A stretch of 64,000 bases of DNA. Source: Moringa oleifera (taxonomy: Eukaryota; Streptophyta; Magnoliopsida; Brassicales; Moringaceae). The stretch covers positions 3,410,001 through 3,474,000 of the forward strand of contig JAJFZO010000407.1 of the NCBI GenBank assembly GCA_021397835.1, read 5' to 3'. The notes beneath the pieces are model-generated. The model worked only from the letters and a program-made list of their open reading frames with translations. It was not told the DNA's origin and did not search any database. This document shows, piece after piece, positions 1-64,000 of the stretch. Positions within the stretch are counted from its first letter, which is position 1, and the number at the start of each line of letters is the position of its first letter. Made by a program: the position numbers and the translations under genes.

Positions 1-2671
1 GGATAGCAAGCATTTCCCCCAGCGTGCTCCCCCTACTAACCACTCCCTGCTCCTGAGACCTGTGGGTTAATTTCCACCTCTCTGAGAGTCTTTTCTTTGC
101 CTCTCTACTCACATATGATTCAGTGGATCGCGATGATGAAGACCTGTATTGGTTCTTCCGGTTAAAGGTAGCTCTTGAACTCACTGTTGTCACATCTGAT
201 TCATTTGCAGATTCACTTCCAGAGTTGTCACCTGAACTTTCGTCTCCTGCATACCCTCTGACTCCAGAGGTAGAAAAATTCATAGAACCATTACTAAAAC
301 TACTTCTCATTTGCTTTGTGATTTCTTTAGCAATTTCTCTAGGTTCTCTACACTTTTGCCTTGTAAAGTCCACATTTTCAGGAACTTTCTTCTTGCCCCG
401 TAATTCTGCCTCCCTACTTCTAATACCTGAAAGTCTGCAATCTGTCCGAAAATCATGAGAAAAACGGGGAGATGAAACAGCTCTGGTAGCAGTTTGTGCC
501 TTCCCAACATTTGGTTTCAGAACAACAATCCTTGTGGGGAGCCCAGCTGATTCATTTGGCTCTTTTAATGGAATGTTTGACGACCTAAGTGAATTATTAG
601 TAATATGCCTGCTTTGAGGTTGCCCTGGGCTGTCCTGATCTTTATGAGGATTTTTACTGTAACTTTTCCATGAAAGGTCTCTCTCAGATTTCTTGGCTGG
701 GCCACTTCTGTCATGTTTTGATTTATGTGACGACTTCAAAGCTGATATGCGACCACAATGCGATTGAGGAAGGGCACCTTGAAGATCATGCAGATGTTTT
801 GTGAACAATGAATCTGGTTGCTGAAGAAATTTCAGCAGAAGATCCTTGTTGGAGTCCAAAACCTCAAGTGCATCATGGAATTCCTTTGAATGCTGAAGCT
901 TTTCATCTGTTGAAAGACGTTTAGCATCCATGAATTTCTGCTGAATAAAAGCCATCTCAGCCTCAGTGAGATTCGAGTTAGCAGTCCTCTGTGATGAGTA
1001 ACCACTGCTCTCCAACTTCGATGCATCTAAAACTTCGAACACATCTTTAAATTCTTGCTCCTCCAGTGAGCTCTTCCTGAAAGATCGACGACCATGAAAG
1101 GTGCCACTCCTTTGAGCTTTCTCTGCTGATGTTGTTCTCTGTTGATAATTTTCAGAGGACCTCCTTCGTTGTCTGTTGGCAGATTGCTGAGGTGGCAATC
1201 CATCAAGACCCATCAATCTGGCTATAACACTAGGTGACCGCCTTTTCACTTCAGATTCTCTTGACATCTCTTGTGCTAACAAATTTTTAATAGGGGTTCC
1301 AGCTGTTCTTTTGGAAGATCTCCACTCCAACTCCAACGTGAACTGTGCAGGTGAAATACATTCCATTTAGATCAAAATTATTTTAAATAAAGTATGTAAA
1401 CAAAATGAGAAAAAGAGAAGCTACAGGAGAATCATAGTTCATATAGCTTATAATATTGCCTTTCTATGTTTAGGAAACATGAAGATCAAAATATAATACT
1501 TAGTAAACAAAAAAGCAAGAAAGCGATTCACTGCACCGAATCTTCGTCAGAAGTATCACTACTGCTGGAACTAGAATCAGAGGCCAATTTGGGGAAGTTT
1601 CTCTGTTTCTGAACCTGGCCTTTTCCTGGAAAAGAACCCCAACAAAATGATTAGGATGGAAATTCCAGGTCTTAATAAAGGATTGGGGTTAAACTGCTTT
1701 CCAGTTTGAAGCTTCACAGCAAAGTATCCATAGAGATTAGTGGACTTAAGCTAAATATACAAGTGAAGCTATATGAAGAGGCCAAAGTTCAAAGGTTCAC
1801 AAGGGATGCCATTACAAACTTAAGGGTGGATTAAAATCAAGAGAAAACAGATTTAACCAGAATATAAATAACACGAGGAGAAGAAAGGATAAGTTTGTAT
1901 TCCCCAAAAGTAGAGAAAAAAGGACTAGCATAAAATCCGGTGTGGCACCAAAATTGGAAGAACGGACATTCTTAAGAGCTCTTATTGCAATCATTTCTCA
2001 TCATAGCCCTGAAATTTCAGGAGGGCATGAACCCAATCATACTCACACCACTACACATTTAAAAAAAAAAAGAAAGCCTAAAAGCCTTCTTTATCCAAAA
2101 GAAGGAACCACAAACAAGGCGTCATCTAACTATTAACCTCTATTTTGCACTAAGCTATGAACCAAAAAACCAAAGAAGTAAAAAAACATTTTTGGCCAGA
2201 AATCACAAAAGTCTCAGTTATCTGAGCATAATGCCGAGCTGCTAGTAATGAGAAGGAGCAAAGAAAACAAAAATTATTCAGAAATTTGACTCTTCTTTGG
2301 GTACACGAATAACCTGAGCAGTTAAGTACAGGAAAATTATCTGTTTGGTTGCTGAGAAAATGTTAGAAAGGTTTTTGTTTTATAAGAAAAAAGTGCCAGT
2401 GAAAAATTCAAATTTCCATTCCTCCAAGCCAAATTCAACATCTGGCCCGGTTCTTTTAAAGTCATTTCATAAAAACACAAAAGAAAGCCTGATCTTTTCC
2501 TTTTCCTGGGTTTTCTTCCAGGCCAAACGCTAAAAATTGCAAGGGGAAAGCATGAAGAAGAAGAGAAGTCTAACCTTCAAGGCGAGCAGGTAATGCGGAG
2601 ACAACTTTATCGCCGGAGCTCCGATCAACGTAGCCAGTGACCTTTGACCTCTTTCCCCGAAATGTCTCCAT
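1..2671 (-). CDS. TRM-family (DUF3741/DUF4378-type) protein, 3' part beyond window
   Basis: Three coding exons are joined in frame: 2575-2671, 1537-1625 and 1-1342, where the last runs off the left edge with no stop. About 509 residues are visible. The protein starts METFRGKRSKVTGYVDRSS, passes an acidic serine run ending DTSDEDS, and then carries VIARLMGLDGLPP near residue 90, the conserved motif of TON1-recruiting-motif (TRM/LONGIFOLIA-like) proteins. Later comes SREAKKRLSERWK, typical of the stretch before the C-terminal DUF4378, which lies outside the window. TRM proteins are mostly basic, disordered, and bind TON1 and microtubules at the cortex. From memory the closest Arabidopsis gene is At3g53540 (TRM19); the symbol is not certain. 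The donor after exon 2 (GTGCAG) is weak but keeps the frame; reading through it gives a stop at once. Confidence 0.82.
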
Positions 2672-2712
2672 TTTTGCTCATTCCAAAAACCCAAGGGAAA
2701 AAAAAAAAAAAG

Positions 2713-2743
<31 letters not shown>

Positions 2744-3460
2744 CTCCCAATTTAATTACAATGATAGAAAAGAACAGAAATAAGAAATGGAGGCGTAATG
2801 TGAAAGAAATCTAGATCATGAATCCCAGGAAAAAGCACGACATGAGAAGAAAAGAAGGATTCCAGAAAGTCATGAACTCCGACACCCTCCCCCAACAAAT
2901 TTCTTTTTTTTTTCCTCTTCAGCTCCAATTTTCCATTAAAATAACAAAACAATAAGAGACTCTGCTTCCAGATCTTGAACAGCGAGACAAAGAGAGAGAG
3001 AGAGAGGGAGAGAGAGAGCGTCTGTGTGTGTGTGTGTCTGAGAGGGAAAATGAAGAAAAATTTAGCGACCCCCAGTAAAAATGGACACCAAGACAGAGAC
3101 AGAGATAGATAGAGAGAGAAAACGGCGAGCAATAAAGAGGAAGGGAAGGCCCCGTTAGCGCCGTCGATGAGAGAGAGAGAGAGAGAGAGAGTGAGGCGTG
3201 GATTTTTTGAACATTCAAATGGCGTAGACAGACCGAGGAAGCTGACCCTCTGCGAGGGCAAGTGGTGCCCCAAGTGGGCCCCTGCGTCCTTACCCTGCCC
3301 TCCACGTGTCTCCTTTTTGACCTGCCACGTATCGTACCGGCTCAGTTTTAATTTGTTCCGCTGCTCCTCTCCCTTTTCCTTCTTTCACCTCCACTTTCTT
3401 CCCCTCATTCTTTTTGAAAAAGAGAAGTGCAAGGTACATATCGAAATTTTATATTATTTT
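2672..3460 (-). promoter_or_regulatory. Leader and promoter region of the TRM gene with GA microsatellites
   Basis: Upstream of the TRM start there are three GA/AG runs, at about 2717-2743, 2989-3019 and 3169-3192, plus a short GT run near 3023-3036. Such GA tracts are common in plant 5' leaders and core promoters. Long open frames here (for example 2752-3273 minus) are low-complexity products of these repeats and are not called as genes. The transcription start cannot be fixed. Confidence 0.5.
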
Positions 3461-6400
3461 TAAAAAATTATTCAATTAATCAATACAAACTATTTAACTT
3501 TTTATTTACAAATTTATTGTCTTTAATTATTTTTAAGTTAAGCATAAAAAATTTTAAATTATACTTATGACTTTCTAATTTATTTTATTTAATTTTTATT
3601 AAAAATTTAAAAATATTATAAAATAATTTTTGGTATAAATTATCTTACAAATATAAAAAATTACTTAAATTATTGTTATAACAACAAATTAAAATTTTTT
3701 AATATTAAAAATTAAACTATCAAAATTTTAAAAAAATTTATGTAAATATAACTCGTTAGTTAAAAATTATTTAAATTTATAGAGATAGACTCATATAAGA
3801 TGTAAAATTTATTTAAATTATTTTAAAGATATTTTTAAAAAATTAATAAATATACAATTAATGTAATCAATATATCAATACTCAAATTAAAAATAAATTT
3901 ATTTTAGTATATTCTTTTATATTTTAAATAAAATAAAATAAATATTTATGTATAATCTAAAATTAAAATATTCCCACTACAATGAAATTTAAGTTTCCAA
4001 GTATTCCACTTTTTAATATTTTCTTTTAATATAGTTAACTAACAACATATTATATGCACTAAAAAAATGAAACCCAATTCACATATGTTAAGAAAGGCTT
4101 ATTAGGGATACGAGCCTTAAATAACTCCGTTAATTATGGAACGTATTAGTATTTTCGTTACTTGTGTGAAAACGAGATTTCCCCAATCTAATTTCAACAT
4201 CACTTAACTAATTAATCACGACATAATTAGAGACTAAATGCTCAATTTTTCTTGTGATGTTGAACAACATGATTGCATAATGAGGTCCGGTGCTTTGATA
4301 GATCATCAATGTATTAATTATTACAAATTTGGTTTAGGGTTGATGTAATTAAGAATTGGTTTAATGTTGCGTTGAGGAGTGAAAAACATCTAAAATGAGA
4401 TTAGGGTTTCTTTTAAGGCTTAGATTAATTGATGTGGTCAATTTGAGGGATAAGACAATGATAGAGACCAAACAAAGGCAAAGGAATCTTAGATTTTGCC
4501 TACTAGCTAGGTATAGGTAAAAGTAAAATCTTTTAGGTCTTGTTTTGTTTTACTTGCTACCCTTTTGCTTGTTTATGGGGGGAAAGATTCTTTTTTTTTT
4601 TTTAAAGCAAAATTCTTGCTATTAATTAGTATATATTTATGGTAAATTTAGTATTATTAGATAATTTGTTAATTAATATAAAAATAAAAATTTAAATTAT
4701 ATATATTTAATTTAAATCATGAAATATTTATTAGATCAATTATATATTTAATCTTTTAATTTAGTCTAAATCAAACATTAATTCAAAAAATTATGAAAAA
4801 TTTGTTACTAAAATATCTTTAAAATCACTTAAATAAAATTTATATTTTATTTTAAGCTCATCTCTCAAATTTAAATAATTTTAAACTCCTAAATTATTTT
4901 TATAAATTTTTTGAATCTTTGACTATATAAAATTAAAATTATATATATATGTATATTCAGTGCTTAAAAAATTTTAAAATATTTTTACAGCTATAAAGAA
5001 TTCTAAGTCAAAATTCATCATATAATATCTCTAATTTTTATTTTTTGTAAAATTCAAATTAAATCAAACTTAATCACCAAATATACAATTAATTCAATAA
5101 ATATTAATTTCAATGCGTAAAATAAAAATAGATATAATTTAGAATTTTTTTATGTTTACCCAAATTTAAATTTTATAAGAGAAAGTATTTTTTATTGAAT
5201 TATTAAGTTTTTTATTAATCTTTTCAAATCATGACATTTAATAATAAAAAATTCATACTATATATTATATTGTAGTAATTCATTTAAAGTAATAAAATAA
5301 AATAAAAAAATATTTTTTAAATTAAAAAAAAAGGAAAAGAAGAACTTATCACAACTTTATTTGTTGCATGAAAGGGGAAAAAGAGATTATGATGGAGAAT
5401 GAAAGGACATGCAACTAAATGTATGATTATGTTGAAGTTTGCAAAAGAAGCAAAGGCTTAAAGGCATAATTAGAGAAATTATATTGTTTGCTATAAGATT
5501 AAACCCACAAAAAGAAATTTAAAATTCATAAGAAAAACGAGTGCTTCTATTCCACCCACTAATGTTTTGATTTTGATATTTCAGCTTATATAATGACGAC
5601 AATTCAATAATTTATTTATTTATTTATTTTAAAATAAATAAATATGCCCCATATAAATAGTAGCATTTGTACATTATGTGTATAGAGAAAACCTTAATTT
5701 CAGTGTAAAAGGAAGGAAAGCAAAAGGGATCATAAAAGCAAGGAAATAATTGATGTCTCCAAGCTCTCTCACTAAAGCTGATTAAAGTTAGCTCTTCCAT
5801 GATTGAAGCCTCTCTTTCTTTTTCTTTCTTCTCAAAATGCTTTTAATCAAGGCATCCTAAGGTTTCTTCATTGGCCCCACCACTAAGAACTTCAATCAAT
5901 CTTCATGTCTCCTCCTCACCATACCCTACTCAATCACAAGATTTCCTTTTTTTTTTTTTTTTCTCGAACCAACCTAATAGAATTTAAGTTATAATTACGA
6001 GAAATTAGAATTTTCTTATGCCAATTGTCAATATGATCAACCGATAAATTATAATTATGAGTGATGAGATTCGTCTTAATCATGTTGATAATATGACCGA
6101 CCGATGATTTATAATTATGGGTACCGAGAATTTTCTCTTATTATTGTTTATCATGTGAAAGAATTCATAATTGGAAGTGTCGAGACAAAATCTTTTTTCC
6201 ATTTTATTGGTTTTATTTCTTTTCCCAATCTTCTCGAAGCAATGAAGAAGTAGGATGCAAGTTTTTATTATTATTACTTACACAAAGTTTAATCAAACAA
6301 AGATCACAATTTTTTTTACTCATTAAATTATGTCATTTTTTTTGAAAAATAATATGTAACAATTTAATAATTATTTATTATTATTATAAAATATACAAAA

Positions 6401-7380
6401 TTTTGTAAAACTTATTATAAAAATTTTAACATAAACTCAAATTAACTAATTTTTATTACAAAAATAGTTATAAATATAATGTAATAAAATTAAATTAACA
6501 AAGATAAATAAACATATAACTTCATAATCAAGCAACAATACTTATCCGTTAAAGTGAAGATTGGGATTTACATAATTAGAATAAACAATTTAATTAACAA
6601 TTGGGCTATGACGTTCGATTATAATATATAGTATTAATTAATCAAACATACAAACATTGCACTTCATGGGTGGGCAAAAAAAGGAGAAAAGGGGAGGAAA
6701 AAAAAAGGGGGAAAGGGAAAGGGAATTGGCTTGACTAATAAAGTGAGATGAAGGTCCAAATCAACAATCATAACTTTTAAAAGAGCATAATTATGTGTTA
6801 ATCCTTTGTAAGAAAAATGTCATTTTTAATTACAATGCCATGTTGAATTAACCTAAGAACAAGAGTTAATTAAAACCCTAATTTTGACTGAGTCAACCAG
6901 AGAACAAAGAAAAAAAAAAGAGAAACCCTAGACATTGTATACTTACCACCTATCAATATCTGAACTTATAATAAGTAAACATGGTTTACTTGTTAGCCAA
7001 ATGAAATTATAAAATATGATTGTTTAGAATTGCATACAATGTGAAATTTTTTGTCAGCATGATTTTGTTGAATTTTTAATTAAAAATATTAAATTATTGT
7101 ATTTAATATTTTTTCAAAACTCAACAAAAATTTGATCATCAATTTTTTATATAATAAAAATATAATTAATTAATAAAGAGTCAATATTATTTTTTGAATT
7201 AATTAATAATATATATATGATGTGATTCTTTTAAAAAGCACTTTTTTTAAAAAATAAAAAATAATAAATTGTCTCCAATATTTTAATATATTATTTTAAT
7301 TTTTTATTACATAATATAAATTATTAAATTTTTTATATCACTTCATAAAAAAATGATTTACCGCTACCCAACTATTAAAC
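3461..7380. other. AT-rich intergenic DNA
   Basis: About 3.9 kb of very AT-rich sequence made of A/T runs and TAAAAATT-like strings. No credible open frame, RNA gene or transposon coding region was seen. The one ordered feature is a weak 60-bp tandem repeat at 5989-6170, listed separately. Confidence 0.7.
5989..6170. repeat. Diverged tandem repeat, 60-bp period, about three copies
   Basis: The string TTATAATTAYGRG recurs at 5989, 6049 and 6109, exactly 60 bp apart, with a weak fourth start near 6163. Between the anchors the units share GATNAACCGAT / GACCGACCGAT-like segments. Copies are well diverged, so the array is old. No function is evident. Confidence 0.55.
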
Positions 7381-10300
7381 CCATTAGAGTAGATGCAATA
7401 AAGCTGCCGGTTCTATCTTCTTAGGGGTGCTGCAACTGCAACAAAAACAGATAGGGTAGCAAACAGGTGAACAGGTTGCATAACAAACTCAGGGGCCAAT
7501 TCTCATGGAACCTTGTGGCTGGCCAGGTGTTCCCTTCAATTCCCATAAGTTTTAATCATTAGGACTACTTGGAAAAGTTTTCAGGTCCTTTTCTAAATTT
7601 GATGCAAAATCAATTTTAACCTAATTTTAATGATCTTTATTTATAAATATATTCATAGTCTTACCAAATCAGACAACGATTTTTATTTAAGAAATGCCAA
7701 AATCTTCCTACAGTTTGTTTTTTTAATATGAAAAGATATGACATAAATTTGAAAATATGTCAAAATTTATATTAAATTTAATCGCATTTAGGTTAAAAAT
7801 TAAGGGGAAAAGAACAGTACCCAATTGCCCAACTTGGTGACTGGTGGGGACATGACCAGGAAGGCACGGTGGGTTGCGAATCTCCGTCAAGAGCGGGGGC
7901 GACTCAATCAGCACCGAAACCCAAGGAGAAAAGATTCGATGGCTCAGCCAAAATCTAAGTAAAAAAGGCCAAGTATCACGGAGACTGCTCTCTTTCAGGC
8001 AGACACCTTCAGGCCTCAGCTGAATCTGCCTGATGATTCATGTCCATCTGATTTGATGAGTGACACCAGAGGACGCCTTAATCAACCTGGTTGCCACAAC
8101 TACTTCTACCCATTTGAAAATTTTCTAAGTTCTCTGAACTTCTTGAATTGGGTGCAAGTGAATAGTTAGCTCAGAATTCAGATCATGTGGGAACAGACAC
8201 TGATGGGACACTGCTGGGATAGGTGCACTTTATCTCACCCTGTTTCCGTGGATTTGACGTCTAACATTGTTAGAATGGCGTGGCTTGGTTGCAGGTGCAT
8301 GGCTTTCAAGGAGACCAGTGAGTTAACAGCCCTGTCTGGTCTGGTCAATCAATATAAGCTGCTAAGAACACACTAATTAAAGATTTAAGAGAAGGTCAAG
8401 AAAATAAATTAATTAAGTCAAGCTCGTTGCTCCAGGCGCTGAGTGTTGGCAAGAGTATACTCCAGGCATGGCGTGCGGCACACACTGGGAGAGTTCTTTT
8501 ATTCATTGAATGCACATGTGGAATGTGAAGGGTGCCAATGGATTTACACTCCACCTCACAGGAGAACCAGAAGGGACCAGGAAGATGATGGACTGATTTC
8601 AGAGCAAGCAAGGAAGTGTAAGAATCAAATTATGATTGAAAGAGAAAGATTGGTATTCTAAGAGGAAGATTCCAGGAAAGAAAATGCCCATGATGAATTC
8701 TGTATGTGATCATTCTACGCGTGGACAAACAAACATTAAGAACTGTAGAGGTTACATGTATGATAGCTCTCATGTCATCACAAGCATGCAAGTTCTGGGC
8801 AAAGAGAAATTACATATTCGAATGTGGACATATCTTCACATGCGTGCAAGTTTGCGCATATTATCTGATGCTTTCAGGATTATTAAGAACTAACTAGAAT
8901 TCCCAGCTGGAGCCAGAATGATTACCTGGGAATAATCCTCACAGGGCCTGTAAGATTCACCATATTGCCTGCAATTATAAGAGAAATTAACTCGAAATCA
9001 GTTATAACACCATAATTTATGTGTTTCGCTAGGAAAAGGGGCAGCAGGGACGTAGGGAAATGTTATTACCAGGACAGCAGGTCTTGCTTCAATGCAACAT
9101 CTTTTTAGCCAGCAGTAACTCTGCTTCTGCCACTAGATGGCCATGGAAACACCATTCCACAGCCAGGCATTAAGATTGCCCTTTACTCACTGTGGATGTG
9201 TGCGCTCAACCATTGAAAGCCAATCAAAGAATAAGAACCTTTCTTTGTGGGTGCCAAAGAACAGAATGAGTGCACATGGTCATCACTGGAAGAGGCCTTC
9301 GCAAAATGGGGAGTCATTCCCCAGCAGGAACTTACATCATCGTTTTGATTATCTCTAAGCATGCAGGTGCATTTAGCAATACAGTTCTCAGGCAGTGAAA
9401 GAGAGAATATGGAAAAGATCAACAAATCAAGGAAAAGATTCCAACCATTGTGAATGCATTATATAACCTGTAAAAAAGTGTACATATTTCAATAAGAGCT
9501 AATGTCTGAAATTGTGTATACCACAGGGGAAGGGGAGGGGGAGATAGGGCAATGCCCTTTGCTTGTCTGAATATGCATGCATTTCTTCATGCATGTTCCT
9601 TTTGATGATAAATGTTTCTTACTGCACAGTCAGTGTACATAAGTTTCCAACAGTCCTGACATGTTTTTTATTATAGTTGGCACACCAAATTCAACTTAGC
9701 GACTTAATAAAAAAATACATCCTTAAGTTGCACTCAGTCACACAAACACACAGAGGGCATACCATAGCAACTGTTAAGGAATTTTGCTCCAACGATGGTG
9801 ATCTTTGATGGGGTATAACAGCTACCAGCCTCTCAAATGTGGCCTATTTAAAACCTGAATTAGTGTCAATAGCTTCTGGAATCATTTATCAAGATCAAGC
9901 CGCTTCTTAAAAAGACTTCTTGAATAAATTGAACTTCTAATAGGATAAAACTAAATTCAGCAATAGGACAAGATACCATGCCAGACTGTTCTAAGCAAGT
10001 ACCTCTGGACCTACTTATTCCCTAGACATCTGACAGTGCTTCATCAGAGGGGGAAAAAAAAGCACATGAAGTGCCCAGACTACAATAGAAGCAAGGGAAT
10101 ACATTTGGAACCTCCAGCAATATGAAGATCTGAGAAACATTCTTATTAAATATATAACTTGTTAGTCCAAGAAAAGTGTGACTGAAAACCCTGTTTTTCG
10201 CCTCTCTGCAAATTCTAGTAAGTAGAAACCTCATAATCAATCATAGCACCACTAATTCCCGCAAAGGTAGGATGCCATAGAGCAAGCAATCTATGTTATG

Positions 10301-12112
10301 GTGTTCAAAATGAGACCACAGGCACCATTTTCCTCTGTCAAAGAATCAATAACAAGCAATGTGCTAAAACCCCTAGTTCAAGCACTTGACTAGGTAAATA
10401 CTTCTTACAATCCTAATTACCAAAACACATGCATTAAATGTTTCAGTACCACACAGTCATTCTTTAACCTATCAGCAGATACCATCCTTTCTGATAGGCT
10501 GAACGACTCCCATGGTTGATTAAAAACATGCATAGAACTAACCTGTTTTCAGGCAAAGAGATCTACAAGAGTGCGACATATATTTCCAACTCATAACTGG
10601 TCAATCCAACACATTAGCTAATATCTCTGTGGAAGCTCTTATTGTTTTCATTTTACTAAGAAAAGAAACAACAGTGATTAGCATGTTCAGTAAACCAATA
10701 GTTACTTACTCGAGAGTCAATAACTGGACAAAACCTACCCTTAAAACAAAGGGAGGTCCACTAATACTTTAGCCAATAGCATGAAAACTGGTTTCAAGTT
10801 GTTCAAAAGAAAAATGCACAGGAAAGAAGAGCCCAATAAAAGGTTCAAATTGCAATCACTTCCTCCCACCATGATAATCAAGAAATTTAAGATCATGAAA
10901 TTTCTTCATTCATGACCTTAAAGAACAATCAAGCAAATTAGAAATAAAATGTGATCTGGGCTTGCAAGCTAATTGGTTCCAAACTTTCTGTTTGACACAC
11001 TGCCCAGAGAAAAAGCTCAGAGTTAAGAAAATAGATGAGACTACCTGATCAAGGGTCAGTATGAAACAAAACATAAATAGGTCCATCATTTTGTTACTTA
11101 CAAATATCAGTCAAATGTTTTCTGCACACCTCAACCAAGCATCAAAGATATGTAATACATGAACATTTTAGCATACCTCATCAAGAATTAAACAGTAAAA
11201 GTTCTTGCAATTCGCATTTTGAGCTTGTTTACCAACAATGTTATAGTAGCCAAAGCCTAACTGGCCTCACAAAACAATGAAGTAATCAAATCAGAGGTGC
11301 TTCAAACTCTCACCACTTTTGACAGTTACAAAAGCCATTTTCTAAAGCAACTTGAGGGCGTAGGTTAATAACATGGAGCATGCCTTTGCATCTTAATGTG
11401 AAGAGGAAGATAGCAGCAATCATTCTGCCACTCATTTTCTTGATTTTTTTTTTTTTTTTTGCGGGGGAAGAGACCTTGGGGGTGGGGTGGGGTGGGGGAG
11501 GAACAAGGGGACTTTTGAATTGGCGGGGACTCCAACACATTTGGTAATGACAGGTGATTTGAAAGTTAGAGTGACATTGGGTTTCCTTTTGTCTCTTTGT
11601 ACATGAGGAGGATCGTCTAGAGTTAATAGAGATCTTAACCTCTAAACAGCAAACTACACAAATGCACCCCCTTGGTGCAACTTGTATTTAATATAAATAC
11701 AAATTTTGTTCCTGATAAAAAAAAGAGATAATAAAATGGAAGATATGTCTCCATGTGCCTATATAAACAAACCATGAGTCTCTGCATGGCATCCACAAAA
11801 ATTCATAATACATATTAATCATAATGCCATAAACTTACATAATGCCACCAAGAAACAAAAAGTAAACTACTAGTATATACCACACTGATGTTTCTACTTA
11901 AATCAAGACTCAGATGCCATTCAGCTCAAGATTAAACATTTTACGGAACCTCGCTTTATGCGTGCATAATATAATGCTAACTGCCTACCAAAATTAACTT
12001 ACCGTCCAGAACATTAGTCAAAATTAAACATTAATGAGGAACCGTTGAAGAAAAAGGATCTCACTGAACCATCATTGTTCACCTTAAATGGATAATTAAC
12101 AAGTCTGTTCTT
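7381..12112. other. Intergenic region of ordinary base composition, no gene recognised
   Basis: From about 7380 the DNA changes sharply from AT-rich to a mixed composition like that of exons and introns, and stays so to the TPR gene. All open frames are under 90 residues and none resembles a known family. I saw no tRNA B-box and no familiar plant microRNA. It could be an unrecognised noncoding transcript, an old pseudogene, or regulatory sequence of the downstream TPR gene. A T-run (about 11444-11460) followed by a G-rich stretch (11461-11515) and a possible LINE tail (11550-11728) lie inside. Confidence 0.4.
11550..11728 (+). mobile_element. Possible 3' end of a truncated LINE retrotransposon
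   Basis: The stretch reads TTTTGTCTCTTTGTAC, then CTTGGTGCAACTTGTA, and ends ATTTTGTTCCTGATAAAAAAA. This order (a pyrimidine-rich TTTGTAC block, then a T-rich end with an A tail) resembles the last 150-200 bp of plant L1-type LINEs. No coding part and no clear target-site duplication were found. Weak call based on look alone. Confidence 0.25.
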
Positions 12113-13183
12113 TCAACTCTTCAAGCCTGCTGCCTCCCTCTCTACCTTCTCCGCAAACAGCTTTGTTGCAATCATATTGTCAACAAAATATTCCCTATAA
12201 GGGTGATTTCTTGGAACAAGCTTTCGAAACTTCTCAAATTGTTTCTCTGCCTCATCTTTCTTCTTCAACAGTGTATATATAATGCCCTGACACAGATACG
12301 GCCTAAAATCCCTGGGTTCCTCCTTCACCAGCTCCTGATAAACCTTCAGAGCCTCAGCATGGTTCCCCTCAATAACCCGAATTTGTGCTACCAATAGCTT
12401 GAAGTCCCTGAAATCCTTCTGCTTCTTCTCCTTCTTGCACTTGTTCATTGCCACCTCAATTCTCTTCTCCAAATCCTTCAACTGGTTACCCGATTCTGAA
12501 TAAGCCATCACAAGCCCGTGATAAGCCTCCACACGAAGAGGGTCTTTAGCTAAAATTTCCTCAAACCCATTTTTTGCAGAGTCAAAATCTCCACTGTAGC
12601 TATAAATTTGGGCTTTCAATAACGGCCATTCCTGCTCATCGGGCTCCAGTTCGATCAAACGCTCGATAACTTCTATGGCTTCTAGCAGCTTGCGCGATTT
12701 GATCCTAACCTCCATGAGGGACCGTAGAGCTTCGACGTCGTCAGGATTACGAGCCAAGTGCTGCTCAATGATTCTCTCTTGCTCTTCAAACGACAAATTA
12801 TCAAATGATTCTTTGGTGGCATCCACGGTAGAAGATGTTGCAGTGGCGACCGGGACAGCAATTGCGTGTTTGGTGTGGAACCGCATGAAGAACAATGCGG
12901 CCGCCGCTACCGCGATGCAAGTGGTTTTGAGGAGAGGTGACGATACGGGGTTTAGCGTCTCGAGAAGTGAGGTCTTAGAAGTGTGAGATTTTTGGTAGGG
13001 TGGGTTCGAAGAGGATACTGACGATGATAGCGCAGCTCTGAGAGAGAGCAAAACCAAGGATGATGATTTAGGTCGGGTCCTGAAGGAAAGGGAAGACAAG
13101 GGTTTTGCGAACGACAGACGATGGTGATTTAGGGAAGTATGAAGAGGTTGGTAACGGCAGTGCACTTTAGCGAGAGACTCCAT
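12113..13183 (-). CDS. SLOW GREEN 1-like chloroplast TPR protein
   Basis: Intronless 356-aa protein. Residues 1-70 are rich in Ser, Leu and Arg with few acids, as in a chloroplast transit peptide. Residues 84-101 (TTCIAVAAAALFFM core) form one hydrophobic segment that may anchor it in a plastid membrane. From about 120 to 340 it is made of helical tetratricopeptide-like repeats (for example EEQERIIEQHLARNPDDVEA, EALKVYQELVKEEPRDFRPY). TPRs bind other proteins. SLOW GREEN 1 in Arabidopsis is a plastid TPR protein needed for early chloroplast development; this match is by family look. From its place near AFC1 and DapF it may instead be the counterpart of At3g53560, another TPR protein of this type. 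A GA run (13194-13214) lies just before the start codon. Confidence 0.85.
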   Translation of the reverse strand: MESLAKVHCRYQPLHTSLNHHRLSFAKPLSSLSFRTRPKSSSLVLLSLRAALSSSVSSSNPPYQKSHTSKTSLLETLNPVSSPLLKTTCIAVAAAALFFMRFHTKHAIAVPVATATSSTVDATKESFDNLSFEEQERIIEQHLARNPDDVEALRSLMEVRIKSRKLLEAIEVIERLIELEPDEQEWPLLKAQIYSYSGDFDSAKNGFEEILAKDPLRVEAYHGLVMAYSESGNQLKDLEKRIEVAMNKCKKEKKQKDFRDFKLLVAQIRVIEGNHAEALKVYQELVKEEPRDFRPYLCQGIIYTLLKKKDEAEKQFEKFRKLVPRNHPYREYFVDNMIATKLFAEKVEREAAGLKS

Positions 13184-15465
13184 TTCTATCCTGCGAGAGA
13201 GAGAGAGAGAGAGGGCTAAAACCCTGATGACGATAACGGAGCGAGCACAGAGTCGGAAGACGATAGTTCAAAACCCTTTCCAGACTATGCGGTTGTTCAT
13301 TTTCACGTTGGGCCATCGATTGATCATTCAAAACGGTATCGTTTATATGACCAAGGCTAAGCCCGTCTACCTACCCCAAACTCTTAAGCCTAGACCCAAT
13401 TACCTCCCAGATCCAAAAAAACAAAGGGTAGGGCTCCATCCATTTCTTAATTTATTAGATCATATTACCGAGTTGCTGATTAATTAACATTAATAAACAT
13501 AAAAATATTTATATTTTCAGAAATATAATTATATTAATTTAATTAAATTTCATTTAAATTAATATAAATTTTGTTATGCTCTTTTCTCTTTTTTATTTTG
13601 AAAGTGCTTACTTTAACATTCGAAGATGAACAACTCATAAAAAAAAAAAAAACCTTCAATTTTCTGACAAAAAGTATTTAAAATAAAAAAGATATATATT
13701 TTTTAAAAAAGAAAAAATAAAAAATTTAAACTATATATTTTGTTAAAGTGGTGCATTTTGAAACATCAATTAGATTAATTGTACATTTTATATTTTAATA
13801 TAATTAGATTTAAATTTATAAAAAAATAAAAAATATTAAAGTTAAAAATATTATAAAATAAAATTTGAATTAATTTTTTTCAAAAGTATTTCAAAAACTT
13901 AAATTTATTCAAATTAAACAAATAAATTCAAAATAAAGTATGTATTTCGTTTAAGTTTTTTTAAAATTATTTCAATAATGATAACATCATTAATTTTTTA
14001 TAAGTTAAATTTTAATTTAAATAAAATTAAATAATTAAAAAATAATTAAATCTATATTTTTTTTTTTGAAAAAATCAAGGGTTTCTAAATGGATTGTATT
14101 GGGTTAAATTTGTCTTGGAATCCTGATCCTTCACTACGAGGCCTGATTCGCACTGGATGAAGCCTTCTTGATCTTGGGCTTAGCTTAGATTTATTTACAA
14201 ATTCATATAATCTTATTGTAAATTTAAATTATAATAAATTGAATTCCACGACCCAGCGACTTGTTTGGAATCAGGTGGATGTGCCTTTCAGTGGCTGGTC
14301 ATATCATACGCATTAAATGAATGGCAGGCAAACACATCTTTATTAGTGAGGCATGGGTGTTGAAGTTTTTTTAAAAAATAGTGGCAAGTGATAATTTAAT
14401 AAAATTAAAATAAATATTATATTAAAATTTAAATTTTATTTTATGTATTAAATAAATTTTAATATTTTAAAAAATAACAAATAAAATTTTAAATTATTAA
14501 TTTGAATCAAAATAAATTTTATCTTAAATGATTTTGAAAAATTAAACATATTTTTATTTTAAAAATATTTAAAAATAATACAAAATAAACTATATATTTA
14601 TTTCAAATTTTATTTTAATATTCAAATAATTTATAATTTAAAATTATTTTTATAATTTTTATTCAAATATTTTGTAAAAATATTTTCAATTTTTAATTTT
14701 TTTACAATGATAGCTTGATATTTTTTATTTTTAAAAAATTTAAATCAGAATTTATGGTATAAATTTTTCAATTTTAAAAAATATTGATTTTTAAAAATTT
14801 TTGATTCAATTTAATTTAAATTAATAGTTCAGATTTGACTTTATATTTTTTAAAATAAATTTTAAATTGATAATCTACAATAATAGTGACAAGTTTTATA
14901 TAATTTTTATTTTAAAGTTAATGATTAAAATTGATATTTACATATTTTTATTTTATATTATCATTGTACGAAAACATCCCTCCACCGGATCAGAAACCTT
15001 CACTTGAGTCGAAATCATCCGAAGATCCTTATCCGTCAATGTGGTGTAGACGACCCCCCAGTCACTGGAGAGACTCAAATCGAAACCAAAAAGCTTGGGA
15101 TAGTGACATGGACCCTTTGTGCTTTCAAATGGATCCCACGTGGATTTTATTTTCAAATAAAAAAGAAAAACAACCAGAAAATAACAAGGAAACAAGGGAC
15201 AAACAAGGCGGCGCCACGTGCGTGCACGAGGTGCCATGACGCCATGCAAGCACCACCCCTTCCTTGCCAACTCACGCCACTTGCCGTCACGGTTCCCCAA
15301 GACTACACTGCTGATGCGGCGTCGTTTCCTGTAGCAGACAGACCCAGACCCACTGGTTATCACCTAGCTAAGCTAAAGCTTTGATTTGTAGTCGTAATTT
15401 TTAGGAGCAAATCGTGGGTTGCTGATCGTGATCGTGATCGTGATCGTGATCGTGATCGTGATCGG
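13184..15465. other. Intergenic: TPR gene promoter, AT-rich DNA, then a GC-richer block
   Basis: 13184-13480 is the leader and promoter side of the TPR gene. 13480-14930 is AT-rich with no gene. 14990-15420 is GC-richer, with a G-box core CCACGTG near 15213 and the string GCGGCGTCGTTT near 15316. Open frames here are unlike known proteins on either strand. This block is downstream of the 1589-family gene and could hold its 3' UTR. Confidence 0.5.
15423..15465. repeat. Hexamer microsatellite (GATCGT), about seven copies
   Basis: Perfect tandem GATCGT units directly after the stop codon of the minus-strand 1589-family gene, so they would sit at the start of its 3' UTR, read there as GATCAC... 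units. Confidence 0.9.
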
Positions 15466-15667
15466 CTAGTCTTCGTCGCTGTCTTTTAAGGAGGTATTAG
15501 AGAGCATGGTTTGGATTCTTCTGGCTGTCTCCGTTTCGTTTGCTCTCTCTTTTCTTCTCTTCGCGTAGGCCTCGAAGAACTCCTTGTTCTCCTTCTCCAG
15601 TTCCTGCCACACTGAAACACAAACTCCTCTTCACAGATATCAAACGCAGCTCTTTTACGAGCGTGTT

Positions 15668-15715
<48 letters not shown>

Positions 15716-15925
15716 GACCTGTGGAAGTGATGACAGGCTTGATATTTGCATGCTTGGAGAGAGCATCCATGCACTCTTCTTTGCTCATGTTGAATATCAA
15801 GCACTCCTCTATAAGATGGTGCACCTGCATCATCATCGTAGTCGTCGTCAAGGAAGGCGATCACAGGGAAAAAGGAGTACATAACAACATACCAGATGGA
15901 TATACGAAGCAGAAGAGTCCGCCAT
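15466..15925 (-). CDS. Plant protein 1589 (TIGR01589) family, RPGE-like small protein
   Basis: Three exons, 15893-15925, 15719-15824 and 15466-15611, join in frame to 94 residues and a stop. The protein begins MADSSASYIHL and holds the family signature: VHHLIEECLIFNMSKEECMD, then ALSKHANIKPVITSTVW, then ELEKENKEFFEAYAKRR. The full family length and conserved block make this a confident call even though no single open frame shows it. Intron 2 holds a long GA microsatellite (15669-15717). Family members in Arabidopsis include At3g55240 (PEL/RPGE1), described as a light-signalling repressor of photosynthetic genes; that role is from memory and is not shown by the sequence. The protein lacks any enzyme motif. 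Confidence 0.9.
15669..15717. repeat. GA/CT microsatellite in intron 2 of the 1589-family gene
   Basis: About 49 bp of AG dinucleotide repeat with one interruption (AGCGAG). It begins right at the splice donor of exon 2 (minus-strand GTCTCTCTC), so the intron starts as a pure CT run. Confidence 0.9.
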
Positions 15926-16277
15926 GATCGCACACAGTAGCCGAGCTTGAGACTCCGGTCGTGGGCTTGATGATATGGAATTCAGGATTTATACAGAGGA
16001 AGGAGGTTGAAGAATACTCACGGGAGATGGAAGAGAAGGGAGGAAAAACTATAGAGAAAGTGGGAGAAAAGACCAGAGAGAAAGTGAAAGTCATAGGAAG
16101 AAGAAATGAGAACAATCGGCTGGATCGAAAAATGGTCAAAAATGTAGGTTATATGGCCACTGTGCTTGAAAATGGCTTCCGTTAAAAATCATGGCTCAAA
16201 CATTTCAAATAAATTAATATTTTCATTAGAAGTGGAGTCTTTCATCCTGTGATGTCATCATTATGTGGGGTCCAGTT

Positions 16278-16289
16278 GCCCACGTGGGC
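16278..16289. promoter_or_regulatory. Palindromic G-box upstream of the 1589-family gene
   Basis: GCCCACGTGGGC is a perfect 12-bp palindrome with the CACGTG core, 353 bp before the start codon at 15925. A second ACGT element, TACGTGGCA, lies at 16361-16369. G-boxes bind bZIP and bHLH (PIF-type) factors, which would suit a light-regulated gene. Binding is inferred. Confidence 0.55.
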
Positions 16290-16499
16290 TGAGCCTTATG
16301 ATTGGTCGAGAGGAGATTAGGGTGGATTTTATAAGCAAGCCCCTTAAATTTTAGTTGTCTTACGTGGCAGCTGTGCGACCGTCTACGTTATGTGTGGGGT
16401 CCGCTTAGCTTCCGTCTGAGGAGTTCTTAAATATCGTGCACCGCCGATGCAGCCCTTGACTGGCCCACAATTCGGTCCACGAGTACTAAACGGCCCGTG

Positions 16500-18807
16500 A
16501 GCTGCCGTGTTACCTTTGCAAATGGTGCTTTTACTTTTTGTTTTTCACTTTTCTTGAATTTTTCAAAATATTTTTGTTCGTGTTAATTTAATACAATTAA
16601 TGATTATTTTTTAAAAAAATTATTTATTATTTATATTTATATTATAAATTATTAAAACATTTTTAGTTTTTTATTAAAAATTGTATAAATTCAAATTAAA
16701 AAATTTATGTATTCAACTACCAATGAGATCTGTCCGTGTGGGCACTCTTTTTGTCCCTTTTAGTTTATGGAGACTATTGAAGAAGGAAAGAAAATATTTA
16801 TTTGGTAAGGAATATTGCTTTATCAAAACTTACAATTGAACGAAGACAATAAGGTCCATTATAAAATTAAAAACATTGAAAATTAATCATTTGATAATCT
16901 CTTTAAAAAATTTCTTTTTATAGTTCGCTCGATTATCCACCAAAATCACTATGCATCTATAAGGTTCATGTACTATCAAAATTTTACAATTGCTCCTCTT
17001 TTGGTATCCATTTTATTGTTGGATTATAATTGTTCGCAAGTGCTATTTAACTTATATAAGAAAAGGATGTTGATTCAGTTAATTATAAAAATGAATATTA
17101 CTTATCCATTTATGAATAAAACCCCGTTAAACCATAACTAATCATTAAACTTTTTGTTTCTATTTGGGTTTTGGATTCAGAGTAATCAACATATGAGCCA
17201 ACTCATGATCTTTTTGGGAGCTGATCAGTTCAAATCTTTTAAATGAAAACATTATTCTTTTTAAAAGATAAGCATAGCTCGGATCTCCAAAGAAGTTGCT
17301 ATAATTTTCTGAAGCAAGTAACATGGAGATTTTCCTGAGGGAAGATTGACAACAAATTGGGAAAACAAAAGGGGATTGTACAGACTGTGAAGAACTGCTT
17401 GATTTATATACGAGCCAACCCATGGCTAAAGTATGTACTGGGAATTAATGTGGCTAGGCATGCAGCCCCACTTGCAGGCTGAAAACAAACCTACACGGTC
17501 AATCATGCAGCCTGCACATTTCGTTATCTGAATTACTGCCAATGCATTCCATAGTAGGATATGGGAGATGCTTTAGCTCTTTTCAGAATCATGCCTGGGG
17601 GTTCCAAAACAAAGTGGGGGACTTGGGTGTCGTCTCTGTACCAGATCAGATTAAGTCACATGCAGTTGCTTTACTGGTCCTAACTTGCACACCAATTTTG
17701 GTACATGCACTCTAGTAATGGAATGAAATGAATAAATTCAGACAGGGCAAATGAGAGATAGGGAAAAGAAAAGGAGATGCACCCACCAACTAAACTTTGG
17801 GATTATCGTATTCAGACAGGTTATGCTTGACATTACAGCATCAACGACTTTAACATCTGAGAAATATTTGTTTAGTTAAAGTGATAATATAAGTATTATT
17901 ATGTTTTGTCTCCAATCTTTGTACTTGCAGATAAAATGTTATCAAGGTTAGAACTTTTATGGATGATAAAATATTGGTTGGTGCAATTACAGCCAGAAAT
18001 GATAGGGACATGGCTTGTTGGTTAGCCCGACATCTAGATAATTGAAGAGTACATTTTTTTAACTCTTCATTTTGACATGAAAAACAACTAAGTGCAATTG
18101 CAATTTTTAGAGTCCTCATAAACACGATCAACTGACAGATCTTCATTTTTGTCTGAATTAAACTACAGAAAGTGATGGTTTTGTTGGGTTACCTTCACTC
18201 CTCTGTTCACTCAGAGACCTTGCCACCGTGGGCACATGGTCCTCACCAGGCAAACCTGCCTGAAAGTAGGTTCCTGTTGCTTTAACTCAATCCTGTTTAG
18301 CAATTGAAAGGAAAAGGTGTACAGGAATCTATTAACTAAAAGAGCAGTGGCATCCAGGTCACAGGAGATTACCATTGGATTTTCGGAGATCCTTTGGAAC
18401 AATTTCCAGAAGATAGCAAACAGCAGCTGAAGACATTCCCCTGCTCTATTAACAGAATTCTTGTGCTGATTCAACAAAAGGGTAAAATAATAAATAGTAG
18501 CTTTGTAAGAGTTTGCACATTGAAGAAAGAACATTTCACTGATTTGGGATACAAACAGATGACATTCTATTTCACTTCATAAACATCACAAAACAAACCA
18601 GAAAATTTGAGGTGGGTAGAGATCTATCAGGACCATCATTGAAGAAGAGATTTGGAAAGGCAACAATGTGGACATTTCACTATACAGTAACAAAAGGATT
18701 GATACCACATCAATTTTGACATTTGAAAGATCTGTTGAGGCAAGATTTGTTTTGATCTGTTCATCAGGTTGCCTGTGCTGACTATCAAGAATGATGAGAT
18801 TCTCTAA
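16500..18807. other. Intergenic, no gene recognised
   Basis: AT-rich to about 17150, then mixed composition. Open frames at 17160-17423 and 18211-18534 (minus) match no family I know and lack domain character. The part next to 18807 probably includes the 3' UTR of the kinase gene. Confidence 0.5.
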
Positions 18808-21800
18808 TTAAGTAGGATAGCCAGATCTTCTCAGATCTCTTGTGAAGAAGGGATGTCTTAGTGCTTCCCTTGCTTTGAGTCGCTCTGCCGGTTCATACCG
18901 TAAAAGCCCTTGCAACAAATCTATCAAATCACCAGCAGAGTGATCCACATGCTGCATTATTAGGTTCTGCAACAAAAGTTTCAAGACAAAGCTTACATCT
19001 TCAATGGCACAATTGGGGTGGAGGGAGGACTTTCATGTCAAAACTCTAATGAGTAAATTTGTCCAGGTTATAACAGTCCAGCTGTAGAAGTGATAAAATC
19101 AGAAAAGTAACTGATAATATGCCTGAACATGAACAAGAGAGGTAGGAGATGGATGCTGAATATTGGAGAACAAGATGAATCCATTTAAATCTATTTTAGG
19201 GTCAGAGGAAATAGAACATAGCCATGGATGCTTCAACCAGCATGCTTCTGGAATGAATTTTCAGCATGCTTTTCATGAGTGCCAGTCAAAAATAGCATGC
19301 TGAGAAAAATTTTCCCAATACCAATGGCATTCAAGGAAAAAAATGTTGAGCAAAAACAAGCTAATGCTTCAATCAGGATGCTTCTGAAATGAATTTTCAG
19401 CATGTTTTGCATGACTGACAATCAAAGATAGCACGCTAAGAAAAACTTTCCAAATACCAAGGGCAATTAAGGAGAAAATGTTGACCAAAAACAAGTGGCA
19501 CTGCAAGACCCGACACCCTGAAGCAGAACTTGACGGGTGCACGAATAACTAAGTGGCCAGCAATCAAGCATGCTAACATACAAAAATAGAACAGCAAAAC
19601 TCAACTATATCATGCCAAAATATACTTAGTTATGTTTTCATCACAGTGTGAGGACATCTGGATTCGGGTCTCAATATGGTACAAGAATAGACTCTTCATA
19701 GATTCTGATGGAGAAAACCAGTATTATGGGCAACATATTACCATTTCTTTCAAAATAGTGGTTATCAATGGATAACAGAAATAGCATGTAATTAAATAAA
19801 TCAACATATAATCAGCATTGGCAACGGCTGGTAGTATCTAATTTCATTAAGCAAACTAAGAAGAGAGAGAATCTGAAAAACTACCGGCAGACGAGGCAAT
19901 TTACAAACAGCTCTCATGCTTTCTCTTGAAGTTGAACTATCAGGCCAATCCAATCTTGCACCCCTCCTGAAATATTTCTCAGCACGGCGACTGCAACAAG
20001 GTCAGCAAGCCATGAGAACTATGTCTGAATGAAGATGTACACCAATCTATAGAATGAACAATGTATTTGTCCTTACTCAGCCCTGAGCACCATATGTTGT
20101 GGTAGTGGCCCTAAAACCCTCTCCATCATGGCAAGATGTTCCAAGTTCTCATGAGTTTGGAAGAGTGCCTCACCCTGGACAAAGAGGAAGAAAAAATAAG
20201 ATAAACGTAACTTATGAAACTCAAAATTGATTACAAGTTTAAAAGGAAGCAGTATACCCAAACATCCCGACTAAAGTAGTTTGCTGATGGACTGACATTC
20301 AATGACATTCCTAAATAACAACTGATTCACACCTCTAACGACATTCAATGACATCCCAAAAAGATCATACATTTGTTTTCAACTATCTGAACCTTTCCCT
20401 TAAATTTCTGGGCAGTATAATCACCAAACCACCATCAAGTAAAATTGACGAACTATTGAACTTGACAAGAACAAAACATAAATACAAGTAAAAGGCAGGA
20501 AAAAATACAATCAAGAGGTTACTTACAGAGCAAAGTTCAACAAGTATGCAACCTACACTCCACAAATCACAAGGATAATTCCATCCAAGACCTGAAAAAA
20601 TGTAGCAAAAGAGTTATCATATCTTTATGAGAATAGTAACTTGTAAGGTCTCATGGAGATTATAATTACCCAAGATAACCTCTGGTGCACGGTAATGTCT
20701 TGTTGATACTACATAACTGTGATCCTGGTGTTCAAATGTCGTACTCCCAAAATCAATGAGCTTAATGGCACTTGACTTGGGTAGATTCTTGAAGTAGGAA
20801 CCATCTTTCGTGGGCCGTGATAAAAACTAGACCGCCATAATAGTCAAAAATACAAAATCAATTCAATCCACTAATTAGGTCCTCTTTGTGCACAGTCAAT
20901 TATAAAATATGCTCGGAAGCAAGAGGCTGAAGATAAATACCTTATAATCTGGCACTTTGACATATTCAGAGGAAACGAGAAGAATATTTTCTGGCTTCAA
21001 ATCAGTGTGAATGAGGCGTAAATCATGCATAACTGTGAAAGTTAAATAGGAAACACAATTAGTCAACTAGAAGCATTACTAATTGTAATGGTAATTATTA
21101 AAAACCATGCTTGTCCAAACTTTGCATTTCCAAAAACTGGAAATTTATCGAATTAATTAACTGTTGATGCCTGAATCTCAGCTTTATAAAGAGCATTTGG
21201 GCATCAACTAGACAAGATATAGATGAAAATGGTGCAAGAATTGTCCACACACATGCTACAGACTCCAAAAGTTGTCTGCCAAGCTCCCGAACAAGATCAA
21301 TGGGAAATGAACGGTAGCTGTTTTTGCGGAGAAAATCGTATAAGCTTGGTCCAAGCTTCTCAAATACCTGTTGAAACCATTTAAATTCATCCGCAAGTTT
21401 TTCCTTAACTCACAGAATATTCAGGCATGAAGGAACATGCAATGCCCCTCCAAATCAATCAAATCATGAATACTTCACAATAAATACTTACAATACAAAT
21501 ATGATTACGATAGTCAAACCAATTCCGTATTTGCACACAACTGCAAAGAATGAAACCACTTATACCAAAATCACTCCAATGCAACATTGGATAAGCATAG
21601 GCAAAAAAAGCTGAACATCCTTACCGAGTGCCACCAATATCATGCCTTGCAAGCCTCTGTAGGACATCAATTTCAATCATGGCAGCATCACGATACTTGT
21701 TTATGGAGCGAACAATTTTGATTGCCACAACTTCTTTATTTTCATTGTCAAAACATTCCAATACTTGCCCAAAAGTCCCTGCAGGAATAGCATCCAAGGT

Positions 21801-23403
21801 TTGCAACACAAAGTTTATCCCAAAATTTTATTCAGACTCAATATGTATTTTTGGTGCATGTGGAGCAACTATGCATGACAAGAAGTCAGTTGCACAAACA
21901 AGTATTTTATATCAAATGCATATATATTAACCAAAAGAAGATTAATCTCATAAAAGATGTGAAATTGGAAATACAAACAAAATAAAATAATTGATGAAAA
22001 TGCAAATAAACATGTCAAAAGCCTTCGAGACACAAACCTTCACCCATTTTGCTGAGAATCTGGTCTGCGAGTACAGAAGAAAAGACTATCAAGTAAGGAA
22101 TCATGATATCGCAAACATAGTCAAGACATAAATAAACAAATTCATATTGATTTCAATGAATATTTCTATACATGCATTATTTACAGATTCAAGCTTCTAA
22201 TCTACTTCATGTTTCCAGTGTACATGAGAACTACAAAGGACTGCATTAAGGTGATAGCCATGCCACAATAATTAGCAACCCAAACTAAGATGGATCCAAA
22301 TGGTGATAACACTTAAAAGTCTCAAGAACAACTATTAAACAGTTCAACCTGTGGGATCATTCATGGCTTCCAAAAATTAGCATCTCTTTCTAATCCACAG
22401 ATATAAAAGCTTGAAATGTCTGCATTTGCTTTGTCCACAGAAATAAATTTCAAGGAAAAAAAATCAATGCTTAGCAGTTGTGAATATTCCATCACATTTA
22501 ATAGATCCCATGCATAGAAAGCAATATTCTATAATGCCACTGAGATAAACCTGAAATGACATCAAATAGTAGCCCTATGATAATTAGATGCATTCTTAAC
22601 TGGACCAATTTAATAACTAATATATTTCTCATTCCAGTGTTCTAAACCTAAAGTAAAGAAAAGATAGACTTCATGGTGGAGTCCTTACAGCGAGGAGTTA
22701 AATTTTCCCCAATGGCAAAAACATAATGCCCATCTTTATCATCTGGTCTCCAAGGAGGTGAGCCATGCCGTGGCACTCCCCTGTAAAACATGTTTGGATA
22801 CATGTAATTTGGAATCACACCATTTCCTAATTCCTGACTGCAATATATTGGTGGTGGAAGAACCTGCAGGAGAAAAAGGCAAACAAATGCAGCAAGACCA
22901 CATCAATTTATGGCAGAATATATTTAAATTTGCAACCTGGAATGAAGAATCCCATTTATTAGCATATTTCTCAGGAAACGTAATCTACATAGATCAAAAT
23001 GCATAGATGCAGTTAGTGATAATTCTCAACAAAGAGAAGGAACAAGAACCCTCGCGTATCAATCAGGCTAGAGATATAAATCAAGAATTTTGGAAATTAT
23101 GTAGATTTCATTATAATATAACCAAAAATTGATTTGGGGATAGATGAACTGGCGAAAATAAACGAAAAGATAGCAGCATTCAAATTCGATCATAGTCAAA
23201 GCAAAAATCAACCAATATATCATGAACGCGAATCCACACTTCCCTGTCATCTATACATATATAAATATAGAGCTAGAAACACAAATCGAAACCTTGGCAG
23301 GAGGAAGGAGAGGAGGCGGCACGTCCCATGTCAGCCGAGCCCTCTTTCTCGGGCGCTTGTCCATGTTCTTATGCGGGAATTCTACAATCCTCTGCGTTTC
23401 CAT
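18808..23403 (-). CDS. AFC1: LAMMER (CLK-type) dual-specificity protein kinase AFC1
   Basis: Twelve coding exons join in frame to 435 residues: 23293-23403, 22689-22863, 22038-22064, 21625-21778, 21492-21540, 21253-21367, 20941-21032, 20670-20826, 20527-20591, 20077-20174, 19885-19990, 18808-18966. The basic N-terminus has [13 protein letters not shown]. The kinase domain has GEGTFGQV at 103-110, the VAIK lysine at 125, HTDLKPEN with catalytic Asp220, DFG Asp265, RAPEVILG, and the diagnostic LAMMER box [12 protein letters not shown] at 326-337. These nuclear kinases phosphorylate SR splicing factors. AFC1 rather than AFC2 is chosen from WDxx[20 protein letters not shown] and MVLRADRR. The C-terminus stops soon after the kinase core ([13 protein letters not shown]), shorter than the Arabidopsis AFC1 tail as I recall it. 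Exon 3 is only 27 nt. Confidence 0.95.
19230..19495. repeat. Tandem duplication of about 131-136 bp inside the last AFC1 intron
   Basis: GCTTCAACCAGCATGCTTCT at 19230 recurs as GCTTCAATCAGGATGCTTCT at 19366. Both copies continue in parallel through GAATTTTCAGCATG to an end in CAAAAACAAG (19360 and 19495). The copies differ at many sites, so it is not recent. Confidence 0.85.
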
Positions 23404-23601
23404 ACCTTGCAACCAAATTCCCTCTTTTTGATACACACAATTCGCAGCGAGATCCAACACAATTCAAGAGCCCATGGGATTCACCAAAAATCACAATACA
23501 CAAAAACCGAAATGAAACTTGAGATCAATTTCAAGGGAATCGAGGATAAGATCGTTATCAGAAACCCTAACAATGTTGAAGGGGGGAACTGGGTAAAGCT
23601 T

Positions 23602-23624
23602 GGGGGGGGGGGGGGGGGGGGGGG
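23602..23624 (+). repeat. 23-base uninterrupted G tract upstream of AFC1
   Basis: 23 consecutive G on plus (C on the AFC1 sense strand), about 200 bp before the AFC1 start codon. Such tracts can form quadruplex DNA and are unstable in length; the exact count may also be an assembly artefact. Confidence 0.85.
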
Positions 23625-23635
23625 TAGCACAGAAT

Positions 23636-23726
23636 CTAACCATGATCAGAGGTTGACTCAACCCGATATGGTGGTGAGTTGCTAACCATGGATCAGAGGT
23701 ACTCAACCCGATATGGTGGTGAGTTG
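23636..23726. repeat. 46/45-bp tandem duplication between AFC1 and RPL23A
   Basis: CTAACCATGATCAGAGGTTG at 23636 recurs as CTAACCATGGATCAGAGGTA at 23682. Both run on through ACTCAACCCGATATGGTGGT to GAGTTG. Only a few bases differ, so it is fairly young. It adjoins the G tract. Confidence 0.9.
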
Positions 23727-23749
23727 CTAACCATGGTTAATGTGGGCCC

Positions 23750-24102
23750 GTAAAGTTTTTCATTTGCAGTGTTGCTGGGGACCAGTCATCAAAAGGTTCC
23801 GTTAATGCTCGTGGCGTGGTGGAGCCCATGACGGGTTCACATAAGGGCCCATAAAATGATTACTAGGCTCTTTAGGCCCGAACTTCTTTAGTTAAAATCC
23901 AGCCCATGTTTATCTCCTCGTATTCTGGGATGGCATGAACTAGCCCAGGATTGTAATGTCCATGTAGCCAAACGGTCGAATTGCAGGACATAATTTTTGT
24001 TGGCACGTGCTCTCAACGTTTCTGCTTACGCGTATATATCTGCAGCTATTATTCTTCTTCCTCCCAAAACCCTAGCGACAGCAGTTTCTTTGCTAACAAC
24101 AG
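23750..24102 (+). promoter_or_regulatory. RPL23A promoter and leader with site II and telo-box elements
   Basis: GGGCCCATAAA near 23845, TAGGCCCGAA near 23873 and CAGCCCATG near 23900 are site II-like (TGGGCY) elements, and AAAACCCTAGC at 24066 is a telo-box. This pair is the usual promoter signature of plant ribosomal protein genes. The leader exon appears to end at 24102, with a leader intron 24103-24313 (starting with a CT run) before the start codon at 24349. Confidence 0.65.
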
Positions 24103-24348
24103 GTGCCTTTCTCTCTCGCTCTCTCTCTCTCTCTCTGACATAGGGAGTTATGTATGCAGACATTCAATGTACAAAATTCAAGATACGCTGTGGCTGACCG
24201 GGAATTAGTTTGCTAATTTATTTGTGCTGCATATTGGCCATTTGATGTTATCTAATTTGTATGCTCCATTGGTTCCGTGAGCTGAATTATTGTTGGATGC
24301 TCTGTTTTAACAGGTTAAGTAGGGTTTAGGGTCACTTTGCTTCGCCCA

Positions 24349-26174
24349 ATGGCTCCTTCTAGAGGTATGTGTATGGCCGTTTTCCTTAGGTGGCTCTTTT
24401 GGCTAATTGATATTCAATGCTTTCTGTTAACCATAGGCGAACACAGTAATTCTGTGCTTTTTTAAAAAACTTTCTTAATTCTTGAGGTTGTGAGTTTAAA
24501 GGCAATATGTGGCATTGAACTTTGCTACTTTTCTTCCTGATTTTCCTTTCAATGAAGGAGTTACCTCCAAATTTTGCTTCAAATAACTCGCATGCTGTTG
24601 TTGTTCTGGGAGCTCATGTGAGCTGCTTTAGTTGTTATTGGTGTAATTTATGATGTAATTATGCCCTGGTTACTCTTTTTCTTTTTCTTTTACAATTATT
24701 AGTAATTGTTGATGATTTAAGCCATTTTGCTGCTTCAATTGTATGCTTCGTTTTGCACTGTCATTGTCACTGTTGCAGTCTCTGCAAAATCCTGATTGGG
24801 CTGAACTCTAATTGAATCTTAAAATGAATTGTAAATGTGTTTCCTTGACAAGATTTTGCAAATGATCTTCTCAATTATTGAAGTTAAGATTTCCTTGGTT
24901 TATCTGAGCAATCAAAAATTTAAATACAAACTCCTCTGAAACGAAATTTCTGTCCACTTTGAGATCTCTTACTTGTTTGAATATGGAAACAGTTGTCAGT
25001 TATGTTTTTTTTTTTTTTTTTTTGGGTGCACCGGGCAAAGGTTGCACCACAATCATGTCAGTGCAATATAATAATTTCTGATGGAGTTAACATGGTGCCT
25101 TGGTGTTACTTAGATACAAAGAAAGCAGACCCAAAGGCCCAGGCTGTGAAAGTTGCCAAGGCTGTCAAATCAGGTGGAGCAACTTTCAAGAAGAAGGCCA
25201 AGAAGATTAGGACATCTGTTACATTTCACCGACCAAAGACATTGAAGAAGGAAAGAAATCCCAAGTACCCTCGCATTAGTGCACCTCCAAGGAACAAGCT
25301 TGATCAGTACCAGATCCTCAAGTATCCCCTAACTACTGAGTCAGCAATGAAGAAGATTGAGGACAACAACACTCTGGTTTTCATTGTAGACATCCGTGCT
25401 GGCAAGAAGAAGATTAAGGATGCAGTAAAGAAGATGTATGACATTCAGACAAAGAAAGTGAATACATTGATTAGGTAAACTATTACCTTTTATCTTTTGT
25501 CTCTATATGTGATTATGTTTGGCAAACTAATGAGTCCTTCCTATATTACTGTAATAACTTGACCAGATTCTAGAGTATCTTTCTTTTTTTTTTTTGGTAG
25601 TTGTTAACAATGTGGTATGACAAATTGTATTAATTGTAGTAAATACAAAGTGCTTCATTTCATGCATAAATTGTTGGTGGAGAAGTTACGTAAAAGGAGC
25701 GGTAACTCACTTTTACACTCACATAGATCTAATATCCTTTGAGACTAGAGCAATACCTAGCCAACACTCGGCAATTTGAGTTATGCATTTTCTTGTAGCT
25801 TAGCCACAATAATTCCTTGTGTTTCTCCCACTTTATTGGTGGCTCTGAGAAACAAACCAAAACTGTGAAGCATTTTAATCATTGATGTTGGTGAAGATGT
25901 TATGCAGGCCCCTTAACAGTAGCTTCCTCTCACCCTCCCCACCTCTCTTTTTTTTTTCTTTTTTCCTGATTTTGTGGGTGGCTAGATGCTATAGTGGTCC
26001 CATAAGATGCAGTTGCATTTTCTGTTTCTTCACAAGTTGTCTTTCCTGCTCCCCTGATCCGTATCTTCAATCATCTTATTCTGATGCAGGCCTGATGGAA
26101 CGAAGAAAGCATATGTAAGGTTGACACCAGACTATGATGCCCTGGATGTTGCAAACAAGATTGGAATTATCTAA
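24349..26174 (+). CDS. RPL23A: 60S ribosomal protein uL23 (RPL23A)
   Basis: Three coding exons, 24349-24364 (only 16 nt: MAPSR plus one base), 25114-25474 and 26090-26174, give 153 residues, the family's normal length. The N-terminal third is the lysine-rich eukaryotic extension ([17 protein letters not shown]). The core runs [19 protein letters not shown], then [20 protein letters not shown], then [20 protein letters not shown], and ends [15 protein letters not shown]. uL23 binds 23S-like rRNA next to the nascent peptide exit tunnel and contacts SRP. Introns interrupt at 24365-25113 and 25475-26089; the first holds a long T run at 25003-25022. The gene lies head to head with AFC1. Confidence 0.97.
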
Positions 26175-26541
26175 GATTATTCTGAGAGTGGCCTAAAATT
26201 TGTTTCAGCTATATGTTTTTACTTGAAATATTAGATGTTCAAACTGGAAATTTTTGGACAATGATGGGCAGAGGGATGTACTTGCAATTTGATTTTGGTT
26301 TTCCAAAACATTTAATGATTTTGGGTACTTTAGCAATTAGATGCTTTGTAAAACCCCCTCCCCCTTATCTCTCCATTTCTTTTCATTTTTAATCTGCAAT
26401 TCTTTTGCGAGCTGTGATATGTTGTTGCCGTTCATTAGCACTTAACAACCGAAGAAAGGAGCAACTTTATGCTGTTACTATCTGTCCCTGGATGGTACTT
26501 CGGTCTCAAATTGTTTTCCTTTGAACTGAAAGTCTGGCCTG

Positions 26542-26609
26542 GCTTTCTTTTTTGGGTGCTAACATATATGACCCTGCTTTCTTTTTTGGGTGCTAACATA
26601 TATGACCTT
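26542..26609. repeat. 34-bp perfect-like tandem duplication
   Basis: GCTTTCTTTTTTGGGTGCTA at 26542 is repeated at 26576, both followed by ACATATATGACC. The only difference seen is near the end of the unit. It lies in the 3' region shared by the convergent RPL23A and PPR genes, where no gene is seen between 26175 and 27067. Confidence 0.9.
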
Positions 26610-27067
26610 GCGCGATGGCATAGTACTTGCTATTCCTTTCAAATGTTAAGCAACCCAATTGATTATGCAACTAGTCATTTGTATTACAGTTGATATTCAT
26701 TGCCATGAATGATTCATTTGAAAGTTTGCATAGATTTGATTTATGTTGCAGCTCTGATCTGTGGCAGGGCAGTGTATCTTTTTGATAACCAGTAGGGCAA
26801 TATAGATCATGAAAAAGATTTGATGTATATAGAGCTGTGGAGCTGAATGGCTTTGGACCCAGTTTTCAGCTGAAATCTTTAGGTCGAAGATGGTTATGGA
26901 GTTTGCTGTTCCTCCTATTGTCTCATTAAGCAAGTCAGTCTGTAAATGTTTTGCTCTTTGCTCTGGATGGTTCAATTCTTGGCAACCATTTACTTCAATG
27001 TCTCCACACTGAAAACAGCACCATCCGTGGAACTGCTATCATCACTTTTATTATTCTTGAGCGTAAT

Positions 27068-28705
27068 TTAGAGAATCTCTACTGGAAAATGGTTTATTTC
27101 AGTTTCCCTTATATGTCCAATTAAAAACCTCAAAACTTCATAAGTCTCATGCTTCTGGTGATGAGTTATGTCCCTAGTGACAAAAACATGAACTTTGCCT
27201 CTGATTTCAATCCAGCTGCAACCAGGAACCCTTTTCATGCCTTTATCCTTCATTTTCTTCCTTATTGTTGACACACTCTGCCATCTCCCTGCTGCAGAAT
27301 GTGCATTTGATAGCATTACATATGATGACACATCTGCAGGATCCAAGTCCAGGATCCTACGTGCTGCAAACTCACCCAACTCCATGTTCGAGTGAATCTG
27401 GCAGCCTCCAAGCAATGCCTTCCAAAATCCAATTCCAGGATCAATAGGCAAATCACGAAGAAACTCTTCAGCTTCCTTGAAAAGCCCTGACCGAGAGAGT
27501 AAATCAACCATACAAGCATAATGCTCAGGTTTAAGCATGTCGCAATCCTCAAGCCTTGCTTGATTAAAGTATGAATATCCCTCTTCAACAAGACCAGCAT
27601 GATTACAAGCCCACAGTAACCCAAGAAGGGTAACACTATTTGGTCTAAGTCCAGTGATCCTCATCCTCTCTAAGAGACTTGTGGCTTCCTCTCCTCTCCC
27701 ATTCTGTGCATAACCCCATATCAGAGCGTTCCAAGAAACAAGATTCCTTTCCTGAAGTTTATCGAATACCAAGAGACTATCTTCCATGCTTCCACATTTT
27801 GCATAAAAAGTAATTAGAGAATTGCCAACGAACATACCAGGAGTACCTAAGCACTTGACAGCAGAGGCATGTAAGCTTTTGCCCATGCCTAGAGCAGCTA
27901 TATTGGCAGCAGCACTGATAGTGGAAGTAAAAGTGGATTCAGTAGGCATCATCCTCTCTCTCAACATCTGTATAAAAAGATTCACTGCCTCCTCATTGTG
28001 GCCTGTTTGGCTATACCCACCAATCATGGCATTCCAGGACACAATGTTTCTATCTGGCATCTCCTCAAACAGCACCAGAGCATCCTCGAACCTCTCTTTC
28101 TTGAGGTACCCACATATCAGAGTTGTGTAGGAGACAACATTTGGCCTGTGGGTATCTTCAAAAGCTTTTTGAGCCTCCTCGATTGTACTAAACTTGGCAT
28201 AACTATTTAAAACCGCACTACCCACGAAGACGTTTGATTGAAGGCCCATCTTCATTGCACAAGCATGAAGTTGCTTGCCCAAATAAATTTCTCCCAGCGC
28301 AATCGATGAGCGAATTACAGTTCCAAATGTGAAGTCATTGGGCCTAATATCCAGAAAAAGCATTCTTGAAAAGAGACGTATAGCGTCTTCATAACGGTTT
28401 TGCCCAGCAAGGTTGCTGAGCATGGCTGTGGCCGATACCACATTAAACTCAGAAATTTCATCGAACAAATGGCCAGCATCTGGCGACTTGCAAGGTAACC
28501 CAGCGTCTGATTGAGAAGCTGAGGTTGCTGGCTCAGGGACACAGGCACGAACGCTCTGTTGATCAACAAGAAAGTTACAGCCTAAACTATGGGTATTTCG
28601 CAGTATGGTGAAGGACGGAGACAATCTACTTGAGGGTTTCATATCTGAATTTGAGCGGCTCTGGGCTCGGCCCCGCCTCGCTCGCCCACTGGTCATCCTG
28701 CACAT
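27068..28705 (-). CDS. E-class PLS pentatricopeptide repeat protein (At5g42450-like)
   Basis: Intronless 545-aa protein. Repeats include AMLSNLAGQNRYEDAIRLF, FVGSAVLNSYAKFSTIEEA, NIVSWNAMIGGYSQTGHNEE and NLVSWNALIWGYAQNGRGEE, alternating P, L and S types. The C-terminal part, GIGFWKALLGGCQIHSNMEL, then SSYVMLSNAHSAAGRWQSVS, then GCSWIEIRGKVHVFV, is the E/E+ extension; there is no DYW deaminase domain. Such proteins bind organellar RNA base by base, usually to specify C-to-U editing sites, and recruit a deaminase in trans. Resemblance to Arabidopsis At5g42450 is from memory. Two possible starts are close together (residues 1 and 4); a basic N-terminus would fit organelle targeting. Its start codon is 238 bp from that of DapF on the other strand. 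Confidence 0.92.
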   Translation of the reverse strand: MCRMTSGRARRGRAQSRSNSDMKPSSRLSPSFTILRNTHSLGCNFLVDQQSVRACVPEPATSASQSDAGLPCKSPDAGHLFDEISEFNVVSATAMLSNLAGQNRYEDAIRLFSRMLFLDIRPNDFTFGTVIRSSIALGEIYLGKQLHACAMKMGLQSNVFVGSAVLNSYAKFSTIEEAQKAFEDTHRPNVVSYTTLICGYLKKERFEDALVLFEEMPDRNIVSWNAMIGGYSQTGHNEEAVNLFIQMLRERMMPTESTFTSTISAAANIAALGMGKSLHASAVKCLGTPGMFVGNSLITFYAKCGSMEDSLLVFDKLQERNLVSWNALIWGYAQNGRGEEATSLLERMRITGLRPNSVTLLGLLWACNHAGLVEEGYSYFNQARLEDCDMLKPEHYACMVDLLSRSGLFKEAEEFLRDLPIDPGIGFWKALLGGCQIHSNMELGEFAARRILDLDPADVSSYVMLSNAHSAAGRWQSVSTIRKKMKDKGMKRVPGCSWIEIRGKVHVFVTRDITHHQKHETYEVLRFLIGHIRETEINHFPVEIL

Positions 28706-28943
28706 ATAGGAGCCCGAACGATATATATATTTAGTCTCTTTTCAAGTCCGGTTTGTAAAAATTCGTTTCTGGTTGAACCGATCGACCCGATAACCCGTTT
28801 CCTGCTGTTGGCTGTACTCACGAGTAGTCCAAGCCCCGTCCACTAGTCCAGTCCTTACTGTAACTGCAGGAGTTGGTGGCGCTCAAAGCCAAGACAACAA
28901 AACCCAACAAAACTCAAAAAGGGACGGACCCGTTGAAACAGCC
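28706..28943. promoter_or_regulatory. Compact divergent promoter between the PPR gene and DapF
   Basis: Only 238 bp separate the two start codons, pointing away from each other, so both leaders and promoters must share this DNA. A TATA-like ATATATATAT string lies at about 28720-28730, close to the PPR side. Confidence 0.7.
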
Positions 28944-31900
28944 ATGGCTATCGCCGCCACCCTTTCCACCTCTCTCGCGCCTCAGTCGCCCCGCCTCTCT
29001 GTTACCTCTATTAATCCCATTCGATCCTCTTCTTCTTCTTCACTTCATTTCAGTTTTCTGAGTTCAAACTTTGCTCCCAAATACCCTACCCTTCGCGTCT
29101 CTGCATCTTCTATGAGCATCGAAACTCCAGAGGAAGTCTCGCCTTCCTCTTTTCTAGATCGGAGAGAAAGTGGACTCCTTCACTTCGTTAAGTATCACGG
29201 CCTTGGCAACGACTTCATTTTGGTAAATTTCTTTTGTAACTCTCCTGTTTGGTTCCCGAGAAATGAAGAAAAGTACGGGTGACAAAAATACTTCAGACCC
29301 GTGGACACTCAGTGGTTGCTGATGACATGATGGAAAAGGAATGAAAACTTAATTTTTTGCTAAATTGATTTAGTCTTTTGAGACTGGAGCGACGGAACCC
29401 GGGACTGAAACATTAAATTTTTACTTTAGCTTGATATCTCTGCCTTTATGTAAGAAATTTGGAATTTTCCTTTCTAAAGTCATGCTGTTGATTCTTGAGT
29501 TCCTTGTGCTTCTTTGAATAGGTTGACAATAGGGACTCCACTGAACCTAGAGTTACTCCGGAGCAAGCTGCTAAGCTATGTGACCGGAACTTTGGTGTTG
29601 GTGCTGATGGAGTGATCTTTGTGATGCCTGGGATCAATGGCACTGATTACACCATGAGGATTTTCAATTCTGATGGTACCGAGCCAGAGGTAATTCACAT
29701 TTTTTAGAGCAGAGAATCTTGATGCTGGCATTCTTGGTTTGTTATCCTTTATTAATCTCATAATTGTGATATGTTATTCAAAGTTTTGTTTCTTTGCTGT
29801 GGAAGTTCATGTTGTAGATATCAATTTCATTGATCCCTTGACTGAGCTGCTCATAGCACTTGTATAGGAATTGGAGTTGTGGTTATAGTTTAATATTTCT
29901 TTTTATGTTCCAGATGTGTGGTAATGGAGTGCGATGCTTTGCTAGATTTGTGGCAGAGCTTGAAAATCTACACGGGAAGCAAAGGTATGACTACCCGCTG
30001 ATCTGTTTCATTACCTTTTGATAAATACCTTTTTGTGAGTTAATTTGAAGATGATCCTGTGGCAGATAATATTGCATTTTATCACTGTTATTGTACATGC
30101 TATGCTATAATCTTTCTTGTATTTTATTTGTGCAGTTTTAGTGTACACACTGGTGCTGGTCTAATTATTCCAGAAATTCAAGATGATGGGCAGGTATATC
30201 CTTTAAATCCATTGATTTAGTGATTTACTTTAGGTTTGAAGCTCGGATGCCTGCATTTTGCATAAAAAGTTTGTGAAGTTCTAATGGCTTAGGTACTCAT
30301 GTTGTCTTGCACCTGCTTATTGCAATTTCAGGTTAAGGTTGATATGGGTGAACCGATTCTAAGAGCTGCCGACGTACCTACAAAATTACCAGCAAACAAA
30401 GATGAGGCTGTTGTAAAATCAGAATTAGATGTAGATGGCGTAACTTGGAATGTAACTTGTGTTAGTATGGGCAATCCTCACTGCGTAACATTTGGTCAAA
30501 AGGGAGGCCAGGTTTGTATTCTTTGTATTTGATAGAACAATTTATGATATTGGGTCTCTAAACGTTTTCATCTCTTCTGTTCTGTCTCATCTTATGTATT
30601 TATGCTATTTGTTTTCTGATACTAAGAGCTTGTTGAAGGTACTTATGCCATCATATAGCTAGATCGTAGGTTGGCCAGACAACTATGCATCAGCATTGTT
30701 CATTTTTTTTTTTCCCTTTTTGGTCTCTTGGATAATTTAGAATACCGACATATTATTTACCACTATATTGGACTCAAATACTTCACCGCTTCTAAAATAG
30801 TTCTAAATCTTTTCTTCAATTGTGACTTTGTTGATGCTCATTTCTTCTTTAATGGTTGTAATTGAACAGAAGCTGCTGGTTGATGAATTAAATTTAGCTG
30901 AAATCGGTCCTAAATTTGAGCATCATGAGATGTTCCCAGCCCGAACTAACACAGGTTAGTTGATATCTGTTTACTGAAGTGATTTTGCATAAAACATTTT
31001 CAACACATACTTCGTTGTCATTATGACTTTAGAAATTGGTGGCTCCTCTCTTATCAAAAAGCAGAAGTCTCAAAACAACAGTGTCTTAAGCTTTGGAAAT
31101 TTCAGCCACCATATCTTCCTTGACTTGTGTTGATAACCAATATTTTGTTCCTTCCCCAGCTTCTTTTCTTTTGAGATGACAAATTTGAAATAGTTATGGC
31201 AGTAATAGCCTTCCAATTGCAGAATGTTTGCTATATATGTGTCTTTAGTACTGGGACTTTTCTGCCCCCAAGAGCTAGGTCTCAATACTTTCAGGCTCCA
31301 ATGCCCTAGCTCATGCATTCGTATTCTAGGGTAGCACTATCTACCCTTCTTTTAGGGTAAGTCCTGGTATAGTGGTCGACTTCTGTACTGATTAAGTTGT
31401 ATTGGTAGTCACGGAGAAATAGATCAAAATGCTGATTGTTTTGAAGCTGAAAAGAATTTGCAGGGTTTAAGAGCAACAACAAAGAAACCTGAGTGTTAGA
31501 AACTTCACAAAGAACAATTTTCTGTTGACCTTTATTTTAACATATGCTTGATGCTTTTGTACTCATCAATCTTACATGATGTAAACCTGCAGAGTTCGTA
31601 GAAGTATTGTCTCGTTCCCACTTGAAAATGCGTGTCTGGGAGCGTGGGGCAGGTTAGTTATTAATTTCATAAAAAAAAAGATCATTCCGTGAGATTTTTT
31701 CTTCTCTTTTAACTTGTTAGTTATTCTGCTTAAATTGGATGTCACAGTGTGAGTTATCGGCTTTACATGATCAATTTGTGACTGTAGGAGCAACATTGGC
31801 CTGTGGAACTGGAGCTTGTGCCCTGGTAGTTGCTGCAGTCCTTGAGGGTCATGCTGAGAGGGTAAGTCCAGGACTCATTGTTTAGAATCTCTTCAACAGG

Positions 31901-32285
31901 ATGAATGAGCATTCCTGAGATACTGTGCAATGATTCATACCCTCATATCTTCTCTTAGAAAAAGAAGCATTAATTTGATAATTTAATTCCATGCTTTTTG
32001 CTTCAATTCCATCAAAAATTAAAAGGTTGGTCTGATCGTATGCTATTAGAAGCAAAGCTGAATAGAAATTATTTTCATTTCCCAGAGCAACTCCTTGCTT
32101 CAAACGGGCTTAAAGAGTATTTGTTTTTCCTTGTTTCGGTAACACTTTCCAATGTTCTTGTGGAGCAGAATTGCACGGTTGATCTGCCAGGAGGACCATT
32201 GGAGATTGAATGGAGGGAGGAAGACAATCATGTGTACATGGCAGGCCCTGCAGAAATAGTCTTCTACGGATCAGTGCCCCTCTGA
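28944..32285 (+). CDS. DAPF: Diaminopimelate epimerase, chloroplastic
   Basis: Nine exons (28944-29222, 29522-29689, 29914-29984, 30136-30193, 30332-30511, 30870-30954, 31593-31652, 31788-31861, 32169-32285) join to 363 residues. Residues 1-55 are a Ser-rich transit peptide. The mature enzyme opens [16 protein letters not shown]. The two active-site cysteines are present: MCGNGVRC (Cys151) and ACGTGA (Cys306). DapF converts LL- to meso-diaminopimelate, the step before decarboxylation to lysine, in the plastid stroma. SMGNPHC and the final [10 protein letters not shown] segment are also typical. All exon borders are GT/AG and in phase; nothing is missing. The gene lies downstream of the kinase AFC1, as it does in Arabidopsis (At3g53570-At3g53580). 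Confidence 0.97.
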
Positions 32286-33997
32286 AGTCAATCATTCTGC
32301 CACTCATTTCTCTTCCACTCGAACAATAGCCTTGGAGCTATTTTTGAGATTGTTGGCTTAACTTTTTTGCATTTCATTGCTTCTAGGAGTTGTGAACAAC
32401 CGATGTTGCCTTAAATTATGATTTCATGAACTCAGAAGTTTAGGCTCTTCCCTCTCGTATTTTGTTACTTCTTGCAATTGATAGAGAAGTTAGGACTTCT
32501 AAGATGAGTGCTCCATATTTGACATGTGGATCAATCAGCAAGAGGACTGCTATGTACTGTCATGGACATCTGAGATAAACATCTGTAATTTATGTTGAGT
32601 TTTTTAAATAATATTTTGATAATTTATATTATTAATGTGAAAATTTTAAAAAATAAATAAATTTTAATTATTTGTTTTATTAAATTATTGTGTTATAATT
32701 TAAAATTTTAGTATAATTTAATTCAATAAAAACATTTGGATTAAGATATTTAATCATATGCTTACTCTATTGTATAATATTATTCATAGATATTATTTTT
32801 TTATTTTAATTTCTTTGAAATACTTAAAATCAAGTTTGACGGTGAAGACCTTTCATTATTCCAACCCCTGAGAATTTTGTAATAATATTCATTTAAATGA
32901 TATTTTTAAAAATTGTGTAATTTGAAGATTTAATAAAATATTGTTTGAGTTGATTTATTTTAATTATTTTAAGAATTATTTCAATTTTATTAATTTAAAT
33001 ATAAAAAATTTATAATTAAATAGCATAAAAATTTAGAATTAATTATATTTATTGAAAATTCACATTGGTTTTTTAGTCATTTTAGGAAAGCTATTTTCCA
33101 ATATCATTATACACTATGGTTATATCTATGGGCTTTGATTACAATTTGATCTGATTAGCAATCAAGAAAATTAAAAAAGATAAATTAATTTTCCGTACAA
33201 TGTTATACAATCATATGCACCTTAAACCTTTTATTGACATAGATTCCCCAAAAAGCCCTCAAATGTTTTACAAAGTTTTAACCTTTTGGTGTATACGCGC
33301 CCGTTTGAATTTTTGACGGACGGGCCCCACTTTTTCAAAAGGAGGTCGCTCCCGCACCCTTTAACGGCTACTTGGACTACATATACATTATACCGACAAG
33401 CTAAAATAAGCCGTTGGAGAATCACAACGAGGCTTCTCTTACTTGAAAAACTCTCTGTGTAAACTAGTGAAGAGCCATAATTTTTAGATCCTCCTAAGGG
33501 AAGCAAGAAAAGGAAAGTGAAATTAAGGTGTTTCATTTTGGTTGCCTCCAGATTCTTCTACGTATCTAATTATTTCGAAGTCGGTAGGTGAAACGTTTTT
33601 TATTCATTATCGGAAGTCTGAATTGCTATTTGAGGAATTAGCTTCTGTTTGAGTGCGAAGAAAATTTGAGAAAAGAAATATTGGGTTTTGCTTTCAGCAA
33701 TCTGTTGGTTCATTGAGGTGTGTTTGTATTGGTTGAGAAGAAGTTTTCCCTTTAGAGGCTCTGAACATGTAAAATCCTTAACATTTTCCTGTACTTTCTC
33801 AGCAACTAAGTTCGTTAGGGATTTTGTTTCCTCTTATGCTTGTTAAGTTTCCGTGCTTCGATTTGGGTCTATCTGTGTGAGTTGATTGAACAATAGGGCA
33901 ATTTTCACTTGACATGATATTACTTGCTCTGCAAAAACTGAGCTCCTTTGTTCTATTTTTTTATTTCTCCATGTAGGTTTCTAAAGAATAGAAAAGA
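32286..33997. other. Intergenic: DapF 3' UTR, AT-rich DNA, KIN-5B promoter and leader
   Basis: 32286-32600 is probably DapF 3' UTR. 32600-33240 is AT-rich with no gene. 33240-33450 is GC-richer and holds the KIN-5B promoter. The KIN-5B leader probably contains an intron ending at the acceptor before 33977. Confidence 0.55.
33360..33418 (+). promoter_or_regulatory. Two MSA-like (mitosis-specific activator) elements of KIN-5B
   Basis: TTTAACGGCTA at 33360-33370 and, on the other strand, TCCAACGGCTT at 33408-33418 match the MSA consensus YCYAACGGYYA at ten of eleven positions each. MSA elements bind three-repeat MYB factors and drive G2/M transcription, the expected timing for a spindle kinesin. 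A likely start of transcription lies shortly downstream. Confidence 0.65.
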
Positions 33998-36900
33998 ATG
34001 ATGTCACTGACTCCAGATCAATTCAGGAAAGTTGGGATGGGGGTGACTCCATCTCCATCTCCCTTCCTCACACCTCGGCCTGAAAGGCGTCGCATGGATT
34101 CTAACTCAAACCGTCAGGATAGAGATAAGGAGGTCAACGTGCAAGTCCTATTGAGATGCAGGTGCTTTTGATTCTCCTTTATGTTTTATTTTGTTTTCTG
34201 TGGCTTCTTTTTTATTATTATAGAATGGTTCAGTATATAGCTTTTTTTAGGGCAAGTATATTTTTGGTTTGTTTTAAGACTTTGGCGTGGCAAGTTTACC
34301 TGTTTGCATTGGTTTAAGTTTCCTTTTTGCTCGGCATGCTTTTTGAGATTTCTGTAATTCCCCTTGCTACTTCTTAATTTCAGGGTGAGTTTGTGGGTTT
34401 CAGGCAATCATAATCTTTCTAGCTTGCCAAATCATGTAAATGATTGAGTTGCATTTCTTCACTCTTTCAGGTTCTGTGCTTACTAGAATAGAATAACAAA
34501 AACAAAAAAAGTTCGCCTAAACAAGTACCTTGGCAAGAGCATGCTGGAAAATTTTGCAGCCTGCCTTTGTTTATGTTTTTTCAGATAACAATTTTTGGGC
34601 TTATTAAAAATACATGATGAGAATTATGGTATGACAAGATTGGTATTTTCTTTTGGTTGAACTTTAATTATCTCATCTGATTTTGTTGGCAGGCCATTAA
34701 GTGATGAGGAGCAGAAGTTGAACGTCCCTAAGGTAATATCATGTAATGAACTTAAAAGAGAAGTCACTGTTCTGCAGAGTGTAGCTAACAAGCAAGTAGA
34801 CAGAGTTTTCACTTTTGACAAGGTAAGCTTCTGACTTCTGATTATTTTTACCCACAATTCTGTTATAGTAGTAGATATGTTGGGATTACATGCTTTATCT
34901 TTTGAATTTGCAAGGTATTTGGGCCCAAGTCACAACAAAGATCAATATATGACCAAGCCATTGCTCCAATTGTTAATGAAGTTCTTGATGGGTTCAACTG
35001 CACTGTCTTTGCCTACGGGCAGACAGGCACCGGCAAAACATACACAATGGAGGGTGGGATGAGAAATAAGGTATAATATGGTTATCTTACTTAGATCATT
35101 ATGGGCCCATCATTCTCGGAAATGTAGCTTGAGCTACTCACATAACAGAATGACCAAAGAGATCCTTAAATGCTCAATTTATATAGGTCTACTGACCTGT
35201 CTTGCTGACAGAGAAGATATGAAATGGATATTTGCACTTTCTTTCACTTAGAAACTCCATCGAATGTCGATCTTATCATATTCTTGCTAATCTTAATATC
35301 AAAATCCAGTTTTTCCTCTGGTTTAAAATATCGTATACCATGTCTTGTGAAATATAGGGTGGGGATTTACCTGCTGAGGCTGGTGTTATTCCCCGAGCAG
35401 TTCGCCACATTTTTGATACATTAGAAGCTCAAAATGCTGACTACAGCATGAAAGTCACATTTTTGGAGCTCTACAATGAAGAAATAACTGATCTGCTAGC
35501 TCCTGACGATCATTCAAGATCTAATGAAGACAGGCAAAAGAAGCCTATTTCTTTGATGGAAGATGGAAAGGGATGTGTAGTTGTCAGAGGCCTTGAAGAG
35601 GAGGCTGTCTACAGTGCCAGTGATATTTATACTCTCCTGGAAAGAGGAGCAGCCAAAAGGCGTACAGCCGATACCTTGTTGAACAAACGCAGCAGGTTGC
35701 GTTTCTTCATTCACCTTTGCCTTTTAATTCATTGATGATATATTGAATGGAGCCGAATCTATTGGTTTTCCTGACTTCATTTTCATTTACTTTGCAGCCG
35801 CTCTCATTCTGTGTTTTCCATCACTGTGCATGTAAAAGAAGCAGTTGTTGGAGATGAAGAGCTAATTAAATGTGGGAAACTTAATCTTGTTGATTTGGCA
35901 GGATCAGAGAATATATCTCGCTCAGGTGCAAGAGAGGTATGCAAATATGTAGTTAGTTCTAAAGTACAGCATGGAAATGGATTCCCTGGTCATTAATCAT
36001 TGTCTTAGCTGGATTAATAGCTGAATTTCCATGTTCTTAATTACAAAGAAATCTAGCCAGCCACAGGGTCACTTACCCACTATAATTTGCTCAATTATTA
36101 GTAGCTAATGGAATTGTGATGTATTTGATTATTTAATGAATGGCAAGAAACAGGTAGGCTGTATAAAAAGACTCTTTGGATTGTTGTCTGAAACTATATC
36201 AGAATTTAAAGTTCATAAATGCCAGGGTCGAGCAAGAGAAGCAGGAGAGATAAACAAGAGCTTACTCACTCTTGGTCGGGTCATCAATGCACTGGTGGAA
36301 CATTCTGCCCATATACCATACAGGTTCATTGCAACAGCTTATATCTAACTCTCTCTATTTATTGAGCTGCCTGTAATTATATTTTCTTCAACCAAATAGT
36401 AATATGCTGGCATTATGTGCAGGGACAGTAAGCTGACTAGGCTGTTAAGAGATTCTCTAGGTGGTAAAACAAAAACCTGCATTATAGCTACAATTTCCCC
36501 GTCTGCTCATTCTCTGGATGAAACTTTGAGTACCCTGGACTATGCCTACCGCGCTAAGAACATCAAAAACAAACCAGAGGTTTGTGTGGCTGTTTCTTTT
36601 GCCTCTGATTACTTTTTCTGGTTTCATTTTTCTTCATAATGATAATGAAGTTCATCTTTTACAGGCAAACCAGAAAATGTCCAAGGCTGTGTTGCTTAAG
36701 GATCTGTACTTAGAAATTGAGAGAATGAAAGAAGGTCTGATGATGAACTTGCATTCTCAGTATTCTATTTTTTTCCTTTGATCAAGGAGATCAAAATTTA
36801 TATTCCTTATTCGTGTGATAAACTGACATAGATGTTCGAGCTGCAAGGGATAGAAATGGTGTTTACATTCCCCATGAAAGATTCACACAAGAAGAAGCTG

Positions 36901-39900
36901 AAAAGAAGGTTTGCCATTTGACTTGAAGTTTAAAGCTAGTTGCACAGTACCGGAATCATCTATGAGGATATTTCAGCTTTTTGTTCATTCTATAATTTCT
37001 TGGTGCAAAAAAAGTTTTAATGGAATACTTGTCAGAAAAGCTTTAGGATGATATGGTTATGATCAAGTCTATCTTACTTGAACAAAGGAGTTATGAAAAC
37101 TGTGAATAATCTTTTCCACCGCTATGTTTTGCCTGATTGATTCGAAGTTTGATATGAATACTTTGCAATACCATGCAGGCGAGGATTGCGAAAATAGAGC
37201 AGCTTGAGAATGATCTCGACCTCTCTGAGAAGGTCGGCCAATCTTCCTCTTTCTTTCTATGCTCCTATCAGCAGTATATTCTTGAAAGTTAAATTAGCTT
37301 CCTCTTTATGCAGCAAGTTGACCAGTTCCGTGAGCTGTACCTTAATGAGCAAGAAGTGAAACTGGATCTAGAAAGCGAGCTCAAGGATTGCAAGGTAATG
37401 ATGAAGATGAGCATTTTTTTGTTGATTGCTTAATTATTTCCTGGCACATGTCTGATCATGGTTCTTAATTGTTAATTAGATAAACCTGGAAAACAGTAAC
37501 AAGGCATTGCTTGATCTTCAAGAGAATCACAGGGCAGCTCTCGCAATGCTGAAGGAAAAGGAGTTTATCATCTCTAAGTTGCAGAACTCAGGTAATAGAA
37601 CCGTGACTGAGAAAGCTCAGAGCTTTTTTCTTCTTTTAGCTATTTTTCTGAGACTAATAATCATTTCATGAGCAGAAAATTATTTAATTGAACGGGCAAA
37701 GGAGTTGCGCTCTGATTTGCAACATGCATCAGAGGACATAAATTCACTATTTGCAAAATTAGGTATTCCTGCTTCTGTACTTCAAAGTTAGAAACATTTT
37801 TGTAGTATGCATCTATTAATCAAACTTGCCAATTTTATATCTTGTTACCACTCAATTAAAATATGTCAGAGCACTGTGAAATTATATCTTGTTACCACTC
37901 AATTATATCTTGTTTTCCATGTTTCAGTAATTGGAATTTTATACTGTGACTCAATGTTGATGGACGGTCATCCTAATAAAGTGAAACTGTAAATAAACTT
38001 CCATGCAAAACCCCACATGTTCATCCAGAAAAGAAAAGTTATGTTAGGGGATCTCACCGATAAGTTAACTTTTCTTACTTTCTACAGATCAGAAAGACAA
38101 GATGGAAGCAGAGAATCAGAGTATGATCTTGACATTTGGCTCTCAGCTTGATCAAAGTCTAAAAGACTTGCACAAAGTGATCCTGGGGTCAATTTCAGAA
38201 CAACAACAACAGCTAAAATGTATTGAAGAACATGGGCGCTCATTTCTTGCCAGTAAATCTGATGTAAGAAGTGGTGTCATCAAGTGTCATGTACTTATTC
38301 ATTTATTGTTAGCTGGCGAATAATATCTGTCATTATTCGCAGGCCGCACAAGTCCTGGAATTGAAAGTAAAGAAAACAACTGAAAGATATACTTCAGGAG
38401 TAGCTGTCTTGAACGAACTAGGCAATACACTGCAAAACAAAGCTTCCTCTGATCTGGAGCAGATCAATTCTACAATTTTATCTCAAATAGAAGCTGCTGA
38501 GCAAGTATGAATCAGAGAAGTAGAATTTATTTTTGCTGTACTACGACTGCTTCCAAAAGTACTGAGATTACCTGAGCATAACATACTGTTATCTCTACAG
38601 TTTCTTGTCACTGCTGTCCTGGAGGCCAAGGAGCTAAATGAGGAAATCCAGAGTTCTCTTAATGAGCAAAAGGAGTTAGTAGCTTTCTCTACTCGACAAC
38701 AAGAGGAGGTGGGCATATCTGTCTACACAGGGTGTTCTCTTCATATGTAGGTTGTTTTCTTTATATGCAGTTAAAAGAGAATTTTAATCTCGGTTTGGCA
38801 ATGGCAGTGGTTACAGCGGAGCTTGATTTCTGCACAGGAAATTTCCAAGGTTACTGTAGACTTTTTCACTGACCTCCATCATCAGGCTTCTAAAGTTATG
38901 ACAATGCTTGAAGAGAGCCAAACTGAGAAATCTCAGCAAGTAGCTGCCTTAGAGAAGATGTTTAAGGTAAAGTGGGTAAGATACATCGTCTACATTGGTA
39001 AATAGTGGAGCCTGAAGACTGAATGCTCATGTTTGGAACAGGAAGAAGCTGTCAGAGAGGAAAAACAGGCATTGGAAAAGATTGCAGTGATATTGGCAAC
39101 TTTGACATCTAAGAAAACTGCTATCGTGAGTTCTCACCTTTATGTGTTGATACTTCTTTGTTTCTTGAGACTGAAAAGGTTCATATAACTATTTACTGCT
39201 TTTAAAAATTATTTTTCAGGTCTCAGAGGCATCAAGGAGCATTCATGACTTCGATATACAAGAGAAACAGAAACTCCATCAACAGATGTCTAACATGCAG
39301 CAGATTTCAACAGATGCTAGGAAAGAGTTGAGTAATTATGTGCAGGAGGTGGAAAGTCATTTCATGGGTAATACATTTTCAGCAGCTGAATCTAGGGCTA
39401 TCATGGAAAATTGCCTCCAAGACTGGTAAGTTTATATTTATTGGGTCCTCCCATTACAAATAAACACATTCAATCCTATCCTATTATTTAAGCTGTCACC
39501 CACATGTTTGTTGTGTGTGCAGCTCAAACAGTGTTGATCAGTCCAGGAAGCAATGGGAAAATGCCCAATCTTTTCTAAATGATCTTAATACAAGCAGTGT
39601 CCAAGAGCTACAAGCTACTATAGAGTGAGCTTGCTTCCTTCATTGTTTTATGAATTCTCTTTTCCTCCTTTTAACCTTGTGAGAGCCCTGGATTTGTTGT
39701 GCTAATTCATTTTGCTTTAACAGGGAAAAGGTTGGTGCAAATCATTCTGTGCATGAACAATTTGTATCTGCAGTCTCCTCCATGGATGCAGATTTTGGTG
39801 CTAGGATTAGTGATCTGCTAGCAGCTGTTAATGGTAATCTTTGACTCTTTGTATGTTTTGCATAATACCACCTCCCTCTGTATGAAACCTTCTTAAACAT

Positions 39901-40485
39901 GTCTGGTATGCATTTGACAGATTCACTAATGCACGACCGTGAAAGTAAGAAGGAAACAGATTCCTTGACTGCGTCGTGCTCAGAACAGCTTAAGTTATTA
40001 CGAGAGAATCATGGCAAAAACATAGCAAATATGAGAAGCCAAGCAGAAAAGTACCTTGTAAAAGATTACTTGGTAAGTCGGAGATTGCTTGAGATTGTCT
40101 AGTCTGGGATTTTCCTCTGAAGTACATGGAAACCTATAGGAATAACTTCGCAAAATGTTCTGAGTCTCAAGATTTCTATTTCTGAATGCTTGGTTATGGC
40201 ACCTTTGATATTTTGATATCTCAAAATTCTGTCCAGGCAGATCCTGACTGAAATTACTTTGAACAGGTTGATAGGTGCACAAGTACATCACCAAAGAAAC
40301 GAGTCATACCTGTGCCCAGCTTAGCATCCATTGAGGAGCTGAGGACACTTCTCTCTGAAAATCTCAAGGAGGAGAACATTTCTCATGATAGATCAAAATG
40401 GAGCCAGAACGAAGCCAAGACGCGGCATCATATTCCACAAGTTGCAGCCTCTCCCAACAGAACTCCTTTCGCAGACCTTAATTAA
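33998..40485 (+). CDS. KIN5B: Kinesin-5 motor protein KIN-5B
   Basis: Twenty-three exons join in phase to 1046 residues: 33998-34161, 34693-34822, 34915-35070, 35358-35695, 35798-35936, 36226-36323, 36423-36579, 36665-36734, 36832-36908, 37179-37232, 37314-37394, 37480-37591, 37676-37762, 38088-38263, 38343-38504, 38601-38708, 38808-38966, 39042-39125, 39220-39425, 39523-39624, 39724-39833, 39921-40072, 40267-40485. The motor domain has P-loop GQTGTGKT (133-140), switch I NKRSSRSHS and switch [11 protein letters not shown] long coiled coil follows, then the BimC box [11 protein letters not shown] near residue 981. Kinesin-5 tetramers slide antiparallel microtubules in the spindle and phragmoplast. 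The N-terminus ([20 protein letters not shown]) identifies the KIN-5B type (At2g37420). No exon is broken. Confidence 0.96.
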
Positions 40486-40617
40486 CTTAAAGGTTAGGAT
40501 AGCTAGACTTCATTGTTTTGAGCTGTTGTTGCAGAAACACTCATCAACTGATGAGTACGAAAGTCCGTTGAACGTAATAGGATCCAAATATCATGAATCA
40601 TGAGGCCTAGCTTCCCA

Positions 40618-40626
40618 TAGTCTTTT
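40618..40626. repeat. Candidate left target-site duplication of the MULE (TAGTCTTTT)
   Basis: TAGTCTTTT precedes the element's left end GGACGAAATT, and TAGTTTTTG (49890-49898) follows the right end. Seven of nine bases agree. Nine bases is the normal Mutator duplication, so the match supports the ends but is not perfect. Confidence 0.45.
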
Positions 40627-40742
40627 GGACGAAATTGCCAAAATTGGCAGTTAGATACCGGTCATTTGGGAAAAAAACATGTTTTATTAAGTTTGGTTTT
40701 TTTAGCACTTAAATGTCTTGGAAAGTCAAAGATACCCTTGCA
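40627..40742 (+). repeat. Left terminal inverted sequence of the MULE
   Basis: It begins GGACGAAATT and ends AAGATACCCTTGCA. Read against the reverse complement of 49777-49889 (GGGGAAAATT ... AAATTACCCTTCACA) it stays in register over about 115 bp with few gaps; shared pieces include the AxCACTT block and the TACCCTT block. Identity by eye is modest. Confidence 0.5.
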
Positions 40743-41026
40743 AAAGACAATGATACCCTTAAAAATTAAATGAACTCAAAAATTTATGAGATTTGTCCGA
40801 ACACATTTCTTTTTTGGCGGAAAAATCTTTCCCTCTTTCGGCCACTCTCTCTCTTCGAGCTCTGTCTTTCTTCGCCCTTCCTTTGAGTTTTATTTCTTCC
40901 AATCTTTGTATCCAAGATCTATCAAATCAAGATCCCAAGAAGAAATCGAAGGCTAGTTATCTTGCGCAGAGAAAGAAGCTCGTGTTTTTGACAATATATT
41001 CTTCTTCATAATCAGACCGTGCTCGA

Positions 41027-44000
41027 ATGGGTAAAGAAGGTGACAGGTATACCGTTTAAAACTGTAATGTAGCTTAAAACCGTGAAGATTTCAGTTGTAA
41101 CTATTTATATCGTGATCTCCTCCTTTGTATTTCATAACATTGGTTGAGAATCGTGTCATGATCTTAGTTTCATGCATGTTTGAAAATCGTATCTTACTTT
41201 GTTTATCGTAACAAGTTTTCAATCGTGACTTATTTGATAACATCATTATGAGATTCGTAACATTCATAAAATCGTAACAAGTTTTCGTAACATGTTTTTC
41301 AATCGTGACTTATTTGATGAAATCGTAACTTAAGTGATGAAATCGTAACATGCGAAATCATATATTCGTCTTTGTTATTTAAAATGTTTTTTTTTTCATT
41401 ACAGAATCCGGATCATTATAACTTGGAATGGTGAGTGGTCCGAGTGTAGAGGAAGTTTTGAGTATATTGGCAGAGCCATCAAAACTAAGGGGTATGTTAT
41501 TCGGAGGGATTTGAAATATGTACAGTTGTTGGATTTGGTTAAATGTTGCGTGGAGGCTGATTTCTCTAATATTGATATTGTACTGCATACCATAGTAAGA
41601 TCTGAAAAAACTGCTGTCAAAATTGAGTTAAGGAATGATGAAGATGTTGAGTTTATGTTGTACGATGACAGTATAGTTCCACGTATAATTGTTGATTTGG
41701 TGCAGAGAAATTTTGTTGGAAATAGGCATGGTTTATGTGAAGGTGAAATTTCAGGAGGAGTTAATCCTTTTAACTCTTGTACGGGAAGTAATCCTACTGT
41801 GGAATTGGACGTTTATGGCCCCGAACCATTCATCCATAGTGATACTCCTGTTGACACTCAGCACACCGATGAGATAAATTTGGATGAACAGGTGGACTAT
41901 GATATTGGGTGTGAATACCCAATCATGGGAACTCAACCTACTCAGCCTACCAGTGAAGATCAATGTGAACTCACTGTAGAGGTAGAACTCGACAATGAAG
42001 CGGTGAATGAGAACTTACGTACTGTCCCACCTTATATCCCAGTTGCATGCCCAGAAGTACATAATAATTCAAATAATGGTGTTGTCAGACGATACAATGT
42101 GTTGGGTGCTGAATTATATAGTCTTACTCCGACTCCTACTATGGAATCAGTGACTCCGATTCATACCCTTACTAGAGGTCAGTTTTTCCCAAACAAGAAA
42201 GAGTTGAAGCGATTTTTGGGTATGCATGCATTAACTGAGAACTTTGAATTTAGAGTCACTAGGTCTAACAAATCAGTATTTGAGATTGCTTGTAGAGAAA
42301 GAAATTGTGCATGGAAGGTTCGTGCTGTGAGAGTTGCGCAAGGGCAATTCTTCCAAATTAGAAGGTGTGATTTGACGCATACTTGCACGGTTGAAGAGTT
42401 GCATCGACGACATCGACAAGCAAGTTCTGCTGTTATTGGAGAAATTGTAGCTCAGAGGTTGTCTACCAATGCTAGAATCATTAAGCCGAAAGACATCATG
42501 GGAGATATGAAAGAACTATATGGCATACAGATTTTATATAGTAAAGCTTGGAAGGCTAAAGAGTATGCATTGTCTCTTACTTATGGTGATCCAATTGAGT
42601 CATATCAACAATTGCCTTCATACTGCCACATGTTGCAAACTGTTAATCCGGGAACTAGGGCTCACATATGCATCGAGGATGGAACTAATCGATTTAAGTA
42701 TTTATTTGTGGCTCTTGGACAATCATTGAGGGGATTTCATTCGGTAATTAGACCGGTCATTGCTATTGATGCTGCTCACCTAAAAGGGAGGTTCCACGGT
42801 GTAATGTTTGTAGCGGCATGTAAAGATGGGAATGAACAGATATATCCAATAGCATTCGGTTATGGTGACTCGGAGAACTATGAAGCATGGGAATGGTTCT
42901 TAGGGCAGCTAAAAGAAGCAATTGGTTCAGTTGAAGACTTGGTTATTATATCAGATCGTCATGCCAGTATTGCAAAGGCCACTGCAAAGGTCTTTCCTAA
43001 TTCTTGTCATTGTTTATGTTCCTGGCATATGGCTCAAAACATAAAGAATAAGTTTAAGAGAGAAGATGTATCTAAGATATTTTATAGTGCGGCTAGGGCA
43101 TATCGAGAATCTGAATTTAATAAATTAATGACTGAGTTACAGGGTAATCACCCTAAAGCTTTTGAATATATCATGAAGGAAGATCCAAAAAAATGGTCAC
43201 GTGTGTATTGCCCCCGGAGACGTTATCAACTCATGACCACTAACATTGCCGAAAGTTTGAATTCATGTCTTCGATTTGCTCGTGAGTTGCCCGTTATGGC
43301 TTTATTGGAATTCATTCGAGATATGATGCAACGTTGGTTCTATGATCGATTGAAAAAAGCTAAGGCTTGGAGGTCACAACTCACAGAGTGGGTTCACTCA
43401 TTGATGAATGAGAGACAAAAAGTTTCATTACAAATGACGACTTCCAATGTTGATTGGAACGTTTTTTTAGTTAGGCACAAGGGTAAAGAGGCAGTTGTGA
43501 ACCTTATCGACCGTACTTGTACTTGTAGAGAGTTTCAAGCTGATCTTTTGCCATGTGCACATGCACTGGCAGCTTCCAGGTGATACTGATGGTTTTGTTA
43601 ATTTCATTATTCATGTTATTTTTTTCATTAACTTCATATGTTGTGTACTTTTTGCAGGGAACGTAATATTGATTTCATAACTCTTTGCTCTAACTACTAC
43701 AAACAGGATCAACTAGTAGCTGCATATGCTGAGCCGGTATATCCAGTTGGTGACAAGTCTGATTGGAATGTACCCGATGAAATCAAAAGAGTTGTGATAT
43801 TACCACCGAATAATGGTAATTCAGTAGGGCGTCCAAAGAAGCAGAGAATACCCTCTGGTGGGGAGAGGGCGCGTAAAAAAAAAATGCTCTAGATGCTTTC
43901 AATATGGGCACAATCGATTAACATGCTCGAATCCACAATATTTTGATGGGGTAAGCCACTGGCAGTCGTCAAATGTCCCTGATCAATTTCGTCGTAAATG

Positions 44001-44091
44001 CCGTAACTGTGGTGGAGTTGGTCATAACGCACAAACTTGTCAAATGCCTCACAAATTAAATTCACAAGATGATTGCACCATTGACTTATGA
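41027..44091 (+). pseudogene. MuDR-type MULE transposase with one frameshift near the C-terminus
   Basis: Exon 1 (41027-41046, MGKEGD), exon 2 (41405-43579) and exon 3 (from 43658) join in frame. Domains: a PB1-like N-terminal region (about 8-110), a MuDR DNA-binding region from FFPNKKELKRF (about 266-320), and the DDE transposase core with VIAIDAAHLKG near 461 and LVIISDRHAS near 523. A SWIM zinc finger follows at about 700-733 (CTCREFQADLLPCAHA). Frame 1 stops at 43892, giving 809 aa. Just before, a run of ten A (43874-43883) shifts the frame: two CCHC knuckles, CSRCFQYGHNRLTC and CRNCGGVGHNAQTC, lie in the next frame to 44091. All catalytic parts are intact, so a product lacking only the knuckles could still be made. 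The run length could also be a sequencing error. Confidence 0.85.
41060..41355 (+). repeat. Array A: TCGTAAC/TCGTGAC motifs in transposase intron 1
   Basis: Within the first intron (41047-41404), TCGTAAC occurs at about 41206, 41255, 41272, 41286, 41323 and 41343, with TCGTGAC variants near 41223 and 41303. Spacing is 14-32 bp. All copies are on plus, the sense strand of the transposase gene. Confidence 0.8.
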
Positions 44092-45131
44092 TAAATCATA
44101 GTAATTTTTTATGATATTGACGATTTTTAACTTCCACGGCTTCACATATTCGGATTTTAGGTTAGGTTTTTATATAGTTTCAATTGTTACATGCAGATGA
44201 GTGTACCTTATTTTTGTCCATTGAATTCGTAACTTGATTAGAAAATCGATTAACATGTTCGTACCTTATTTATTTTACGATACTTGTATATGAAATCGAT
44301 ATTGAAATTCGTAAATCATTATGAATTCTTAACTTGATTAGTTAATTATGAGTAACATTCGTTACTTGATTATGTATTCGTTAGTAAAATTCGTAACTTG
44401 ATTATGAATTCGTAACTTCATTATGAATTCGTAACTTGATTATGTATTCGTTAGTAAAATTCGTAACTTGATTATGAATTCGTAACTTCATTATGAGTTC
44501 GTAACTTTATAAGGAATTCGTACCTTGATTAGTAAATTATGAGTAATGTTCGTAACTTGATTATGTATTCGTTAGTAAAATTCGTAACTTTATTATGAGT
44601 TCGTAACTTTATTGTGAGTTCGTAACTTTATTAGGAATTCGTACCTTGATTAGTAAATTATGAGTAATGTTCGTAACTTGATTATGTATCTGAGATAATT
44701 GTATATGAAATCGATATTAAAATGAGGAAAATTCTTTATGAATTCTTATCTTGATTAGTTAATTATGAGTAACGTTCGTAACTTGATCATGTATTCGTTA
44801 GTAAAATTCGTAACTTTATTATGAGTTCGTAACTTCATTATGTATTCGTTAGTAAAATTCGTAACTTAATTATGAATTCGTACATTGATTAGTAAATTAT
44901 GAGTAAACTTCCGTAACTTGATTGATGAGTTAGAATCATATGGAGACGTTACCAAAATTCATAACATTATTAGTACATCATACATCTATTGACAAAAAAA
45001 AAAAACTGTTTCAATTGTAAAATTTGGCTTATATATACAAAATAATGTCATATACAATTGTAAAAATGTTATATACAATTCTCAAATGTATATACAAAAT
45101 GAATACATTGAATAAGAATAAAAAAATTTAA
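44092..45131. other. Noncoding centre of the MULE between two convergent genes
   Basis: No open frame of note. It holds array B and then about 200 bp of AT-rich DNA (44930-45131) with shared 3' ends. Transcripts from the two sides would meet here. Confidence 0.7.
44227..44920 (+). repeat. Array B: 19-bp tandem units with TCGTAAC core, after the transposase gene
   Basis: The unit ATTCGTAACTTGATTATGA recurs roughly 20 times. Clear cores are at 44391, 44410, 44429, 44461, 44480, 44499, 44518, 44550, 44582, 44601, 44620, 44639 and 44671, mostly 19 bp apart with some 30-32 bp gaps, and more to 44911. Variants include TCGTACC and TCGTTAC. A larger block (44518-44580 and 44639-44690) is itself duplicated. 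All cores are on plus. Confidence 0.92.
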
Positions 45132-48100
45132 TCAATGACTATCATCTACAGTGGAGTTGGCAAATATATACATTGCCATGTGATTTCTAATAATTGACAT
45201 ATCCTTGTCAGTGTATTTTAAATGTCTCCTAAGTAGTAAATGTTCTATAATATACAGCATGTGAGGACCACAATTGCCACTGCAAAAAAAAAAAATAAAA
45301 AATAAGAATAAGGAAAGACATTCACCAGAAAAAAATTTTATAATAACACATACTGGTAAAAAGACTTACCTTCTTCGTTGCTGAGGGACCTTGTTCTTTG
45401 GCTCCAAAGTGCATGAAAGTGGAAGATCCGGCATTTTGGCATCTGATTTCCGAATGAAATATCCGCCACTCGCCATATAGCTAGTTAGCATCCATCTGAA
45501 AGGATTTTGCTGCCGAATCCTCGCTTCAGTTGGTATCTCTTGACGGAATGAGTCAAAGACACGCAACGAGAATTTCCTCAGATCAATGACAACTAGGAGC
45601 CAGTGAGATCCGCCAACGTGGCAAGGAACCATCAGCTACATTAAATAATGTTCAAATATCATTAAGTACTCATAATATGGAAAAAAAGTATATAAATCAT
45701 TACTAATGAAGATAACTAACCTTATTTACAGTGTCCCAAGTAGGACAATCCCTTGAAAATTTACCTCGCACACGGTCTAGGAAATCTTCTTCCCATTTAT
45801 GCGCTTCAAAGTTCGAGTGTGCCGGAGGACAATCAGCATCTGGATCCTTCTGATATTCGTTGTAAATGTAATAAAATGCTGTCTGTAAATTTGAACAATA
45901 AAACAAAGTCAACAAATAAATTGAATAGAAAATCAGATAAATAGTCTTAATGATCAAGGGACTTACATATAGCCAAGGATCACAGATGCAGATATCTTGT
46001 GCATATTGCTCAGGTAGCTCCTTCTGCCTTCTCCGCAATATGTGCAAATATGCATCAATGTGCTGGTGTAGACATTAGAAAAGTGATATTATCAGTACTA
46101 TGAATATACGGAATCAAGGTACGAATTCTAAATTTAGTTACGATAATATGAAACATGTTACGATACTATGAAACATGTTACGATAATGTGAAACATGTTA
46201 CGAAATAAAGTTACGAATTATAATTTTAGTTACGATACTATGAAACATGTTACGATACTATGAAACATGTTACGATACTATGAAACATGTTACGATACTA
46301 TGAAATATGTTACGAAACAAAAGCATGACATTTAAGCAAGGAATAATAATGTAGTGCAAAAAATTGAAAACTTACAGAGTCATCGATCCACTCATCATTG
46401 TCGATAAGGGCTTTGAACCAGTCCACGCTCACTGAATGACCAATGCCTACGTTGCGGCTGAAGGAAATAAATAAAAAGAAACTGTGAGAAAAGAATTCAA
46501 AAAAATTAAATTAAAAAAATTAGTATGCAACACATATGCTATGCAATACTTACTATGACTGGCCCTTCATGAAGTCGTTGAATGCAGCGATGATCTTATC
46601 TGATATTTGCAACTTCGCGCTGACCATGTGAGTGGACTTGGCTTTCTTATGCCCAGTATGAAGCTCAACATATGGACTGCACAGTTGTCTTGACCGTTTA
46701 CGAGTCCTGACAACCGGCATCACATTGTCGGTGGCCTCAACTGGGACAAGGGCCAAGTCCCTCGCTGCCGTCCTCTTGGGTGACTCTGCAGATGGCAATT
46801 CTTTATCTACCACAGCAGGAGCCCCGAAGTTGTCACTGCATGGGAATGCAGTGACAACTTCTTCCATTGGCCCTGCAGTGGCTTCTGTTTCGTCGCATTG
46901 CCCTGCAGGAGCCAAGCCCTCTCGGGCTGAGTCTGCCATACCACCCTGAAAAAAAAACAAACAATGTACTGAATTAGAAAGTCATATTTAATACATACAT
47001 TTAATAATGTTCTAAAGAAACAAAAAATACAGTTGAAATAGATTAGAGAACTACCTCATTGGGAATTGGATTTGACATGGGTGGAGACGGGTCTCGGTCA
47101 CCAAATCCATATCCTTGTAGAGATAATTGGATGGATTTCAGGATCGCCATTTGCTCCTGATGGCGTCTTTCGTTGTCTGAGTCCATACGATTTACCTTCG
47201 CCTCGAGAAGTTCCAATTTCGACTCCATAGCTACGAGACGACGGTAAACATCTGGATCCCGTTCAACCCTTTCAGCGCCAGGTGCCTCCCGCTCAACATC
47301 CTTTTCCCTCAGGTCCGGCTCTGACTCGTCGACAATTCGTTCTTCTTCAGTAGGGATCCTCTCCCTTACCTTCAAAGTTTTGCGCAAAGAAGAAGACGAA
47401 TTTGTAGCCCTGATCCGAATGGGAGACTCTACCATTTCGTCATCCCGAATCGATGGTTGGCCGGGCACAACACTGTCTTCAACCCCAACATAGTATGGGG
47501 CTTGACGCTCGGCAGTAGTTGGCTTCAAATTAAGCTTAGCCCCCATCTGAAAATACAAATAAAGTTACGAAATTAAGAATGAATATACGAAAATGAAACG
47601 TTAAGGCACAACATAAAAATTAGAGAAAGAGGGCACGAAATTGAAAATGTAAGGCACGAAATGGCTGAATGAAGGCACGAAGTATAGAAAGAAGGTACGA
47701 AATTTAGAAGGAAGGCACGAAGTAGAGAAAGAAGGTACGAAATTTAGAATGAAGGCACGAAGTAGAGAAAGAAGGTACGAAATTTAGAATGAAGGCACGA
47801 AGTAGAGAAAGAAGGTACGACATTTAGAATGAAGACACGAAGTATAGAAAGAAGGTACGACATTTAGAATGAAGACACGAAGTATAGAAAGAAGGTACGA
47901 AATTACTTACACTGTTTGTGAAGATTTTCTTGCAATCTCCATTATGGGGCCTGCGATGGAACCTCCATCGGCAAATTCTTGGCAATGGCAAGTCGGATCC
48001 TGACAACCTCATGCCATGCATGTTGGTAGCAGGAATCACTTCAAATGCAAAAACCTGTGAAAAAATGAAAATGAAGTTATAATTGATTAATATAAAATTC

Positions 48101-48854
48101 AATGAAACTTTAAAAAATTAAAATAAAAAATTTCAAACAAAATCCTTACGTGTAATGCCCACACAAAGCCGTAAGCATTATAGCTCACCCCATCAGCATC
48201 CCTGATTCGATTTGCAACTGCCTTCTTGAAATGCGATATGGAGTTGCAGTAGACCCAGGTGCCCCATGGAAAGCCATTGAACGCCTCTAAATTGTCGACT
48301 AAATTAAACTGCCATGTAGGGACCTGCTGCCGCTCGTCGTGGCCTTTGATGAACCCGTTCAGCAGATACAACAACCCCAGCTTTAGTTTATCATTTTCAT
48401 CCTCAAACTCCCCTTGTAGTAACCTCGTCTTGATGCTACTACCAGTAACCTTATCCCTCCCCCCGAAATATTTGGCTAGGATACCAGATGGAGTAGCTTC
48501 AATATTCTCTGTATCCGGTAGCTCGCCAAACTTCAATCCGGTGATTAGGCAAAATTCCACTTTGCTGAAACGAACTTCATTCTGCCCAAGTCTGAACCAC
48601 ATTTCGTCCTCGCGGTTCTGCTGAATCTCCCGAAGTAGCAGATTATGGACAATAATCCCTGAGAAGTTAAAATCGGCGTGCAAATGTAGGAAATGCCCTA
48701 AGCAGGTCCCTCTGAATTTCTCCTTCTCAGAGTCATCCAAAATTGTCCTTAGAGTGGGGATGACATCATTGTCACAGTGCTTCAGTATCTTTCCAGTCTT
48801 CCACGACTCTTTGGGGGTCACATATGGCTTCTGAGAAACAGGGCTACTTGCCAT
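45132..48854 (-). CDS. MULE-borne DUF1985 - Ulp1-like cysteine protease (C48), possible VANC-like factor
   Basis: Nine exons join in phase with no stop or frameshift: 48150-48854, 47911-48054, 47055-47546, 46554-46945, 46376-46457, 45967-46062, 45721-45882, 45370-45635, 45132-45279; 828 residues. Residues about 50-235 look like DUF1985 (GHFLHLHADFNFSGIIVHNL, VRFSKVEFCLITGLKFGELP). The middle (about 285-575) is charged and low in structure, with a short coiled coil (AMESKLELLEAKVNRMDSD) and a basic RTRKRSRQL patch that may be a nuclear signal. The C-terminus is an Ulp1 protease: GGSHW with His702, VFDSF with Asp719, then PQQRRSGNCGPHML with Cys783. Ulp1 enzymes remove SUMO. Start chosen at 48854, just after a strong acceptor; the leader intron would be 48855-49550. 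Intactness suggests recent selection or recent arrival. Confidence 0.88.
46130..46320 (-). repeat. Array C: 20-bp units GTTACGATACTATGAAACAT in an intron of the ULP gene
   Basis: About nine to ten copies, 20 bp apart, in the intron between exons 46376-46457 and 45967-46062. Several units are identical, others carry ATAATA or lack the middle. On the sense strand of the host gene (minus) the core reads TCGTAAC, preceded by ATAGTA. Confidence 0.93.
47575..47905 (-). repeat. Array D: 20-bp half-units with GGTACGA/GGCACGA core in another ULP intron
   Basis: Within 47547-47910, GGTACGAAATTTAGAATGAA alternates with GGCACGAAGTAGAGAAAGAA, making a 40-bp higher unit of two 20-bp halves, about seven times. 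On minus the cores read TCGTACC and TCGTGCC. Adjacent copies are nearly identical, so this array expanded recently. Confidence 0.93.
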
Positions 48855-48904
48855 CTGCATTTGATCCAAAAAAAAAAGGGTCAAAAAATCGATTTTTCAT
48901 TCAG

Positions 48905-49165
48905 TAATTATGGTACGATTGTTTTAAACAAGGTACGATTTAATCAAATAAGTTACGATTTCAAACATATAAGGTACGATTTCAGAAAACAAGTCACGAT
49001 TGAAAACAAAAAAGGTACGATTGAAGCAAACAAGTTACGATTTAAAACAAATACGATACGATTTCAACAAACAAGGTACGATTTATGCAATCACAGTACG
49101 ATTGCATAAAAAACAGTTCCATTAACAAAATAGGTTACGATTTCGTTAAATAGATACGATTATTA
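48905..49165 (-). repeat. Array E: 20-21-bp spaced GGTACGATT motifs in the ULP leader intron
   Basis: GGTACGATT, GTTACGATT or GTCACGATT begins at about 48912, 48932, 48952, 48973, 48993, 49014, 49034, 49056, 49076, 49097, 49134 and 49153. Spacing is almost always 20-22 bp although the sequence between cores varies. On minus the core reads AATCGTACC/AATCGTAAC. Confidence 0.92.
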
Positions 49166-49776
49166 ATATTATGAGGTCACGAATGCGATGAACCGTTGCA
49201 TATAGATGCACCTAAGCCAAGAAATTGGAGCCAACAAACCAGTAAATGAAGACTTAAGCATGCGATACCTATATACATATACCCAGAGAAATTTTTGGGT
49301 TTCAATGTATCAAAAGAAAAATGAAAAATAATACACCGCGATATACCCAAACATCGCAGATTCCAAAACCAATACAAAATCAAAAGAAAATGATTTAAAA
49401 ACTATTGGAGAAGTTTTCAAACCCATAGAGTAAACTCAAAAAAATTAAGAAATCGTTGAATCAAATATGAGGGAAGGATTTCATCCGTGGGTATTCAATA
49501 AGCAAAAAACCCACAGAAATTTGAGTAGAATAGATGCTTGAAATCATACCTCTATTGTTTTTTTAGTGATTCAGTAGCTTGCGGATAGTATTGAGGAAAG
49601 GTTGGTTTACAACGAAAGCAAAGAAATCAACAGACACCGAATGAAGAGAGCTGAAGCTGAACGAGCTAAGTGGTAAAGCTTAGCGCCAGAATTAGGAGAG
49701 AGGGAAATAGAGACGTTTGAGATGTTTGACTTTTCATATTCTGCAGTTGGACAAGTAAGTAATTGTACATCTGCTG

Positions 49777-49889
49777 TGAAGGGTAATTTTGTCTCAAAGT
49801 ATCTAAAAAGTGTTAAAAACAAATACATTAGTAATGTTAGTTATTTACGTAAATATCCTTATACGGGTGATTAAAATAGAATTTTCCCC
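49777..49889 (-). repeat. Right terminal inverted sequence of the MULE
   Basis: Its reverse complement starts GGGGAAAATT and reaches TTACCCTTCACA, matching the layout of the left end. 49166-49776 between this end and array E holds the promoter and leader of the ULP gene; the donor of the leader intron is at 49550. Confidence 0.5.
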
Positions 49890-51518
49890 TAGTTTTTGCT
49901 GTTGTAGTCAAATCTGAGTCAGCATTACTCAATATTATATCGTGCCCATGTAATGACTACGCTTCACTTCCTTTCTCCTGTGCATTTTCTGTCTGAAAAA
50001 GGAGCTTTCCATGTCAAATAATGAATTGGGTACTAAAATATTCATTGTCTCTGACTTCCTCTTACCAAATTGTCCGCCCTTAAAAGGTCAATTTTTGTTT
50101 ATTGTACCCTGGAATGTGTCTGTGCTTCTGTGTGAACTTGTCTCGCAGTTTTTCCAAGTAGGCATAAGTCGGTTGGTGGGAAGGTGGTGGCTATCCAGAA
50201 ACCTTCCAATTTTTGTCTGTATTCAACTCATAATGCTAACTTGTCTCGCTACGAATAGTGAGCGCCAGGCTGCTTGGGCGTTGAAATTGTAAGCAACAGG
50301 CAATAAGCATTCAGAATTCAACTGCTGTAGCCGCCAGTTGCTCTTACTCGTTAAAGGTCTTACAGGTTGGTGAACCACTTGGTTTGTACCTCAATATTGA
50401 CTGCAGCTTACCTGACACACCATCTCACCCATGACTCCTACAGTTCTAACTCTTAACTTTTCACATTGCTCATATTTTATTTTATTAATTAATATTTCTA
50501 ATTTAACTTTTTGGTACTAAATAAAAATAAAAATAAAACAAATATAATTTTTATTGTTGTGGGTCAGATTTCTCATCCTAAACTCAATAAAAGATTGTCG
50601 GTACAGGTTTAGACATTTTTCTTAATTTAACCATCTTTTAAAGTATAAACTCCAAACCATATAAAATCACGTAATTATGATTAAAATAAATTTTATTTAT
50701 ATTGATGTCTAAAGTCATCTTTTAATTTATCTATTTTATTTTATTTTGATATAATCGTATGATTTTTAATTGATGTATTATTTAATTGACAGATAATATA
50801 TTAATTTAAAATAAGATAAAACAAAACATGATTATAAAATGGGATCTAACCTTAAAAAGAGTTGAAGCTTCTGCTTTTTCAGACAATTTTTATTTTTTTC
50901 TCTGAGGGTCATGGAAAATCAGAACAGCTACTTCCACTCAGATTTGTCCTTTGCTGTTTCACACTCACCCGTCTCACCACTTACGTCCCTGCCGCATCAG
51001 GCGAACGTGTTATGGAAGACAAAATTCTGCGTGACCCACGTTGGTTGGATAAGGCCGTGTTTCGTGACCACTTAGTCCGTTTAATCTTCGTGCAGAACCT
51101 TCTAATACAAGTTCGATGCTTCCAGGAAAAAGAAGAATCTCCACGAGGAGAGAACCCAGCAGCTCGCCTCCCGCGCGCGTTCGTCCGCGCACACCCATTC
51201 GGGTCGCTGTTTACATGGTCCCTTTGACTTATATAACCAGTGAATCTTAAACGCACGAGGAGAAACTTCTTTTTAATCCCCAAATTGCCCCTGGTTTTAT
51301 GAGACTGGAAGGGGGTAGTTTCGTCAATTTTTATTTCTTGAAATGAAAGATATGGGTAGTTTGGTAAAACCGTCAAATGGGACGGCCAGTCAAATTTCTC
51401 GACTTGGAAAACCTATATAAGTACCGTTAGTTATTACGCTTTCTTCATCTTCCTCGCAAACCCTAATTCTCATAGTATTCGTATTAAGTTGATATCTTCT
51501 CTGGGAAGTCGAGTAGCT
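49890..51518. other. Intergenic: MULE right flank and ZAT11 promoter
   Basis: No gene. Two TATA-like strings lie upstream of ZAT11: TATATAA at about 51230-51236 and at 51414-51420; the nearer is 105 bp from the start codon. TTTGAC (W-box core) near 51222 and a CGCG-rich stretch near 51172 are of the kind found in stress-induced promoters; their use here is inferred. Confidence 0.5.
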
Positions 51519-52043
51519 ATGAAGAGAGGCAGAGAAAACGGAGGAACAGAAGGATTGGACTTGGCGAAGTGTCTCATGCTGCTCACTCAAGGTCTGGAAA
51601 CAAAACCCAGAAGCCACTCGTCGGCACCGACCAACGAAGCCTTCGAATGCAAAACCTGCAACCGCAAGTTCCCGTCGTTCCAGGCTCTCGGTGGTCACCG
51701 GGCGAGCCACAAGAGGCCGAGATTAGAAGGAACTGATCACCAAGTGAAGTTGCTCAGCTTGGTGACTTCCAAGCCTAAGACGCACGAGTGCTCCATTTGC
51801 GGTCAGGAGTTTGCCATGGGACAAGCTCTGGGTGGCCACATGAGGAGGCACAAAGCTGCCGTTGTCGGCACGAACCAGAGCTTGCCTCTGTTTCCTGTGG
51901 TTTCTTGCTTGCCGGTCTTGAAAAGATCTAACAGCAGGAGAGTGTTTGGGTTGGACTTGAACTTGACTCCATTGGAGAATGATCTGGAGTATACGTTCGG
52001 AAAGATGGCTCCCAAGTTTGATCCTCGCCATGTTACAGTTTAG
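51519..52043 (+). CDS. ZAT11: C2H2 zinc-finger transcriptional repressor, ZAT11-like
   Basis: Intronless, 174 residues. An L-box-like LDLAKCLMLL lies at 13-22. Two plant-type fingers follow: C44-x2-C47 with QALGGH (55-60) and H64, and C91-x2-C94 with QALGGH (102-107) and H111. The EAR repression motif LDLNLTP is at 135-141, followed by LENDLEYTFGK, which fits Arabidopsis ZAT11. C1-2i ZAT proteins act in the nucleus as stress-induced repressors. The first ATG of the frame is used; the frame is open a little upstream but has no earlier ATG. Its place next to KIN-5B repeats the Arabidopsis order At2g37420-At2g37430, apart from the transposon lying between them here. Confidence 0.93.
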   Translation: MKRGRENGGTEGLDLAKCLMLLTQGLETKPRSHSSAPTNEAFECKTCNRKFPSFQALGGHRASHKRPRLEGTDHQVKLLSLVTSKPKTHECSICGQEFAMGQALGGHMRRHKAAVVGTNQSLPLFPVVSCLPVLKRSNSRRVFGLDLNLTPLENDLEYTFGKMAPKFDPRHVTV

Positions 52044-52800
52044 TGCCGAAATCTGTAATTTTTCTTCTTGATTGTTCATATTCTTTCATTTGTTCCATGT
52101 ATAACAGTGATTAATTAATGATTTTCCATCGTCAGATTTGAGTTTATTCTTTCATCAAGGATTCTCGCAAGAAAAATATCTTGGGCTAAGAACTTTCACC
52201 AAACCGATTGTCTTATGGCTCAATCCAGGCCCGCATCTAAGAAACGGGCTTCTCTTCTGGCCCAATTTTAAATGGGCTTTTCTATAGACCCGGAACTAAA
52301 ATCCCTAGGGTTAATCATGTCACGAATCTATTTATCAATCTATTAGTAAGGTTTTGTTTATGGACCGACATGATTTCTCTAATATTCTCCAAGAAGTAAA
52401 AAAAGATCTTTGGAGCTTCATTTAGAGAGTAATTTAGGGTTTATCATTCATTAATTGTAGCAAATCTTGAAAAATACATGTACGAATTTAGGGTTTGTCT
52501 ATTTAGGGTTTGTCTAATATTCGACAAATTAGGGTTACTATTTTGAGAACCGAAACATGGATGTAACATTTAACCTAATTGAAAGAGACTCTCCTATTAG
52601 GGTTTTGGATATGTCCCAAAAGGTCAATGTTGGATCCCCAAATTAATCCCGAAATTGCTAAGAAAATTAGGAAAAAAATAACACTAATTAATTCGATCAA
52701 TCTTCAAGGGTATAATTTATTATATGATGCACTGAACTTTTCAAGCAAAGGCCTACTTCAGTTTTGACAATATCGACCTAATTATCACAGAACCAAAAAG
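52044..52800. other. ZAT11 3' region, then a cluster of site II and telo-box motifs without a gene
   Basis: After the ZAT11 3' UTR come TGGCCCAAT (about 52258), TGGGCTTT (52273) and several AGGGTTT telo-boxes (about 52435, 52490, 52505, and near 52596). These usually mark promoters of ribosomal, organellar or snoRNA genes. No open frame of note follows. Confidence 0.5.
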
Positions 52801-55800
52801 AAAAAATTAATTATAAGATCACCGAATTAAATTTTTGCTTAATTTAATGAAAAAAGTTAACCGAGTTTGTCATTAAGCATGCTTAAAAAATGATTTGGAC
52901 GAAAGGGACTCCGAAGATCATCAAATGCTAAACCGGATTAATAACTATGGTTATTACTTTCAAAGCCGTGGCATTGAGACAGAACTATGCCTTTATTAAT
53001 GGGGGAGATTGCTGATAGAGAAGAATATGTTGGTTGTCTATCTTGCAATGAAGTCATGAATTAGGTCATCCAACCTCTTTAATAAAACATTTGAAGAAAT
53101 TGGCTTTTTTGGTAAAATCAGAAAATTCATGTGCTATCAAAATTTTTAAAATTAATTATGTAAAGTTGATTTGCAAGAAAAATCTGTTTACTTAAAATTT
53201 ATATTTTTATTGTATTTTTAATATAAAATTTTTATTAATAATTTTATACATACATAATATGCGTATAACTTTTACGTATACAAAACTAACATAATAATTT
53301 AAACAATATAAAAATTGTTATTATGCAAAGAGTATTTTTGTTCAAAAAATATCTAAAAAATTAAATAACTTAAATTAATAAAAATAAATATTTTTAGGAT
53401 ACCTTTTTTGTACGGGCCCATTTAACAAAATTTTTCAAAATATTTTGACCTATGGCTATCCCCTAACCCATAATGTAACAATAGTTAATTAATTAATTTC
53501 TTATTAAATGATTTCTTATATTACTTATTTTACGTCTAATTTCTCAAGTCCAATACTAGAGAATTATAATGCCTATGAGTCAATTAAACCTTTTTTTTTG
53601 TGCAAATATCGTAATGAAATTTAAATAAATTTTTTTTAAAAAAAAAAGAAAAAATGGGTTTGAATCCAATGAATCCATTGTGTATTTAACTGCAATCGCA
53701 AACCAAAATAATTAAACATTAGAGATAAACATTGCATGATCTTGAAAAAATAATTAGCCACTTGTATGAGAATTCATATTACTAAATTCTGAATGTTCTT
53801 GGAATTCATGATTTTCTCGAGATCATATAGCTATAATTCACTCTATCCAAGTCAGCAGATTAAGGGAAGTCAGCCTATCATGCAATTCTTTAACTCCGAT
53901 TTTTATAGATGACTTTGTGTTTAATTAATCTCACACTCCTTAGGGAACAATTAAACCGATATGTTCCGTCTAATCACGATTCATATAGTCATATTAATTT
54001 CTTGATTTTTAGTTAATATTCATGCAAAACACCTCATTGCCACACATGAGCACATGACCTTGATTCTTCTTATCCAAAGTTAATATTAATCTTAATTAAC
54101 AGATTAATTAATCACAAAGTTTCATACTTAATTAGCTAATGTTTTTGCCTTGGTTGGTTTCCGTCTCGTTTTAACAGAAAATAATAAAAAATTACATGAG
54201 CCCGTGAAAATTAATATTATAAGTATTTTTAAGATATGTATAGTTAATTAATCTAACATATTATTACATTTCATTGTCAATATTTAATTTTTATCTCATA
54301 GACATATTACAAAATATTACTTGTTTTTAATTTTATTTTTTATAAGTTAATTATAAATAAATTTTAATTCAAATAATTATAAAATATTAATCATAATTTT
54401 ATTGTTAAAATACTTTTGAAATGACCTGATTAGATAAATTCTGAACTCAATATTGAGTTTATTTTTTAAATCTCAATAATTTTTAACTCTTGAGTTTTTT
54501 TATGATTTTTTGATAATATATATAATTAAATATAAAAAATATATACATATATATTTTTTGTTTTTTGAAAAATTACTAACATCGTGACAGCGAGGAATCA
54601 AATCATTGTCCTTAACCATCTATGCAAGAGGGGAAGTATATTCTTTCTTCTTTACTTAGATGTCTGAATCAACATGTTAATGTCATTGGGTGATCCACTG
54701 AAATGCACTTTATAATCACTCTTCATTGTCATCATTACCAATTTTCGAAAACTGCTTGTCGGCACAATACCAAAATTCTACACTAAACTAATTTGGAAAG
54801 GTGGATTCGGAGAAGATGTCACTGTTCCATTGCCTCGATCCTTCTTTTGATTCCCTACTATTATCTTAACCTCTCCGCAATACTCCAAAATTTTGGCGAT
54901 ATCTTACTATTTGCTTTCCCATAATCTTTGAAGCTTCCTCGGTCAAAAATCGTTGAATTTGGTATCATTATTGCATAATTTGATCATGAAGTGGGCCGTT
55001 GAAGTCTGACTAGTGGGTGCTAATTAGTGTTACAATAGTAAGCATCGCATTAACTAATGCATTATTATTTTTGTTACACTTTTAATCACATTTTTGCTAC
55101 CGCATGAATCATGTTTTTGATGTTTTAGTGCTAGGGGACAAGCTTGGTTAGCGTCATTGCTTAGCAAATTCATAATGGACTAAACGAAAATTCATGTATC
55201 ACAACGTCAAAATGGGCACTCGTAGAGTGGCCAAAACACGAAAGAATCATAGAGAACGAACTTTACGAATCTTCCATTAAGATATTCATTTTCTTTCTAA
55301 CCGCTAATGAGTTCATTAGAAAACTTAATTAAATTAATTATTCTCAATGTTTCTTTTTTTATGTCATTTTTCATGTGTTTTAAGTATAATTTTTTATTAA
55401 TCCACGTAACAAATATAAAATCAAATAAAATTTTAAAAAATAAAACAAACTATCAAATTAATAAATATAAAACTTGCTTGTTAAATTTATACAAGATATT
55501 GATAAGTTTATAATCATTACTAATTGAGAACGTTCATATCATGCTAAGATTAACAATTTGAAAGGCATGATTTTAATCGATGTTTCGTGTTGATTCGATT
55601 ACGAGGTAGCTCATAAACAAACTAGGGTGATTATGAATGCACTAATTAGATTAAGGTGCCACATGGGAACATGTAAGAAATTAACAGCACAAAGGTCTTA
55701 GGCAGGTGATCCATGGAAAATAAAGGTGTAAAGGTAATGAAGCTCAAAATGATTGCACAATATTGATAGTGAAAGTATTTGGAGATTCCACTTAGTACTA

Positions 55801-57289
55801 ATTACTATTTAATTTTTTAAGTTATGGGTTTTATGATTAAGACACCTCACTCTAATCATACTCATGCAATCCTAATTATTGATTAGCTTTTCTTTGATTA
55901 ATTAATTAATTAATTTTTACTTATTTGGCTCAAAGCAATGTGTTCATCAAGTACTATAAGTACCTTCATCATCTTTTTTAAAGCTTGGGTAATCAATATT
56001 TCGACATATTTAATCTTCAAAATGAGAATTTTTAATGCCCAAATAAAAACAAGTAATAAAGTCTCAAATAAATCCTTAAACATTATTGTCATTTAATAAA
56101 TTATAGTTAATAATAAATCTTTAAACATTAATTTATATTTTACTGTCCTTAGAATAAAAACAAACACTAACAATGATAAAAACAAAAGAATCAATTAATT
56201 TATGTTGTGGCATTATGCTTGCTTGTGTGCCATTTTGGACCGATTTTCTTAATCCTTAGATATGTTAGCGATCATATGTATATCTTTGCTCCGATTATGT
56301 TAATTAAAACGTGGGCTCTTATTAATCTGAGTGGAGGGCAGTTGTTAATCTTCCTAGCAAGTGCCACCTTGTTCTAGAAGAAGCTAATAAACATTTTAAT
56401 TAGAGTTATAATCACTTTTAAGCATGTTGTGGTCATGTCATTCAATAATCAGTTCATGCCTTTGAATTATTGAATCTTAAATATTCATAAAAGCTACTGC
56501 ATGAACAATGTTCCTTAGCCGTGCAACACGACAACTTCTTTTCACTAACAATATTAAAATATTATTTTTTTTTTAGGTTCATGAATTTTATTATATTATT
56601 TTATATTTTAATTATATTATAAATATTATTTAAAATAAATATAATTTTTTTAATTTAAAAATTAAGGTATTGATTTGATTAATTATATACAAATTATATT
56701 TAACTTTGATTTTAATAATTATAAAAAATTAAAAATATTTTAACATTTGAGATACCATATAATGACTCAAATAAATTTTAATTTTAATTTTAAACTCTTT
56801 TTTAATTCAAGAATTATTTTTAATATATTTTTAAATTTTTAATAAATATGTACTATATATTCAATATTATAAAATTTGATTTTTTATAATGTTAGCATAA
56901 ATATGTATTCGCATTTATGAAAATTTTAAATTAAAATTCATTATACACAGTCCTTAATTTGAATAGCTATTTCACAAAATTATTGACATGCTCTAAATTG
57001 AATTAAATTGAAAATTTTGAAATTAATATTTGTTGTACAAGATATAAATTTAAATAACCTCATAGAAAAAAATAATAACATGATTTAAGTTGAATTAAGT
57101 TAAAATATAAAATACATAATTAATCCAATCGATACTTTAATGTATAAAATTAAATATGGATATAATTCAATTTTTTATTTTAGTATCCTCTTATTTAATT
57201 TTTAATATATCTATACATGTAATAGTTTAAATTTTATATAATAATTAATAACATAATTTGTAGTCGATGTGAAGTTTATGAGCTTTGGC

Positions 57290-57324
<35 letters not shown>

Positions 57325-60240
57325 TTTATTCATCATATTTTGAACTTAATTATCACAAAAAATGTCAATTATTAATGTTTTAAGTAGTCTTATGAATATA
57401 AATATTTTTTACTTTAGTTCACGTAATTTTATAAATATTATCTATTTTAAAATCTTAATAATAAATTAAAATAAAAATTTGTTTTAATTAAAACTTAAAA
57501 AAAGCATTTACGACGCTGTGTTGATGATCAAGATAATAAAATAACATTATTTACAAAACAAAAAATAAACATCATATTAATTTTTTCTTAATTAGTATAA
57601 ATATGTGAAAATTCAAAAATAAATAAAATGTGACACGACAAATATGGTAGCATTTGAAAGATGGGTTACAAATCATGGACCGACGGACATATATCCCTTG
57701 GTCAAATATAATTAGAGCTACTAAAATTTTACATCAATAACACATCATCAAAGGATGTTTCTAGAATGTTAAAAAGTAAATCCTCCCATGGTAATATCTT
57801 AGTGCCTATCAAATAATAACATATCTTGTGGAAGCTTCTCTCAAAGTAAATTACGAAGATGATACGGAAAGTAATGATCTTTATGTATTTAAGCTATAAA
57901 TTACTGCTTCAAGATCAAGCTAAAAGGGACATTTACGGATAAACCCGAATCACGATTATCAAACTCTTAGGTAAAAAGATGATTTTTTAAAATAAAAAAA
58001 TAGGTAAATTAAGCAAAAGATTACATTAGAGTAAGTGTACTTAATTATGTGACGCAACCTATGCCCCCCTCAAGGTGTTTTAGGGTTACTTTAATTAAAT
58101 CTCTTTGGTTTAACCTTATGGTCAAGTCGATTAGGTTGTAGGCATGATTTGGCCAAATCTTCCCGTGCCACTAAAGGCAGCCCACCGGAGCAATGAACAT
58201 GACACGTTCCAATAGCCCCAACCAACACTTAAGCAATAAATTAATCATAACGAATTCAAATTAATTATTATTTTATCCTTTAGTGTACAAGATTAACCCA
58301 CTAATTTAATTATGTTTCCTCGGTGTAGGCTTTTTACTCTTTTTCCTTTGCTAATCTTTGACTCTAAGCACTAGCATGGAAACGTGGCATGTGTTCAAAG
58401 GCATTAAGGATTATAATTTTGGATTAATGAAGGGCTTAGGGGTACAATAATTAATCGCCCTGGCACATGGTGCATGAGCACGGTGGCTTAGCTAATGAGC
58501 ATGGGGCTATTTCATCGGTCCAAAAGTTTCAAAAAGATCCAAACTTGTAATAATTAATGAATTATATCGTGCTTCGATCCAAATTATTTAATTAATTTAG
58601 TTAACATTAGGGTTTTTTTTTTCTTTTTTGATTGAGTGTTAGAAAGAGAAGGTGGGCATGCTCCACTTGGCAAGAAGAGAGACCAAACAAGTGTGTGGTG
58701 AGTCTAGGTTACCCCCACACAACATTTTCAATAATCATATTATTACTACATAAAAATTCTCACTTATATGATTTTTTAATATAAAATAATATTATTTTAT
58801 AAATAATTTTTTTAGTTACTATTTTTATAAAATAATTACGTATTAATATTTTTTTAAAAAAATTAATATATTTTACAAAAATATTGAATTTTTATATAAA
58901 AAAATATCAATAATGAAGTCAAATTGAAACAACTCACGAACCAAACCCTTTTAAAGTGTAGATGCATGGATTCATTCCTGCAGTCCATATCTCTACCTAA
59001 GTTACACCAACTATTTGGAATCAGCAGACATTACATAGTCATCTTACACATTTAATGTTGATTTTTTATGTAATTTTTTTAAAAAAATTTATAATTGACA
59101 ATAATAATATTATTAATTTTTTTTAATTTTTATTTAATTTTTTCATAGAAAATATTCTCTCAAGATCAATAATTTTCCCTGATTCTTTCTCTCGCAGAAC
59201 TGTCAGCCAGATTTTATAAAAATCACAACTCTTGTTTTCGTTCTTATTGCTGGGCAGATGGGACGCTGGCCCGAAGGGTACATTGCAGGGCGCGTGTGGC
59301 TTCCAGGGTAAGGTGAGTTGAGAGTGTGAAGAGGCAAGAAGAGTGGGGTCCTACAGTGGGGACCACGACCCTTAAACTAAGGGCACAGTACCAGTACTGA
59401 CCCATGGAACCAAAAGGATGCAGATCCTCATAACCGATTTGACTATCTTCTTTAAATTTAGTCGAGGTCAATGCTCCCGCTGCAGTTCGCCAGACTCTGA
59501 CACTGCTGCCCCGCCTCCCCCTTTCTCTTCCAGAGTAAGGCACCATAATAACTTAATAAAATTTAAAAATAATTCATAAATTAAATAAATATAAAATTTA
59601 TTAAAATTATTCATTTAATTATAAATATCATTAATATTTTATAATTATTTAACTCGATATTCAAATTAAAATTTTAAATATTTAATTTATAAAATTAAAA
59701 AAATAAAGTTGAAATTAATTTTCAGTAAATTTTAATTTGTTAATATTAATTATTAAAATTGATTTGATTTTAATTAATATATTAATTAAAAAGTAATTAT
59801 TGTCTTGTAAGTTTCCGGATCAACAGAAATTCATTTTGTGCTTAGAATGTGGAAAAATAAGCCCATGGTCAAATATGGAGAATTTCACATATTCCACTAA
59901 TTGAGCAAATTCAACTTAAAAAAGGTCGTTTGACCAGTTTGGAGAATCCTACAATTTAAGAAGGAAAGAAAAGATGAATTTTCCAGAGAAAAAAAAAAAA
60001 ATCAACCTTCCTAATGATTTATTGAGACAAATCAAGGGGCTGACACATGTAGTTTTGAAAGTGCAAATCCAGTTGAAGCTGTTTGTCTTAATCTCACCGA
60101 ATGAGATTGAGAAGGAGCTCTAACAACAATTGGAGGAATTATCCTAATAAGCTTCCCTGCGTTTCAAATGGTACAGTGAGTAAAGTTACGCCAATAGGGT
60201 TGTAATTAGTTCCAACTAAGCACAGTACCCCCTCTCGTTC
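52801..60240. other. Long AT-rich intergenic region
   Basis: About 7.4 kb with no gene I can support. It includes an (AT)n microsatellite at 57293-57320 and a GC-richer island at about 59180-59545 whose minus-strand open frame (59244-59546) matches no known family. No transposon coding parts were seen. Confidence 0.65.
57293..57320. repeat. AT dinucleotide microsatellite
   Basis: About 14 uninterrupted AT units within AT-rich intergenic DNA. Confidence 0.9.
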
Positions 60241-61774
60241 CTTTGAAATTACTATACTACCCCCATATCTCCTTCAATACTCCAAGCCCCCTCTCTCTTG
60301 ACGGAATGCAAGCTTTCTCTCTCGAGCACCCTATAAATTTGAGAAGCAACGAGCCCTTTTTGCTTTTACGAGGAACGCCTCCGAAGGGATTGCTGTGCAG
60401 TGTTCTCCTCCTCCTCCTTCACCAATCAAGACTGGCAAAAGGCAAAGCAGCACAGATCACAGTGACAGTCTGATCTCTTACTCTCTTTTCTCTCTCTGTC
60501 TATGTCGCTTTCGTCGTCTTGTTCGATCTTTCGGTCAGCAGAAACGAGAAGGAAAAGTCGATAAAAGAGGAGAGACGGGACAAGTTTTTGATTCTCCTCT
60601 GTGAAAAACCTCACATCTCCATTTCTTGTCCACTCTTGTAAGTATTTTACTTCCTCGCTTTCAACTTTATTCTTTGGTTAGATCATTTTCTTTTTCCTGC
60701 TACTGATTCTTCGGTTTTCTAGGTTTACTTTCATGTTCTTTTTTTGGCTTAGCATGTTGTTTTCTTTGTTCTCAATCAGCAATGTCGCTGACTCCTTCCC
60801 TCTAAAACCAACGTATTGCTTCTGATAATTTCCCTTTTTCAGTGTTCTGCTTTCATACTGGACTCTGTTTTCTATTATCTGTTATCTGTTCATTCAAATC
60901 TGCGCACTGGATAGGGATTCTTGGAAATTTCCAAGATCTTGGGATTTTCTGGCAGGATTTTTTGTTCGAAACCCATTTTTCAGACAATATCATAATATAT
61001 TAGGTTTTCACATTAATATAAAGTTTTGATCCTTCATTCTTCCTGGCCTCCCCTGTAAAGTCTTACTATAGTTTATGAACTTTGAAGTTGCTTTCTAGGT
61101 GAAAAAAGAATAATCAAAAAGCCAAACTTTTTTGGGATGGGTTAATTCAGATTTGATCTCGAATGAAAGATATAAAGCAAGCTCAAATCTTTTTATTGTT
61201 ATAATATCATCCTCCACTCTGTCCTCCTCTCTGTAAAGGCCTTCACCAGAAGCTTCTAAGGAAACATACATCCCCAAAAAGGATGAACCTGACCATTTCT
61301 CCTCTTTCCCTCTCTCTTTATTATATGTTACTCGGTAAGATATTGATGTTCAGTTCATTTCGTTTTCATTTTCATTTCTTTTCCTTTCTTTCCCTCTACG
61401 GGAGCTGTCTCCATTTTCCCTGCAACTGGGTCTTTTATATTCTCGTTGAAAACTCCATTTTAGACTAATTTAAGCATCTAAACAAGTTGTACCAGTCCAA
61501 AGAGAAAACACATAAATTAATAAACAATTTTTCATCTTCAACCTTATTTCTCTGTATGATATCATACCCATCTTGTTTTTCTCTCAGACTTTCTCTATAT
61601 AATAATGTAATCTGAAACAAAGGCCTTTCGCTGTTTGCACACAGGAAAGGATAATCAGAAACCTTATCTATTATAACAGGTTCTATTTTCGTGGAGCTCT
61701 CAGTCAGATTCTGATTGACCCTCCTGTGTTTTTTGGATTTAGTTTGATTTCCAGTGATCACACAGTGGAGCAGT
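60241..61774 (+). promoter_or_regulatory. Promoter, leader and leader intron of the 5-phosphatase gene
   Basis: The CT-rich stretch 60280-60636 looks like leader DNA. A donor (TTG|GTAAGT-like, CTTGTAAGTATT) at about 60637 and an acceptor ending at 61754 frame a leader intron of about 1.1 kb, leaving a short second leader exon 61755-61774 before the start codon. Short open frames in the leader could be upstream ORFs. Confidence 0.5.
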
Positions 61775-64000
61775 ATGGGCAAGATCTCCAAGGTACGCCA
61801 TCAAACTCTTAAAACCCGATATTTCAATTTCCGCGATTTACAAGCTAGTTAAGCCAAATGTTTTCTCTGTTTCAGTCTTCTTGGCCCAAAGTAGTAGCTA
61901 GAAAATGGTTAAATATGCGCAGCGGAGCTGAAGAGTTTCATTCCGATTATGCAATCAAAGGTGAAGTTTCGGATTTGTATCGGGTTTCGGAAACCACTGT
62001 CGTGTCATTTCGTATCGAATTTTGACTGGAGTTTGTGTTTGTGGTTGCAGCAGGTAAAACCGATAGAAGGAAGAGTTGTTCAGACCAGGATTATTATGTT
62101 ATCGTACCCGATGATTTTTCAGGTAATTATTCTGCAGCGACATCGCACTAACGTTCGTACTGATTTGCACTCCTAGCCGTTGATTTCTGGAACAATTAGT
62201 ATGGGACCCTCCTGTCGTCAGATCGACGGCTATGATTAATATGATTGGACACCAAAAGAAAAGGAGAGGTTTGTCTAACCAGTGGTATCGGCGATTTCTC
62301 ATACTGATTTCGGTTGGGTCCCCTTTGGTTAGTTGGGATTAGATAAGCTAATAAGTGTTGAAAACAGTTCCACGTGGACGGCTAGATACGCTCCTGCATG
62401 ATTTGATAGTAGGAGTTAGCTGTAGTAAATCTCTCTGGTATCTCGTTTTCTGGGTTTTCTTGGCTTTTCTTATAACTTTTTCGGATTTGTAACCTACAAT
62501 TCTTTCTGTTTTTATCAGAAGAGTGGTTGATGGAAGCTGCAAATGGGCTGAAGACGTCGACCGTCACGCCGGCGGCAACTGATACTCTCAACCTCCGGTA
62601 AGGCCATATCAACACCTAACGCTGCAAACATATACATGATTGGATATTGGGCATGTAAATGATGGTTGGAGTTTACAGGATGTTCGTCGGAACATGGAAT
62701 GTCGGAGGGAAGTCACCCCACGGTGGCCTGAACTTGGGCGACTGGCTAAGGTCACCTGCGCCTGCTGACATCTATGTTCTTGGGTATCGTGCTCTTTCTC
62801 CGCCATTGATATACTGTTTGCTCTTTTTGTTTGTCTTCTTATTCGCCATGCAAGCTGAAGGTTTCGAGCTTCTCTTACGGCTACGTTGCTTTAGTTATAA
62901 TAATATTCCATCTTTCCCGTATTGGTTCACTTATTTGAGTTGGTCATTAATGAGAGACCCGAAAAGAGTAACTCTCCAGGCCTTCTTTCTCATGAAATTC
63001 CTCGCCCACCCATGCTTTTTGCTTGTTATCTTTTCCACTGAGAAAGTTGCATAGCTTAACGCGCCGCTATGATTGATCTACTGTTCATGGATCAAGTTGT
63101 CATTTCGTCCAGTGTCAACTATTCAGCCTGGACTGTACAGGACCTAGTTGACCTGGCCTTACTTAACATGCTCCACAGCTCATCACCAACGTGCTCTTTA
63201 ATTCTGGCACTCCAGATTCATTTACCCTTTTGCCCCCACGTGTCCTCTGCACGTCTACCAAGAAAGATAAAGATTGGAATTGTCCGAGTTTTAACCGGAC
63301 ACTGTTGTTTGCTGTTTAGGTTCCAAGAAATCGTCCCTCTTAATGCTGGAAACGTCCTGGGTGCAGAGGATATCGGCCCAGCTGCTAAGTGGTTGGCCCT
63401 TATTCGTCAAGCTTTGAACGCCAACCGGAACAGCCAGGAAATCGATTACAACGAGGTGACGACCACGACAGAAGCGGGTTCGCCACCTCAGTCTGACCAG
63501 CGGGGAAGCTTAAAGCCCAGGCTCAGCTTCTCTGATTTGATCTCACTGGAAGATGAGCTTTGCAGAGAGGATTTTGAAAGATTGCTCAAGTTAAATTCGA
63601 GCACTGGCGAAGAGTGCTCACCCAGCCCGAAAGATAGCAGTCAAGTCCCGCATGGTTACTGCCTAGCTGCAAGCAAGCAGATGGTGGGGATTTTCCTGTG
63701 CGTATGGGTTAGAGACGATCTTTACAAACATATTAGCAACTTGAAGGTCTCTTGCGTCGGCCGTGGCCTCATGGGATACCTGGGCAACAAGGTCAGTCAT
63801 CGATGGATTTCTATAGACACAAAATTTTGTTTACATGAAATTATAGGGTTGCTGATGTGTGTGCTTCTCTGTATTCGTTAAAAGGGTTCAATATCAATCA
63901 GCATGACATTGCATCACACAACTTTCTGCTTTGTTTGCACCCATTTGACTTCTGGGGAGAAGGAAGGTGACGAGGTGAGAAGAAACTCTGACGTCACTGA
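61775..64000 (+). CDS. Type I inositol polyphosphate 5-phosphatase, 3' part beyond window
   Basis: Seven exons are visible and in phase: 61775-61792, 61876-61960, 62051-62122, 62519-62597, 62679-62783, 63320-63791, 63886-64000 (runs off the edge), about 315 residues. The N-terminus [19 protein letters not shown], followed by [10 protein letters not shown], is the plant type I start. The catalytic (DNase I-like) domain begins [14 protein letters not shown], continues [15 protein letters not shown], then after a plant-specific insert of about 85 residues [14 protein letters not shown] and [20 protein letters not shown]. The metal-binding Asn (TWNVGG) and Glu (FQEIVP) are present; the later PAWCDRIL and SDHRP motifs lie outside. 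It removes the 5-phosphate from inositol phosphates or phosphoinositides. In order after KIN-5B and ZAT11 it corresponds, from memory, to At2g37440. Confidence 0.92.

Follow-up and report, generated by a model that had tools for sequence, protein, structure and literature searches.

The window analysed here, 64,000 bp of the Moringa oleifera genome, contains a MULE that is probably of the VANDAL/KIU type and probably has its own sequence-specific anti-silencing system, with a CpG-containing motif distinct from the motifs of VANC21 and VANC6. The reading of one of its two genes as VANC-like is well supported by a DUF1985 domain, a match to VANC21, a predicted fold, purifying selection and motif arrays kept across subfamilies of the element. 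A sequence-only reading of the window had proposed such a pair of a VANC-like protein and its own, different motif, and the domain, the modelled fold and the kept arrays point the same way.

By analogy with the known systems, we infer that the minus-strand gene would give a VANC-like protein (DUF1985 plus an Ulp1 protease), that this protein would bind the motif, and that methylation would be removed through the binding. The DUF1985 part would recognize the core TCGTRMC, for which the wider family has TCGT[A/G][A/C/T]C, and may make a further T-rich contact some 10 bp downstream. The dense, one-way arrays of the introns and the intergenic region would hold many protein molecules. The element would then lose its silent marks, and both genes would be expressed.

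The element and its two genes

The whole MULE occupies positions 40628..49889 of the window (9,262 bp, no strand assigned). The left end was defined as the point where 30 copies cease to share sequence, and the right end was obtained from 7 copies. No terminal inverted repeats were found: exact inverted matches between the two terminal 150-bp segments reach at most 8 bp. The flanks of the left ends are distinct in 28 of the 30 copies. Two pairs (L028/L029 and L034/L035) have a common flank, and thus each pair is probably one insertion present on two contigs. The 9-bp target duplication is exact in four of six copies checked, although in one of those four it is a run of A; one of the six has no duplication, and that of the window copy is imperfect.

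The window lies on contig C13, and genome-wide counts refer to the 279.5-Mb genome. At least 40 scored copies, including the window's, have a transposase exon with 87-100% identity. At least six of them are listed at 100%, therefore the family moved recently. The genome contains 144 scored DUF1985 exons (63-100% identical). Among 40 scored left ends, 34 are matched, as judged by eye, by a listed DUF1985 exon at a distance of 6-9 kb in the expected direction; at least two of the other six (on C23 and C501) are at contig ends. The use of non-autonomous copies as a test of the cis role was dropped, as a clear gene-free set is absent among these 40 left ends.

Both gene models were placed by eye from splice signals. 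The MuDR-type transposase gene (41027..44090, plus strand) consists of a short first exon (41027-41046) and two further exons (41405-43580 and 43659-about 44090). Its Pfam matches are MULE (5.8e-20), DBD_Tnp_Mut (5.1e-12), SWIM (1e-06) and also zf-CCHC_6. The frame of the window copy is broken ahead of the zinc knuckle. Of 30 copies, 13 have an open exon 2, and in 7 of the 23 judged among these 30 loci the frame is open through to the zinc knuckle.

The VANC-like gene (45133..48854) is on the minus strand, opposite the transposase gene on the plus strand. The spliced translation of its nine coding exons gives an 828-aa open frame, in which DUF1985 is nearer the N-terminus and Peptidase_C48 (Ulp1) nearer the C-terminus. 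Single exons match PF09331 (DUF1985) with E 1.9e-26 and PF02902 (Peptidase_C48) with E 7.1e-07. The Ulp1-like protease exons (45133..45635, minus) were recognized by Pfam and by the spliced translation; in the PDB the larger one matches Dub1, SENP1 and SENP2 weakly (best E 0.0014), and by eye GSHW, FDS and GNCGPH in these exons resemble the His-Asp-Cys triad. VANC21 (9lnj) is the sole PDB match of the DUF1985 sequence. According to structure prediction and comparison, the fold predicted for the DUF1985 exon (48150..48854, minus) resembles VANC21 in complex with its target DNA.

The DUF1985 exon is under purifying selection. Eight subfamily members compared with the window copy have dS of 0.9-1.9 and dN/dS of 0.08-0.13 in all eight cases. 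Counting against selection is the dN/dS of 0.61 between L065 and L066, both of which have stops. A protein comparison found no close relatives of the element proteins or of the PPR gene of the window. Almost all named DUF1985 matches belong to Acer, Dipteronia and Xanthoceras (36-54% identity). Matches of the PPR gene are scattered over many eudicots.

Motif arrays in the window and in the genome

The exons of the element had been described as apparently free of the motif, and the counts bear this out: TCGTRMC occurs 61 times in the 4,148 noncoding bp of the element and is absent from the 5,114 coding bp, while first-order Markov resampling of each part yields about 1 on average and at most 5 in 200 runs. 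The remaining 54,738 bp of the window contain 8 occurrences, and the motif is enriched in the element family compared with the rest of the genome.

The sites form five mirror-polar arrays, as the sequence-only reading had it: only plus-strand sites are in A and B, and only minus-strand sites are in C, D and E. Array A (41151..41349) lies in intron 1 of the transposase gene and has 10 TCGTRHC sites, 8 of them TCGTRMC (41206-41349); its start had been put at 41060 and is in fact nearer 41150. Array B (44227..44865, 19 sites mostly at 19- and 32-bp spacing) is located between the genes, after the transposase gene. Later introns of the VANC-like gene contain array C (46118..46315, 11 sites) and array D (47564..47900, 15 TCGTRHC including 13 TCGTRMC, mostly 20 bp apart). 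Array E (48912..49182) has 12 TCGTRHC, including 10 TCGTRMC, mostly at 20-21-bp spacing. It is upstream of the ATG exon, in a probable 5'-UTR intron with an acceptor placed by splice signal and a donor near 49550 placed by eye. These locations agree with those given earlier, where E was assigned to the first intron of the minus-strand gene. The polarity can be described either as inward from both ends or as sense to each gene, and the data fit both descriptions alike. The terminal 500 bp at either end of the element contain no sites. In CACTA elements transposase sites are subterminal repeats concentrated near the two ends; such a layout was considered and rejected for this element.

Spacing was analysed in 15 representative arrays, five from the window and ten from subfamilies. 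The spacing of 19-21 bp claimed for the arrays other than A proved to be dominant and not uniform: it accounts for 93 of 155 neighbour spacings of up to 60 bp, with a second mode at 13 bp (20 of 155) and some spacings of 17-18 bp. Within the window, B alternates between 19 and 32 bp, C has one spacing of 13 bp, D has one of 68 bp, and E has 41, 59 and 42 bp. Protein binding on one face of DNA, suggested on the basis of this spacing, is therefore only partly true, because the 13- and 17-18-bp spacings do not fit it and phase coherence is maximal at 9.7-10.4 bp and lower at 10.5 bp. Spacings within 1.5 bp of whole turns make up 0.55-0.70 of neighbour spacings vs 0.30-0.34 if uniform, in a set that includes the 13-bp mode and non-independent units. 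Helical phasing at 10.5 bp was rejected as a general rule. Sasaki in 2022 reportedly described many such systems with helical periodicity of motifs.

T is frequent at positions +11 and +12 from the first core base (mean 0.82 and 0.81 of sites in the 15 arrays vs 0.42 in the background), and 56 of the 67 window sites have TT there. Array B of a subfamily element is an exception (0.15). This pattern, which was noticed post hoc in the same 15 arrays, suggests a possible second protein contact about 10 bp from the CpG.

The same organization is seen in other copies. In 58 loci of copies and subfamilies, some of which overlap, there are 1,384 TCGTRHC sites in 98,404 noncoding bp and 8 in 139,650 coding bp. 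Strand use is not random: 101 distinct array sequences have 1,079 sense sites and 0 antisense sites. Seventeen loci have sites on both strands; in three of them a minus site is followed to the right by a plus site, and those plus sites are all exonic. Across subfamilies the motif is kept in place and strand while the spacers change, in line with what had been supposed from the window. A second full element (L059+L073, C13:1623200-1632300), with a DUF1985 exon of 84% protein identity to that of the window, has 46 TCGTRHC sites, with plus arrays at the places of A and B and minus arrays at those of D and E. The place of C holds one minus site, and three plus sites are in exons. In its array B, the units are 183 and 53 bp long and unlike those of array B of the window. 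Unit lengths found by TRF across the window and subfamilies include 20, 40, 41, 51, 53, 60, 103, 121 and 183 bp. Thus target repeats change fast between related elements.

The core was also recovered de novo. TCGTACC is the first 7-mer in the D/E region of the window and in L060-L064 and the second in L059, and TCGTATC is the third in L065 and L066. When arrays were anchored on any CpG, the majority sequence was a TCGT core in 15 of 15, with flanks that vary by array type; positions adjacent to the core are partly kept within a type.

Genome-wide, TCGTAMC forms 2,256 same-direction pairs with a gap of 4-30 bp (1,161 + 1,095) and 7 facing pairs. About 14 same-direction pairs would be expected by chance, assuming that outward-facing pairs are as rare as facing ones. 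A reversed-pattern control (362 + 344) lacks CpG matching, and the facing-pair count is the better control. Among the first places listed on contig C1, nearly all same-direction pairs are, by eye, in element-like clusters.

Selection on the core and alternative explanations

The sequence-only reading had attributed the arrays to selection and not to chance satellites. This claim stands between subfamilies; in recent copies selection is not visible for array A and weak in the case of B and D. Aligned arrays A-D were compared by their pairwise differences, array E being present in the window copy alone among the family. The core differs slightly more than the spacer in array A (0.044 vs 0.037), so that within-family constraint is negative there; it is weak in B and D and clear in C. 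Protection of the core in recent copies is therefore not claimed here. Weak protection fits drift of most inserted copies, and it fits satellites too.

Evidence for selection on the core comes from the comparison between subfamilies: little of a neutral noncoding sequence should survive unchanged at dS of 0.9-1.9. Deamination of the core CpG affects 3 of 57 sites in the window and 7 of 84 in the D and E arrays of L059-L062, which have an open DUF1985 exon. The counts are 13 of 43 in L063-L064 (with DUF1985 stops), and 10 of 17 and 8 of 18 in L065 and L066, respectively (stops in both). In the window's own family they are 138 of 813 for young copies and 40 of 78 for old copies. Thus long-separated open lineages kept the core better than dead copies did.

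Neutral minisatellites are an alternative that we consider improbable. Slippage would have amplified units containing the word by chance, and inheritance and homogenization would have kept it. In agreement with this, array length shifts fast (19, 20, 19, 23 and 20 sites in array B of L009-L013, with transposase exons listed as 100% identical), the core of array A is as variable as the spacer or more, and core-adjacent flanks are common within an array type. However, the core is common to five arrays with different units and is kept in subfamilies at dS of at least 0.9 despite changed unit lengths and spacers, it is absent from a tandem repeat (75 bp) of a subfamily element, and its CpG is less deaminated in open lineages than in dead copies. 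The core could also be a transposase binding site that unites both ends of the element. The motif points inward from both sides, and an element without terminal inverted repeats needs other marks for its transposase; yet the site-free 500 bp at each end and the location of B, C and D deep inside the element make this very unlikely, and the relative solved with target DNA belongs to the DUF1985 protein, the one covered by the structure search.

First introns are a usual enhancer location, and A and E each occupy the first intron of one of the genes, which would suit binding of a host transcription factor or enhancer activity, with some other role for the DUF1985 protein. Only 7 facing pairs genome-wide and the element-like clustering on C1 indicate that arrays of the word are not common in the host, and the element itself encodes a homologue of an array-binding protein; we give host binding a very low probability. 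The least probable of the explanations considered is action of the word in RNA, for example in splicing or transcript retention, given that it is in sense orientation in both genes. The sense-only sites of the 101 distinct arrays and the intronic location of four of the five arrays by the gene models are what it would predict, but about five independent arrays would be co-oriented by chance with a probability of about 1/16, array B is past the stop codon of the transposase, and same-orientation arrays have been published for VANC21, which binds double-stranded DNA (PMC5735166).

Relation to known anti-silencing systems

In Arabidopsis, the motif of VANDAL21 and its anti-silencing protein VANC21 (Hiun) is YAGTATTAY, repeated in tandem in dense same-direction arrays that lie mostly in introns and in other noncoding DNA (PMC5735166). 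The Moringa element is likewise a MULE with a DUF1985 protein, similar to VANC21 in sequence and predicted fold, and with short motifs in dense same-direction noncoding arrays. It differs in its motif, TCGTRMC, which contains a CpG, and in the Ulp1/C48 domain of its protein. DUF287, marked for VANC21 in PMC5735166, is absent from the Pfam matches here, and the ORF lists suggest that a third gene like VANB is absent. VANDAL6 of Arabidopsis, with VANC6, has the motif AGTTGTCC or AGTTGTAC, likewise in tandem repeats (PMC5735166). The proteins are related, and both motifs have two forms differing at the second-last base, whereas the core differs (TTGTAC in VANC6 vs TCGTAC). Kaonashi (KIU) elements are non-TIR MULEs with an Ulp1-like protease gene opposite the transposase (PMC2528002, PMC6117577). 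The element shares with them this gene arrangement, the lack of TIRs and the 9-bp target duplication, and differs from KIU as published in host and motif. According to a 2026 review, Ulp1-carrying VANC genes recognize motifs of their own family and induce family hypomethylation (PMC13317346, citing Sasaki 2022); the review gives the function of the protease part of DUF1985-Ulp1 proteins as not known.

Since the core, unlike the motifs of VANC21 and VANC6, contains a CpG, the system may read the methylation of its own targets. Methylation of the core CpG could block binding, and silent copies would be locked, or it could be tolerated or preferred, and silent copies would be attacked. An oriented DUF1985-Ulp1 chain on the arrays, with the T-rich contact one turn downstream, would bring a SUMO protease to silent chromatin. 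We regard this extension as tentative and rather unlikely.

The motif arrays are now tied to a DUF1985-Ulp1 protein, and the VANC idea is extended to another plant, where one genome offers a motif, a protein and many graded subfamilies. This subfamily series (TCGTAAC, TCGTACC, TCGTATC) suits the study of drift of a protein and its target. The CpG of the core permits a direct question of whether such proteins bind CG-methylated silent DNA, on which the motifs of VANC21 and VANC6 are uninformative because they have no CpG.

T-rich positions and the subfamily element

Most core sites (TCGTRHC), in noncoding arrays A–E of the window as well as in the subfamily arrays, have T at positions +11/+12 counted from the core start, and TT occupies both positions in 56 of the 67 sites of the window. 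This preference for T is lacking in array B of the second full element, which belongs to another subfamily (L059+L073, C13:1623200-1632300). T at +11/+12 is a possible second contact, one turn away from the CpG.

L059+L073 carries a 75-bp tandem repeat (98% matches) at 4472-4711 in window orientation, in the stretch that separates array B from the VANC-like gene; the core is not present in this repeat. The position of array C is represented in this element by a single core site.

Transposase frame and surroundings of the window copy

The transposase frame of the window copy (43659-44090) is broken ahead of the zinc knuckle. A stop precedes the zinc knuckle in 16 of the 23 judged copies, the other 7 being open. 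The copy L014 (C3:7971657-7976817), with its left 3 kb 99.8% identical, lacks about 1.4 kb from the 3' part of the transposase through array B and retains arrays A and C.

According to Pfam, host genes around the window element encode a TPR protein (12116-13267), ribosomal protein L23 (24981-25475), a PPR protein (27071-28741) and a C2H2 zinc finger (51360-52040).

Copies and subfamilies in the genome

Two copy pairs, L028/L029 and L034/L035, have common flanks (60/60 bp). Some of the small contigs may thus represent a second haplotype, which would slightly inflate the number of copies. The 144 scored DUF1985 exons of the searched genome range in identity from 63 to 100% and many carry stops, which indicates that several VANC-like subfamilies have passed through the genome.
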